Part shown: positions 1 through 64,000 of the stretch, piece by piece
Position numbering within the stretch: position 1 is the first letter of the stretch
Layout: every line of letters begins with the position of its first letter
Assembly: GCA_037447655.1 (NCBI GenBank)
Contig: JBBHKE010002306.1
Location: 62,001 to 126,000 of the forward strand
DNA length: 64,000 nucleotides
Direction of reading: 5' to 3'
DNA from: Zygnema cylindricum
Taxonomy: Eukaryota > Streptophyta > Zygnematophyceae > Zygnematales > Zygnemataceae
Notes under the pieces: model-generated
Database searches by the model: none
Seen by the model: only the letters and a program-made list of their open reading frames with translations
Told to the model about the DNA's origin: nothing
Position numbers and translations under genes: made by a program

Positions 1-120
1 GAACGTAAGAATCTGACGTACGATTATATTACAGCGCACTCCGCCAAACGAATTTTTTTAGCAAACGAACATGGCGTAGGATGACATTCCACAGGAAAGA
101 AAACCCCGAAAAAAAAATAA

Positions 121-460
121 CGAGGACGTAAGGCCTATCGTTAGTTTTGTTATGGACTTTTCATGTGATCTTCTTAGATCGCTACTTTGATCAGCGACCA
201 TCCGATCGTGCAAATTTGACAGTTTAAATAAAAAATACCTCAAAACTCACAGAAAAAAAAAAATTTGTCCGAAAGTTTTTCAAAATTTAGACATGACTTT
301 TAATTTTCTATCGATCGATGTGCAACTCAACCCTGTTCCTATTTTATTTCATTTTGCGGCCAATAGAATATGGGTCTTAATGGCATATTGTATGTTTTGC
401 GTACAATAGGCATATTGTATGGGCGTACGGTCACATATTTTTGAACTATGTTTCAAAAGT
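121..460 (-). repeat. Inverted partial copy of MITE-like repeat M1
   Basis: Two blocks match the repeat at 46966-47277 in reverse complement. About 121-205 pairs with 47150-47225 (GATCTTCTTAGATCGCTACT and its surroundings), and about 370-455 pairs with 46970-47060 (CATATTGTATGTTTTGCGTA). The middle is diverged. The outer end still shows the TTTTGAACTATG part of the M1 terminal repeat. No coding potential is visible. Confidence 0.6.
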
Positions 461-599
461 TATAGCTATGGGTGTACTTTGGTGACAGTGGGGGGTCTAA
501 ATAACAGGTGGGTATTATTGAAATGGGTTAAGGGTCAAATAAATACCGAAATTTCGCGTGAACATTCGATAAAGTTCTAATGAAACGTTCATTATGCAC

Positions 600-1291
600 G
601 GTACTTCGTTTCGTACTATTTTTAGTACGAAACGTCACTTTCACTTAAGGGAATTTAGTAGGAAGTTTCGCGTGCGAAATTTGTGACGCACGATCTTGCG
701 AAGTCGCGTTGCGTTTGGCGCGCACTTTTGCACGTAAATGTTATGTAGTGAAATGTAGCGTTTGATTGGTTAGTAAAGTGCTAAGTAGTTAATAAGAGAT
801 TTCGCACGTTTTTGCATTTGTCAGTTCGAGTCCTTGCTGATCAATGATTGGCCCAGGTAAAAGCCAGTTCAAACAGAGCGTTGACTCAGGCCTTGCTAGT
901 CCAGGGCGATGATGGATAAATAGTGAAGTGTAAGAGGAGAGTAGACATCTTTTTCCTTTGGGGAAAAGTTTGTGGAAATTTCGGCTGATCTTGGTCCTGA
1001 GCAATTAAAACCAAATTGGAGCATTGGCATTTTCGCATTGAAATCTCTTACTAACTAAGTAGTGTTATATTAGTTATGAGATAAAATTATTTAAGAGTGG
1101 AGAGTAGAGGAAACACTTTAAAAAGAAGGGTTGAGTCACAAGGGCAAGAGACCAAGCTAATGTGATGTGAACAAATGTTTGTTATGTGAGTGTCTTTCCA
1201 ATGTGGATGTGTAATTTCCAATGTGTAGATTGTGTGGTTGAAATTGGTTCTAGTAATCCGATTTTTCTGAGAGGTAGTAGATCCTATTACA
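600..1291 (+). repeat. Putative 5' LTR of gypsy element G1 (start undefined)
   Basis: The right edge is inferred from the PBS that follows: the sequence ends ...ATTACA, the CA expected of an LTR, two bases before TGGTATCAAAGC. The left edge cannot be set because the partner 3' LTR of G1 is missing (the element is cut at 18630). A small foldback unit lies inside it (788-1055). No ORF here looks real. Confidence 0.45.
788..1055. repeat. Possible small foldback (MITE-like) insertion
   Basis: GTTAATAAGAGATTTC at 788-803 faces its near reverse complement at 1040-1055 (one mismatch over 16 bases), enclosing about 235 bp. It may be a non-autonomous DNA element in the G1 LTR, or a chance inverted repeat. 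No clear target-site duplication was seen. Confidence 0.3.
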
Positions 1292-1293
1292 TA

Positions 1294-1305
1294 TGGTATC
1301 AAAGC
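1294..1305 (+). promoter_or_regulatory. Primer-binding site of G1 (initiator tRNA-Met type)
   Basis: TGGTATCAAAGC differs by one base from TGGTATCAGAGC, the standard PBS of plant LTR retrotransposons, complementary to the 3' end of plant initiator tRNA-Met. It lies two bases after the LTR end. Confidence 0.75.
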
Positions 1306-2057
1306 TTTGGTTAAAAGCAAAAGAGAAGCTTGCTCACCCGCAAATCACCTGTCGTGACCGGTGAGGGTGCTTTGACCCGGGTTGGTGGAACCATAATGTG
1401 AGTGGTAGGGGATTGGAGGGAAACTAAGTGACCACACTGCCACCGGCCGCTGGTTAGATGTTGGGCCTGCTAAGGTCCTCAGGACTAAAGCGGGGAGGGC
1501 AGTGTAGCCACCGCTAAATCTCACTCCAATTACCTAGAGGCCAAACAAACTTGCCTTCTCTTAGCAATGATTCATGTGTAGAGGCATGAAGGGTGAGGAT
1601 GTGATGATTATAGAGTAAAAGATCTTGATGTAGTGGGAAGTTGGAAATTTGCTAATGTAGGAGAATGAAAGTGGAGTACTTTACTTCTTCGAAAGCAAAG
1701 GAGTCTAGAAATGACTTAAAACCTTTCGAACCCTAAATTGTTACCTTTGATTGTTTTCAATTTTGTTGCTGCAAAATTTGTGGTTGAATCTTACTTTGAG
1801 TGCTTTCAATTTTGCCCTTACAAAATTTGTGGGGAAATTCTTACCTTTTTTTTTTAATGTTGGGAAATTGAAGAATTAAACTTGCACTAACTTACTTTCG
1901 ATGTCGTTTTTTGATTTCACAGATTTTGATATTTTCGAAGGATTTGATAAGGAGAGGAAGCCTTCGATTGGAGCAATTTGATGACTTCAAATCTACAACA
2001 AATTTTTATGGGAAATCATATTTTATCTTTACTTTTGCTTGATTTCATTGTGTTATA
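1306..2057 (+). other. Untranslated leader of G1
   Basis: This is 750 bp between the PBS and the first gag ATG. It holds a GC-richer block (1340-1560) and then AT-rich sequence with two related stretches (1740-1850, each ending in a TTTTG...CAAAATTTGTGG-type phrase). No ORF is supported. Confidence 0.45.
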
Positions 2058-2966
2058 ATGGCAAATCATGCACGGAAATGTGGAATCGATAATGACTTGA
2101 ATGTGTTGAAGAAGCGTACTAGTGAAATTGGTCAAAAGATTTAATAATCACGCTGCTGCTGTGGATGAAACCATTTCCGAATTGAAAAGTGAATTGAAAG
2201 TTGTTAAAGAAAATGGAAATGTTTCAAATGAAAAATTGGACGAAGTTATTAACTTCATTCAGACCAAGGATGATGTTAATGACCTAAAGGGTGAAAGTAG
2301 TAAAAGGAATACCAGTTTTAGGGAGGATGATCATGATAGACCTAAAAAGATAAGAGATCTAAAATTGACTATTAGTGAGGCACCATCGTTTGATGGTAAG
2401 AAGATTGATGAGTTGGATGCTTGGATTTTTCATATAGAGTATTATTTAGAATCTAGAAATTGTGATGGTGACGATTATACTTCTTTTGCTGTTAGCTGTC
2501 TGAAAGGTGATGCTCAGATTTGGTATTCCACTCAGAGAAGGTCTAATTTAATTCCTGATAATGCTGATGGGGAAGCTATTAAAACCGCGATCAAATCGCG
2601 TTACTTGTCGGTCACTTATAAATCAAAATGGAAGAAAAGTGGCTGAACTGTAAGTAGACTGGATCTGTGAAAGATTACATTGTGGAATTTGACTCATCTA
2701 GCATTCATATTATGGGTTTGATTGATGAAATGGCTAAGTTGCATTTCTTGAACTATCTGAATCCTATACCGAAATCAGAACTGAAACATCAAATTTTTTA
2801 ATAATTTGAAGGAATTACAAGATAAGTCATTGGAATTAGAAGACCAGTTGGGGTACAATCGGGAGACTTGATCACTAAGGGGTAATTTGAATGAAGTATA
2901 ACAGTGAGATGAGGAGAAATTTGTGGATGAGGGTTTGAATGCTGGTCTGGTGAATAGGCAAAATAT
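2058..2966 (+). pseudogene. Ty3/gypsy gag (element G1), first part, broken
   Basis: Gag forms the capsid of the retrotransposon particle. The first ATG (2058) opens a frame that runs into a stop after about 28 codons. The reading then continues one frame over (2122-2646) as 174 residues with a coiled-coil-like N-terminus and the retrotransposon-gag core: FDGKKIDELDAWIFHIE, LKGDAQIWY. After 2646 a further frameshift is needed to follow SVKDYIVEF and later residues. The frame is cut at 2966 by the insertion of G2 and resumes at about 15748, where codons for N-I-F-N-E join up with the R-Q-N codons here. It is therefore disabled by frameshifts, stops and a 12.8-kb insertion. Confidence 0.8.
2962..2966. 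repeat. Left target-site duplication of G2
   Basis: AATAT lies directly before the first base of G2 (TGTC...). The right partner is AACAT (15745-15749), one mismatch. If the element is taken to end GACA, the duplication is ATAT/ACAT. Four to five bases is normal for DDE-integrase insertions. Confidence 0.55.
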
Positions 2967-4141
2967 TGTCAAGCTTGAGTGCTTTTCAGACACACTTCTA
3001 TATTACCGAGGATTTCCGTACCCTTCCGACCCGTACTATTCTCAGATTTCGGAGAAGCCCGCACAACTTGCCAGAAGGATTGAAGTATTTCCTCTACTGA
3101 ACAAGACGCACTTTGTTTCGTACCTAACGGAGGCTGGACGACAAAGTTCTACCGTCTGAAAGATCGCAGTTCCGTCACATAGTACTAGCTTCCACCAGCC
3201 CTAGTGGAGGGTACATTGTGGATTGCCACGTAGACTTCCGGACTGTAATCTAGATTTTGCTGTTAGCTGTCTGTAGCAATTCAGTTCAGATTCAGCTGAC
3301 CAATGGTTAATTAATTACATTAAGTCAAAGCTTGGCACTTCCGTGTCTTTTTAGTACTTTGTCTTAAAAACTGTGGAAGAAATAATAACTTCCGGCTACG
3401 GATCTAGCCGTGGTCAGAGGTCCAACTTTTTGCCCCAAGAGTACTACACATTATTTTGTCTTATGTCAGTTTGTTTGCCGTCGCTTGTCGCTCATTGGCT
3501 AATAGCGTAGGTTTGACTTTTGGACCTGATTTTGGACAAACTTTGATGTATAAGGCGCTTGGGGCCGAAGGAGACAGGTTGCTTTTCAGTACTGTCTCCT
3601 GTGAAAACCCTCAAGAATTCCAACAAACCTTCTTTTCGAGAATCTTTATGTTGTTTGACTCTATTGCCATCTCTATTTTGGATTTCTCCATTTTGGGAAT
3701 CATAGTTCGGGCTGGTGGTTGGCACTACCGTCCCTTTGGGTGATTTTTGGATTTTTCGCTGCTTGAAACTGAAAAGAGGCTAGTCGGTTCTGAGCTGCGG
3801 ACACCGAGGGTTGAAAGAGTTCCATACCTATTTACACTGCCATCAAGAGAGATTTCGCCTTTCTCCCATTGTCATCGTAAATTGTCGGGGTATGTTAAGC
3901 TTGCTTTGCAATCTTTTATATCTTCTATCTTATATTTTATTTCTGTGGTCAAGGTGATATTGTTAAATCTGAAACAACCATTCCTATTTATTTTTATATG
4001 TCCACGTGGTAGTGCACTTATGTCTTCACTTTTAGTCTCTTTTGCTTTGGCGGGGACTTCCTGGGGTAAAACTGCAATTTCCTGGCATCGAAACAGTGGG
4101 TTTTGAGGAACGAATGCTATAGACTTCCTGTGGAATAAGCA
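2967..4141 (+). repeat. Segment Y1 of G2 (R-U5-like part of the LTR, first copy)
   Basis: 1175 bp, starting TGTCAAGCTTGAGTGC and ending GAATAAGCA. Repeated at 14285-15459. A 95-codon open stretch at 3456-3743 recurs in the second copy but is probably a by-product of LTR homology. No tRNA-type PBS follows the segment; the next bases are CAGTACTGAAAATCAACC. Confidence 0.85.
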
Positions 4142-4228
4142 CAGTACTGAAAATCAACCCTGTCTCCTTCGGATTAGAGGGGATAGGAGCTTTTTTGACT
4201 TTAGAAGATCTCTTGGCGGAAGCGAGTA

Positions 4229-7200
4229 TTGTTTTCTGTCGTTAATTCCTCTTTCGAGACCTTCGTCATCATGGGGGGAGGTGAAGCTCAAGATAAGAAT
4301 CTCTGTGGTGCCAGGCCGGAAGAACGGGCGAATCGAGAAGCGGTGGTATCAGAAGAAGAGTCACAGGTTCCCGAAGAATCTGTCCCCTTCACCTCGCCTG
4401 CCAACATAGAGCGGTTTCTCCAAGGGATAATGCCTGAGCCTGTTAGGGTTCAAACTCCTCCAAAACCACCCGAACCACAAACTTCGCCCCCATCTCCTCC
4501 TAGCCTCACTCCTGAACATTTTCCCTCCTTGGCGGAGGCCTCCAGAACCTTTGCCGAGGAAAGAAAGGAGTCCACAGCACAGGCTCAAGAAAGAAACCAA
4601 GTGTTACCCCGGGCCAGGCCAAAGAGGCAAGCTCAGCGAGAGCCCCTTTTGGGTCCCCTTCCGGAGGTTGCGCTTCACACCAGATCAAAGATTCCCCGGG
4701 CCGAAATTCAGATTGACCCTGCGGTTTTGACGGATCCCAGCCGCCCTGGTCGAAAGGAACTCCTTGCTCTTCATGATCTTCATGAACTGAAGGTTAAGCA
4801 GGAGTTGGAGCAAAGAGTGTCTCGGTCGAATCGACCTTGGGTGGTTAAACTAGTGGGAGGGGTAGTGGAGATTCTAAGTAGCTCTTCAGAGAGTGGTTCC
4901 TCCTAGTCCTTGCGAGAACGGCCCAAGAGGGCTCCTCCTTCTCGCCCTCCTCCATCTTCTTCCCAAGACAATGCAGCAAGCCGACCGTCCCGGGGGCGCC
5001 CAGCTTCGAGGTCTCGTAGGAGAGCAGGTGGAAGCGATAGCGCGGTTCCAGAGCCGGGGAGGGGGAAGAAGTTTGACCACAGGGATAGCAAGGGTAGATT
5101 TTCACCTATTCCCAAAGAAGAACCTTCCCCAACGCCAGTGCCAGTCTCCACCGAGTGATCTACCCCTCCGGCACCCTGGATCCGCCTTGATGGAGGGTTA
5201 TGGCGACCCAAACCCACTAACCTAGAGGTTCCGGAAACCGAACCAGAAGAGTTGTCCGAGGGATTGTTTCGAGCCAGGCCTACAGATCCAAAAATTCTAG
5301 GAGCAGGGATAGCTGATCTGACCGGAGTAGTGGAAAGGGCTAAGGAACTAGTGGAAATTTTAAAATGTCAGGGCTCGGCTATAGCGGGGACTAGACCCGT
5401 TAGAGTAGATTGGGAAGCGTTGGAGGAAGAACGGAGAAAGTTGTGGGAGCAGGAATTGAATCTCATCCTGGAAGCTAGGCGGAGGTCCAGTGGGATCCTC
5501 AGTGGGCGGATCCCTCCAACACTAGTAGCGGAAACCCCGCCCAGAGCTCCACCCCAGGCTCCTCCTTCGGAGATTGGTCAGAAACCTCCTCTTCAGCGGG
5601 AAGAGGGGGCAGACACAAGACCTAATATTAGGGGTTTTGGGTGCAAATTTATCATCTGAACTCGAAGCGGCTCCGCGGGAAGAGCCTACTTTTGTTTCGG
5701 TGGAGGTTTCTGAAGCTGTTGAGGCCTTAGTGGAGTTACGACCGGACAAAAGAATTCACATCCCCTCGAGACCGTCTACACCTCCTTCTCCTCCACCCAA
5801 ACTGTCCCTTGATCCTCCTCCTTTCCCTCCTCATCCTCCTACTTCCCACTCCGAGGCTCCGGCAGCAGAACCCCGGGACAATCCCATCTCCTCTCCATCT
5901 CCTTCCGTTTCTCTTACTGGAGCCCACCCAGGGTCCCCAGGTCCGCTGACTTTACCCTATAAGTACGACGTATACTCCCCTCCTCACCGGCGTTCCCCAT
6001 CCTCTAGTTCTGGAACTCCTCCACCTGAAACCTCTAGAAAAAGGCCTCGAAAACCGACCCCGTTAAGGAGACAGACACCTTCTCCCCAGAACCGGCCTTC
6101 ATCTCCATCTTCTTCTCCATCCCTACCCGAATATCCACCTGCAAACCGACCTCGGCTTCACATCACGTCCACGGAAACAGTTCTCCGGGACGAGCGATAC
6201 TCTAGTGGATATAGAGGGGTTGATATAGGGGAGTGGTCCCCTTCTTCTTCAGTCGGACAGACAGGCCCACGGATATCCTCTGCACCAAGAGAATCATCAA
6301 GGAATACCCTTCCTCCTACAACATTTCTAGGCACGGGTACTTCCTCTGCTGTAGGAGATTCCACACCTTACAGGGCAACACCTCCTACCGGAGGAGGAGT
6401 CGGATCCATTCCCAAGGAAGAGGACCTAGGAGCCACTTCGCCAGCCCAGTTTGTCAGTCCCACCAGACCTTCGTTGTCGCAGTTCACACATTCGGCAGAG
6501 GAGGAAAAAGAAATGGGGGACATCCGAATCTTTACAGGAGATAGCTCTGGGATAGCTTTCTCTGATTTCGAATTGTTGTGGAAATCCTTCACCCAATCTG
6601 AAATTAACAAGTACAGGGGAGGAGCTATTCCTGACGACTTCAAAATAACTCTCTTTCCCATGATGGTCAACTACCTCTCTGGAAGGGCGTTGGCAGATTA
6701 TAAGGAGCGTCAACCTCTCTTGATGGCTCCAAGCATCAAAATCTCAGATCCGGCCCTAGATGCAGAAGTTTTACGAGCGGAGGCAGATTTGGCTGCCGCA
6801 GCGGTGACCCCTGAACAGCTACCTTCACCGATGATATGAAGTTGCAGGCCCAAGGGAGGGCCTATGTTAACCAGCAGCAAGCAATTCAGGCAGCTCGGGC
6901 TGCAACTCGTATGGTGGCGAATCCTACCCCTTGCACCACTCTTCTAAACATCTGGAGACTCCTCTACACCGAGAGGAACGAATCAGCCATCAAGGAATTC
7001 ACAGAATTCCGGTGTTTGAAGAATGAGACGCCTCATACACTCTTTAACCGCCTCTATAGTCTTTATCAGAAGACTAAACTGTCTACCATTGACCTTCCCG
7101 CAATGGCGACCAAGTATTTCATTGCTGTGCGTAATTCCTTTGGACCGACAAGGCATACTGCCTTGGATAACTGGATCGCAGGACAGGCCATCCAGGACAT

Positions 7201-7560
7201 AAGTCCCTCGGCCAAGGACATATCCCTGGTGGCCATGAAGTTATACGACCACTTCGTTCACAGTGAGGCGAGAGAAAAAGCCGTGACCGGCAAGGCAAGA
7301 GCGAATTTTGTAGGATTCGCCGGTGAAACTTCCTTAAGTGGGGAAGAACAAGCGGAACTCCAAGCTTTGCGGAAGCTTAAAGGGAAGCAAGTTGTGGACA
7401 ACGGGCTAGAACATGCAATGGGGGCCGATGATCGGCTGATTCTGTATAATTGCCAAAATTGTCAACAACCTGGACATGGATAGAAACGCTGCAGCAGGAA
7501 ACTCAAACCGGAGCTAGCCCTCAAGTTGAAAGAATGGGAGGTAGAGCGTTCAAAAAGGAG
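4229..7560 (+). pseudogene. G2 Gag: long proline-rich region, capsid-like region and zinc knuckle
   Basis: Structural polyprotein of the particle. The first ATG is 4229, with a better-placed one at 4271. One frame runs 4229-5659 apart from a TAG at 4904 and a TGA at 5156. A frameshift near 5600-5640 leads into the 5574-6839 frame, and an ATGA overlap leads into 6836-7483. The first 700 or so residues are extremely rich in Pro, Ser, Glu and Arg (PPSPPPKLSL, SSSPSLPEYPP), which is unusual for gypsy Gag. A capsid-like segment follows from about 6510 (IRIFTGDSSGIAFSDFELL) to 7300. A CX2CX4HX4C zinc knuckle (CQNCQQPGHG, then C) ends the frame and contains a TAG at 7481. Confidence 0.7.
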
Positions 7561-7654
7561 CTAGAAGCAGCATGAAGAAAGGCTCAAAGCAGGGGGGGGG
7601 GGAGAGAACACCGATCACAAAGAACAATTACCGACCCACTCTAAGAGCGAAACT

Positions 7655-8059
7655 TTGAAAATGTCCCAGTCCCAACTGCGGCAAATCAAACTGCCAAAGT
7701 TTGACGATGCTCAGATCTCCAACGAGATTCGAAGCAAGTATACCACTGAGGGTCACAAAAGCCAAGCCTGTGGTTTTATGGGGCACAAGAAGGGACAATG
7801 TTTCCGGAAAAAAGGGATACCTAAGGAAATGATGCAATTCGCTTTGTTCACGGGAGGAGAAGAGACTGCCGTTAACCCTCCTCCCCTACAACTCCTTTAT
7901 CCTTGGGAGCGCCCAGTGCTGCCTACACCAATGACGCCGGAACCATTAACCAGTGCTCCCGCAAGAGTTACACCAGAGATAATAATCCAACAGCAGAGTC
8001 AGCAGATGGCTGCCATGGCTGCAGAATTGGCTTCACTTCGATTGGGGTCGACTTACTGA
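7655..8059 (+). pseudogene. G2 Gag C-terminal part with a second, damaged zinc knuckle
   Basis: This 134-residue frame carries SQACGFMGHKKGQC, which has the spacing of a CX2CX4HX4C knuckle but with Ser for the first Cys. A Pro/Gln-rich tail follows (IIIQQQSQQMAAMAAELASL), probably helical. It sits between the first knuckle and the protease, so it is most simply the tail of Gag or a spacer peptide. The frame relation to the upstream part is broken around 7490-7650, which includes a G-run at 7592-7601. Confidence 0.55.
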
Positions 8060-8170
8060 CCTGCTCCTCTTACGGCAGCGCAACGACTCCAAAGACAGAA
8101 GCAAGAGTTACTACAAAAGCTAGCGGAGCTTGAGCTTCAAAGCACATCGGGTGTTAATGACGATGATTTA

Positions 8171-9530
8171 ATGGGCTGGGATTTGGAACCCCCAAATGCC
8201 CACCATGCAAACAGTTTCTTGCACAGAGCATGGAATGTTGGAGTGGGAGATGGTCGTAGACAACTCCGCTCCTCAACCTCGGATCAAAGGAGAGACAGGC
8301 GGAAAATGGGCCAAAAGGACCACAACCGGAAGGCCACCGGGCCTTTGTCTTTCACGCCCAGGGTAGTCATTCTGAACAGTGACATAGGCCTTGGGATCAA
8401 GCCCACTCAACCCCCTCCTCTTCCTCCTCAACCTAAATTGCCTCCCGGTTTCGAAAATTACAAGAAAGAGAAACTACAGCAGGAGACAAAATCACTGGAA
8501 GAGGACAACCAAAGTACACAAGATTGGTTTGAACGGTTTATGGCCGAACGCCCAAACGAAGATGCACCAAAAAATTCACCCGTACCCGATTCCGGTTCTG
8601 AAACTGATGGCAACGAAGAGATAGAACCGGATCAGGAACAAAATTCGGCAACATCCTCCCCAAAAGCTCCGCTCCATTCCTCCAAGCCTGTTGTTATACT
8701 GGACCGGCATTTGATGCCTTATGCCTTGACCCATGTCAAGACCCTTGCTTCCTCCCATAATCTACCCGAAGAGATCCTCATTCAGGCCCTGGGAGAAGAG
8801 ATCCATTCTGGAAAAGACAAAGTCGACAGGGTGACACTACCCACGGCGGTATACTTGTCTTCAGATCCTAAGACCCCTATGGCGGATAGGGACTACAAAA
8901 CTTTGTCTGTGGCACTCATTCTAAACCGGACCAGGAATTTCAAACTGAACAGGTACGGCGGGTATCAGGACACTGTGGTGGATACCGGAGCACTTCCCAA
9001 CCTCATCACTACTTCTGCATTGGAGAAAATGTCGGAAGAACTCAGACCCCAGATCTGCCCGAGTAACATCTGGTTGAGCATAGTCAGCAGCGGCAATTAG
9101 CCAGTCCATGGGATCATCAAAGCCATGGACATTGAATTTTCCGATGATGCGGGACAGAAGGTCAAAATTGGACTTCCTTTCTTAGTGGTAGAAGGGAATC
9201 AGTTTGAAATTCTGTTGGGAATGGCAACTTAGACCCGCATGAATATGAGTTTGAGTGTTTGGAAGGAGCAATGTACAGTTCGGGACCCAGGAAATCCCGA
9301 AGGAACCAAAGTTGTGGTTCCTTTGGATTTATGGAACCGGGGAAAGACCAATGTTCTGGTGTCTGGCTGTTACCCCGTGTATTCTACCACCTCTCGGGCG
9401 GAGCTGTTTGACAGTTCCACAGATATTGCCGAAGACATCTAGCAATTCCCGATTTCCAAGCAGTGGGAGAGAGAATACACAGACAGATTATTGCAGGTGG
9501 CACACTCCGGCGGGGAGTGGATCAAACATT
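8171..9530 (+). pseudogene. G2 aspartic protease with N-terminal linker
   Basis: This would cleave the Gag-Pol polyprotein. The frame 8171-9100 begins with about 240 residues of charged, Pro-rich linker, then reaches the retropepsin active site VVDTGALPNLIT (about 8970-9005). A TAG at 9098 interrupts it; the same frame continues with FEILLGMAT, the hydrophobic-hydrophobic-Gly motif expected near the protease C-terminus, then a TAG at about 9232 and another at 9440. The catalytic DTG is intact, so the damage consists of stops. The region up to 9530 continues as an uncharacterised linker to the methyltransferase. Confidence 0.7.
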
Positions 9531-9534
9531 CTAG

Positions 9535-10752
9535 GCCTTACTATTACCGAAAACAGATTCGACGATCCAGTCAGATGCTTTCAAAACTAAGACTGGGAGC
9601 GAGGACTTCAATCGACAAGTGGTGTCATTGACAGTCCCAGACTCCGGACTTCGGATTTAATCTTTATTTTCAGGAATCAGTTCTGATTTGGAGGTAGTTT
9701 TAAAGGCAGGGTATCGAGTGGAGTCATACACAGCAGAGGAAATTTCACCGGAAGCGCGAGCTGTCAGCAAACACCGCCTACATCAACTGCACCGCTTATA
9801 TCCTCAACAACTTCTAGTGTCTTCCATTTCCAAAGCTCACTGGAGTCTTCCCCAGAATGTAGATAATATAATGGCACCTCATTTAGCTACTCTAGGAAGA
9901 GTAGATCTGGTTGTGGCGGGATGGCCTTGTCAGGGATACTCCCTAGCACGACAAAGAAGAGGGCATCAGGACCACCGAAGTGGAACCTTCTATCAGATGA
10001 TTACATTGATATCGTGGATTCAACAGCTCCAAGACACACCAGTGGGGTACATTCTGGAGAATGTCCACCCGGGGGATGATAAACGAAAGCAGGTTGCAAA
10101 AAGTTGGAATCAGGTAACCCGTATTCTGGAAGCTCCTTTGGTTTTTGACGCTGCTCAATTGGGATCTCGAGCGCACAGACTCCGAGGATATTAGACCAAT
10201 ATGATCCCTCTTCCAGTCCTCCGGCAACTGTTGGAGACACAAACCCCCGACCCCCAAATTTTAGTGCAGCAGATACTTGGAAAAGGGAGAATGGCGACAC
10301 CTGTAACAAAACCGGATCGTACACCTTTCTTACAATGTAATATCCCCGGATTCCCACGTCAAGCACTCACCACGTTGGTATCTTTTCCTCACAGTCACGC
10401 CTACCGGAAAGGAGCAGCTGGAATGATTTTTGACAGCAAGGAAAGACTTTGGACAGCACCAACAATATCACAACGAGAACAGGCAATGGGATTTCATCCG
10501 GAAACCACGGCAGCACCAGGTATTTCAGACCTACAGCGGTGCAGCCTCATAGGGCAAAGCATGGATTCAAATGCCATTACATGGGTTGTAAAGCATGCTC
10601 TTGCGTATTCCAGTCTCCACGCTCCAGATTCTCACAGAAATTACCTTCAAGCTCCACAGTTACTGTCCATGCAAGCAACTTTGCAGCTTGAGGGGGGGAG
10701 AGAAAAGAGAAAAATTGTACACCCGAGAGTTCTTTCAGCGGGGGGAACATGA
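9535..10752 (+). pseudogene. C5 cytosine DNA methyltransferase domain inside gypsy pol
   Basis: A domain of the family that transfers a methyl group from S-adenosylmethionine to carbon 5 of cytosine in DNA. Motifs are in canonical order: motif I SLFSGIS at 9661; the AdoMet-region TAEEISPEA; motif IV GWPCQGYS with the catalytic Cys codon at 9928; motif VI LENV at 10054; motif VIII GSRAHRLRGY at 10162; then a target-recognition stretch; motif IX QREQAMGF near 10471; motif X LIGQSMDSNAITW near 10550. About 330 residues, a complete catalytic domain. The AHR-x-R-x-(Y)-x-(T)N pattern of motif VIII and the ending look DNMT3/DRM-like to the eye, but motif order is not rearranged as in DRM. Breaks: a TAA at 9658 directly before motif I and a TAG at 10192 where the family has Trp. 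It lies between protease and RT in the frame of a pol polyprotein. Confidence 0.85.
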
Positions 10753-10829
10753 GCTCAGAAGGAGACAGCTTAGCGGAAGTTGTCAGCAGTAAAGTATTAT
10801 CCAGAGGAACAGAGGCAGATCAAAGGTTG

Positions 10830-12420
10830 GGCTAGAATTTGACATCAACCTCTGGGGAAGACCACCGGAAGCTTGGGCTGCGGTTGAGCTGGGAAAAATG
10901 GACTAGACTCTGGGGGAGCAGCTGGACCCTCAGCAGAAAGAAGAGCTAACAGAACTCTTGGCTAGAAACACTCTGCTTTTCTCATGGTCCGAAACAGATG
11001 TCGGAATCTACAAAGGAACCCCCTTTCGGATAGATTTGATCGACGAAACCGCAACGGTTTGGCAGAAACAATCTCCTCTCAGCTTCAAAGAGAAAGAGTT
11101 TATTATTGCAAAGGTTCAAACTTTGGTGGACGCAGGGTTGGTTCAGGAAATTACCGGACTACATGGGTTTGCTTCCCCCACAGTTCTCCCTCCTAAGAAG
11201 GATTCATACGGGAAAACTGTGGACTTCCGAATGTGTGGGGACTACCGCATGTTGAACACGGCCACCATTCCTGACCGGTACCTAATGCCAACTCCGGAAG
11301 AGATATTCGACTCTCTTGCTGGGGCAACTATATTCTCCACACTGGACATGAAGAATGGTTTCCACCAGATTGCCATGTAACCAAACCACCGGGAGAGAAC
11401 GGCATTTTGGGCCGGATCCAGACTTTATGAGTGGATTTACATGCCTTTCGGACTGAAGAATGCACCAGCAAAGTTCCAACGGGCCATGGACGAAGCGCTC
11501 CGAGGAATCGATTGTGCCTGATGCTACATCGATGATGTGATAATATTTTCCAAGACCTTTGAAGAAACACCTAGAGCATATCCAGATCGTTCTCCGGGCT
11601 CTTCAAGCAGCGGGCTTGAAATGTCACCCGGGCAAAGGTATTTTTGGAGTGCAGAAAATCATTTACCTCGGACATGAGGTAACTCCTAGGACATTGGGTC
11701 CCCATATAGTGAAGGTTGCAGTCCTCGACGCTCTTCCTCCCCCGCAGGACATTTCTGCCTTGCGCACCTTTCTCGGCTTGGCTAACTATTATCGCAGGTT
11801 TATTCCTGAGTTCATTAGTCACGCCTAACCCCTCAATAAGCTATTACGGAAAGATCAAGAATGGCAGTGGGCCGAGGAACAGCAGATCGCTTTCCAATTC
11901 TTGAAGGATGCCCTGAAGCAGCACCCAGTGCTCCGGATGCCTGATCACCAGAGGCCTTTCCTCCTTTACACTGATTGGAGCAGGTTTGGATTGGGAGCTG
12001 TTTTGGCTCAAGTTGACAACGCAGGTGCCGAGTATGTGGTGGCTTACGCCAGCCGGAGCAATAACCGAGCTGAGGGAAATTATAGCAGTTATCATGGGGA
12101 GCTTCTTGCCGCGGTTTGGGCCATCTAGCATTTTAGACCTTATTTGTACGGGGTCCATTTCACACTAATCACCGATCACCAACCCTTCAAGTGGATCATG
12201 GAAAATAGTAAGTTGACCGGCAAACTCGCCACATGGGTTCTTATCCTGCAGGAATATGATTTGAGCATTGTCCACCGGGCAGGGGAAATTCATGGGAATG
12301 CCGACGGACTGAGCCGAAACCTCGATCCTTCTACCATGGATTCCACCGGGGCTCGGCACGACGAGGATCCGGAAATCAGTTTGGGACTCATTCGAGCATC
12401 CTCTGCCTTCATTTGGCTTC
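10830..12420 (+). pseudogene. G2 reverse transcriptase and RNase H
   Basis: Copies element RNA into DNA and removes the RNA strand. After an upstream linker (about 10838-10957, with a TAG at 10904), RT motifs appear in order: KKDSYGKTVDFRMCGDYR (about 11197-11250), FSTLDMKNGFHQI (11335), MPFGLKNAPAKFQRAM (11440) and the catalytic YIDDVIIFS (11525). RNase H follows: LLYTDWSRFGLGAVLAQ (11960), the E of GELLAA (12100) and ITDHQPFKWI (12168), ending near AGEIHGNADGLSR (12280). The organisation is that of Ty3/gypsy. In-frame stops are at about 11378 (TAA), 11522 (TGA), 11826 (TAA) and 12126 (TAG), with one frame change near 11560. Confidence 0.85.
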
Positions 12421-12489
12421 TTCCATCTGGGGGGGAATTGTCAACTTTTGCAGCAGATGTTGAGGGGCAGGCACCCATGGGAGCCGGAT

Positions 12490-13780
12490 AGAAAGACATT
12501 TGGAATGACTCCGAAGCTCTCCAATCTATTCAGCAGGGATCCCCTCTTCCCCACTTGGCTGGAATTCAATTATCCGGAGTTCAGACCCGGATGGCGGCGT
12601 ATGAGTGGGACCGAGGAGTGCTCCTCGGGAAATGGACATACGGTACTAGGAGAGTGGTTCCTCCTCCCTCTGATCGAGAAACTCTGATTACCAATCTCCA
12701 TAAACAATGTGGACACTTCGGACAGAAGCAAACCACTTTGTTGGTTACAGGCTCTCACTGGTGGCACGGGATGCGGGCCCAAGTCAACCGAATTGTACAG
12801 ACTTGCTCTTCTTGCGATCGAGTTAAGGCAGCTTTTGACAAAAAGGGCGCGACTGAGCTCCATTCTCTTCCCATCACGGGAATGTTTTATCGGTGGTCTT
12901 TCGATCTTTTGGGACCTCTTCCGACCTGGAGACGTGGGAATCGTTTCGTTCTGGTCATGATTAAACATTTCTCAAAATTAATAGAGCTTGTGGTCGTGCC
13001 CCGAAAAGAGTCCTAGTCCATTTCCGACGCCTTTCTGCAGAGAGTCCTGTCACAGTTTGGGGCGCCAGCAGAGGTTCTAACCGACCAGGGATCAGAATTC
13101 GCCGGAGAATTTACCAATCTTTTGGAGAAATGCCTCATCGACCATCGACTTACCAGCCGCGACCACCCCCAAGCCGACGGTTTGGCCGAAAGGTGCGTAC
13201 AGACAATGAAGCGGTCACTACGGAAATATGCAGTTGAAGAGGACTTGGGAGAGTGGGACAGAAGGGTGCCTTGAATTGCCATGGGATACCGATTCAGCAG
13301 ACAGGCTTCTCTTCACTCCTACAGCCTTTACTTCATTTTATTCACACGACATCCCATTTTGCCCGAGGCTGCCTCTGCCCAAGCGGTGGTCCTCCCGGCA
13401 ATGGATGACAAGGGAACTGTCGAAAAACTGATCGCCGACCGTGCCAAAATTTTCCACTGGGAGATGCCTCTCGCCATGGGGAATTTACAGGCGGCACAAC
13501 ACCGGGATCAAATATGGTATTCCCAGCGCCGGAGCGGAGATTATGTGCCCCGACAACGACGATTTATGTCGGGAGACTTTGTTTATCGCATGCGACAGAA
13601 AAAGGACACGCTTGACATTTCTGCCGGGCAGGTGATCTTGAAAGTGGTGGAAGTTTCAAATAACGGAGTTCTGACTTTGGAAGGGAAAGATGGACGAAGA
13701 ATTAAAGAGAATCAAATCAATGTGGCCCCTTGTCACCTCCGAGGATTAGAAGACGACCCCACTTACCACTTGACTTACTT
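12490..13780 (+). pseudogene. G2 DDE integrase
   Basis: Inserts the DNA copy into the genome. An HHCC zinc-binding module (HKQCGHFG ... TCSSCDR, 12700-12830) precedes the catalytic core. The first Asp is in WSFDLLGPLP (12898), the second in LTDQGSEF (13079) and the Glu in ADGLAER (13175). The C-terminal part has a GPY/F-like module (SGDFVYRMRQKK ... EVSNNGVLTLEGKDGR, 13570-13700). Premature stops are at 12488 (TAG), 13015 (TAG) and 13272 (TGA, where related proteins usually have Trp in the W-I-A-M-G-Y position). The catalytic triad itself is intact. This argues against G2 being a tyrosine-recombinase element despite its terminal layout. Confidence 0.85.
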
Positions 13781-13789
13781 TGCCGATCC

Positions 13790-13957
13790 TCCTTCCTGTT
13801 CATCATCTTGCAACTTCTCCTCCCAGCAGCAAGACATCTTGGTCTGCCATCAGTGCGGGCAGTGCTGGCATCCAGCTTGTCTCCCCTCCTCATGGGAACC
13901 ACGCCCTCGATCACCTAGTCCATGGTTCTGCAGGAACTGTGAATTGGGCGGGTAACT
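13790..13957 (+). pseudogene. PHD-type zinc finger at the C-terminus of G2 Pol
   Basis: Continuous with the integrase frame (ends 13955). Cys/His spacing is C-x3-C, then LVCHQCGQCWHPACLP, then WFCRNCE: a C4-H-C3 pattern with the hydrophobic-Cys-x2-Cys and the WHPAC core of PHD fingers. PHD fingers bind histone tails. Chromodomains at this position in chromoviruses guide integration to marked chromatin, so by analogy this module could tether the integrase. Whether it binds a modified or unmodified histone cannot be read from the sequence. The first two Cys have wider than usual x3 spacing. Confidence 0.7.
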
Positions 13958-13982
13958 ATTTCTTTTTCTTAGTCACGGTTGA

Positions 13983-13999
13983 CTAAGAGGGGGGGAAAT
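13983..13999 (+). promoter_or_regulatory. Polypurine tract of G2
   Basis: A purine run (AAGAGGGGGGGAAA) directly before TTGGGGCACC at the start of X'. In LTR elements this primes plus-strand DNA and marks the start of U3, so it places the U3 start at X' and not at Y2. Confidence 0.65.
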
Positions 14000-14282
14000 T
14001 GGGGCACCGACCCGATTACCGAGAACCCAACCCCTTTCCCCGGCTTAATGGGGAAAGTAAGGGGGAGGGGAGATCTTTTCGCCTTCCCATGCACTCATCC
14101 CTATTCCCTATCCTTGTGCCTCTCCTATCTGTGCATGCATTCCTGTTGGGAGGGATGGGGTCAGCAGTGGGCATTATAATTATTATGGGAAGCATTCGCA
14201 TTGGTGGGTTCTTTGCAGGACGCCGAGACCGGCCATTCCGGGCAGCGGGCCCTTCCCTTGTGTTACTCTGGCACGCTCGACA
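13996..14282 (+). repeat. Segment X' of G2 (U3-like, first copy)
   Basis: 287 bp from AAATTGGGGCACC to CTCGACA. Repeated at 15459-15745. It directly follows the purine tract and contains a TATA-like ATTATAATTATTATGG at about 14174, so it behaves as U3. Two bases (GC) separate it from Y2, giving the palindrome GACAGCTGTC. Confidence 0.8.
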
Positions 14283-14284
14283 GC

Positions 14285-15459
14285 TGTCAAGCTCGAGTGC
14301 TTTTCAGGCACACTTCTATATTACCAAGGATTTCCGTACCCTTCCGACCCGTACTATTCTCAGATTTCGGAGAAGCCCGCACAACCTGCCGGAAGGATTG
14401 AAGTATTTCCTCTACTGAACAAGACGCACTTTGTTTCGTGCCTAACGGAGGCTGGACGACAAAGTTCTACCGTCTGAAAGATCGCAGTTCTGTCACATAG
14501 TACTAGCTTCCACCAGCCCTAGTGGAGGGTACATTGTGGATTGCCACGTAGACTTCCGGAGTGTAATCTAGATTTTGCTGTTAGTTGTCTGTAGCAATTC
14601 AGTTCAGATTCAGCTAACTAGTGGTTAATTAATTACATTAAGTCAAAGCTTGGCACTTCCGTGTCTTTTTAGTACTTTGTCTTAAAAATTGTGGAAGAAA
14701 TAATAACTCCCGGCCGCGGATCTAGCCGTGGTCAAAGGTCCAACTTTTTGCTCCAAGAGTAGTACACTTTTTTTTGTCTTATGTCAGTTTGATTGCCATC
14801 GCTGGTCGCTCATTGGCTAATAGCGTAGGTTTGACTTTTGGACCTGATTTTGGACAAACTTTGATGTATAAGGCGCTTGGGGCCGAAGGAGACAGGTTGC
14901 TTTTCAATACTGTCTCCTGTGAAAACCCTCAAAAATTCCAACAAACCTTCTTTTGGAGAATCTTTGTGTTGTTTGACTCTATTGCCATCTCTATTTTGTA
15001 TTTGTCCATTTTGGGAATCATAGTTCGGGCTGGTGGTTGGCACTACCGTCCCTTTGGGTGATTTTTGGATTTTTCGCTGCTTGAAACTGAAAAGAGGCTA
15101 GTCGATTCTGAGCTGCGGACACCGAGGGTTGAAGGAGTTCCATACCTATTTACACTGCCATCAGAGAGATTTCGCCTTTCTCCCATTGTCATCGTAAATT
15201 GTCAGGGTATGTTAAGCTTGCTTCGCCATCTTTTATATCTTCCATCTTATATTTTATTTCTGTGGTCAAGGTGATATTGTTAAATCTGAAACATCCATTC
15301 CTATTTATTTTTATATGTCCACGTGGTAGTGCATTTATGTCTTCACTTTTAGTCTCTTTTGCTTTGGCGGGGACTTCCCGGGGTAAAACTGCAATTTTGT
15401 GGCATCGAAACAGTGGGTTTTGAGGGAACGAATGCTATAGACTTCCTGTGGAATAAGCA
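14285..15459 (+). repeat. Segment Y2 of G2 (R-U5-like, second copy)
   Basis: 1175 bp, matching Y1 (2967-4141) from TGTCAAGCTCGAGTGC to GAATAAGCA with scattered transitions. X'+Y2 together (from TGGGG at 14000) form a 1460-bp unit with TG...CA ends, the likely real LTR. Confidence 0.85.
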
Positions 15460-15745
15460 AATTGGGGCACCGACCCGATTACCGAGAACCCAACCCCTTT
15501 CCCAGGCTTAATGGGGAAAGTAAGGGGGAGGGGAGATCTTTTCGCCTTCCCATGCACTCATCCCTATTCCCTATCCTTGTGCCTCTCCTATTTGTGCATG
15601 CATTCCTGTTGGGAGGGATGGGGTCAACAGTGGGCATTATCATTATTATGGGAAGCATTTGCATTGGTGGGTTTTTTTCACGACGCCGAGACCGGCCATT
15701 CCGGGCAGCGGGCCCTTCCCTTGTGTTTCTCTGGCACGCTCGACA
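15459..15745 (+). repeat. Segment X2 of G2 (U3-like, second copy)
   Basis: 287 bp, a second copy of X' placed after Y2. It ends GCTCGACA and is followed at once by the continuation of the interrupted G1 gag, so this is the true right end of the G2 insertion. Confidence 0.85.
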
Positions 15746-15749
15746 ACAT
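15745..15749. repeat. Right target-site duplication of G2
   Basis: AACAT, one mismatch from AATAT at 2962-2966. The next codons (ATC TTC AAT GAA) restore the reading of G1 gag. Confidence 0.55.
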
Positions 15750-16090
15750 CTTCAATGAAAGTCAGAGAGGTGGACAAAGTGTTAATGCAGGTAACAAATT
15801 TAACAATAGAGGGGGATACATTAAGAGCCCTAAACAAAGCGTTAATGATCAGAAACCTAACCTTACCATACCCACATGCACTATATGTCGAAAAATGGGT
15901 CATAAAGCATTTTAGTGTGCACAATTGAAGAAGATTAATTATTATAACTGTGGAAAGGAGGGATATTTCAGTAGGGAGTGCATAAAACCCAAGAAAAAGG
16001 TCACTTGTTTCAAATACGGAGGTCCAAATCATTACGCTAAAGACTATACAGATAAAGGTTCTCTCAAAACAGTCGATGTCAATTAAGGTC
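15750..16090 (+). pseudogene. G1 gag, second part, with zinc knuckles
   Basis: The interrupted Gag continues as FNESQRGGQSVNAGNKFNNRGG, a basic Gly/Asn-rich linker, to CTICRKMGHKAF and a stop, then C, i.e. a CX2CX4HX4C knuckle with TAG at 15913. Further knuckles follow: YNCGKEGYFSREC and CFKYGGPNHYAKDY, the last two degenerate. Nucleocapsid knuckles bind the element RNA. One stop and several lost Cys/His residues mark it as decayed. Confidence 0.8.
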
Positions 16091-16139
16091 TTCATTAAGA
16101 TATTGCGTTATACTTAGCTGACCAACAAGCCTAGAAGGT

Positions 16140-16675
16140 GGGAAACATAAAGGACTAACTAAAGTCCTCAGTTGATTGAATCGGATCCAAAAGTAAAAGA
16201 GTTAACATTGGTGGGCAAATTAATGAATTGAAAAGTTAGGATAGCTGAATTTATTATGATTCTTTTTCACTACACTGCTTAGTTTAAAGAATCATTCCGT
16301 TGAAATTCTCAACAACAGACCTATGTTAGGACAATTAAGTAATGATGACACCAGACATAGTTTGATTAGATTTAAGCCATTAGTGGAAGGAAAACAGTTG
16401 AGAGTAATGGTTGATTCAGGTTTATTTCACATAAGTTTGTATAAGAAAATCAAAATTCTACTGTCATAAGGGAAAAGCCTTTACATGTTCAAGTGGCAAA
16501 CGGTAATAAGTCCACATTAGACTTACAAATTGACACGATAGAAGTTGATATCCTGAGTCATAAAATAAAAGTTGTGTGTGAAATTATGAATTTGGGAAGT
16601 GAAGAACTAATTATGGGAAAGCCTTAGTTAACTGAACACAATCCTCAAATTAATTGGGAAATTAACACCTTCAAA
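16140..16675 (+). pseudogene. G1 protease region
   Basis: The frame around 16390-16440 reads LRVMVDSGLFHISLYKK: the DSG triplet of retropepsins at the position expected between the zinc knuckles and RT. A later phrase, EELIMGKP (about 16605-16625), fits the hydrophobic-Gly motif near the protease end. Frameshifts and stops separate these parts. The assignment rests on the motif and gene order only. Confidence 0.55.
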
Positions 16676-17755
16676 GTGAAGTCTGAAAATGGTTGGAAGG
16701 TTTTGCAAGCATTATCTCCTAAGAAATTCCATAGGAATCATATAAATTACAAAACCAGATTGGGATTGGAAGGTTTGATATCTGCTAAAAAATTTAAAAA
16801 GCACTTAAAAGATAAAACAAATCATGCTTTCTTTTTATTAGTAACCAAGGCAGTTATTGATGAAAGGGGGGAAGAAAACACTAACATTGATGTCATCCCT
16901 AAATCAGACACCACTAAAGCTCTCGAAAAACTAAAATCTGATTTTGTAATTGACATAAATACAGCTGATGTTGGTGTTAAAGTTTTAATTTTTGATTATG
17001 AAGATGTTTTTCTAAGTGATTTACCCTTAGGAAGACCACCTTCCCGAGATGTGGAACATGTTATTAACCTTGAACTTAAAAGCAACCCTCTTGTCAAAAG
17101 AATTTATAAGCATTGTTTCTTTGAGTAGAAGGAGTTAAAGAAACAGATCAAAGAGCTTCTAGAGAAAGGACATATTCAGCCCAGCAAATCACCGTACGGA
17201 GCACCAATTCTCTTTGTCAAAAAGAAAGACGGAATGTTGAGGATGTGTGTTGACTATCGTAGTCTAATCAAGATGTGAAGGATAAGTATCCATTACCTTC
17301 AATTTCTGATTTGAAAGATCGTTTAAAAGGTGCTAAATACTTTCGTTGATTGATATGTGTAGTGGCTTTAATCAGGTGCTAGTTAGAACTGAGGATGTTG
17401 ATAAAATTGCTTTCAAGACTAGAGTGGGTCATTTTGAATGGATAGTGATGCCATTCTACTTAATGAATGCACCACCTACTTACCGAAGATTAATGAACCA
17501 AACTTTTTCAGATTACATAGATGAGTTTCTCCAAGTGTTAATAGATGATATTTTAATTTACAGTGAATCTAAAGAACATCGTGTAATTCATTTAAGAAAA
17601 ATGTTGGAAAGGTTAAGAGAAAGGAAAATATATGGAAATTTTTTGAAATCCAGCTTTCTTAAAAGTGAACAATTATTTTTGGGACACATAGTGAGTGGGG
17701 AAGGTGTTAAAACAGATCCATCCAAAATTTTAGCAATCCAAAATTGGAAATAACC
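16676..17755 (+). pseudogene. G1 reverse transcriptase
   Basis: Linker 16676-17126, then [38 protein letters not shown] (17215-17265), a frameshifted stretch, and IDMCSGFNQVLV (17349), WIVMPFYLMNAPPTYRRLM (17442) and the catalytic LIDDILIYS (17540), followed by the thumb to NWK (17753). Order and motifs are Ty3/gypsy. In the active-site motif the residue before Ile-Asp-Asp is Leu. Broken by a stop at 17126 and by frame changes around 17270-17346. Confidence 0.85.
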
Positions 17756-17759
17756 TACA

Positions 17760-18630
17760 AATGTCACAGAAGTTGGATCGTTTTTGGAGTTGGCCACTTA
17801 TTACAGGAAGTTTAGTAGAAACTTCAATATGATCGCCACGTCTTTGACGAATTTACTTAGGGAGAAGAAGACGTTTTTGTGGGGAGCTGATCAGGAGGGA
17901 GCATTCGAGGAACTAAAAGAGAATTTAACCTCTACCCCTACACTGGTGAATCTTGACCCTGGTGGAGAATTTGAAGTTATGATCACTACAGATGCATCTG
18001 ATAAAGGTCTGATAAAGGCGTAGGTGCAGTCATAAGTGAAAAATTTGGCAAATACTTTTATTCTATTGCTTTTGAGTCCAAAAAATTCAATGATGTTGAA
18101 AAAAACTATCCACCACAAGAAAAAGAATTACTTGCAATTGTACATGCATTGGTGAAATGGCGTTGTTATTTGCATAATAAAGAATTTACAGTGCACTGTA
18201 ACAATAAAAGCTTCTTTTATTTACAAAGATTAAGTGATGCATAGATTATGACTGGCAAAACGGTTAGGTGGATGCAGGAATTAGCATACTTCAAATTTAT
18301 TGTCAAACATATTATTGGGAAGACAAATAAAGTCGCTGATCCGTTAAGTAGATGTTTTGAAATAATTGTTATGGTCCAAATTGAATTGTTTTAAGATACT
18401 GTTAGAAATGGTTATGATAAAGATCCTTATTTTGTTGTAATTTGCAAAAATATTTCATGAGAGAATTCTGACCCATTGAATGAGAGGCATGTCAAAATCT
18501 TTAGTCTAGAGGATGGTTTACTCTATTTGCAAATAGGGGATAGATTATGCATTCATGAAGTGTTAAACTTAAGAAAACAAATTTTACGAGAAGCTCATGG
18601 GCATTTAGGACATCTAGGTCAAGATAAAAA
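17760..18630 (+). pseudogene. G1 RNase H and start of integrase, truncated
   Basis: RNase H-like region: TLVNLDPGGEFEVMITTDASDKG (about 17940-18005), a frameshift, LAIVHALVKWRCYL (18130) and FIVKHIIGKTNKVADPLSR (18295-18352). The integrase N-terminal zinc module begins at LREAHGHLGHLGQDKK (18588-18630). There the gypsy sequence stops and copia C1 begins within a few bases. No trace of the remaining G1 integrase or 3' LTR was seen further right, so they were probably lost in a deletion. Confidence 0.75.
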
Positions 18631-18632
18631 GG

Positions 18633-20357
18633 GGAGAAGCCGAGTTTATTCGAAAGAATCCACGAGAACCATCTATTCCAGCCTCAAATTTTGAGGGGGG
18701 AAGGAGAAGTAGCAAAAGACTCCTAGAAAAACTGGTTAATAACAAGGTAACTAAACTATCTCATCAAGATGAACCTCAAACTTATGGAGAGGCGATGACT
18801 TGTCCAGAAAGAAATCGGTGGAAGACAGCCATCAATGAGGAGATAGCCTCAATTATGGTAGCCTATACTTGGGAGCTGGTGGATTGTCCACCTAACCGAA
18901 AACCAATCGGTTGTAAGTGGGTTTTCAAATTAAAACTGAACACAGATAACAAAATCGAGCGCTACAAGGCCCGATTAGTGGCAAAGGGATTTACAAAAAA
19001 TGAGGGAATTGACTACGAGGAAACCTTTGCCCTAGTGGTCAGATTTCCCTCCGTCCGCATACTTCTCAGCCTGGCAGCAGCGGAAGACATGGAAGTGCAC
19101 CAGATGGACATCAAAACAGCCTTTTTGCATGGAGAATTGGAAGAGGAGATCTTCATGCGACAACCCGACGCGTTTGTGGAGGAAGGTGAGGAGAGTAAGG
19201 TATGCCGGCTGATTAAATCTCTTTATGGTTTGAAACAAGCGCCTCGACAGTGGAATAAGAAGCTTGATGAGTTTTTTACTAGTCTGGGATATATTCGGAT
19301 CAGCTCAGATCACTCAATCTATGTTTTCGAAGATGAGGAAGGTTTTATATTTATTGCAATTTATGTTGATGATTTGCTTGTTTTAAGTAAATCAATGGAA
19401 AAAATTAATAAACTGAAAACCGATCTTAAGGGGAGATTTGAAATGAAGGATATGGGGGAAGCAAAATATATTTTGGGAATTCAAGTAGAGAGAGACCGAA
19501 AAAGAAAAATTATAAGATTGACTCAAAAGGAAGCAATAGGGAACATGCTTGAAAAATTTCAAATGGATAAAGCTAATAGTTGTACAACTCCAATGGAGTT
19601 GAAGAAGGGAAGTGAGGGGAGTGAGGAAGGAGGAGTCATAGTCTTAGACGAGGAATTATCTCCTGAAGAACAGAAGTTCATGCAGACTATTCCTTACAGG
19701 CAAGTAGTGGGAAGTCTAATCTATTTTATGAATTGTACCCGGCCGGATTTAGCTGCAGCTGTAGGAGTGCTGAGTAGAAGTCTAAATGCTCCCACTAAGA
19801 AGGATTGGGAGGCAGCTAAGAGAGTTCTTAGATACTTGATAGGAACTAGGGATCTATGGTTGCATTTGGGTGGGGAGAATACTGACATCACTACTTGGAG
19901 TGATGCTAGTTATGGTGATGCTCCGATGAGGAGATGCACTTCTGGATATGTATTATATGTGGGTGATGGGGCTTGCTGTTGGAGTAGCAAACAGCAAAAA
20001 GTTATTGCTCAGTCCACCATGGAGGCTGAGTATATGGCCTCTTGCTCTGCTGTAAATGAATTGATGTGGGTCAAGTCTTTGTTTGGTGATCTTGGTCACC
20101 TTAAGAGTGGTGTGCTGAAATTTTTTTGTGATAATCAGGCAGCAATCACCATTTCTGCTAATCCTAAACATCATTTTAAAGCCAAACACATGGACATCAG
20201 ACTCAACTTTGTTAGAGAAAAAGTAGAAAACAAAATAATCGGTTTAGAGTACAGACCAGATAGTGAGATGGTAGCAGATATGATGACCAAACCTGTGCCT
20301 TCCCCTAAGCTAATTTTCTACAAGGAGAAGTGCGGTCTGAAAATAAAGATTGACTAG
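18633..20357 (+). CDS. Copia RT-RNase H, open frame (5'-truncated pol)
   Basis: The frame is open without interruption for about 575 codons from the truncation point; the first in-frame ATG is at 18795. RVT_2-type RT: WELVDCPPNRKPIGCKWVFK, YKARLVAKGFTKNEGIDYEE, MDIKTAFLHGELEEEIFMRQP, LYGLKQAPRQWNKKLDEF and the catalytic YVDDLLVLSKS (about 19360). RNase H: WSDASYGDAPMRRCTSGYVL (19897), STMEAEYMASCSA (20012), CDNQAAITISANPKHH (20127) and HMDIRLNFVREKVE, with the usual copia ending DMMTKPVPSPK. Downstream are a purine tract and LTR; upstream protease and integrase are absent. This is the least damaged coding stretch in the window but cannot encode a full element. Confidence 0.85.
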   Translation, partial: GEAEFIRKNPREPSIPASNFEGGRRSSKRLLEKLVNNKVTKLSHQDEPQTYGEAMTCPERNRWKTAINEEIASIMVAYTWELVDCPPNRKPIGCKWVFKLKLNTDNKIERYKARLVAKGFTKNEGIDYEETFALVVRFPSVRILLSLAAAEDMEVHQMDIKTAFLHGELEEEIFMRQPDAFVEEGEESKVCRLIKSLYGLKQAPRQWNKKLDEFFTSLGYIRISSDHSIYVFEDEEGFIFIAIYVDDLLVLSKSMEKINKLKTDLKGRFEMKDMGEAKYILGIQVERDRKRKIIRLTQKEAIGNMLEKFQMDKANSCTTPMELKKGSEGSEEGGVIVLDEELSPEEQKFMQTIPYRQVVGSLIYFMNCTRPDLAAAVGVLSRSLNAPTKKDWEAAKRVLRYLIGTRDLWLHLGGENTDITTWSDASYGDAPMRRCTSGYVLYVGDGACCWSSKQQKVIAQSTMEAEYMASCSAVNELMWVKSLFGDLGHLKSGVLKFFCDNQAAITISANPKHHFKAKHMDIRLNFVREKVENKIIGLEYRPDSEMVADMMTKPVPSPKLIFYKEKCGLKIKID

Positions 20358-20359
20358 AA

Positions 20360-20370
20360 AATAAGGGGAG
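20360..20370 (+). promoter_or_regulatory. Polypurine tract of C1
   Basis: AATAAGGGGAG directly before the LTR start TGTAGAAATT. The same motif precedes the LTR start in N2, C4, C6/C7 and N1. Confidence 0.75.
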
Positions 20371-21393
20371 TGTAGAAATTAATGGTCCATTTTTAGTATT
20401 TTCTAGGTCTAAATAGAAATATAGAAAGAAGCCGAGGCAGTCTACCTCGAACTTCTTTCTCCAACTCTCAAACTTGTCGTAGTCACTGAGAAATTGAAGA
20501 GGGAGCTAGAGCCATGGCTACCTAGGCTTTCCAGAGGTTTACAATAATTTTATATTAGTTAGGGGTTTATTTACTAAAAGGTATGTGCCAGCCATAGGAT
20601 TTGATCCTGGAACTTGTCGGCTGGCAAACAACAATTAGCCGGTAGCCTTAGCTATTAAGTCTACAACTAGTGTTACTTATTATATGGTTTGATATTTATT
20701 TAAACATGAATATGTAGGATAAATCATTTAATTAAAATTTTTAACGGGATACATAGATCCGGTAATGTATAAGTACGGATTACGGTCGGACAAGAAATCA
20801 ATACCGCGCATGTATTTGTTACGGCTACGATGAAATTCGAATTAAATTGGACGGCCGAAATTAGCGCCGAGATCGCGGAAGAAGATTTTGACGGTTTGTG
20901 GCCATCGCCACATCGGATGACACGTGGCAAAATTACATTGGATCGTGGTATCTCCAGGGATTATGACACCGAATCCGGATATGACATGTGTCGACATTTA
21001 GGCCATGTCGTACAATGTCCTTACATAAAGTACACCGGCAGCTGTACTTTTGCGTACGAAATTGTAATCTAATTGGTTCCGTACATCAGTAGATAGAGTC
21101 TGTGACAGGGATAGGACTTTCAAAAATTAGGAGATAGGACCCTCTCTCCCAGACAGCTTCTGTACAAAAGGTCAACTTTGACCCTCCATAACTTACTGCT
21201 CAGGGGAGCAAATTCAGAGATTCTTTTTGCTATCGACTCAGGGGAGTCTTCCCTTCATAAACGTGCAGGTGTTTAGAGTTTTTGTCTGCCACGGTGGCAG
21301 TTGTTTTTGCTGAAACACAAAGGGGTCAGAGTTATCCTAGAGGCTTCTTGGAAGCTGTCCACTCTGAGGACTTATGGAGGTCTCAGAGTTACA
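20371..21393 (+). repeat. 3' LTR of C1
   Basis: 1023 bp, TG...CA, inverted relative to the C2 LTR (25264-26318). It shares with the other C/N LTRs a hairpin 55-75 bases in, a TTGTCGTAGTCACTGA phrase, a CCATGG block (20515), an antisense tRNA-like unit and a GTAC-rich second half. Confidence 0.85.
20574..20660 (-). other. tRNA-like Pol III-type unit, antisense in the C1 LTR
   Basis: On the minus strand: A-box-like TTAATAGCTAAGGC, B-box-like AGGATCAAATCC, then TTTT about 18 bases later (20574-20577). Same layout as the other LTR copies. Confidence 0.45.
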
Positions 21394-22490
21394 TGATGTC
21401 AGTATTCTACCCACCCAAATGCAACCATAGATCCCTATTTCGTATCAAATATCTAAGGACTCTCTTAGCTACCTCCCAATCCCTCTTAGTGGGAGCATTT
21501 AGACTTCTACTTATTACTCTTACAGCTGCAACTAAATCCGACGGGGTATAATTCATAAAATAGATTAGACTTCCTACTACTTGCTTGTAAGGAATAGTCT
21601 GCATGAACTTCTATTCTTCAGGAGATAATTCCTCGTCTAAGACTATGACTCGTTCTTCCTCACTCCCCTCACTTCCCTTCTTCAACTCCATTGCAGTTGT
21701 ACAACTATTAGCTTTATCCATTTGAATTTTTTCAAGCATGTTCCCTATTGCTTCCTTTTGAGTCAATCTTATAATTTTTCTTTTTGGGTCTCTCTCTACT
21801 TGAATTCCCAAAATATATTTTGCTTCCCCCATATCCTTCATTTCAAATCTCCCCTTAAGATCGGTTTTCAGTTTATTAATTTTTTCCATTGATTTACTTA
21901 AAACAAGCAAATCATCAACATAAATTGTAATAAATATTAAAACTTCCTTATCTTCGAAAATATAGATTGAGTGATCTGAGCTTATCCGGATATATCCTAG
22001 ACTGGTGAGAAACTCATCAAGCTTCATATTCCATTTTCGAGGCGCCTGTTTCAAACAATAAAGAGATTTAATCAGCCTGCCTACCTTACTCTCCTCTCCT
22101 TCCTCCACAAAACCTTCGGGTTGTCACATGAAGATCTCCTCTTCCAATTCTCCATGCAAAAAGGCTGTCTTGATGTCCATGTAGTGCACTTCTATATCTT
22201 CCGCTGCTGCTAAACTGAGAAGTATGTCGACGTAGGGAAATCTGACCACCGGGGCAAAGGTTTCCTCGTACTCAATTCCCTCCTTTTGTGTAAATCCCTT
22301 TTCCACTAATCGGGCCTTGTAGCGCTCGATTGTGTTATCTGGGTTCAGTTTTAATTTGAAAACCCAATTACAACCGATTGGTTTTCGGTTAGGTGGACAA
22401 TCCACCAGCTCCCAAGTATCGGCTGCCATAATTGAGGCCATCTCCTTATTAAATGTGTGTCTTCCACCGGTTTCTTTCTAGACGAGTCAT
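21394..22490 (-). pseudogene. C2 reverse transcriptase and partial RNase H
   Basis: Read leftwards: the RT start (WELVDCPPNRKPIGCNWVFK, YKARLVEKGFTQKEGIEYEE, MDIKTAFLHGELEEEIFM at 22124-22441), then a stop, then SLYCLKQAPRKWNMKLDEFL, the catalytic YVDDLLVLSKS and KDMGEAKYILGIQVERD (21611-22108), another stop, and RNase H to DLWLHLGG (21407). The frame ends at the C1 junction. This block and the C1 block (18795-19890) form an inverted repeat with the C1 LTR between them. Confidence 0.85.
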
Positions 22491-22826
22491 CACCTCTCCA
22501 TAAGTTTGAGGTTCATTTTGATGAGATAGTGTAGTTACCTTGTTATTAACTTGTTTTTCTTGGAGTCTTTTGCTACTTCTCCTTCCCCTCTCAAAATCTG
22601 AGGCCGGAATAGATGGTTCTCGTGGATTCTTTCGAACAAACTCGGCTTCTCCCCTATCCCTTGATTACGAATCAATTTTCACCACGTGTTCCGCTTCGGG
22701 TAGAGTTGTCACAGGAGTTTCCACAACCGAGTCCTTTTCGGTCTAATTTGTACCTGCAAGAATGTCATCTTCTCTAAAACCTGGATAGTTAGGAAGCTCA
22801 AAGTCATCGGAATTTTCTGACTCAAA

Positions 22827-24010
22827 TCAGATTTTTACTGACTTTGTATACTTGAAGGGATCCACAGACATTCCTTCATCCATAACTAAAAGATGCTTTA
22901 CTAAGATTATAACTTCCCTTTTTAGATCATAAACTCTATATCCTTTAACATCCTCATCATATCCTAATAAGTATCCCGGTTTTCCTTTAGGAACTAGCTT
23001 CCAATTGGACCGATCAGTATCTAGACTGAATACTTGACTGCCGAAAACCTTTAAGTGAGATATGTCTGGTTTCCGGCCTATCCATCTCTCATAAGGTGTT
23101 TGATCTTTTATAGCTGAAGTAAGAACTCTATTTTTGAGGTAATTAGCACAGTTCATTGCTTCTGCCCAAACATTTTTCCTATCTTCTTATCTAACAACAT
23201 ACTTCTAGCATATCACTTAGTGTTCTATTTAACCTTTCAGATACCCCATTCTGTTCCGGGTTTTGTGGAACTGTCTTTTGGTGTTGGACTCCATCTTCTC
23301 ACATAAAATCCACAAACTGGTTAGAAGTATACTCCCCACCATTCTCACTCCTTACTCTCTTGATTCGAGTTTCATGGAGTTTTTCACTTTATGCTTTATA
23401 TTGTCTAAAGCAATCTTGAGCTTTTGACTTGTTTTTCAAAAAATACACCCGGGAATACCGAGACCAATCATCAGTGATAGTCATCATAAATCTCTTCCCC
23501 CTTGGTGAGGGCACTTTAGCCGGTCCCCAAATATATGTGTGTACTAGATCTAGAATTTTTTCTCCCTTATAGGTGGCTGTTTTAGGAAAGGGTAATCTCT
23601 GTGTTTTACCTTTAGCACATCCACTACAATCACTTATATTATCACTCTCACTGAACTTAATCCTTTCCACCACTCCCATCTTTTTCATCTCTCTTAACTT
23701 GTCTAGATTCACATGCCCTAGCCTCTTATGCCACATCATAATATCATGAACACCACCATAATAAAATATCTTCGTTTAATTACTTAAAACCAGCCTAAAC
23801 ATCCCATGGCTACCTTTCTCAGCAATGAAATAGACATCCTCCTCAAAACTAGCATTAAAGACTCCTTCTTTAGAGCAAGTAAAAAAACCCTTATCATCTA
23901 ATACAGATGTAGAGATGAGGTTTTTGTTCAGCTCCGGAATAAACAATACATCGAAGAATGTTACTATGGATGTCTTTCCATCTACTAACACTTTCAAATC
24001 TTCCAATCCT
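22827..24010 (-). pseudogene. C2 integrase
   Basis: The GAG-pre-integrase zinc module MMWHKRLGHVNLDKLREM ... CSGCAKGKT (23600-23739), then the catalytic core. The first catalytic position reads VHTYIWGP: Tyr replaces the Asp found as VHTDIWGP in C4. DDWSRYSRVYFLKNKS follows. The core is interrupted by stops at about 23160-23390 and then continues as MNCANYLKNRVLTSAIK ... YERWIGRKPDISHLKVFG, VFSLDTD and GYDEDVKGYRVYDL (22827-23156). Copia gene order puts integrase before RT, as seen here. Confidence 0.8.
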
Positions 24011-24019
24011 ACAAGAGTA

Positions 24020-24400
24020 GTGGTGACTATCCTCCCATCTCGTACTCTATCTCTACGGTGGGAATCTTTCTTATCTTAGTGAACAGGTGCCTATCGTTAC
24101 ACATGTGCATAGAGGCACCTGAATCTACAATCCAGCCTGCTTCACGTTTCAATCCACCGTAAGTACATTTCTGCCTTCGTGGAATTTTGACCTCGTTTTT
24201 GGCCTCCAACTCCTCATCTAAAAGAAGCTCATTGTCCTCGTCCTCCGATTCCGCCTCGTGTACCTGTGTCACAAGAGCCTTTTTCTTTCCTCTCGGGGTA
24301 CCACCGGTTTGCCCCTCCTTTAACCGAAGCTCGAATAACTTGGTGCACTCTGCCATATAGTGCCCAGGTTTCTTACAAAAATGGCATAAACCTTTGGGAG
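24020..24400 (-). pseudogene. C2 zinc knuckle and protease
   Basis: In reverse complement, CHFCKKPGHYMAEC (around 24340-24395) is a perfect CX2CX4HX4C knuckle. The frame 24027-24356 continues through a basic/acidic linker (EAESEDEDNELLLDEELEAK) to the protease active site WIVDSGASMHMC (about 24105-24140). Then GG and a stop. Confidence 0.8.
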
Positions 24401-25258
24401 CCCTTGGTCCGAACTCGTCGGTCTGATTTTTGTGCTCCCTACCCCCCTAGTTTCGGACCGGTTTCCGGGAATCTTTGTTCCTCGAATCGGTCGTAGTTGC
24501 CAAGGCTTGGCCACTCTTTCCTCCCCTTCGGATCTCAATCGTATTCTCCCGAACGAGAATCATCCCTACCATTGAGTTCCATATCCACCTTCAGTCCGGC
24601 AAGTCCTGCACAAGGTTGACTATGTTCTCGAACTCATCGGGTAACTTCATCGGTAAACAGTTAACCTTTTCTTTTTCACTAAAATCTTTTCGCGCACTCT
24701 CTAGCTCCATGAAAAGTGTAGCAAGCTCATTGCAAAAATCCAACATCTTCCCCCCTTTGTATACATACTCCTTGACTTTCTAATCAGCCAACTGTTGTTG
24801 CTGAATTGTACCACTTCGGTACATCTCTATGAGAGCCATCCAAAGATCGGATGCCCTTTCAACCTGCAAATGAAGACATGGAAGTCCTTGAGTGAGATGG
24901 CGTAGGATGAAGTGCTTTGCCACCATATTGTTGAAGTCCTAGATTTCAATATTATTCTCCTTGTTCCTCGGAATAGGTGACATGAATGCCGAACCAGTTA
25001 CTATTGGTGTTGTCGCCTCCTTCTCCTTTCCTTTGTCCACCACCTCTCCTCCCTTTGTTTCCTCCGTTGAAGGTGGATCCTCTTTCCTAGTGAATTTGCT
25101 TCCTCCTAACCCTTGAGGGATTCCAAGACTTGATGGACACCCCAACCGTCCACTCACTATCCCCCAAAACCTTTTTTCGCATAGAGCTCCTTTCATCATA
25201 CTTTCCCAGTATATGAATCCAGTTCCATTAAAGATTGGTACCCAAGAGGGTGGGCCCA
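24400..25258 (-). pseudogene. C2 gag
   Basis: The frame starts MGPPSWVPIFNGTGFIYWES just downstream of the PBS (25259, leftwards), with the early F-x-G-x-x-(Y/F)-x-x-W signature of copia Gag. After a stop at about 24937 it continues as VAKHFILRHLTQGL, DLWMALIEMYR, LDFCNELATLFMELESA and LMKLPDEFENIVN-like phrases in neighbouring frames. Several stops and shifts; not functional. Confidence 0.7.
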
Positions 25259-25263
25259 TAACC
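25249..25263 (-). promoter_or_regulatory. PBS of C2 (anticodon-arm type)
   Basis: On the minus strand GGTTATGGGCCCACC follows the LTR end directly. From memory of plant initiator tRNA-Met, it is complementary over 15 bases to the anticodon arm (GGUGGGCCCAUAACC), not to the tRNA 3' end. Such half-tRNA priming is known for Drosophila copia and yeast Ty5. Confidence 0.7.
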
Positions 25264-26318
25264 TAAAACTCTGAGACCTCCATAAGTCCTCAATGTCGAC
25301 AACTTCAAAGAAGTCTCTAGGATAACCCTGACCCCTTGGTGTTTCAGCAAAAACAACTGCCACCGTGGTAGACAATGACTTTGACCACTTTCACCCTTGT
25401 AAACACAAGACTCCCGTGAGTCAATAGAAAAAAGAATCTATGAATTTTCTCCCCTGAGCAGTAAGTTATGGAGGGTCAAAGTTGACCTTTTGTATAGAAG
25501 ATCTTTGGGAGAGAGGGTCCTTTCTCCTAATTTTTCTAAGTCCTATCTCTCTCACAGACTCTATCTACTGATGTACGGAGCCAATCAGATTACAGTTCCG
25601 TACACAAAAGTACAGCTGTCGGTGTACTATCTGTACGGACACTGTACGACATGGCCTAAAAGTCAACACGTGGTATGTCCGGATTCACTCCCTTAATCCT
25701 TGGAGATGCCGCGATCCAATGTCATTCCGCCACGTGTCATCCAATGTTGCGATGACCAAAAACCGTTGAAATCCTCTTCCGCGATCTCGGCTTTAATTCT
25801 GGCCGTCCGATTAAATTCCCATTTAATCATAGTCTTAATAAATACATGCGCGGTATTCGTTTCATTAAGGAAATAAATGCGTGGTATTAGTTTTTTATTC
25901 GTACCGTAATACGTACTTTTATATTACTGGATCTAAGTCTCCCGTAAATAGTTTCAGTTAAATGAACTATCCTATTTATGAATGTTTAATTAAATATCAA
26001 ACCATATTATACGTAACACTAGTTAAAGACTTAACGGCTAAGGCTACCGGCTACTGGCTGTTTGCCGTCCGGTAGGTAGCAGGATCAAATCCTATGGCCG
26101 GCACTTACCTTTTAGTAAATAAACCCTTTACTAATATATATTTCTCGTAAACATCTGGATAGCCTAGGTAGCCATGGCTCTAGCTCCCTCTCTAATTTCT
26201 TAGTGACTGCGACAAGTTTGAGAGTTGGAGAGAGAAGTTAGAGGTAGACTGCCTCGGCTTCTTTCTATAATTCTATTTAGACCTTGAAAATACTTTAAAT
26301 GGACCATTAATTTATACA
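25264..26318 (-). repeat. 5' LTR of C2
   Basis: Starts (minus) TGTATAAATTAATGG at 26318 and ends at 25264 before the PBS. The end reads TTTTA where TTGCA is seen in C5. Closest relative in the window is the C1 LTR. It contains the antisense tRNA-like unit at 26031-26113. Confidence 0.85.
26031..26113 (+). other. tRNA-like Pol III-type unit, antisense in the C2 LTR
   Basis: Plus strand: A-box-like TTAACGGCTAAGGC (26031), B-box-like AGGATCAAATCC (26081), TTTT at 26110-26113. Confidence 0.5.
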
Positions 26319-27008
26319 GCGGTGAGGAGCGGAAGCGTGATGAGAGGACGAAAGACAAAGGTAAACCTTATTGGAACTTTGGTGGAAAGAGAGGGAGTTA
26401 GAAATAATGAGGATAATTTTATAGATATGTTGGAAACAAAAAACTGGTTGGAAAGGGAGACTTCTACGGATTCTGAGGAAAGGGGAGAAGTGAAATTAGA
26501 AGGGGTTTTAAAGGATAGGGGAGAAGAGGAATATCTAATGAAAGGTTTAGGGGAGGAGAAATATTTATTGGGAATAAATTTAGAAAGTGAGAGTGAGGAA
26601 AGTTTAATTTTTGGGGGTAATGGGTTTGATATCACTGAAGGGAGTGATGGCATTTATAAAGGTGTGCCTATAAAAGGGTTAGCACCTGGGTAAATGTTGC
26701 AGATTGGAGATGGGGTTGGCTGTTTGGATTGCAAGTGGGAAATCGGTTTGTGTGTGGATGGGAAAGAGATAAGAAGGATAAAACCTTTGCTTAGATTTAT
26801 GAAAAGTGGGATGCTAAATAAAATGTATGATCACCGAGATGGAATGTTTACTTAACCTCGTTTATATGACCTTTTTAAATATGAGGGTGTTGTCTTAAGG
26901 TTTTATGAAAAGAAAAAGAAAAGAAGAAAAAAAAAATTGGGAAAAATGGAAGGGAATGTTTTTATTTGTTTGTAAGAATTGAAAGGAAGTAGACTAAAAA
27001 ATAAGGGG
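26319..27008 (+). pseudogene. Condensed copia derivative N2, internal region
   Basis: A 123-residue frame (26322-26693) carries fragments of copia pol welded together without catalytic cores. EEEYLMKGLGEEKYLLGINLE corresponds to the RT phrase KDMGEAKYILGIQVE. GFDITEGSDGIYKGVPIKGL and IGDGVGCLDC correspond to the RNase H stretch around TDITTWSDASYGDA ... VGDGACCW. After a stop it runs on as a Lys/Arg-rich tail to about 26990. A closely similar sequence exists in N1 (51786-52507, opposite strand). A purine tract (27000-27008) and LTR follow. The left end is cut by the C2 LTR. Confidence 0.6.
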
Positions 27009-27193
27009 AGTGTTAGTATTTGAGTATTTTCTAGGTCTTTATTGGAATAGAAAAGTAGCAGAGACAGTTTGCCTCTAACCTTATTCTCCAATCCCTCACA
27101 CTTGTTGTAGTCACTGAAGGCTGGAGAGGGAGCTAAAGCCATGGCTGCCTAAGCTCTCCAGAGAGACAGAAGTAGATAATAGGTATGTTTACT

Positions 27194-27270
27194 AAAAAGG
27201 TATTTGTCGGACCCACGAATTGATCTTGGTACCTACCGTCCGTCAAATGTCCTGTAGTCGTTAGCTTTGT
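27194..27270 (-). other. tRNA-like Pol III-type unit, antisense in the N2 LTR
   Basis: Minus strand: A-box-like GGACAAAGCTAACG, B-box-like AAGATCAATTC, then TTTTT at 27194-27198. More degenerate than the other copies. Confidence 0.35.
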
Positions 27271-27279
27271 CCATGTCAT

Positions 27280-28230
27280 GCCGTATCACGTCGTCGCATT
27301 TTAACCGCATTTTAATCGCATATAAACGGTTTGTAAAATTTACGCCACACTAATTTGTATTGCGGTATGTTTCGGTGGCGACAGGACCGTACAAATTGTC
27401 GTTGACGTCGTGAAACCCGCGGACAGTTTCAGTTTCTCTACGCGAAGTCGTCTATCCGAGAATTTTGGCGAACCGACATACTTGTCGGCCGGAATTTTCG
27501 CAACCAATTTGGATCGATGTACGGACGATCGCGAACCAAAACATCAACTGCAAATAATGTCGACGCCAGCGTGGATTCGAACGCGAATCTACGGCCACGA
27601 AGGATGCAGACAAATGGACGGTCCAGATGCGAATTGCACGCAGTACCATTTAAAGTCGTGGACCCTTGGAGGTCTCACGCATTTACATGTAGCGCAGGAA
27701 GGGTTTTTATCTGTAGGCTGTAGATTTTGTAAAGAAAGGTTGACGATTCTGGTCGCTTATTGGCCAGAATCCAAACTAAGCGCAGACAACTATATAGAAC
27801 GCATGTAGTCGTAGTAAGGTAGACTCTCAGCTGTAGACTTTGTACTTAGCGAATTTTAGGTGAATTTTGTGCTCACAATTTCAAGAGCACGAGAATTCTC
27901 ATTTTGGAAGATTTGACCTAAACTTTGAGTATTTTTTTTTATAAATTGAGCCTCCTAGCTTCCTCTCTCACTCTACCTTTATTATTTTTATGATATGTTT
28001 ATTTGCTGCTTGCTGCTTGTACATAATTATTCTCACTCGTATTTTGAGATGTTCATGACTTTCTCGCTTATTTGTTTATTATTTATTTTGCAACTAATTG
28101 TAATGCATATTTACCATCCCTTTTGTCACATGCACGACATCCATTTAGTCTAGGACTTGTGCTAGGACATATAGGGTTAGATAGATATTTATATAATTAC
28201 AAGTACGGTTTCCATTTAACTTGATTATGG
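27280..28230. other. Unassigned stretch inside the N2 LTR
   Basis: About 950 bp without recognisable homology to the other LTRs. A 132-codon frame (27410-27808, +) shows no motif I recognise and has overlapping frames on both strands, so it is not called a gene. The rest is AT-rich with short GCTGCTTGCTGCTTG and T-rich runs. Confidence 0.4.
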
Positions 28231-28960
28231 TATATAAGGCATAGAAACTGTTGTACTTTTAGTACCGGACAAATTAAATAGTACGGACATTTATTTCACT
28301 GGTCTGTTTAAATGACGATGTAAATCGAACAGTCGTGGTAAGCCCCGACATCGCGAAAGGGACAATTTGGCAGTTTGTAGACGCCGCCACTCCGGATGAC
28401 ACTTGGCAACATTGTACGGGATTACAAAATTTTCGGAACTGGAGAAAACAAATTTGGAAGTGATAAATGTCGCACTATGGTGACATCGTACAATGTACGT
28501 ACACAAAGTATTCCGGCACTTGTACTTTCTTGTACGGTACCATTTTTTCTGACACGGCATGACCTCGCGCCACGTGGAGAAATAAGATTTGGAGGCAATA
28601 ATTTCGGAGATTATAAGAGCGAATTAGGATAGGACATGTGTTGACTTTTTAGCCATATCGTACGATGACCGTACAAAAGGTACACCGGCATCTTTACCTT
28701 TATGTACTATACACTAATGTGATTGGTCCGTACCTCAGTACTCGAGGGTTTAGGGAGGGGTTTAGGACTTAGAATATTCCGGGTAGGTAGCCACCTCTCT
28801 CCCAGAGAGCACCTTGTATAAATGGCAAACTTTGGCCAGCCATAACTATCAATCCATTTGACCAATTTCAATGATTCTTGTTGATGCGGACTCAGGGGAG
28901 TCCACAACTACACAATGGTGTAGTCGGTCAGAGTTTTTGCCTCTCTGGATGACTGCATTT

Positions 28961-29108
28961 CTAAGGGAAAGTCAAAGTGGGTGAATGTGTCCAAATCTCA
29001 TATTCTAACTTTGCATTCTCTAGCGGAACTGAGCACACAAAAAGTCTTATTTCACGGGGGTGAAGTTGTAATGGGGTTTTGATTGTCAAGGTGTCAATCA
29101 TTTGGGTT
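28961..29108 (+). other. Left half of an older retroelement-like host sequence
   Basis: Unassigned 150 bp interrupted by C4. With the sequence right of C4 it rebuilds GGGTTTATATAAACTTGG, a TATA-box-like site, followed by sequence that could be an LTR/leader (35862-36360). Confidence 0.35.
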
Positions 29109-29113
29109 TATAT
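29109..29113. repeat. Left target-site duplication of C4
   Basis: TATAT, identical to 35857-35861. Confidence 0.85.
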
Positions 29114-30145
29114 TGCAATTTTGTGTCCTCCATTGTACTACAGAATACACGAAGCCTCTAGATATTTTTTAACTAGCCCACTTTAAGCCACAGCCACTCT
29201 TGCCCAAATAGTCAGGCTGAAAATCTGTATGCATTCCTGTGCAGCTTTGACTCCTTTGAGTCCGTAGGAAAAAGAATCTTTGAAAACGCCCAACCAGGCG
29301 ATAAGTTATGAGGCAGTAAAAATGCCAATTTGTACAAACTCTCAAAGGGAGAGGTGACTACCTACCAAAATTTTATAAGTCGTGATTCCCTCTAATAACT
29401 TCTATCTACTGAAGTATGGACCAATGAGATTACTGTACCGTACCAAAAAGTACTACTGCCGGTGTACCTTTTGTACGACCTATGTACGACAAGGCTAATA
29501 AACGGACGCGTGTCTGCTTTTTACTCGTCCGTACATTCCTCGGAATTCCTATGAGCGAATGTCATCTCTCTAAGTGGCTCCAGGTCATGCCACGTCAGAA
29601 AGCGCCAAGGTGACTACTCCGGGATTTCGGTGATGATGCGCGCCGTCGGATTCGCAATGAGACGCAATCGTAGCCGTTATAAATACTTGCGCGATATTTG
29701 TTTCGTTGCCGAAAACATGCGTGGTATTCGTTTTTGAAATAATGTCGTACTTCGTACTTTAATAAAACTGTATCTATGCACGCCGTATCCAGTTTTAGTT
29801 AAATGAATTTGTTCCTTTCTAAATGTATATATATCTATCACATACTATAGCATTTAGCATTGGTCCTAGACTAATAGGATAAAGGTGACCGATGTCGGTC
29901 AGCCTGACGACCGGTAGGTACCGGGATCAAATCCCGGGTCCGTCATATATATTTTTAGAGTATTCTAAAAATAACTGCCTGTTGGACTAGGGCAGCCATG
30001 GATCAACCACCCTCTCTATCCTTCAGTGACTACAACAAGTATGGGGGCTAGAGAGAGGAGGTGGAGGCAGGCTGTCCGTCCTTTTCCTTTTTTATACTTA
30101 CATATTAAACCTAGAAAATACTCTAGAAATCTATCAGTTTCAACA
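29114..30145 (-). repeat. 3' LTR of C4
   Basis: 1032 bp; minus-strand start TGTTGAAACTGATAG at 30145, end ...AATTGCA at 29114. Confidence 0.95.
29869..29956 (+). other. tRNA-like Pol III-type unit, antisense in the C4 3' LTR
   Basis: Plus strand: A-box-like CTAATAGGATAAAGG (29871), a T-arm-like hairpin CCGGGATCAAATCCCGG (5-bp stem, 7-base loop, about 29921-29937), TTTTT at 29952-29956. The right LTR has the same unit at 35580-35667. Confidence 0.55.
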
Positions 30146-30160
30146 CTCCTCTTATTTTCT
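30146..30160 (-). promoter_or_regulatory. Polypurine tract of C4
   Basis: Minus strand GAAAATAAGAGGAG directly before the 3' LTR start TGTTGAAAC. Confidence 0.8.
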
Positions 30161-31900
30161 AGTCTAATTTTAATTTTTCTTTCAACCCGCATTTTTCCCG
30201 ACAATATTTTAATTTAGGAGAGGGCACTAGTTTGATCATCATCTCATCCACCATTTCTTCATCAAGTCTAAACACAAGATTTAAAATTTTATTTTCGACT
30301 TTTTCTCTTACGAAGCTTAATCTTATGTCCATATGTTTTGCTTTGAAATGGTGTTTTGGATTGGCTGCGATTCCGATTGCAGCTTCATTATCGCAAATGA
30401 TTTCATGCACTCCCTCCTTTATATATCCCAGTTCTTGCAATAATGATTTCACCCACATTAGTTCTTTTACAGTTGAACAAGAGGTCATATACTCAGCCTC
30501 CCTAGTAGATTGAGCAACCACTTTTTGTTGCTTACTGCTCCAACAGCAAGCACTTTCCCCCACATACAAAACATATCCAGAAGTGCATCTTCTCATAGGT
30601 GCATCCCCATAACTGGCATCACTCCAAGTGGTGATATCAGTGTGTTCCCCTCCCAAATGGAACCATAATTCTTTGGTTCCAACCAGATATATCTCATGAC
30701 TAACTTGGCTGCCTCCTAGTCTCTCTTTCTATGATCATTAAGACTCCTACTGAGTACTCCAACTGTTGCCGCTATGTCCGGCCTCGTACAGTTCATAAAG
30801 TAGATTAAACTTCCTACGACCTGTCTATAAGGGATAGACTTCATAAACACTCTCTTCTCTGGACTCATATGATCGTCTAAGTTCATCACTCCTCCTTCTA
30901 CACTCCCATCACTTACTTTTTTCAAGTCCATGGGAGTGGTACAACTGTTAGCATTTTCCATCTGGAATTTCTCAAGCATATTACCTATTGTTTCTTTCTG
31001 AGTAAGTCAGATAATCTTCTTCCCCCTGTCTCTCTCCATTTGAATCCCCAAAATATATTTTGCCTCCCTAAATCTTTCATATCAAATCTACCCCTAAGAT
31101 CTTTCTTTAGCCTATTGATCTTCTCCAAAGACTTACTCAACTCAAGCAGATCATCCATTTAAATTTCAATAAAAATGACACCATTCTCATCTTCAAACAT
31201 ATAGATAGAATGGTCAGAGCCGATCCGGATATATCCCAAATCGGTGAGAAACTCATCTAGTTTCTTATTCCACTGTCGGGGAGCCTGGTTCAGTCCATAT
31301 AAGGATTTTATGAGCCTGCAGACTTTGCTCTCTTTTCTTTCTTTCACGAACCCCTCGGGTTGCCTCATAAAAATTTCTTCCTCTAACTCACCATTAAGAA
31401 AAGTTGTCTTAATGTCCATCTGGTGGATTTCCATGTCTTCCGGTGCTGCCAGACTCAGGAGTATCCTTACTGAGGGGAACCGAACAACTGGAGCAAAGGT
31501 CTCCTCGTAGTCAATCCCCTCTTTTTGAGTGAACCCCTTTGCTACCAATCGAGCCTTATATCTCTCAATGGTATTATCTCGGTTCAATTTTAGTTTAAAT
31601 ACCCATTTACACCCAATATGTTTTCTGTCTGGAGGACAATCCGCTTATTCCCAAATATTTGCTTCCATGATAGAAGCCATCTCATCATTTATGGCTCTAA
31701 TCCATTTTTCTTTCTCTGGACTATTCACTTCCTCCGAGTAAGACTGAGGCTCATCTGGGTGAGATAGCTTATTTACCTTATGAGCAGCTTGTTTTTCCTG
31801 TATCCTTTTGTTGCTCCTCATTCCTCCCTCAAACTCGGAAGCTGGAATGGATGGAAGTCTTAGATTTCTTCTCACTGTCTCATTGGCTCCCCTGTCCATG
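30159..31900 (-). pseudogene. C4 reverse transcriptase and RNase H
   Basis: Read leftwards: KRIQEKQAAHKVNKLSHPDE, a start of RT (31645-31899), a shift, YKARLVAKGFTQKEGIDYEE, MDIKTTFLNGELEEEIFMRQ and YGLNQAPRQWNKKLDEFL (31159-31587). The YVDD region at about 31130-31160 is disturbed by a stop. Then come NANSCTTPMDLKK, PYRQVVGSLIYFMNCTRPDI (30716-30979) and RNase H: WSDASYGDAPMRRCTSGYVL, STREAEYMTSCS, CDNEAAIGIAANPKHH and KAKHMDIRLSFVREKVE (30159-30656). The usual DMMTKPVPSPK ending is altered to EMMIKLVPSPK. Four or more breaks. Confidence 0.85.
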
Positions 31901-33600
31901 GAAGCCAGTTCTTTCCCGCTTCTTCTATCTCCTCAAAGTCCATAGGATTATATGAGGTTTCTGGTGAGTCTCCTGTATCTTGGATCTCCCCTGAATATGC
32001 AATCACGGTTTCACTTATGTCCTTTTGAGGAACGACCGAGTTCTCCTCACTTTTTGACTCAAATCTGATTGTTATCTTCTTAGTATATTTGAAGGGATCA
32101 AATGACTTCCCTTCATTCATGACAACTAAGTGTTTGACCAGAATGATATCTTTCTTTGCTAAGTCATAGACTCGATATCCCTTAACATCCTCATCATATC
32201 CCACAAAGTATCCAAGTTTTTCGTTAGCATCTAGTTTCTAGTTTTTCTTATCTGTGTCAAGACTGTAAATTTGGCTACCGAACACTTTAAGGTGTGAGAC
32301 ATTTGGTTTCCTTCCAACCCATCTCTCATAAGGTTTCACTCCCTTTACAGCTGTGGTAAGGACTCTATTCTTAATATAGTTGGCACAATTCATTGCCTCT
32401 GCCCAAAATCTGCTTCCTATTTTCTTGTCAGGGATCAAATGACTTCCCTTCATTCATGACAACTAAGTGTTTGACCAGAATGATATCTTTCTTTGCTAAG
32501 TCATAGACTCGATATCCCTTAACATCCTCATCATATCCCACAAAGTATCCAGGTTTTTCGTTAGCATCTAGTTTCTAGTTTTTCTTATCTGTGTCAAGAC
32601 TATAAATTTGGCTACCGAACACTTTAAGGTGTGAGACATTTGGTTTCCTTCCAACCCATCTCTCATAAGGTTTCACTCCCTTTACAGCTGAGGTAAGGAC
32701 TCTATTCTCAATATAGTTGGCATAATTCATTGCCTCTGCCCAAAATCTGTTTCCTATTTTCTTGTCTGCCAACATACTGCATGCACTATCTCCTAGTGTT
32801 CTATTCAACCTCTCAGCTACCCCATTTTGTTCCGGGTTATATGGTACAGTTTTCTGGTATTGCACTCCCTCACCTCTCAGATAGTCCTCAGACTGGTTAG
32901 AGGTATATTCCCCCCCATTATCACTCTTTATCCTCTTAATGGGGGTTTCATGCAACTTCTCACTCTAGGCTTTTTATTCTTTGAAGTAAGTTGATGCTTC
33001 AGACTTATTTTTCAGAAAGTAGACTCTAAAGTATCTAGACCAATCATCGGTTATTGTCATCATAAACCTTTTTCCTCCAACCGAAGGTACTTTTGCAGGT
33101 CCCCAAATATCTGTGTGGACCAAATCTAACACTTTCTCACCTCTATATGTGGCGGCTTTGGGAAAGGGAAGTCTGTGAGTCTTACCTTGAGCACATCCAC
33201 TATAATCATTCATCAATTCATTATCCCCAAACTGAATACTTTCTACTACCCCAAGCTTTTTCATTTCCCTCAACTTATCAAAATGCACATGCCCAAAGCG
33301 CTTATGCCAAATCATCAACTTAGGAACACCAAAATAATAAGCATTTTTCTTTTCATTACTTAGGTTAAGCCTAAGCATTGCTTGGCTACCCTTATCTGCC
33401 TTGAAGTAAACTTCATCCCCATACTTAGCTGTAAAGACTCCCTTTCTAGTGAAGGTATCAAACTCTTTGTCATCTAGCACAAACGTAGAGACAAGATTTT
33501 TACTCAGCCCAGGAATGTAGAGTACATCTGTGAATGTAAGTATAGAAGTCTTACCATCCACTAAGACCTTCAGATCTACTGATCTCACTAGATCTGTAGT
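31900..33600 (-). pseudogene. C4 integrase, with internal duplication
   Basis: Zinc module IWHKRFGHVHFDKLREMKK ... YSGCAQGKT (about 33190-33320), then the core with the first Asp intact in LVHTDIWGPAKVPS, DDWSRYFRVYFLKNKSEA (frame 32974-34059), SDNGGEYTSN (second Asp) and NPEQNGVAERLNRTL with the catalytic Glu (32575-32955), then NRFWAEAMNYANYIENRVLT and KPNVSHLKVFGSQIYSLDTD. This part is repeated in 32238-32453 because of a 337-bp tandem duplication that shifts the frame, followed by GYDEDVKGYRVYDL and a variable linker. All three catalytic residues survive; a stop at about 32972 and the duplication break it. Confidence 0.85.
32094..32767. repeat. 337-bp tandem duplication inside the C4 integrase region
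   Basis: 32094-32430 is repeated at 32431-32767, both beginning GGGATCAAATGACTTCCC. The second copy runs on into unique integrase sequence. The copies differ at several sites (for example CTTAATATAG versus CTCAATATAG), so the event is not very recent. The length is not a multiple of three. Confidence 0.9.
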
Positions 33601-34060
33601 AACCACTCTCCCATCCTCATACTCTATCTCTACAGTAGGGATCTTTCGTAGTATAGTGAAATTTTTTTTATCACGACACATATGCATGGATGCACCTGAG
33701 TCGATAATCCATCCTTCCTGCGGAGCTTCTCGAATTGCTCCAAGGGCACACTTCTTTCTCCGAGGGATCTCTTTTTCCTCCACACTCTCGTCAAGAAGGA
33801 GTTTCCCATCCTCCTCAGAAGACTCATCCTCGGTCTCTCCAATCACTTTTGTAACCACAAGTGCTTTTTTCTTCCCTCCGGAGAACCCCATCCACGCTTC
33901 TCTTGGAGCCTCTGCTCCGACAGCTTGACACAATCTGCGATGAAGTGTCCTGGTTTTTTGCAAAAATGACAAAGACCCTTTGGGGGCCTTAGTGCCCCAG
34001 ACTGATCTTTTTCCCCTTTGTGATGTTTCTTTGGGTCCTTCCCCCATCGGTCCCCTCATG
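33600..34060 (-). pseudogene. C4 protease and zinc knuckle
   Basis: The frame 32974-34059 (361 codons) contains the acidic linker SSEEDGKLLLDESVEEKEIP, the protease active site GWIIDSGASMHMC (about 33670-33715) and downstream VLVDGKTSILTFTDVLYIPG. In a neighbouring frame CHFCKKPGHFIADC (around 33925-33970) is an intact CX2CX4HX4C knuckle. Order and spacing match C2. Confidence 0.85.
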
Positions 34061-34808
34061 CTGCTAGAGCTTGAATGCTCTTTCCTCCTCTCCTAATCTC
34101 CATTGTGTTTTCCTTCACAAGTTTCATCCTGACCACTATGTTCCATTTCCATGAACTATCAAGCATTCTCTGTACTTAGTACACTATGTTCTCGAACTCA
34201 TGTGGTAATTTCATGATAAGAGTGTTAACTTTCATTTTCATTGTACCTGTCCACCCGGCAGTTTCCATCTCCATATATAGACAAGAAAGATCATTACAAT
34301 AATCTAACATCTTTCTACCTTTGTAAGTGTAACTAGCTAGCTTTTGCTCAGCCAATTAGAGCTCTTGAATAGTTCCAGCTCTATAGATTTCCACCAAACT
34401 CTCCTATAGCTCCTTGGCCTTGTAAATGTGAAGGTTGGGGGTGGCCAAACCTTGGGTGAGGTGTCTTACAATGAAGTTCTTGGCAGCCATGTTTACGTCT
34501 TCCCACATTTGAGTATCGTTCTCCACGGTCTTCACGGCCGCCAATCCTGGTGCTATGGGAATAGGAGTGAGTGGTGTCTCCTTCCCTTTCCCTTTGTTAG
34601 ATACACTGCTCTCCCCATCATCTGCCTCCTCCGCTGGAGCAGTCTCAGTTGCAGAAAACCTTACTCCTCCAAAACCCGGAGGAATTCCCGAAAGTGGACG
34701 TTTCACTTATCCACTGACGATACCCCACTATCGTTTTTCGCACAAAGCTCCCATCATCATGGCTTCCCATTAGATGAACCCAGATGCATTGAAGGTGGGC
34801 ACCCTAGA
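34060..34808 (-). pseudogene. C4 gag
   Basis: Starts near the PBS with GPSSRVPTFNASGF, then stops. A 100-residue frame (34404-34706) has GIPPGFGGVRFSATETAPAE, a Lys/Gly-rich linker and MAAKNFIVRHLTQGLATPN, the same block as C2 and C5 Gag. Beyond a stop it continues as YTYKGRKMLDYCNDLSCLYM and IMKLPHEFENIV. At least five stops in total. Confidence 0.75.
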
Positions 34809-34824
34809 GGATGGGCCCATAACT
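34809..34824 (-). promoter_or_regulatory. PBS of C4 (anticodon-arm type, diverged)
   Basis: Minus strand AGTTATGGGCCCATCC directly after the LTR end. Two differences from GGTTATGGGCCCACC of C2 and C5. Confidence 0.65.
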
Positions 34825-35856
34825 TGCAATTCTGTGTCCTCCATTGGACTACAGAATACACGAAGCCTCTAGATAGTTTTTAACTAGCCCACTTTAAGCA
34901 ACAGCCACTGCTGCCCAAGTAGTCAAGCTGAAAATCTGTATGCACCCCTGTGCAGCTTCGACTCCCATGAGTTCGTAGGAAAAAGAATCTCTGAAAACGC
35001 CCAACCAGGGGATAAGTTATGAGGCAGTAAAAATGGCAATTTGTACAAACTCTCAAAGGGAGAGGTGACTACCTACCAATATTTTCTAAGTCCTGATTCC
35101 CTCTAGTAACTTCTATCTACTGAAGTACGGATTTATCAGATTACTGTACCGTACCAAAAAGTACTACTGCCGATGTACCTTTTGTACGACCTATATACGA
35201 CAAGGCTATTAAACGGACGCGTGTCTGCTTTTTACTCGTCTGTACATTCCTCGGAATTCCTATGACCGAATGTCATCTCTCCACGTGGCTCCAGGTAATG
35301 CCACGTCACAAAGCGCCAAGGTGACCACTTTGGGATTTCGGTGATGATGTGCGCCGTCGGATTCGCAATGAGACGCAATCGTAGCCGTTATAAATACTTG
35401 CGCGATATTTGTTTCGTTGCCGAAAACATGCGTGGTATTCGTTTTTGAAATAATATCGTACTTCGTACTTTAATAAAACTGTATCTATGCACGCCGTATC
35501 CAGTTTTAGTTAAATGAATTTGTTCCTTTCTAAATGTATATATATCTATCACATACTATAACATTTAGCATTGGTCCTAGTGTAATAGGATAAAGGTGAC
35601 CGATGTCGGTCAGCCTGACGACCGGTAGGTACCGGGATCAAATCCCGGGTCCGTCATATATATTTTTAGAGTAATCTAAAAATAATTGCCTGTTGGACTA
35701 GGGCAGCCATGGATCAACCACCCTCTCTATCCTTCAGTGACCACATCAAGTATGGGGGCTAGAGAGAGGAGGTGGAGGCAGGCTGTCCGTCCTTTTTCTT
35801 TTTTATACTAACATATTAAACCTAGAAAATACTCTAGAAATCTATCAGTATCAACA
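34825..35856 (-). repeat. 5' LTR of C4
   Basis: 1032 bp; partner of 29114-30145. Antisense tRNA-like unit at 35580-35667. Confidence 0.95.
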
Positions 35857-36360
35857 TATATAAACTTGGAGTCGGCTCTATCTAGATTACCTTCTTTTGA
35901 TATGCGAATTCTGTGTGGCAATGGAGCCCTGCTCAATGGTAGTTTAACACATTAGTGTTAGCTTGATGGCTTGACGTACCTCTTAGGTACACTGGTATCC
36001 TGTGTACAACACAAGTATAAGACTTAGGACTCAGAACACATAATGTATCCACACTTCTAAGTAGTAAAACTACAAAGAGTTTCTGGGAAACTTTTGAGTA
36101 TTATATCTTGAGTGTTGTAGGGTCAATTGTGCTGAAACTTTGGGAGTTATATGTGTTTATGCTACTCTATATTTTGATAGAGCTTTCTAAAGTTTGGAAT
36201 CTTGTATAAGATTTGGTGAGCACTTGAAAACAACTATTTGGTAGGATTTTTCATAGCTTCTGAGAGTGTGTCATGTCTACTGCTACTACTACTGCTGCTC
36301 CTCCACCTACACCAGTGGTTGTAGAACAACATGCTTCGCCTCTCATAAATGTTGTACGGT
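35857..36360 (+). other. Possible LTR/leader and Gag N-terminus of an older retroelement
   Basis: Begins with the right TATAT duplication of C4 (35857-35861). The sequence has no stop-free frame until ATG at 36273, which opens about 36 codons, MSTATTTAAPPPTPVVVEQH and onwards, before a stop. The Ala/Thr/Pro-rich start with few charged residues recalls a retroelement or nuclear protein N-terminus, but it is too short to identify. Parts look related to the reverse complement of 62170-62470 (a TTTGGGAAACTTTGGAG-like phrase). Confidence 0.3.
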
Positions 36361-36579
36361 ACAGTCGTACATACGGAGTATGATATGTATGGATTTTAGT
36401 CCATACGGATTGTTGTACACATTAAATACGGCGAGTATAGCATCCTACATACACATTTTCATAAATATCGATTATTATACGTACCGATTTTCGTACTTAC
36501 CATGTACAGTAAATCGTACGACTACAATATCGGTTTGAGGATATTGAAGTCGAGTTAAGGTTGCGTGTTTCTTTAAAAA

Positions 36580-36918
36580 ATGCCAACGGTAAATCTAAAA
36601 ACTGACGAAGCAAAAATAACATCCGAACGGCTATTTGATCGTTTTCGCGCGAAAACACTGTCCAACCTCGAACCACCGTCGTCAACCTGTGATAATTCAT
36701 TCGTATTAGTAAGTTTGAAAAACAATAGGTTTGTTTTTGCGATTATGTTTGTTGACGCCGAAGTGTGTGACGTGTCACACGATACATTGAATTGAAGTTA
36801 TAGGCCAACATTTTTGTGTGAACAAGACTTGTTTTCCGATGAGTTTTGGGAAAATCATCGGAATGGGCAAAGAGTTAAAAATGCTCTGGTGGGAATAGGC
36901 TATCATTCACAAGCAATG
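36580..36918 (+). pseudogene. Unidentified coding-like stretch with one stop
   Basis: From ATG 36580 a frame of 71 codons runs to a TGA at 36793 and stays open beyond it in the same frame for about 40 more (FLCEQDLFSDEFWENHRNGQ, then KNALVGIGYHSQ). Composition is protein-like. I do not recognise a family. It could be an exon or transposase fragment, or chance. Confidence 0.25.
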
Positions 36919-36919
36919 T

Positions 36920-38900
36920 ATGTTTGAAACGAACATTGTTACTCGATTTTCATTTGGGTGTTTTCTTTTTTTAATTAGGACAAAAAAATTAATGATAAGT
37001 ATTTTTTTTTTAATTTCTTGTCGTTCAACATCAAGGACTGAAAATTGCCCTAGATGCATACACTACAATGTACTGGAGTACTCATACATGTACGTTCCGT
37101 ACAATCATACATGAGCCCGACAAGGTTTTGGATATTTGAATTGGACCAAACTGTTGAAACCCCGTATGAACCTTGTTTCAAACAGATAAGAAATTTCAGG
37201 ACCTAAATTTTGTACAAAAACGGATGTTTTTTTTCTTTTGTTGGGTTCGCTTCAAAATTGGGTCGACTGCTAAACAGTGCACCGCCCGTCGTTATTTTAA
37301 TTAAACATTCTTTGGGCAGTCAAAGGTGTTTAACCATGTGAGTGATCGTTGATTTTCATTCTGAAGGAAACAATCAAAAGGTAACGATGTTGTTGTCCAT
37401 TTGTGATGCCATGATGGAGAATAAGAGAGTTATCTAACGAGAAAAAGGTTTTAGGGTTTAATCAATACGCATTAACTGTTCGCTTACCGATGATCGATAT
37501 TAATTCTCGATATAGCGACATAGCGATTAGAAACAAGAAATGAGAGTGATGTAGCACCAGTCTTTTGGTGTTATATACCGACATATTATTATGGCGATGG
37601 TTGACCCTTCATGGCAGAGGTCCCAATCGGGTACTCTAATCCGTACCCGGTCGGCCGCATCGGATCCAGAGCGGATTCGGGTGCCAAATTTTGGGGGCCA
37701 ACGAGATTCGGCTGAGTGATTCAAAAAAAAAAAAAAAAATAGGGTACGGCGGAGTAAGCAAAAAACTAAAAATATTGAAGGTTTCTTATACGCTCAACTA
37801 CACTGAGGTATTGTAGTGTCCATACTATCCAACATTATTGTAATTCATACTCTTGGTATCGTGGAAGGTATAAGGGAGATGTACCACTAATTTAGTACTT
37901 ATTGCTGGTTTTATATGCGATTTTGGGCCATATCGGGTGCCGACGATTTTGTGTGACCAACACCTTTTGTACGGATGGACGTCACTATTTGGACGGCATG
38001 GAGTTGTACGATAGTGACAATCATGCAGTTGTACATATTCACGTTCATGTGAACAAGCATGCGTAGACATCATTTTATTGGACCATGTTAAAGAGAGTTT
38101 TATGCAAGTAAAAAGCATTAAAATACAAAAGGCACTCTGAATAGACAGAAATAATATACCTTTATCCATTAATGATAGAATAGCAAGTCAAACATTTAGA
38201 GTGAGACAAAAAATAGAATTGGCTTTATGAGAAATGTCTTTTGTAACATTTTATACAAGACGACCATTAATCAAAGTTACGGCTTTCTTGAAATTCTATA
38301 CTATCTACTTTGTCTAGTTGTTGAACATCTCTCCCTACTCTACATCTTTCATATCTCTATCTAAATTTATGTGATTGCTCAAGCCCCTATCGGTGATGCA
38401 TGGTCTAAGGCCTATAGTTTCGTGGCTGTGGGGCTTGCTCCGATCGCCCGAATACTCCACAAAGTTATCATTTATTAGGTTATAGGCAGGTACGGGTAGT
38501 CTGTAGAGTTATAGTTTCGGTTAACTTTTGTTTCTATAAACGCTTATCGGGTACCGGTTAACTACTCAGGAGCTTGCACTAACCCGGCTAGATTTCGGGT
38601 GCTCAAATTTTGAAAAAAAAAATATTTGTAGGATTTTGGACTCTAAATTTTGACTTTTGCGACCTTTGTTTTACATTTTTTGTGCATTTCTCCTTTATCC
38701 ACAATGTGTCAAAGTTTGCGAGACTTTGAGAAGCTTTTATGCGACGCATAAAGACACGGTACGGCTAAAAGTTTGAGATCACCTTTGCTTCTGGTGGGAC
38801 GTTCGATTGTCTTATTCACTTCAAGAGGGGCACGTTTATGGTCAAATGCGTTTCGAGTGGGATTTATTTAACTAGACAAAAAAAATTCGAACTCGATTGA
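36920..38900. other. Non-coding stretch, no supported feature
   Basis: AT-rich with frequent TACG/CGTA words. Contains an 18-base A-run at 37723 and two related phrases (CGGGTGCCAAATTTTG at about 37678 and CGGGTGCTCAAATTTTG at about 38598). No gene, tRNA or element end could be supported. Confidence 0.5.
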
Positions 38901-38929
38901 AAATTTCAAATTAACCAAACCATTACAAT

Positions 38930-39908
38930 TAACCAAACCGTAACCATAACGAGAAACGCTCGTAGCTATTTTATTTAAACATTTTTGAGAATCCAAAGAT
39001 AATAAAATCAGAGGATTCGAGATATCGCTCAAAGACCAACAAAAGTTATCCCAATGTATTTGGTGGGATGTGAGGGTCCATACAACTTAAATATGGAAAT
39101 GATTGTAACGAAGTAGCCTCACCCCCCGCCCCTCCCCCCCCCCACGCTAGAAGAGGAGGGGGGGAAGATGTATTTTTCTTTTTGGTAGACTAGCGTACGA
39201 GGATATCGCAATATTAATCGACCAGATAACTTATTGCGTAATTCCATTGCTAAATTAGCTTTTTCAAAAATCGAAGCGATAGATTGATTATCGACCGGTT
39301 TTAAATGGCTCATATGTAATATCGACAAGAGGCTCTCGCGACACAACACTGATATTTTATTTAGGATATGGCATAGTACATATGGAAATATATTGGCGAT
39401 GTTTAATTTTTTTATCAGTACACGATAAGTTTCCTGCTTTATAATTCGAGAGTCGACACTATCGAGTAAAGAAAATTTTGGAATAGAAATTTTAGGAATA
39501 GAAAATTTAGGAATAGAAAATTGAGGGATATAAAATTTCCAGCTACATAAAACTACTAACTATCTATCAGAAGTGCACTTATTGCCATCCGATATGAGTG
39601 GTCCGCCTTTTATGTTTTATCTACGGTATTGTTTTACGGACGCAATATTATACGTACGAAGTCCAGTAAGTTTTAATTGTTGTACGAAGCAAGTGTGGTA
39701 CATGCATACGGATTATGAGTTGTTCCGTACCGTGGCGATGGACTGCTGCGGTAAACAGTAAAATGTTGAAAACCCGCTTATAAAGTACTGATATTTAGCT
39801 CATACGAAACGTACATCCATACTTTTCAAACATTTTGACTTTCAAATCGTATATTATGATCATAAAATATTAAATTACAGTACAATACAAAATAAGCAAA
39901 ATGTAAAT
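38930..39908. other. Non-coding stretch with low-complexity runs
   Basis: Includes a C-run/G-run pair around 39119-39165 and a short tandem array of GGAATAGAAAATTTA-like 16-mers at 39478-39530. The phrase TCGAGATATCGCTCAAAGACCAAC (20-base core) at 39018 resembles TCGATAAATCGCTCCGAGACC at about 39990, linking it to the repeat family that follows. No gene supported. Confidence 0.45.
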
Positions 39909-40732
39909 GTTAGTGTTGTGTATTTTCATAAAGTTTATCGCGATGACACCGATACCGATAGTTATCGGTTATCGAACTGTCAAGGGTTTCGATAAATCGC
40001 TCCGAGACCAACAAATTCCTTATTGGCGATATAGGGAAAAAATATAGTACACTATATAATAGTACTTTTTAATATACTCTATCATATTTCTCAATGTTTA
40101 TAGCGTGGAATGACACGTTTAGCAATCTGTGAGTAACGGAATAATGGCGGTTTAGTATGACGAAATAAACCGTAAAATTGTAAAGTATAAACCGTACAAT
40201 TATCGTTGATAGTTGTCGGTACCGGTGTTATCGCGATGAAGAACCGATATTATTGTTTTCTTGTCGACGATAATACGAGTTTCGATATATCGTGCCGATA
40301 AATTGATTATTGGCAAGCAAAAAAAAGGTACATATCGATTATCAGCAAAACCCTGCCGATACACAACACAACTAAACGTATATAATTTTCCATGTGTCGT
40401 TGGGTACACATCGTAGATTGTCACACGTGGGCCGTACATGTAAACTGTCTGGTTGTCCACATGCGCTGTTTGATTGTCTGTAACGATGGAGGTAGACGCG
40501 GGCGGGAAACTCTGAGGTTTAGGATTGTAAAGAGTACGAAACTCGTGCGTACAGTTTAATTACGCATTTATTATTAGTGTTGTGCATCGGTAAGGATTTG
40601 TCGATAATCGATATGGAGTTTTTTTAGGTTACCCGATAATCGATATATTGGTACGATATATCGTTATCGATGTTATAGCCGATAAATAACCGATATTTAT
40701 TGGCGATAAAACCGATGTCGATAACTATCGGC

Positions 40733-40905
40733 GATATATGTACGTACCGTACACATAAATGTACAGCCAGTACACTCAACTGTACGTCATATTTCTCGGG
40801 CTCGCCTTACTCACAACCCCTTTCTACGGATGTGTCTGCCAATCAGATCACAGTTATTCTACAGTTGTACAAGCACAAAAAGTACAGTAGCCGCCATGAG
40901 GTCTA
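40733..40905 (-). repeat. Degenerate fragment of a copia-type LTR
   Basis: CCAATCAGATCACAGTT near 40838, flanked by CTACGGATG and GTAC-rich sequence, resembles the minus-strand LTR phrase CCAATCAGATTACAGTTCC of C2 (about 25583). Short and diverged. Confidence 0.35.
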
Positions 40906-41265
40906 TACAGTTTTGGTACGGATCCATTGAAATGATGTACCTTTCACATCCAACGCTATGGCTTTGTCCCTTTCTTCCTTGGGATCCACTGGAGACCTGC
41001 GTATCAATCTGTCGGCTTTTTTGGCATAAGCCGCCAAAAGAGCCATTCCGAGATGCTGGTGCTCACGCTGGCCATCTGCTCGTATTTTCTCATTCCAAGT
41101 CGTCCGTTCGATTCCGGCGGCTCGCAGAATGTTATTTTGCGTCCGTTGTACTTTGTGTTCGCCGTCTTTTTTCTGTTCCATGTTCACCAGTTTGTCGTTA
41201 CAATTCTGTACGTTGTAGTAAAATCGCTGTTCAGTTAACCAGCCAAAAAATACTACAAAGTGCAA
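40903..41265 (-). CDS. Unidentified 120-residue frame
   Basis: The C-terminal two thirds are charged and helix-like (IRADGQREHQHLGMALLAAY, AKKADRLIRRSPVDPKEERD), unlike the Ser/Phe-rich frames typical of chance ORFs here. A longer frame overlaps on the other strand (40830-41402) but is Cys/Phe/Ser-rich and less protein-like. It could be an exon or captured gene fragment. I recognise no domain. Confidence 0.25.
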   Translation of the reverse strand: MHFVVFFGWLTEQRFYYNVQNCNDKLVNMEQKKDGEHKVQRTQNNILRAAGIERTTWNEKIRADGQREHQHLGMALLAAYAKKADRLIRRSPVDPKEERDKAIALDVKGTSFQWIRTKTV

Positions 41266-41908
41266 CGTATCTTTTCGTCAAAGTTCGTACATTTCCCATA
41301 AAAAACTGTACATTTCCCATAGTTTTTCAGTTCAGTTTACATGACAGAAAGTACTCCGCGTATTTTTGCGATTTTTTCAAATGTCATGAACTATTCATAT
41401 AAATCAAGATAAAAGGAAAAAATCGTATGAACAACTATATTTTTTTAAGTTATCGCCGATATAGAATTTGCTGGTCTCAAACCGGTATATCGAAACCTCT
41501 AACTGTTCAATTACCAATAACTATCGGTATCGGTGTTATCGCGATAAATTTTTTACCGATACACAACACTAATTATACACGCATCTTACATCGTATATCG
41601 CTATTAGTGTTAATAAGGATTTCGCCACTTAAAACATCTTTTCTCCACACTTGTACGGTTTTCACATGGAGACTGCCAATAGGAAGGTGAGAATCTTAGC
41701 TTCAATCGCAACTGTCAGATTCTTTATACCACAAATGTGTACAGAGAAAAGATGTTCTAAATGGCTAAAAAATTGTTGCACTAAGGGTGCGTCTCCATGT
41801 GCCAAAGTAAGTACTTTTTTTTGTTGTTTTCTTGTAAAACTTAGAGCCGTACCGCTCCTAAGTTATATCTTATCTTATATGTGCCAATCATATGAAACCA
41901 GAGCCTCC

Positions 41909-41985
41909 CTCCCTCCCTCCTCCCTCCCTCCCTCCCTCCCTAATGTTTTTGGGATTAGGGGGCTGTTTTTGGGATTAGGGGGCAG
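41909..41985. repeat. CCCT microsatellite and 20-bp tandem pair
   Basis: A CCTCCCTCCCTCC-type run (41909-41941), then TGTTTTTGGGATTAGGGGGC twice in tandem. Confidence 0.8.
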
Positions 41986-42059
41986 TGATGCGGAAGGGGA
42001 GAGGAGGGAGACCCTATTAGAGGAACAATAGGGAAGGAGTCCCTCATTTCCCTTCGGAG

Positions 42060-42250
42060 GAAATGGGCCGCCTAGGCAAGGAAATTAGGGCAAGGGAGGG
42101 GAGAGGAGTGATGGGGAGGGGAGGGGAGGGTAATGAGAGAGAATGGGGGGAGAGGAAAAAACGGGAAGTGATAGAGAAAAAAGACAAAAAGAGATGGAAA
42201 GTGGAAATGGAAAGGCGGAGAGGGAGAGGAATTACTGAATTTCAAATCGA
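42060..42250. other. Purine-rich tract
   Basis: G/A-rich plus strand (GGGAGGGGAGGGGAGGG and neighbours). Open frames here are compositional. Confidence 0.6.
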
Positions 42251-42404
42251 TGGTCGGTACGGCTCTCCAAGAAAAGACAAACTTTGATACGATATACTAT
42301 GATATGTTATATTATATATAGTATCATAAGGAGGTATCACATAACAAAATAATAACATAATAATATCATCAGGAAGTTCAAATCCCGCCTCCAAGATACA
42401 TTTT

Positions 42405-44075
42405 GGAAACACATTTTCTCCTACAAAATTTGTTCTCTACTTTCCCGATTTATCTAATTTCTGCGTTTCCTTTTTTTTCTATATTTTCCCGATTCTCCGT
42501 TTTCTGCGTTTTCTTTTTTGTCTCTACTTTCCTGATTTCTCCAATTTCTGCATTTCTCTTTTTTTCTCCACTTTCACGATTTCTCCGATTTCTGCGTTCT
42601 GCTTTTATTTCTCTACTTTTCCAATTTCTCCGTTTTCCGCGTCTTCATTTTTTTCTCTACTTTCCCAATTTCCCCGTTTTCTGCGTTTTCTTTCTTTTCT
42701 CTTCTTTCCGATTTCTCTGTTTTCTGCGTTTTTTTCTTTTCTCTACTTTCCCATTTTCTCCATTTTTTGCATTTTCTTTTTTTTTCTACTTTCCCATTTT
42801 CTCCCTTTTCAGAGTTTTCTAATTCGTCTCTACTTTCCCGATTTCTCCGTTTTCTGCGTTTTCTTTTCTTTCTTTACTTTCCCGATTTCTCCTTTTTTTG
42901 CGATTTTTTTTGTTTCTCTATTTTACCGATTTCTCCATTTTCTGCGTTTTGTTTTTTTTCTTTACTTTCCCATGTTCTCTGTTTTCTGCATTTTCGTCTT
43001 TTTAATTTATTTTCCCAATTTCTCCGTTTTTTGCTTTTGATATTTTTTTCCCTACTTTCCCGATTTCACTGTTTTCTGTGTTTTCTTCTTTGTCGCTACT
43101 TTCCCATTTTCTACGCTTTATGCGTTTCCTTCTTTGTCTCTACTTTCCCATTTTTTCCATTTTCTGCGTTTACTTTTTTGTCTCTACTTTCCCATCTTCT
43201 CCGTTTTCAGCGTTTCCTTCTTTGTTCTACTTTCCCGATTTCTCCATTTTCTGTGTTCCTCTTTGTCTCTACTTTCCCGATTTCTCCGTTTTCTGCGTTA
43301 TCTTTTTTTTTTCTACTTTCTCGATTTCTCCGATTTCTGCATTTTCTCTTATTTCTCTACTTTCCCGATTTCTCTTTTTTCTGCGTTTTCTTTTATTTTT
43401 CTCTTTTCCCATAGTCTCTTTTTTCTGCGTTTTTTTCTTAGTCTCTACTTTCCTATTTTCTACTTTCTCTGCGTTTCCTTCTTTGTCTCTACTTTCCCAT
43501 TTTCTCCGTTTCTAGCGTTTGATTTTCTTTCCATACTTTTCCGATTTCACCGTTTTCTGCGTTTTCTTTTTTTTCTTTACTCTCCCATTTTCTCCGTTTT
43601 CTGCGTTGTCTTCTTTGTTCTACTTCCTGATTTCTCTGTTTTATGCGTTTTCTACTTTGTCTCTACTTTCTTGATTTCTTTGTTTTCCGCGTTTTCTTAT
43701 TTTTCTCTAATTTCCCATTTTCTCCGTTTTCTGCGTTTTCTTATTTTTCTCTAATTTCCCATTTTCTCCGTTTTTTGCGTTTTCTACTTTGTCTCTACTT
43801 TCCCGATTTCTCCGTTTTCTGTGTTTTCTACTTTGTCTATACTTTCCCGATTTCTCCGTTTTCTGCGTTTCCTTTCTTTGTCTCTACTTTCCCATTTTCC
43901 CGTTTTTTTTTCTCTACTTTCTCGACTTCTGTTTTCTGTGTTTTCTTCTTTTTTCTCTACTTTCCCATTTTCTCCATTTTTTGCGTTTTGTTTCTTTTCT
44001 CAGTTTCCCCACCTTCTCCATTTTCTGCGTTTCTTTTTTTTCTCTACTTTCCCATTTTCTCCGTTTTCCGCGGCT
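42405..44075. repeat. 44-bp minisatellite, about 37 degenerate units
   Basis: The unit reads roughly CTCTACTTTCCCGATTTCTC then CGTTTTCTGCGTTTTCTTTTT. The word CTACTTTCCC recurs every 44 bp (for example 43096, 43140, 43184). Strand composition is almost all pyrimidine. The long Leu/Phe/Ser reading frames through it are artefacts of the repeat; all three plus-strand frames stay open over long distances. Confidence 0.9.
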
Positions 44076-44089
44076 GTTTTACCCCTTAC

Positions 44090-45200
44090 TATTTGGATTT
44101 CTGTTTTCCTAATTTTTGGTTTAAGGAGCGATTGTTTTGGGAAATTGGTTTCGGTTTTTGAAAAATCTCTACTATTGAGGGTAAACCTCTTCAGGATGAA
44201 AGTTTATAAAAGTAATTAAGGTTTTGCAGCACTGAAGACCCAAAAAAAAACTTTAAAGGGGAAACTTAAAAAACGATAAGTTTTGAAAGTCCATTTGCAG
44301 CAATCTTGATGGTAAAAAATAGGATTTTCAGAATATTTGGTAGTGTATAGAGTTTTCACATGCTTTTAAGGTTTTATTTATGGTAGAGTGTTTAAAAGGT
44401 TTAAGGGTTCCAGAGAATTTTAGGGTTAGAAGATATTAGATTTTTTATAATTAAAAGTTTATAGATATTTAGGGTTGAGTGTTTAGGGTTTGTAAAACTT
44501 TTCGGGGAAAAGAGACAAGGAGCACCCGAGTTTCGACATGCGAAAATTGATGAAGAGTGGGGGAGGGAGTAAGGGAGAGAGAGAGGAGGAAGGAGGGAGA
44601 GAGCACGGAGAGAGGGCGAGGGGGGAGAATGAGGGTACAGTGGTGAAGGGCGAAAGGGGAAAAGGGTGACGAAGTGGGAGGGTGGGGGCAAGGGATTTGG
44701 GGAGAGGGAGACAGGTAGAGCGAGAGAGGGAGAGAAGGGGGGAGACAGAAGGAAAGGGGGAACGGGAGGTAGGAGGCAGAGGAAGGAAGGGCAAGAGAGA
44801 GGACGGGGGAGAAGGTAATTAAAATTCACTGCTATATGGACAATATTTACAGATAATTATGATTTTTTAGAATGCGAATATCATAAAGGCTATGAAATAT
44901 TTTAGTTTAAGCTTTGAACTGATTTTAGACTAAACAAAAAACGTGATTACCTCAATAAAGGAGTCGATAGTATCGGTAAAAGCGGTAAATCAAGGTCCAC
45001 CGGTTAAAGTTACTTTCTGCAAATATACAAAAACTTAAATCGATAAATAAATAAAGAACTCAAAAACTAGCGAATAAACAAAACCTATACTGAAAAAATT
45101 ACTATTAACTGCCGTACCTCAGGCAAAGCAAAAGAAAAAAATGGGGTTTTCAGATTCAGGCTACCACAAAATTACCAAATTCTGACACGACAAAGCTGAA
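44090..45200. other. Non-coding stretch with purine-rich block
   Basis: 44540-44815 is nearly pure purine (GAGAGAGAGGAGGAAGGAGG and similar). The flanks are AT-rich. Short TTTAGGG phrases occur (44476) without forming an array. No gene supported. Confidence 0.5.
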
Positions 45201-45205
45201 AAATT

Positions 45206-45390
45206 TTAGAGTAAAAACTTTTCAAAAAATGGGGAAAGTTTTGGTAAGTTTTGGCAATGTACTTCAACAAAATTTCTTCCCTCGACAACCATAGTCGCGA
45301 CAAAAAGGCGATTTGAAGTTAGAGTTCCGGTTTCGTCAGAATACAAAATATCGCCTCCCGCAATCTTTTTTTTAAGGGGTAATTTTTTTT
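45206..45390 (-). pseudogene. P-type ATPase-like relic around the phosphorylation motif
   Basis: The minus-strand frame reads AGGDILYSDETGTLTSNRLF and continues VATMVVEGRNFVEVHCQNLP. This matches the signature of P-type ion pumps, in which the Asp of DKTGTLT is phosphorylated during transport. Here Lys is replaced by Glu (DETGTLT), which would be expected to harm activity. The similarity covers only about 45 residues; upstream on the minus strand the frame runs into an A-rich tandem repeat, and no other P-type motifs were found nearby. It could be one decayed exon of a pump gene or a captured fragment. Confidence 0.45.
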
Positions 45391-45419
45391 GGGATTGCGA
45401 CAGATCCCTGCTACGGAGA

Positions 45420-45565
45420 AGAAAAAAAATACACGAAAAAAATACACAAAAATAAAAAAGATACACAAAAATAAAAAAATACACAAAAATAAAAAAATAC
45501 ACAAAAATAAAAAAATACACAAAAACAAAAAATACCCAAAAATAAAAAATACACAAAAAAATGGT
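45420..45565. repeat. A-rich tandem repeat (16-17 bp unit)
   Basis: AAATACACAAAAATAAAA repeated about seven times. Confidence 0.85.
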
Positions 45566-45839
45566 TAATGGGGAAATGGTTAATGAAAAGGGAGAGAGAT
45601 TGAAGGTGGTTAAAAAAAAGGGGCGGAAAGAGAGCGTAAAGAGAACAAATTTCTGAAAAAATTTCAAAAACAGAGAAACCTTAAAAATGAAAATTGACAT
45701 TTGGAGATTTTGAATTCGAAAACAAATGCAGCTCTCGCGAATTCTTTATCGAGGTTTTCGGAGTCTTTAAAATTTTGGCTTTTCTCGGGCTTTCAGAATT
45801 TTTATTGTAAACAAATAATTATTCCATAATCGAATCTCC

Positions 45840-46600
45840 TCCTGGGTTTGAGAGTTTTAGGGTTTTAGGGGGTAGAGGGAGAGAAATAAGGGGGGTAGAG
45901 GGAGAGAAGGTTTGCAGGCTCTCCTCAGAGTTTCCCTCCACTTTCCTTCAATTTTTTCAATCATTTTTTCATTTTTTCTCTCGAGTTTCTTTCAAAAAAC
46001 CAGAAAAAAAACTTAAAAACAAACCCTAGAAGACCCTGAAATAACCCATAAAACCTTTAAAAAACCCCATAAAAACCTTTAAAAAACCCCATAAAAACCT
46101 TAAAAAAACCCCATAAAAACCTTAAAAAAACCCCATAAAAACCTTAAAAAACCTCAAAATGACCCTAAAAAAAATTCCCTGAAAAACACCATACACCTTT
46201 CAATTTTGTTACCACATATAACAATTACAAATAATAATACACGAAAAAAAGAAAAAGTGGGCAAAAAAATAAAAAACGAAGAAAAATCAGAAAAACCCAA
46301 AGAAAACACAAAATAATCAGAAAAAAAAATCCTCTCCCTCTCCCTCTCCCGGACTAAACCCCATTTGATCCCATTTTCCCCCCATTTACCCCCCATATAC
46401 CCCCCTATACCCCCACTACCCCCCTATCCCCTCCTATCCCCCCCTATCCCCCTACCCCCCTTACCCCCCAAAGGGTATTTAGGGCCACCCTCTTCCCCCC
46501 CATTTCTGGTGGCACCTCCTCAGAGCCTGGGGTGTAGGGGGTAGAGGGAGAGAAATAGGGGGGGGTAGAGGGAGAGAAATGAGGTAAAATTTGAAGAATA
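45840..46600. repeat. Block of short tandem repeats
   Basis: Contains GGGGTAGAGGGAGAGAAATA in tandem pairs at about 45868-45907 and again at 46541-46582; a 21-22-bp array (CCCCATAAAAACCTTAAAA-type) at 46036-46150; and a C-rich run of ACCCCCCTATCCCC type at 46375-46470. The repeated pair suggests that a longer segment was duplicated or that the same unit expanded twice. No gene supported. Confidence 0.7.
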
Positions 46601-46965
46601 AAATGTGTGAAAAGGGAGGGAAAGTATTTGTGGCTTTTTGGTATTTTTTGGAATTTTTTTGGATTTTTTTTTTTTTTTTCTCTGTAAGATCCGAGAGAGG
46701 TCATAACGGGGGGAAAGAGAGAGAAGGGGAGAGAGGGGGGAGGGGGGAAGGAGAGGGAGAGAAAAATAGAGTGGAGTTGTAGAGATTGGAAGGGACAAAA
46801 GAGAAAATTGGAAGTCTGTGAAAATCCATCTGAATTTCCGTACATCTCTGACCGTACGGACCCTAAATTCCCTTTCTGGTCAATCCGTACAATACGGCGC
46901 AGAGCCGCTGGTGCGATCGTTTATTCCGTACATCATGTTCCGTACAACCCTGGACAAACCCTTCA

Positions 46966-47277
46966 AAGCATAGTTCAAAAGTAGGTGAAGGTAGGCCCAT
47001 ACAATATGCCTATTGTACGCAAAACATACAATATGACCTTAAGACCCATATTGTATTCGGACCTATTCGGACCAATTAAAACATTCGGACCAAATATTGG
47101 ACTAATTAAAACATTTGGACCAATAAAAAAATTTTACACCGTCAGATTCGGACGATCGGACGGTCGCTGATCAAAGTAGCGATCTAAGAAGATCACATGA
47201 AAAGCCCATAACACAACTTACGAAAAAGGCGCCGACCAAAGGTCTACCATAAAAACGCCTACTTTTGAACTATGCTT
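46966..47277. mobile_element. MITE-like element M1
   Basis: A 20-bp terminal inverted repeat, AAGCATAGTTCAAAAGTAGG (46966-46985), is exact at 47258-47277. The total is 312 bp with no coding capacity. A diverged inverted copy lies at 121-460. Its right end touches M2. Confidence 0.65.
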
Positions 47278-47280
47278 CCA

Positions 47281-47484
47281 AGTACACCGCCAATCGCTAT
47301 TAGAGTATATAACGCCAATTCGGTGCCCTTAAAAAAAAAAAAAAAACCTGAAATACAATTAATAACGCTATTTAAGTACGTGGACCATAATCTGCCACGT
47401 CTCAGGTACTAAATTAGAATCAATAACGCTAATTTTTTTTTGACGCTATTTAATCCTTGACTCTAATAGCGATTGGTGGTGTAC
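47281..47484. mobile_element. MITE-like element M2
   Basis: GTACACCGCCAATCGCTATT at the left end (to 47306) faces AATAGCGATTGGTGGTGTAC at the right end (47459-47484); these inverted repeats are about 25 bp with one small difference. The total is about 204 bp with an A-run inside. It is adjacent to M1. Confidence 0.65.
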
Positions 47485-47549
47485 AGTACACCGCGAATCG
47501 TACCATCTTTGAATACGACTTGCACCTTATTTGTATAACGTTTCATTAA

Positions 47550-47633
47550 GACCTAACTGATAAGGCGTACGGCTACGCCGTTTGTTGATCATCTGGAGGT
47601 CTTAGGATTAAATCCTAATCTTGGCAACTTTTT
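47550..47633 (+). other. tRNA-like Pol III-type unit, antisense in the C3 LTR
   Basis: Plus strand: A-box-like CTAACTGATAAGGC (47553), a small hairpin GGCGTACGGCTACGCC, B-box-like AGGATTAAATCC (about 47604) and TTTTT at 47629-47633. Confidence 0.5.
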
Positions 47634-47805
47634 GCAAAGACTTATGCCTCTTGTTGCCTTTGTTTATCTTCTTGACTACTTAAGGAAACCATGGCTCTTT
47701 TTGAGTCCTTAGTGACTAGGACAAGTGTGAGGACTTAAAAAGTTTCATAGACATACTAACAAAAGACAAAAAATAGGATTTACCATTTTCAACGCTCTCT
47801 TTATT

Positions 47806-49390
47806 TTCTAATCTATCTTTTGCTTCAGTCCACACTTCTCCCTACCAAATATCAATTTGGGAGAAGGAACCGGCTTAGTCATCATATCTGCTACCATTTC
47901 TCCATCCGGTCTATATTCCAAACTTATTATTTTATTCTCAACCTTCTCTCTAACAAAGTTTAATCGGATATCCATATGCTTTCCTTTAAACTGATGCTTT
48001 GGGTTTGCTGCAATTGCAATTGCAGCTTGATTATCACAAAATATTTTTTGCACTCTATTTTTCATATAGCCAAGTTCTTCAAAGCAATGATTTCACCCAC
48101 ATCAATTGTTTCACAGCCGAACAAGAGGAGATTGGTGGATTGAGCAATCACCTTTTGTTGCTTGCTGCTCCAACAACAAGCCCCATTCCCAACATACAAC
48201 GCATACCCAGAAGTACACCTCTTTATTAAAGCATCCCCATAACAGGTATCACTCCAAGTGATGATGTCAGTATTATCCCCTCCCAAATGCAACCACACAT
48301 TTCTCGTTCATATGAAGTACCGCATCACTCTCTTTGCCGCTTCCCAATCTTTCTTCCTATAATCGTTCAAACTCCTAATAAATATTCCTACAACTGTTGC
48401 TATATCAGGACGGGTATAGTTCATAAAGTATATCGAACTAGCGACAACTTGTCTACACGGAATATTTTGCATAAACTTCCTTTCCTGCGCTCTTAACTCA
48501 TTATTCAAGATCACAATTCCCCCTTCTAAACTCCCCTTGTTTCCCTTAATTAAATCAATTAGAGTTGTACAATTATTTGCTTTATCCATTTGAAAATTTT
48601 CAAGCATATTTCTGATTGCTTCTTTTTGAGTTATTCTAAATATTATTTTCTCTTTATCCCTCTCCATCTAAATTTCCAAAATGTACTTTGCCTCTCCCAA
48701 GTTTTTTATTTCAAATCTACTCTTTAGATCCTTTTTCGATCCATTAAATTTCTCCATTGATTTACTCAAAACAAGCAAATGATCAACATAGATGGCATTG
48801 AAAATCATACCTTCCTCATCCTCAAATAGATAGATGGAATGATCCTAACTTATTCACATATATCCCAAAATCGTCAAAAACTCGTCCAGTTTCTTGTTTC
48901 ATTGGCGTGGAGCTTGTTTTAGTCCATAAAGAGACTTTATCAATCAACATACCTTACTTTCTTCTCGTTTCTCCATAAATCCTTCTGGCTATCGCATGAA
49001 GATCTCTTCTTCTAATTCTCCGTGTAAGAAAGCAGTTTTGATGTCTATCTGGTGCACTTCTATGTCTTCTGCTGCCGCAAGACTAAGTAGAATCTGGACA
49101 GAGGGAAATCTAACAACCGGAGCAAAGGTCTCCTCATCATGGATTCCCTCCTTCTGTGTGAACCCCTTTGCCACTAATCTAGCCTTATATTGCTTGATAA
49201 TGTTATCCGAATTTAGTTTCAACTTAAATACCAACTTGCATACTATCGACTTTCTATCCCGAGGACAATCCACCAGCTTCCATGTGTATGCTTCTATAAT
49301 GGAAGCCATCTCATCATTAATGGTTGTCATCCATGTACTAGGTTTTGGACTATAAATTGCTTCCCAGTAACTTTGGGGTTTGCTCAAATG
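47806..49390 (-). pseudogene. C3 reverse transcriptase and RNase H
   Basis: RT frame 48989-49387: LVDCPRDRKSIVCKLVFK, YKARLVAKGFTQKEGIHDEE and IDIKTAFLHGELEEEIFMR. Then a broken stretch in which the active-site segment lies among stops (48670-48985). 48308-48667: ITQKEAIRNMLENFQMDKAN and PCRQVVASSIYFMNYTRPDI. RNase H: WSDTCYGDALIKRCTSGYAL (48062-48298), a frameshift that removes the MEAEY block, and CDNQAAIAIAANPKHQ, HMDIRLNFVREKVE and DMMTKPVPSPK (47808-48065). Clearly the same family as C1, C2, C4 and C5. Confidence 0.8.
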
Positions 49391-49409
49391 TGATAGCTTA
49401 ATTACCTTG

Positions 49410-50800
49410 TTGTTTACTTGTCTCTCTTGAAGTCTCTTGCTGCTTCTCCTTCCTCCTTCAAAATCTCATGCTGGAATAGAGGGTAATCTCGGATTTCTCC
49501 GAACGACTTGATCATTTTCCCTATACGTGGAGTCCATCTCCGGACGTTCATCATCCATTTCCGATTTTTCGTCGTTTTCTTCCTCAGTTTGAACAGGAAG
49601 CTTTGAATCCAAGAGAGGGTCACTCTAGGTAATTTTTTTCTCTTCCTCTGCAAGGTCAGGCTGAACCGGAGTTCGGTTAGAAAAATCTGAATCTAACTCA
49701 TTTTCGGATTCAATTCTAATTCTAACCTGTTTAGTGTATTTAAAGGGATCTATGGACTTTCCTTCATCCATGACTACCAAGTGTTTTACTAGAATGATGT
49801 CGTCTCTTCCAAGATCATAAACCCTATATCCCTTTACATTTTCATCATACCTAAGTAGGTATCCTAGCTTTCCCCTTACATCAAACTTCCAATCAGATTT
49901 TTTTGTGTTTAGACTAAACACTTGACTTCCAAACACCTTTAAGCGTGAAATATTAGGTTTTCTCCCGGTCAATCTTTCATAAGGTGTTTATCCTTTTACG
50001 GCAAAGGTAAGGACTCTATTTTTGAGATAGTTAGCACAATTCATAGCTTCTGCCCAAAAACTTTTTCTTATCATTTTATCCAACAACATACTACTGGCAC
50101 TATCACTTAACGTCCGATTTAGTGTCTTAGCTACACCGTTTTGTTCTGGGTTCTCTGGAGTAGTCTTTTGGTGTTGAACCCCTTCCTCTTTCAAAGAATT
50201 CTCAAACTCATTAGAGGTGTATTCCTCCCCATTATCACTCCTCACTCTCTTTATAAGTGTCTCATGAAGCTTCTCACTCCATGCTTTATACTCTTTAAAG
50301 TAAGCCGAAGCCTTAGATTTTTTTTTCAAAAAATAGACTCTAGAGTATCTAGACCAATCATCAGTGATACTAAGTATAAATCTTTTTCCTCCAACTGATG
50401 GCACTTTGGCCGGTCCCCATATGTCAATATGAACTAGATCTAGGACCTTTTCACATTTATATATTGCGGTTTTTGGGAAAGGCAATCTGTGGGCCTTACG
50501 TTGAGCTCATCAACTACAGTTATCCAAGGTCTTGTTATCTCCGAAATAAATTCCCTGAACTACACCCATTTTCTTCATTTGTTTTAATCTATCTAGATGC
50601 ACATGACCCAATCTTTTATGCCACATCATCAAATCACTTACACTAGCATAGTAAACTCTCTTCTTTTTATTGCTCGAATTCAACCTAAACATTCCTTGGC
50701 TACCTTTTTCAGCTATGAAATGCATTTTTTTTTCATAGCTACCAACAAAGACTCTTTTGTTAGTACTAATCCCAAAACCCTTATCATCTAAGACCTTAAG
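49410..50800 (-). pseudogene. C3 integrase
   Basis: LMMWHKRLGHVHLDRLKQMKK (50510-50725), a break at the CxxC, then MPFPKTAIYKCEKVLDLVHI with the first Asp intact in VHIDIWGPAKVPS, DDWSRYSRVYFLKKKSKA, SDNGEEYTSNEF, NPEQNGVAKTLNRTL (49988-50485). The catalytic Glu position reads VAKTLNR instead of VAERLNR, so Glu appears to be lost. The C-terminal part KPNISRLKVFGSQVFSLNT and GYRVYDLGRDDIILVKHLVV follows at 49625-49972. Confidence 0.8.
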
Positions 50801-50910
50801 GCAGTCATGGCTTTCTCTGAGTCATTAGTGACTACGACAAGTGTGAGGACTTCAAAATTTTCACAGAAACACTAACAAAAGACAGAAAAATGAAAATACC
50901 TTTTTCAATA

Positions 50911-51412
50911 ATCGTCACTGTACCAACACCTAGACTTCCTCGTGACTGAACCAGCGACTAGACTGTCTTCACTTTACCAGCAATGAGACTTCATCGTCGC
51001 TGAACCGTCGAGCAGACTATCATCACCATACTATCGACTTGACTTCGTTGTCGCTAAACAAGCAAGCAGACTGTCGTCACTTACCAGCGACCAAACTTCC
51101 TCCTCGCAAAACCAACAAGCTGATTGTCGTCTTTGTACGAGCAACCAGACTTCCTCCTTGCAGAACCAGCTTACAGGCTGTTGTCACGGTACCAGCGACC
51201 AGCGACCAGACTTCCTCGTCGCTGAACCAATGAGCAGTTTTTGGTCATTGTACCATTGACTATACTTCCTCATTGCAGAACAAGCGCGTAGACTGTCCTC
51301 AGTGTACTAACGACTAGACTTCGCAGAAGCAAAGAGCAGACTGTCGTCACTGTACAAGCGACCATACTTCCTCGTCGTTGAACCAACGAGCTGATTGTCG
51401 TCACTGTGTTGA
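50911..51412. repeat. 54-bp minisatellite, about nine units
   Basis: Unit of the form CGTCACTGTACCAGCGACC, AGACTTCCTCGTCGCTGAAC, CAACGAGCAGACTGT. Units are diverged and vary from 48 to 61 bp. The array starts at the C3 LTR edge and ends exactly where the next LTR start (TGTTGATATT) begins. Confidence 0.85.
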
Positions 51413-51594
51413 TATTTGTGTATTTTCTAAGTCATTATTAGGATAGAAAAAGAGTAGAGGCAGTTTCCCTCTAGCTTCTTATCCAGCCTTTAGTGACTAC
51501 AACAAGCGTGGGGGCTTGGAGAAGGGAGTTAGAGGTAGACTGCTTTTGATTTTATTCTATCTTTACACTGACATAGAAAATACACAAATATCAA
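51413..51594. repeat. Foldback made of two LTR starts facing each other
   Basis: TGTTGATATTTGTGTATTTT at 51413 is mirrored by its reverse complement ending at 51594. Both sides carry the LTR hairpin (AGAGGCAG and AGAGGTAG) and the right side the TAGTGACTACAACAAG phrase, so each half is the first 80-105 bases of a C/N-type LTR. The right half is the remains of the N1 3' LTR. Confidence 0.75.
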
Positions 51595-52748
51595 CACTCC
51601 CTTTATTTTCTAGTCTATTTTCCTCTCAGCTCACATACAAAAACAAAGAAAATCAAAACATTTTTTTTTTCTTTTCCTCTTATAAAACTTTAAGTGAATA
51701 CCCTCGTGTTTAAAGAAATGTATTAGATGAGCCAAAATACACATTTCATCTTGTTGATCACACATTTCATTTTTTATGTTGCTTTTTATAAACCGAGCTC
51801 TTGGAGGAAGGATTTTATCCACCTCATCGCTTTTTCATCCGAGCAAAATACAAAATCCCTGTTGTAGTTCAAACTGCCAACCCCATCCTTAATTTGCATT
51901 ACATACCCAAATGCTAACCCTTTTACAAGCACACCTTCAAAGATGGCATCACTCTTATTAGTGATGTCAAAACCATAACCCCCCAAATTTATCGTTAAAT
52001 CAAGAGTCCCCACTAAGTTTCTCATAAAATCTACATCTTCCGAACTCATATTTTTATTCCTGTTAATTACCCCATTTACTAAACTTTCCTCACTCTCTTC
52101 CATGGAATTCTTTCCACTATCAATTCTATTTTAATTCCCAAAAAATATTTCTCCTCCCCTAAACCTTTCATCAAATATTCCTCTTCTCCCCTATCCTTTG
52201 GAGCCCCCCTCCCCCTAGATTCACTTCTCCCCTTTCCTCGGAATCCGTTGAAGTCTCCCTTTCTAACCAATTTTTGTTTCCAAAATATATATGAAGTTAT
52301 CCTCATTATTTTATTTTTTCCTTTTTCAATTACAAATCCTAGATCTGAATTTTGCATTTCTAAGCCATACACTCTACACTCCTTGACATCCTCAAGTACC
52401 TCCTCTCTCTTTACTTCCCTAATACCTCCTAAAGCACAGTGTTGTTTTCGTGGAATTTCTATGTGTTTTTCTCTCTTCCCCATTCTACCGATGTGAAAAA
52501 ACTCCAAAATATCTTCATCCTATTTCTCTTCTTCCCCTTCTTCCTCCTCTTTCACATTCCAACTTTTAATTTCTTCCAGACAAGGACACTTCTCCATATA
52601 GTGACCGGGTTCCCTACAAAAGAAGCATACCCATTTTTTCAAAGCTCCCATTTCTTTTCCTCTCCCTCTCTTTCTACCAAAGTTCCGATAAGGTTTACCT
52701 CTGTCTTTCTTCCTCTTATCAAACTTCCGCCAGTCATAATCATTCCTT
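51595..52748 (-). mobile_element. Condensed copia derivative N1
   Basis: Minus strand. A purine tract (51595-51611) lies next to the LTR remains. Upstream are fragments of copia gag-pol without catalytic cores: a basic arginine-rich start, an intact zinc knuckle CFFCREPGHYMEKC (52590-52640), IPRKQHCALGGIREV (protease-proximal phrase without the DSG), DVKECRVYGLEMQ (integrase C-terminal phrase), EEEYLMKGLGEEKYFLGIKI (RT phrase) and GYGFDITNKSDAIFEGVLVK with AMRWIKSFLQELG (RNase H phrase). Frames are 52079-52507 and 51786-52103. The 5' end is cut by the C5 LTR. Nucleotide similarity to N2 is high over 26319-26700. Confidence 0.65.
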
Positions 52749-53791
52749 TGTAGAAACTAAAAGTTTTTATTTGTATTTTCTAAATAAAAGGCAGAAAAGA
52801 AGTAGAGGCAGTCTGCCTCTAACTCTTCTCCTTTAACTCCCACACTTCTCGCAGTCACTGAAGGTTGAAGAGGGAGCTAGAGCAATGGGTGCCTATGCTG
52901 TCCAAAGAAACACAGGTAGCATTTTTGGTAGATTTACCAAAATAACACTTGAAGGACCCGAGAATTGATCCTGGTACTTGCCGTCAGTTAAGTCCAGCCG
53001 TAGCCGGTAGCTTTAACCTATTAGTCTACGATTGGTGTTGGTACATCTAGGGTTTGATATGTGTTTAACAATGTAGACATACACAAGTTCATTTTACGGC
53101 GCGAACATATTTATTTGACATAGACACATTTTCTATGGTACGTCGTACTGTATTCCACAAAATGAATATCTCGCATTTGTTTCGATCGCGAAAAAAATAC
53201 TCTGCAATTAATTTTCACAGCTAGAAATAATTGCTGATCTAGATCAAACGGCAACGATAGATGCCAAGATCGCGGAATGGAAGCTTTGGCGGTTTTTGGT
53301 TATCGCCACGTTAAATGACACGTGGCACATTCACATTGGTTTGCGGCATCTTACGGAGAATACGAGAACGAATCCAGATGTGGCAGGCGACGACATTTTG
53401 GCCATGCCGTATAATGGCCGTACATAAAGTACATCGGCACCTATACTTTTTTGTACAATACAATAATCTGATTGGTGCCGTACGTCAATAGATTAAGTTT
53501 TAGAGAGGGATGGGATTTAGAGAATTTAGTAGGTAGCCACCTCTCTGTGAAAGAGCTCTTGTACAAAAGGTCATCTTTGACCACTCATAACTTACTGCTA
53601 AAGGGAGAAAATTAGAGATTTTGTTTGCTATCGACTCACGCAGTTCTTGCATTCACAAGAGTGAAAGTGGTCTGAGTTTTTGTGTGCCAGGGTGACAATT
53701 ATTCTTAATGAAACACAAAGGGGTTAAGGTTATCCTAGAGGCTTCGTGTGAGCTGCCTACTCTGAGGACATATGGAGGTCTCACAGTTGCA
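52749..53791 (+). repeat. 5' LTR of C5
   Basis: 1043 bp, TGTAGAAACTAAAAG to CACAGTTGCA. Contains a perfect hairpin AGAGGCAGTCTGCCTCT (52807) and the antisense tRNA-like unit. Confidence 0.9.
52939..53025 (-). other. tRNA-like Pol III-type unit, antisense in the C5 LTR
   Basis: Minus strand: A-box-like CTAATAGGTTAAAGC, B-box-like AGGATCAATTC, then TTTT at 52939-52942. Confidence 0.45.
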
Positions 53792-53806
53792 GGTTATGGG
53801 CCCACC
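53792..53806 (+). promoter_or_regulatory. PBS of C5 (anticodon-arm type)
   Basis: GGTTATGGGCCCACC directly after the LTR end, identical to C2 and complementary to the plant initiator tRNA-Met anticodon arm as recalled. Confidence 0.7.
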
Positions 53807-53810
53807 CTCT

Positions 53811-54960
53811 AGGGAGCCCATTTTCAATGGAACTCGATTCATTTACTAGGAAAATATGATGACAGGAGCTTTATGTGCGAAAACAATTTCGGGGAATAAT
53901 GAGTGGAAGGGTGAGGCATCCATCTAGTCTCGGGATCCCTCCAGGGTTTACAAGAAGCAGATTCACTTGAGATGATGATCCATCTCCTAGAGAGGAGACA
54001 AAGGAAAGGGAGGTGGTGGACAAAGGTAAGGAGAAGAAGACGGTCACACCAATAGCAACTGGTTCGGCATTTATGTCACCTATTCCGAGGAACGACAAGA
54101 ATGATACCGATACCTAGGACTACAACAATATGGCGGCAAAGCACTTCATCCTCCGCCATCTTACTGAAAAGGCTTGCATCTCCTCATTTTGCAGGTAGAG
54201 AGGGCATGTGATCTTTGGGTGGCCCTTATAGAGATGTACACTGAAGTGGTACGATTCAGCAACAACAATTGGCTGATCAAAAAGTTGTCGCATATGTATA
54301 CAAAGGGGGGAAGATATTGGATTTTTGTAATGAGCTCGCAACACTTTTCATCGAGCTAAAGAGTGCTGGATATGTTGAAACTGAAAAGATGAAGGTTAAC
54401 TACTTGCTCATGAAGTTACCAGATGAGTTCGAGAACATAGTCAACCGTGTGCACGATTTGTCAAACTCAAGGTGGATATGGAATTTAGTGGTAGGGATGA
54501 TTCTCGTTCGGGAGAATAGGATTGATATCCGAATGGAGGAAAGAGTGGGCAAGCCCTTGCAGCTAGAATATATTGGAGGAACAATGATTCCAGGAAATCG
54601 ATCGGAAATTTTTGAAGAGGGGGGCAGAAAAATTAGACCGACGAGTTTGGACCGAGGGCTCCCAAGGGTTTGTGCCATTTATGTAAGAAACCATGGCACT
54701 ATATGGCGGAATGCACTAAGTTAACCAAGCTACGGTTAAAAGAGGGGCAGACTAGTGGACCCCCGAGAGGAAAAAAAAAGGCCCCAATGACACAGGTACA
54801 TGAGGCGGAATCCGAGGATAAGGACCATGAGCTCCTATTGGATGAGGAGTTGGAAGCAAAAAACGAGGTTGAAATTCCACAAAAGTAGAAATGTGCTTTC
54901 GGTGGATTGAAAAGTGAAGAATGCTAGATTGTAGATTTAAGTGCCTCCATGCACATGTGT
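53811..54960 (+). pseudogene. C5 gag, zinc knuckle and protease
   Basis: Gag-like phrases run through several frames: SLGIPPGFTRSRFT, GSAFMSPIPRNDKNDTD, MAAKHFILRHLTEKA, YVYKGGKILDFCNELATLFI and LMKLPDEFENIVNRVHDL (54269-54724). The knuckle reads CHLCKKPWHYMAEC (54670) with Trp for the usual Gly. The protease motif reads IVDLSASMHMC (about 54930), so the DSG triad is lost. More decayed than C2. Confidence 0.8.
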
Positions 54961-56430
54961 AAGGATAAACACTTATTCACTAAGATAAGAAAGATTCCCA
55001 CTGTAGAGATAGAGTACGGGGATGGGAGGATAGTCACTACTACTCTAGTAGGATCAGTAGATCTAAAAGTGTTAGTAGAAGGAAAGACATCCATAGTTAC
55101 ATTCTCTGATGTATTGTTTTTTCCGAAGCTTAACAAAAACCTCATCTCTACGTTTGTATTAGATTATAAGGGTTTTGAAACTAGCACTCGGAAAGGAATC
55201 TTTACTGCTAGTTTTGAGGAGGAAGTTTATTTCACTGCTGAAAAAGGTAGCCAAGGGATGTTAGACTGATTTTAAGCAATAAAAAGAAGAAACTTTATTA
55301 TACTCCTGTTCATGATATAATGTTGCGGCATAAGAGGCTTGGGCATGTGAATCTAGATAAGTTAAGAGAGATGAAAAAGATGGGAATAGCGGAAGGGATT
55401 TAGTTCGGTGAGAGTGAGAATCTAAGTGATTGTAGTGGATGTGCTCAAGGTAAAGCAAACAGGTTACCCCACCCAATAACAACCACCTATAAGGGAGAAA
55501 AGGTTCTAGATTTAGTACACACGTACATTTGGGGACCGGCAATAGTGCCTTCACCGGGAGGGAAGAGATTTATAATGTTTATCACCGATGATTTGTCTCA
55601 GTATTCCAATATGTATTTTTTGAAAAAAAAGTCAGAGGCTCAGGAATGTTTTAAACAATACAAAGGATGGAGTGAAAAACTCAAAGAAACGCTAATTAAG
55701 AGAGTAAGGAGTAACAATGGTGGAGAGTATAGATCTAACCAGTTTGAGGATTTTTTGAGGGAAGATGGAGTCAAGCACCAAAAGACGGTTCCAAAAAACT
55801 CGGAACAGAATAAGGTAGCTGAAAGATTAAATAGGACACTAATTGATAGTGCTAGAAGTATGTTTTTCGATAAGAAGATAGGAAAAAGGATTTGGGCTGA
55901 AGCAATGAACTGTGCTAATTACCTCAAAAATATAGTTTTTACTTCACTGATAAAAGGCCAAACACCTTATGAGAGATGGACCGGCCAGAAACCATACATA
56001 TCTCATTTAAAGGTTTTCAGCTGTCAAGTATTCAGTCTAGATACAGATCGGTCTAATTGGAACCTAGATCCTAAGGGAAAACCGGGGTACTTATTAGGAT
56101 ATGATGAGGATGTAAAAGGATATAGAGTTTATGATCTAAAAGGGGAAGATATCATCTTAGTAAAGCATCTAGTAGTTATGGATGAATGAAAGTCTATGGA
56201 TCCCTTTAAGTATACAAAGTTAGTAAAAATTAGATTCAAGTCCGAAAATTCCGATGACTTTGAGCTTCCTAACTATCTAAGTTTCAAGGAAGTTGACATT
56301 CTTGTAGGTACAAATCAGACCAAAAAGGACTCGGCCTCAAAAACTCCAGTGACAACTCTATCTGAAGCGAAAGACGTGGTGGAAATTGATTCTGAACCAA
56401 TGGACAGGGTAGAAGCCGAGATTGTTTGAA
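54961..56430 (+). pseudogene. C5 integrase
   Basis: Protease-integrase linker to 55269, a broken zinc module, then LDLVHTYIWGPAIVPS (about 55508) with Tyr at the first catalytic position, as in C2. The 214-codon frame 55545-56189 follows: DDLSQYSNMYFLKKKSEAQE, SNNGGEYRSNQF (second catalytic Asp replaced by Asn), NSEQNKVAERLNRTL (Glu present), YERWTGQKPYISHLKVFS and GYDEDVKGYRVYDL. The tail is 56196-56429. Two of three catalytic residues are lost. Confidence 0.85.
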
Positions 56431-57915
56431 AGAACCCACGAAAACCATCTACTCCAGCCATAAAATTTGAGGGAGGAAGAAAAAGTAGCAAAAGGTTGCA
56501 AGAAAAACAAGTTAATAATAAAGAAACAAAACTATCTCATCCAGATGAACCTCAAACTTATGAAGAGGCGATGAATTGTCCACAAAAGAATCGGTGGAAG
56601 ACTCCTATCAATGAGGAGATGGCCTCAATTATGGCAACCGATAATGGGGAGCTGGTGGATTGTTCACCTAACCAAAAACTAATCGGTTGTAAGTGGGTGT
56701 TCAAATTAAAACTAAACCCAGATAACACCATTGAGCGCTACAAGGCCCGGTTGGTGGCAAAAGGATTTACACAGAAAGAGGGATTCGACTACGAGTAAAC
56801 CTTTACCCAGGCCGTCAGATTTCCCTCAATCCGCATACTTCTCAGCTTGGCGGCAGAGACATAGAGGTGAACTAGATGGACATTAAAATAACCATTTTGC
56901 ATAGGGAATTGGAAGAGGAGATCTTCATGCGACAACCCTAAGGATTTTTGGAGCAAAGAGAGGAGAGTGAGGTATGCTGGATGATTAAATCTCTTTATTG
57001 ATTTGAAACAGGCGCCTTGACAATCGAATAAGAAGCTTGATGAGTTTCTTACCGGTCTAGGATATATCCGGATCAGCTCAGATCACTCAATCTATGTTTT
57101 TGAAGATGAGGAAGGTGATATTTGTATTGCAATTTATGTTGATGATTTGCTTGTTCTAAGTAAATCAATGGGCAAAATTAATAAACTGAAAACGGATCTA
57201 AAGGGGAGATTTGAGATGAAAGATATAGGGGAGGCAAGATATATTTTGGGAATTCATGTAGAAGAGATCGAGAAAAAAGATTATAAGACTAACACAAAAG
57301 GAAGCAATAAGAAACATGTTGGAAAATTTTCAGATGGATAAAGCTAATTGTTGTATAACTCAAATGGAGTTGACGAAGGGATGAGAGGGGAGTGTGGAAG
57401 AAGGAGTCATAATCTTAGACGAGGAATATGGTCGGGAAGATCATAAGTTCATGCAAACTATACCTTATAGGTAAGTAGTTAGAAGCCTAATCTATTTTAT
57501 GAATTGTACTCGCCCGGATTTGGCTGCAGCTCTAGGAGCGTTGAGTAGGAGTCTAAATGCTCCCACTAAGAGAGATTGGAAGGCAGCTACGAGAGTCTTT
57601 AGATATTTGATAGGAACTAGGGATCTATGTTTGCATTTGGGTGGAGGGAATACAGACATCACTACTTGGAGTGATGCCATTTATGTTGATGCTCCGATGA
57701 GGAGATGTACTTCTGGATATGTATTCTATGTGGGTGATAGAGCCTGTTGTTGGAGTAGTAAACACCAAAAGGTTATTGCTCAGTCCATTATGGAGGATGA
57801 GTATATGGCCTTTTGCTCTGCTGTAAAAGAATTGATGTGGGTCAAGTCTTTGCTTGGTGAGCTTGGTTACCTTAAAAATGGTGTGTAGAAATGTTTTTAT
57901 GATAATCAAGCAGCA
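56430..57915 (+). pseudogene. C5 reverse transcriptase and partial RNase H
   Basis: Frame 56496-56798: VNNKETKLSHPDEPQTYEEA, LVDCSPNQKLIGCKWVFKLK and YKARLVAKGFTQKEGFDYE. A broken stretch follows (56800-57110). Then the active site IAIYVDDLLVLSKSMGKI (57129-57170), and RNase H WSDAIYVDAPMRRCTSGYVF and SIMEDEYMAFCSAVKELMWV (57499-57888). Ends at CF/YDNQAA, joined to C6. Confidence 0.85.
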
Positions 57916-58439
57916 AATTTTTTGCCAACTCTTGATGCTTTAATGATCCACTCTTATATTTGTTAACTAGTGATATCCGAATCTGAGATGAAGATTTGAA
58001 ATGCATAAAGGGAATGGCAATGCCCTTTCCTACACTTTTAAGAATTAAGAGCTTATCAACCTTGTCTTTGTAGTTCCACTTTTCACACTCTGATCTGTCG
58101 GTCTGAACCCTTCTCACCGTTGCTGGTGGTGATGCTGCCAATATCACCTTAAGCAATGGTGTCACTTGAGTTGCATTTCCTCCCTTTTCTCCTTCCATGA
58201 CAATCTCCTCTCCTTCCTCATCTTCATCTTCGGTGATGGTGGCAGCTGCTCTGGCTACTTTAGTGGCGGAGGTGCCAGAAAAACGTGTCCCTCCAAACCC
58301 AAGTGGAGGTTGGCATAGACTTTGTCCAGACACTATGTTCCATAGATGCTTCTCAAATAGTTTTCCCTCCATCATCATTTCCCAATAAAAAAAGTCTGAT
58401 CCATCAAATATGGCCACCCTAGAGGAAGGGGCCATAACC
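57916..58439 (-). pseudogene. Copia C6 gag, 3'-truncated
   Basis: The minus-strand frame (57872-58606) reads APSSRVAIFDGSDFFYWEMM (the usual copia Gag start just after the PBS), GKLFEKHLWNIVSGQSLCQP, an acidic linker EDEDEEGEEIVMEGEKGG and then diverged sequence. A PBS-like GGTTATGGCCCC lies at about 58428-58439. The left end meets C5. The frame also runs rightwards into the LTR, which is not expected to be coding. Confidence 0.65.
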
Positions 58440-58829
58440 TGAAATTTTGTGGTCTCCATTGACCCACATAATGAGCAACCTATGTAAAGCCTCCAGGATA
58501 ATATTTGCCTCTTCCAATTTCCCACTAAATAAATGTCGCCCAGGCACAAAAATATTTTGACCACCCTCACCCTAGTGAGAAGAAGACTCCTTTGAGTCAA
58601 ATGCAAAAAAAATCACTGAATTTGCTCCCGTGAGGAGTAAGTTATGGCTGGTCAAAGATGACCTATATAGTTACAAGCTCTCTTAGAGAGAGGTACCTAA
58701 ATATCACTAAGTCTTGATCTGGCTACTCACGATTACCTACTACTAAACCCTAGTCCAATAGGAACACTATATAGTACAAGAAGGTACACTGGGCGATGTA
58801 CTTATTGTACGTCCATTGTACGACATTGT

Positions 58830-60120
58830 CTACAAGGTGACACCTCTCAAATCGGGATCCATGGTTCCTCCTGTTGTTCTTTGGTCTAAAATAGACCGCA
58901 GAAGCGACCCAAACTATCATGCAAGAAGCTAAGCAAAAATAGGTCGACGAACAATCATATGAAATGCATCCTCCATATGCGTACACAGACGCAACAAACA
59001 ACATTTATGGTTTCATGGAATAATCAACATAAATAAACCCTATGACAACATCTAAGGTTTGATGGAATAATTGACATAAACAAACCCTAGGACAAATGCA
59101 TAAACAATGCATATCAAACATATATAAAACAACATAAATAAATAGTAACAAAAGAGTGCAATCTCACATAAACATTAGATAAACAAAAGTATATCAATAA
59201 ACATATTACTCAAATGCATGACCTAATCGGCAACCCTAAAAGTCTACATCTTCGGTCCCCACTTTACTAACCAGCATTGATGATTATTCTAATGAAGCTC
59301 AAATCTATATATACACTTGTGAGCTGTTAACAAATCACTAAGTGTCAAAATAACCAACGTAAATTACGTAACTGTCATTAAATCAAACTAATCGTAAGCG
59401 TACACCTGAAAGTCAAGCAATCGTAAGCGTACACTTGTCTGCAAATACGACATCGTACACACACAAATTACACTATCAAAACCCTAATTGATCACTTAAA
59501 AATAAACATCATAATCAACACTAATTTATAATGATGTAAAAGACAAAACAATGTTACTCCAAATATTTACACCGACGCATCCACAAATCCGCGTCATAAG
59601 TGACAACTTGCTTAGTCACTTGTCGATAAGTCCACGTAGTAACCCGTCATCACATACGTACGACCCACTTGATAGTACATCCAAAAATAGCGCGAACCAC
59701 TTGCCGAAATGAAATCGTACTTTCCAAATCTTTTCCGTACCGAAACTGCGTCTTTTTCATAAGTGCGCCTCTCACATTATGTTTCGTACGGGCGACAGAC
59801 TTTTACAAAAACATTTCAAAATCGATTACATCGGATCGCTTCGCGATCCGTCGTCCATTTCACATTACGCAAATCGTACTCTCCATAATTTGATTCGCGT
59901 CACTCAAATTTGATTCCGTACGCTTAAAAACAATTCCTACCATTACTCCCCCAATCCGCAAATCCATTCCAGCTTCCACATTAAATTCAGTTAGTTCTCA
60001 CGCATTACAAATCGCGTCGAGTACGCACGAAACCTCACGTACGCATGAAATGTCGCGTACGCACGAAACCTCACGTACGCATGAAATGTCGCGTACGCAC
60101 GAAACTAAATCTTCAAAAAC
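58830..60120. repeat. Inserted repeat in the C6/C7 LTR
   Basis: 59565-60120 matches 62615-63040 in the same orientation (TTTACACCGAC, CAACTTGCTTAGTCACTTGT, CGGATCGCxTCGCGATCC, CAATCCGxxAATCCATTC). At its right end is a 36-bp tandem array (GTACGCACGAAACCTCACGT type, about 60020-60110). The left part (58830-59560) is AT-rich with no recognised feature. It may be an LTR of another element family. Confidence 0.5.
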
Positions 60121-60365
60121 AACACCTCCTCCCATCTTCTCCGGTATCAAATAATGCGGCGCCACGTGGAACCGCATGACGCAATCTCTGAATGCCGCCA
60201 AAAGCTCACTTTGGGTGGCGCGTATAATGTTGGCCGTCCGATCTAAACATATTTTACACGGTTCAGATTCACGTAGGTGCATGAATTGTTCCTCTTCGTT
60301 AGTTTGGTGTTTATTAGCCATTGCGTTAATGTTTATATATTTTTGAAATCCGTAATGTGTTTTGG

Positions 60366-60444
60366 TGACGCCTTAGTGGATAAGAATAACGACTACATAG
60401 TGAACCACACACTTAGGTTCAAATCCGGATGTTGAAAACATTTT
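60366..60444 (+). other. tRNA-like Pol III-type unit, antisense in the C6/C7 LTR
   Basis: The clearest copy. A-box-like TAGTGGATAAG (10 of 11 positions of TRGYNNARNNG), a consensus B-box GGTTCAAATCC at 60416-60426 with about 42 bases between box starts as in tRNA genes, and TTTT at 60441-60444. Not predicted to be a working tRNA: no clear acceptor stem. Confidence 0.6.
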
Positions 60445-60580
60445 AGTAAAATATCCTCTACTTCAAAATCTACCATTTTCTAAATATGGCGGCAGCCATG
60501 GCGTGCCTTTGATCCTCACTCTCTCTCTTTAAAGTATAACTAAAATAGAAAAGTGAACTGTTAATTACCTCTTTTCAACA

Positions 60581-60960
60581 CTCCCCTTAATTCTTAGTCA
60601 CTTTTCAATTTTAATCCATAATTTTCTTTGCAATAAATCAACTTAGGGGAAGGCACTAGTTTTGTCATCAGTTATGCAATAATTTCTCTATCAGTTTTAT
60701 GAACCAGTTTAATGATTTTATTTTCAACCTTCTCTTTGGCAAATCTTAGTCTAATATCCATATGTTTAGCTTTGAAATGATGTTTCGGATTAGCTGCAAT
60801 AGAGATAGCAGCTTGATTATCACAAAAAAAAAATTGAGTTCCAAACTTCATTAACCCAAGTTTTTCAAGAAGAGATTTTACTCACATTATTTCTTTGGTG
60901 GCAGCACAGGAATCTATGTATTCAGCCTCTATAATGGAATGCACAACTATTGGGGTTAAA
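60581..60960 (-). pseudogene. Copia C7 RNase H remnant and purine tract
   Basis: Purine tract TTAAGGGGAG (60581-60590, minus). Upstream RNase H phrases: IIEAEYIDSCAATKEIM, CDNQAAISIAANPKHHFKAK, HMDIRLRFAKEKVENKIIKL and TKLVPSPKLIY. A stop (about 60675) and a frame change are present. Homology ends at about 60950; the rest of C7 is missing. Confidence 0.75.
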
Positions 60961-61830
60961 GCCACGACTCGGAAAAGCCATTCTATTGGAAAAATGGAAC
61001 AGATGGCAACTACTTGATTGTCCAAAGAACAGAAACCGTCCCAATTTATAGTATTTCCCATCTTCGCGAATGACCGTTGACAAATGCGAACTTGCATAAA
61101 TGGCGGCACATGAAACTTTGGTTTCAAATTTTAATTTGTTCAAAATGAAAACGAATTGGTTTCTTTAGAATTTCAAAAACAAAACAAAAAAATGGAGGAA
61201 AAATGGCGCAGGAAACTTCGAAGGTCAATGGATGGTTAACGAGGCGTGACAGGATGTCTTTCAACCAAGATTTTTTTGTCGAACAGGGTGGCTTTGATGT
61301 CAAAAGGCACACACCTTTTGCCACATGCAAGTTTATTACTTCACGTCCGTCGTGAATCAAATCAAACTTTTATAAGTGTACGTATAGACGCATCTAGTGT
61401 GCGCAAAGTTCCTCCTGGAAATAGATGAGGAGACATTCCAAGCAATAGATAGAAAAGGCGTTTGCATCGAAAATTCAAAAGCAGACAGTGGAAATTTCCG
61501 CCAAAAAATTTGGAGAATCTTGCCAAATCTCCAGTAAACACGTTTTGTAAATAAATAAAAAAATACAGCGCGGCTTAGTACGGGAAGGTGTTTTTCGCAG
61601 TAAACAACCCCAATTTTTGCCTGATGGAGCACGACTCTTATGAATAGATTGTACCTTGTATATACTTTTTGTAAATAAAAAAAAAAAATACAGCACGACT
61701 TAGTACGGAAAAATACTTTTCGCGGTAAACAACCATACTTTCGACCCTTATGAGTAGATTGTACCTTGTATATACTTTTTGTACGCTACATTTATTTTAT
61801 TGGCCTATGGTTAAGTGGATAGTGGCTCAG
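60961..61830. other. Non-coding stretch, no supported feature
   Basis: AT-rich. One pair of related phrases is seen: TAAATAAAAAAATACAGCGCGGCTTAGTACGG-like at 61550 and again at 61676, each followed by GTAAACAACC and a TTATGAxTAGATTGTACCTTG phrase, so a roughly 130-bp segment was duplicated in tandem. No gene supported. Confidence 0.5.
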
Positions 61831-61839
61831 AGTAGGTTC

Positions 61840-62020
61840 TTAGAAGTTAGACAACTTTTGTGATACTCTCTCTCCGAAATATCATCTATATAAAGAGGTT
61901 AACTTTGAACTACCATAACAATCAGCTCGAGTGAGCTTTCTCACTAATTCTTTTTGAGTTGGAATTAAGGCAGTTTTGTGGTTAAATAGATGAGGTTGTT
62001 GTCGATAGCCTATTTCAGCC
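61840..62020 (+). repeat. Degenerate LTR end (copia type)
   Basis: The succession CTCTCTCTCCGAAAT, TATAAAGAGGTTAACTTTGA, CCATAACAATCAGCTCGAGTGAGC and CACTAATTCTTTTTGAGT resembles the last 250 bases of the C/N LTRs (for example 28790-28900). Diverged. Confidence 0.4.
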
Positions 62021-62614
62021 ATGGATACTAACGGAAACACCCATAGACTACCTCAAAAACAGTTGTGTTTTAGACAGCACAGATTACTCCACTATAAACA
62101 AAATCATCTCAAACTTCACCAAAGTGCAGTATATCATAGATATTATAAACTCCCAAATTAAAACCTAAATCCCCTAAGGAATCTAGAAGATATAAGCTCC
62201 AAAGTTTCCCAAAAACACTTGACAACTTCTCAAACTAATCAGGTAGACTTCTCACAGAATTCTACAAAAATAGCAAATCAAACTGAAACTTCACACACAT
62301 ATAGTTGCTAGATCATTGAATACATTCACAAAGTTTCACATCAAAAAATCAATCAGAGTGATCACACTAACAGGTCAAAGTTGTTGAAAAACAGTCTAAA
62401 ATGTCTTTGATTAACTTAGCTGTGATAAGTAAAATAGTCTAAGTCCTACAAGTTATACTCAAAGAGTTCACTACTTAATGTACGGAGACATACCATTGGT
62501 ACGTTATCTACCACCTACCTAAATTATTGTGAGTATACGAATAATTCGAGGTATGTGAGACTGACTAAATCTACACTAATAAACTAATAAGCAAAAGACA
62601 AACCCCTATTGTAT
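62021..62614. other. Unassigned AT-rich sequence
   Basis: In reverse complement parts resemble 35980-36250. No ORF, tRNA or element boundary could be supported. Confidence 0.35.
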
Positions 62615-63378
62615 AGAATATTTACACCGACACCTCCGCAAAGTCAACTTGCTTAGTCACTTGTGATTGTCTTGTGAATCTCGTCCACCGACTTGATTCA
62701 AATCAACCGCAACTGCGTTGTCAACTTCGTCCCAGCTGCGTTGTCCTATTTAAAGTACACTTGTCTCAAAATAGATGCGTCGTACCGGAGGCGCATATTT
62801 CAACATTTCGTTTATTTCAAATCGGATCGCCTCGCGATCCTCCGTCCATTTCTTACTGCGTGTTCACACCACTCAATAAGTCCTTTGCTTCACTTTAGTT
62901 TTATCCGTACGTTCGCTCCCCCAATCCGTGAATCCATTCAAACCTCCACATTTATAATATACACACAAAATGTCGCATGTGTACAAAATGTTGCGTTCGC
63001 ACGAAACTGAGTTTTCAAAACAACACTCCCCTGAAAATTTAGTTTTCTGAACCCGGAATAAAATATGCAGGGTGTCAAGTGTCAAACGTCACCACTACTT
63101 CCGTTGCGTTGCTATGCTGCGTTGTGATGCGAACTGCTGCTGATTCACCACTGCTTCAGCTGCGTTGCTGTGATAGTTTGACATAGCAGCGGCGGTAATA
63201 TGTCATCACAGTTGCGCTGCTCTCCATAGTTGTGTACATCCCAATTTCTCCTCCCCTTCGCGATCCTCCATGTAAGTCCATACCAAATCACATAAAATCG
63301 TCGACCGAGTACTCCCCTAATTTGCATATATCCCGTAGTGTATTTATAGCGAAACTAAGTCTTCAACAACAATACTCC
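62615..63378 (-). repeat. LTR-like fragments of another copia-type family
   Basis: 62615-63040 repeats 59565-60120. Minus-strand TGTTGTTTTGAAAACTCAG at 63026 follows CAGGGGAG, and a TTGTTGTTGAAGACTTAG phrase near 63378 follows AAGGGGAGTA. Both look like a purine tract joined to an LTR start, which suggests two nested or tandem LTR starts in minus orientation. The family is not the C/N family. Confidence 0.4.
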
Positions 63379-64000
63379 CCTTAAGACTTCGTTTCATGCA
63401 CCCCTGCGATACCCTTTCAAATGCAACTAATTGTCCCTTGTACATTTACTCCAGTTCCAATTGTCACTTATTGTTGTACTTCTCCCCCTTCTAAATTCTG
63501 ACCTTTACCTTGTCAAAAATCCTTGGTTCACTTAGCAGCTCTCCAATCGTCCTCTTGCATGTGTTCCGCTATCGATCGTGCTAACTATCGCCTTGCCAAC
63601 CGAGAATTATACTTTAGATTAAAAATGTATTCCTTTCGCAATTCGCGCTTTTCACTTCCCATGTTCAATTTTGTTTTTGAGTGTTTCTCCAACTATTTTC
63701 CCACCCACTTGAAGCACTACCTGTCTGCCATTTACTCGCCACCTCTACTAATCTACCCTTTACTGCCAAACTACTACTCCAAAAGTCTGAAATGTCCAAT
63801 CGCACTCACAACACTTCTTTTGCATTAGTCCAACCTCTCTCCAAACAATCTTTCACCCTAAACACACCATTGCTTCCGCTGTCTTGATGTAAGATTACAC
63901 TTTGTAAGGGTAAAAAGATTTTCCCAATGTGATTAAATTATGCAATTTTCTATATCGCCATGCTGCCCTAGTCGGACATCGAAGCTGTGCTAATCATACA
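63379..64000. other. Unassigned window end
   Basis: AT-rich, pyrimidine-biased. If the preceding LTR start is real, this would be the 3' internal part of a minus-strand element, but no RNase H or other motif was found in any frame. Confidence 0.4.

What the first reader, a model, noticed from the sequence alone, without database searches (positions are those of the whole stretch)
9535..10752. Gypsy retrotransposon with a C5 DNA methyltransferase between protease and RT
Seen: all core methyltransferase motifs (I, IV with PCQ, VI with ENV, VIII, IX, X) in one frame with gypsy pol, upstream of RT and downstream of a DTG protease. Known: capture of cytosine methyltransferases by retrotransposons has been reported in dinoflagellates and a charophyte alga, so the idea has precedent but is rare. 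Inference: the element may write methylation on its own DNA copies or on host chromatin, for instance to hide, to bias integration or to keep cDNA from recombining.
Basis: partly seen in the sequence, partly recalled or inferred. Interest (0 to 1): 0.9.

Follow-up and report, generated by a model that had tools for sequence, protein, structure and literature searches.

The report
Split-repeat Gypsy retrotransposon carrying DNA methyltransferase
A decayed copy of an abundant, still-selected green-lineage jumping gene that carries its own DNMT3-type DNA methyltransferase and whose odd repeat layout suggests that it inserts into the genome from a circular DNA.

Summary
The methyltransferase is real. 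It is a non-rearranged DNMT3-type C5-MTase between protease and RT of a Ty3/Gypsy-type element (2967-15745). This copy is dead: frameshift before the domain, two stops inside it, pol in two further frames. Sister copies have open frames of 1520, 1525 and 2395 aa. The MTase is multi-copy (124 scored matches, a lower bound) and under purifying selection. Relatives occur in Closterium, Marchantia, Haematococcus and metagenomes, with the MTase at one of two places in pol. The kind is known (KnitGypsy-Dnmt3, Klebsormidium nitens, 2018). New here: the split direct repeats (B1-coding-A1-B2-A2, DIRS-like) end in TGTC...GACA and are flanked by 4-bp target duplications (perfect in 5 of 10 copies with both ends read; 0 of 72 crossed pairings), with a DDE integrase and no tyrosine recombinase found. 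The inner A1|B2 border is the palindrome GACA-GC-TGTC, shaped like a retroviral circle junction, while B2|A2 looks like ragged end joining. I infer that the integrase cuts a two-LTR circle at this palindrome. Also found: a C-terminal PHD finger and a conserved UAG-CAA-UUC stop between protease and MTase. Host probably Zygnema cf. cylindricum (inference). What the methylation does is untested.

The parts
2963..2966 (.). left flank ATAT, probable 4-bp target-site duplication (3 of 4 bases match the right flank)
2967..4141 (+). B1 repeat, left terminus TGTC
   Evidence: 96.3% identical to 14285-15459
4268..7822 (+). gag region, in three frame pieces
   Evidence: tblastn with sister copy C1374, 50-73% identity
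8024..9439 (+). protease frame with DTGALPNLI, itself holding stops
   Evidence: 65% identical to sister copy C1042
9440..9442 (+). UAG stop followed by CAA UUC CC, conserved between protease and MTase; possible readthrough site
   Evidence: 7 of 7 family A copies whose upstream DNA was held
9646..10617 (+). DNMT3-type C5-MTase domain, broken by stops at 9658-9660 and 10192-10194
10823..11644 (+). reverse transcriptase, frame 2
   Evidence: Pfam RVT_1 below its cut-off in this piece
11547..13952 (+). end of RT, RNase H, integrase and PHD, frame 3 (stops inside)
   Evidence: 86% identity to sister copy C1374
13806..13940 (+). PHD finger at integrase C-terminus
   Evidence: PF00628 2.1e-05, 24.9 bits against a cut-off of 24
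13968..13987 (+). hairpin CTTAGTCA-CGGT-TGACTAAG next to the G-run
13989..13995 (+). G-run, probable polypurine tract
   Evidence: directly upstream of A1 here and in ten other copies read
13996..14282 (+). A1 repeat
   Evidence: 96.9% identical to 15459-15745
14279..14288 (.). internal palindrome GACA-GC-TGTC at the A1|B2 border
   Evidence: the family B form occurs 147 times in the genome against 2 for the reversed control
14285..15458 (+). B2 repeat
15459..15745 (+). A2 repeat, right terminus GACA
15746..15749 (.). right flank ACAT, probable target-site duplication

Best explanation
This is a dead copy of a large family of Ty3/Gypsy-type retrotransposons whose polyprotein reads Gag-PR-[UAG in family A]-DNMT3 methyltransferase-RT-RNase H-integrase-PHD. 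SHOWN by sequence: anatomy, copy number, open sister frames, selection, DNMT3 class, split direct repeats, TG...CA ends with 4-bp target duplications, DDE integrase residues. INFERRED: reverse transcription starts plus-strand DNA at the G-run and makes a linear A-B-coding-A-B DNA. Its ends are joined to a two-LTR circle, giving the ragged B2|A2 border. The DDE integrase then makes one staggered cut at an internal GACA-GC-TGTC palindrome, so that one site supplies both processed ends, and inserts B1-coding-A1-B2-A2 with a 4-bp duplication. The DNMT3 domain, made as part of Pol, most likely methylates the element's cDNA or circle, or the insertion site, before or during integration; the PHD finger probably tethers the complex to chromatin. 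In family A the UAG would keep MTase-Pol scarce relative to Gag-PR.
For: DNMT3: a profile of 9 MTases hits human DNMT3A at 9.5e-24, DRM2 at 7.4e-9 (a plant DRM-type chain 4onj at 3.9e-10), HhaI 2.4e-9, with motifs in DNMT3 order; AlphaFold model pLDDT 86 matches DNMT3B/3A/3C chains, E 3e-18. Selection: 11 stop-free copies, 36 of 55 pairs with usable Ks, median Ka/Ks 0.134; pairs with Ks>0.9 give 0.07-0.17; MTase pn/ps 0.145 against pol 0.124 in C1374/C544. Repeats: B1...A1-B2-A2 in order in window, C1344, C829, C1915, C449, C1042 and, interrupted, in C1374. A2 abuts B2 at 13 of 15 borders where the B2 end was read. Target duplication perfect in 5 of 10 copies with both ends read; control on 9 of them, 0 of 72 crossed pairings. 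C1344: B repeats 100% identical, frame 2395 aa. The palindrome is shared by families A and B, whose repeats gave no BLAST match to each other's elements. Integrase D,D-34-E in 8 of 8 copies read; PF00589 not among the hits in the frames scanned. Precedents: a spumavirus integrase cleaves the palindrome of two-LTR circles (abstract); history of the circle model (passages).
Against: No circle, RNA, protein or methylation data were seen. Of 10 copies with both ends read, 2 match at 3/4 bases (window, C449), C1042 at 2/4, C1374 at 1/4 and C544 at 0/4; C544 stops after A1. In C449 and C1042 B1 and B2 differ far more (87% ungapped; 83%) than A1 and A2 (96%; 95%), so their B1 may come from another copy. 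Of six copies sought by end strips, four gave one end or none. No tRNA-type (TGG) primer site follows B1, so normal priming is not shown. In family B the MTase is less constrained than RT, pn/ps 0.179 against 0.052. Family B and many type II relatives have ECQ in place of PCQ in motif IV. Retroviral work favours linear DNA as integration substrate.
Confidence: 0.63

Rival explanations
1. Linear model: non-standard priming makes a linear B1-coding-A1-B2-A2 DNA directly and the integrase uses its ends; no circle is needed.
For: No tRNA-type primer site after B1. DDE integrases are known to use linear ends (passages).
Against: The G-run lies directly before A1, not before B. The B2|A2 border varies: about 226 nt of B and the first bases of A lost in C1407, about 13 nt of B lost in L051, extra G in L053, extra C in C1374, as end joining would give.
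Confidence: 0.22
2. Ordinary LTR element; the split repeats arise after insertion by recombination or tandem insertion.
For: Nested and partial A-B-A pieces exist, e.g. C544 minus strand and C1042; B1/B2 and A1/A2 identities disagree in C449 and C1042.
Against: Same order in 6 copies, TGTC...GACA termini in 5 of them (TATC in C1042), and 4-bp duplications at B1 start and A2 end.
Confidence: 0.06
3. DIRS-type element that integrates by a tyrosine recombinase, with the DDE domain vestigial.
For: Same repeat geometry as DIRS elements (legends in PMC5890265).
Against: rve above cut-off in C1374 and C1344, catalytic D, D, E kept in 8 of 8 copies, 4-bp duplications, no PF00589 hit in the frames scanned.
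Confidence: 0.03
4. The MTase is a passenger without function for the element.
For: Many copies hold stops; two stop-free copies lost motif IV residues (WPSEGYS, WPCYGYS) and that pair has Ka/Ks 1.69.
Against: Deep Ka/Ks 0.07-0.17; MTase and RT-RH-IN trees share 8 of 18 splits, the type I/II split among them.
Confidence: 0.06

Closest known systems
KnitGypsy-Dnmt3 of Klebsormidium nitens (PMC5890265; abstract, sections 6, 9, 10, 11 and passages seen)
   Same: DNMT3 domain, not rearranged, in Pol of a Gypsy element; repeats 'the same as that of a DIRS retrotransposon' (legend); purifying selection Ka/Ks<0.2
   Different: Other host; 'PHD' and 'readthrough' do not occur in that main text. The sections seen describe no target duplication for it and no circle junction; figures and supplements were not seen.
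SymbioDIRS-Dnmt3 of Symbiodinium (same paper)
   Same: split repeats, DNMT3 in Pol; de novo CG methylation in yeast shown by the authors
   Different: tyrosine recombinase instead of DDE integrase
DNMT3 in LTR Copia and DIRS elements (PMC12344493, passages)
   Same: DNMT3 inside retrotransposons, recognised again in 2025
   Different: the passages seen name Copia and DIRS, not this Gypsy layout
TOC1 of Chlamydomonas (recalled; not found)
   Same: LTR order 217-4600-237/217-237 as recalled
   Different: not compared here
Retroviral two-LTR circle junctions
   Same: palindrome cut by integrase
   Different: here the palindrome is internal to the LTR; 2 nt lie between CA and TG (4 in retroviruses, recalled)

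Membership tests
Ty3/Gypsy LTR retrotransposon | PR-RT-RNase H-DDE integrase order | tested here: met
Ty3/Gypsy LTR retrotransposon | whole LTR at both ends | tested here: not met
   left end holds B only, right end A1-B2-A2; hence 'Gypsy-type' by enzymes, not by termini
Ty3/Gypsy LTR retrotransposon | short target-site duplication and TG...CA ends | tested here: met
   5 of 10 perfect 4-bp, TGTC...GACA
Ty3/Gypsy LTR retrotransposon | tRNA primer site after U5 | tested here: inconclusive
   no TGG start after B1 in 6 copies, by eye
DIRS/PAT retrotransposon | split direct repeats | tested here: met
DIRS/PAT retrotransposon | tyrosine recombinase | tested here: not met
   no PF00589 hit in the frames scanned
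DIRS/PAT retrotransposon | no target duplication (recalled) | tested here: not met
   4-bp duplications
DNMT3 methyltransferase | motif order I to X, nearest to DNMT3A/B | tested here: met
DNMT3 methyltransferase | PC dipeptide of motif IV | tested here: inconclusive
   PCQ in family A, ECQ in family B; Cys kept in those aligned, lost in C2373
DNMT3 methyltransferase | catalytic activity on DNA | not testable with these tools
   no assay
KnitGypsy-Dnmt3 lineage | common descent with the K. nitens elements | not tested
   no hit named K. nitens
TMV-type leaky stop (UAG-CAR-YYA, recalled) | UAG CAR YYA context | tested here: inconclusive
   UAG CAA UUC in 7 of 7 copies: CAR-YY met, last A not

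The most novel reading that the evidence does not exclude
An old green-lineage retroelement clade, from chlorophyte and streptophyte algae to a liverwort, has kept a DNMT3 enzyme as a core Pol domain, and at least in this genome integrates from a DNA circle through a built-in internal palindrome. That would be a natural, obligate form of the two-LTR-circle integration once proposed and dropped for retroviruses, with the element methylating the circle or its target before insertion.
Probability: 0.4. Interest if true: 0.88.

Novelty: new variant of a known kind. Interest (0 to 1): 0.72.

Why it matters
It makes two open questions testable. First, why a retrotransposon would carry a silencing enzyme: here is a multi-copy family with open frames, selection and two places for the enzyme in Pol. 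Second, whether a DDE integrase can use circular DNA in nature: the repeat layout predicts a specific circle joint, a specific cut site and specific ends. It also widens the known range of DNMT3-Gypsy elements. PMC6338049 reports methylase-encoding retrotransposons from green algae and charophytes among others and states that they are absent from land plants such as tracheophytes (passage); the Marchantia Gag-PR-MTase proteins found here bear on that for a bryophyte. The element may also explain the PHD 'expansion' reported in a Zygnema strain (inference).

Tried and rejected
Reading the LTRs as a plain pair with a truncated left end: rejected, because the same layout recurs in other contigs with target duplications. 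Tyrosine recombinase: not found. DNMT2 or bacterial Dcm origin: much weaker profile scores. Viral origin: the IMG/VR scan gave 6 loci at 29-61% over parts of the domain; the two inspected, L055 and L056, look like phage-type Dcm enzymes (naming mine); the other four were not read. Stem after the UAG: folds differ between copies, no shared structure seen by eye. Chloroplast marker for naming the host: no PF00016 match in the assembly; HSP70 did not complete. Pattern GACANNTGTCATGCCG, to measure the spacer, did not complete. Paper searches: in the listings I saw no paper that by title or abstract describes 4-bp duplications or a circle-type palindrome in such elements; the library is open-access only and few papers were opened. 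DNMT3A and one far diverged protein (P0049) were the only outgroups of the MTase tree, so a single capture is not proved.

Full report
What is there. The window is a stretch of a 352.8 Mb assembly (C1741:62001-126000). The element runs from 2967 to 15745. Mapping the frames of sister copies onto it gives gag at 4268-7822, protease at 8024-9439, MTase at 9646-10617 (coordinates), RT from 10823, and RNase H, integrase and PHD to 13952. This copy is broken: a frameshift around 9484-9502, stops at 9658-9660 and 10192-10194, and pol in frames 2 and 3.

Is the domain more than chance. Yes. PF00145 scores 39 bits against a cut-off of 22. A profile of nine relatives finds DNMT3A first at 9.5e-24, far ahead of a DRM-type chain (3.9e-10; DRM2 7.4e-9), HhaI (2.4e-9) and DNMT2 (7.7e-6), in the unrearranged motif order. 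Pfam PF00145 hits 8 of those 9 members. An AlphaFold model of a sister domain (pLDDT 86.1, pTM 0.86) matches DNMT3 chains at E about 3e-18.

Copies in the genome. With PF00145, 123 of 782 candidates were scored, giving 123 matches; at least one of them, L007, looks like a cellular chromomethylase exon (naming recalled). With the MTase of copy C1374, 123 of 1864 candidates were scored, giving 124 matches. Both are lower bounds for the family. Two families were told apart by eye. Family A (window) has WPCQGYS; family B has ECQGMS. C1344 (family B) has a 2395-aa frame with B repeats 100% identical; family A copies C1374 and C544 have frames of 1520 and 1525 aa.

Selection. I fetched nine further stop-free MTases and added C1374 and C544. 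All were chosen for lacking stops. Of 55 pairs, 36 had usable Ks, median Ka/Ks 0.134; the other 19 were saturated, with pn/ps 0.18-0.24. Pairs with Ks above 0.9 gave 0.07-0.17. Recent pairs gave 0.13-0.61, and C2373/C636 1.69; those two have lost motif IV residues. This is what selection in active lineages and decay after insertion would give. In family B (C1407/C449) pn/ps is 0.179 for MTase, 0.052 for RT and 0.092 for RNase H, with synonymous sites near saturation. In C1374/C544 MTase is 0.145 and pol 0.124.

Split repeats. Self-comparison gave B at 2967-4141 and 14285-15459, A at 13996-14282 and 15459-15745. Of ten regions (window plus nine fetched), six have B1-coding-A1-B2-A2 in order: window, C1344, C829, C1915, C449, C1042. 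C1374 has the same parts with 3.7 kb and a 325-bp duplication between; C1407 has A1-B2-A2 but no B1 was found; C544 has B1-coding-A1 only; C633 showed none. Six more copies were read only in strips around the expected ends; two of them gave both ends and four gave one or none. Six more were read at the border only.

Ends. Clean elements begin TGTC and end GACA. Four-base flanks are identical in C1344 (TTGG), C829 (AAGG), C1915 (CCCT), C228 (GTGG) and C1974 (AGGT); 3 of 4 match in the window and in C449, 2 of 4 in C1042 (whose left end reads TATC), 1 of 4 in C1374 and none in C544. That is 5 of 10 perfect. In a control on nine of these (without C1042), 0 of 72 crossed pairings are perfect. The A1|B2 border reads GACAGCTGTC. 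The family B form GACAGCTGTCATGCCG occurs 147 times in the genome against 2 for the reversed control. The repeats of family A and family B gave no BLAST match to each other's elements. B2 is followed directly by A2 at 13 of 15 borders where the end of B2 was read (window, C1344, C829, C1915, C449, C1374, C1407, C1042, C228, L050-L053, of which L050 only in part; not in L049 and L054). The joint varies: C1407 lacks about 226 nt of B and the first bases of A, L051 about 13 nt of B, C829 the first bases of A, while L053 keeps extra G and C1374 an extra C.

Reading of the ends. A G-run lies directly before A1 in 11 copies of both families, so plus-strand DNA should begin at A and the linear product should be A-B-coding-A-B. 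A hairpin next to the G-run is in the predicted minimum-energy fold of 4 of 6 copies folded. The integrated form is that linear product joined end to end and opened at one inner A|B border. The palindrome lets one staggered cut make two processed ends with a 2-nt overhang. The integrase keeps D, D and E with 34 residues between the last two in 8 of 8 copies read, and no tyrosine recombinase was found in the frames scanned. A spumavirus integrase is reported to cleave the palindrome of two-LTR circles (PMC1180852, abstract). PMC11054761 (passages) tells how the circle model for retroviruses was claimed in 1984 after placing a circle junction inside the genome and was then displaced by linear-DNA evidence. 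This element has that arrangement by nature. A linear route with unusual priming is not excluded, since no tRNA-type primer site was seen. The B1/B2 and A1/A2 identities agree in the window (96.5 and 96.9%) but not in C449 (87 and 96%) or C1042 (83 and 95%), which the model does not explain without recombination.

Stop codon. Between protease and MTase all seven family A copies whose upstream DNA was held (window, C633, C1042, C412, C1374, C507, C544) have UAG-CAA-UUC, including C412, 54% identical in protein. C1344 of family B reads from Gag to PHD without a stop. A leaky stop is the simplest reading; no shared RNA fold followed.

Relatives. The MTase lies either between PR and RT (type I) or between RNase H and IN (type II). 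Of the 25 proteins with an integrase hit, 19 also have a PHD hit; the Closterium ones do not. In the MTase tree type II is one clade (SH-aLRT 99; five short hits, two of them the Closterium proteins P0044 and P0048, were left out for length). The MTase and RT-RH-IN trees of 21 elements share 8 of 18 splits, the type I/II split among them. In a small IN tree one type II row, P0046, sits beside type I with weak support. MTase-bearing elements separate from the few MTase-free hits in IN and RT trees (4 and 5 such rows). So the enzyme seems to have stayed with its element through deep divergence and to have moved within Pol perhaps once. The outgroup is thin.

Methylation trace. Between B1 and B2, transitions per CpG site exceed those elsewhere: 0.114 against 0.018 in the window, 0.184 against 0.046 in C449. 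This fits CpG methylation of the copies, by the host or by the element.

Host. Unnamed. Zygnema cf. cylindricum SAG 698-1a fits: 359.8 Mb, 3,587 scaffolds, 73.3% repeats, Copia-rich, and a PHD family at least 9-fold larger than in sister strains (PMC9915684, passages). The chromomethylase-like exon fits a streptophyte. This is inference; no marker gene was tested.

Verdict. The kind is known. The combination of split repeats, DDE integrase, 4-bp duplications and internal palindrome is the new part, and the circle step is an inference.

Noticed in passing
window 18618-58612: Copia-type frames and large inverted or direct repeats fill much of the rest of the window.
   Followed up: no
window 27343-27810: Pieces 74-82% identical to the B repeat of family B copies, a likely remnant of a second element.
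   Followed up: no
window 42429-44109: Long degenerate tandem repeat with open frames rich in F, S and L.
   Followed up: no
L010 (C1374:31633-35348): 3.7 kb of other DNA flanked by two copies of a 325-bp piece (coding end, G-run, A) inside a family A copy.
   Followed up: partly
L017/L018 (C449), L021/L022 (C1042): B1/B2 are far more diverged than A1/A2, so the two ends have different histories.
   Followed up: no
P0049: Gag-MTase protein, perhaps of a dinoflagellate Copia-type element, with a far diverged DNMT3-like domain (naming mine).
   Followed up: no
P0013, P0017, P0022, P0027: Marchantia 'hypothetical proteins' that look like Gag-PR-MTase of a retroelement.
   Followed up: partly
PMC9915684: The reported PHD expansion in Zygnema SAG 698-1a may be retroelement PHD fingers (inference).
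   Followed up: no
many type II relatives and family B: Motif IV reads ECQ instead of PCQ, with the catalytic Cys kept.
   Followed up: no
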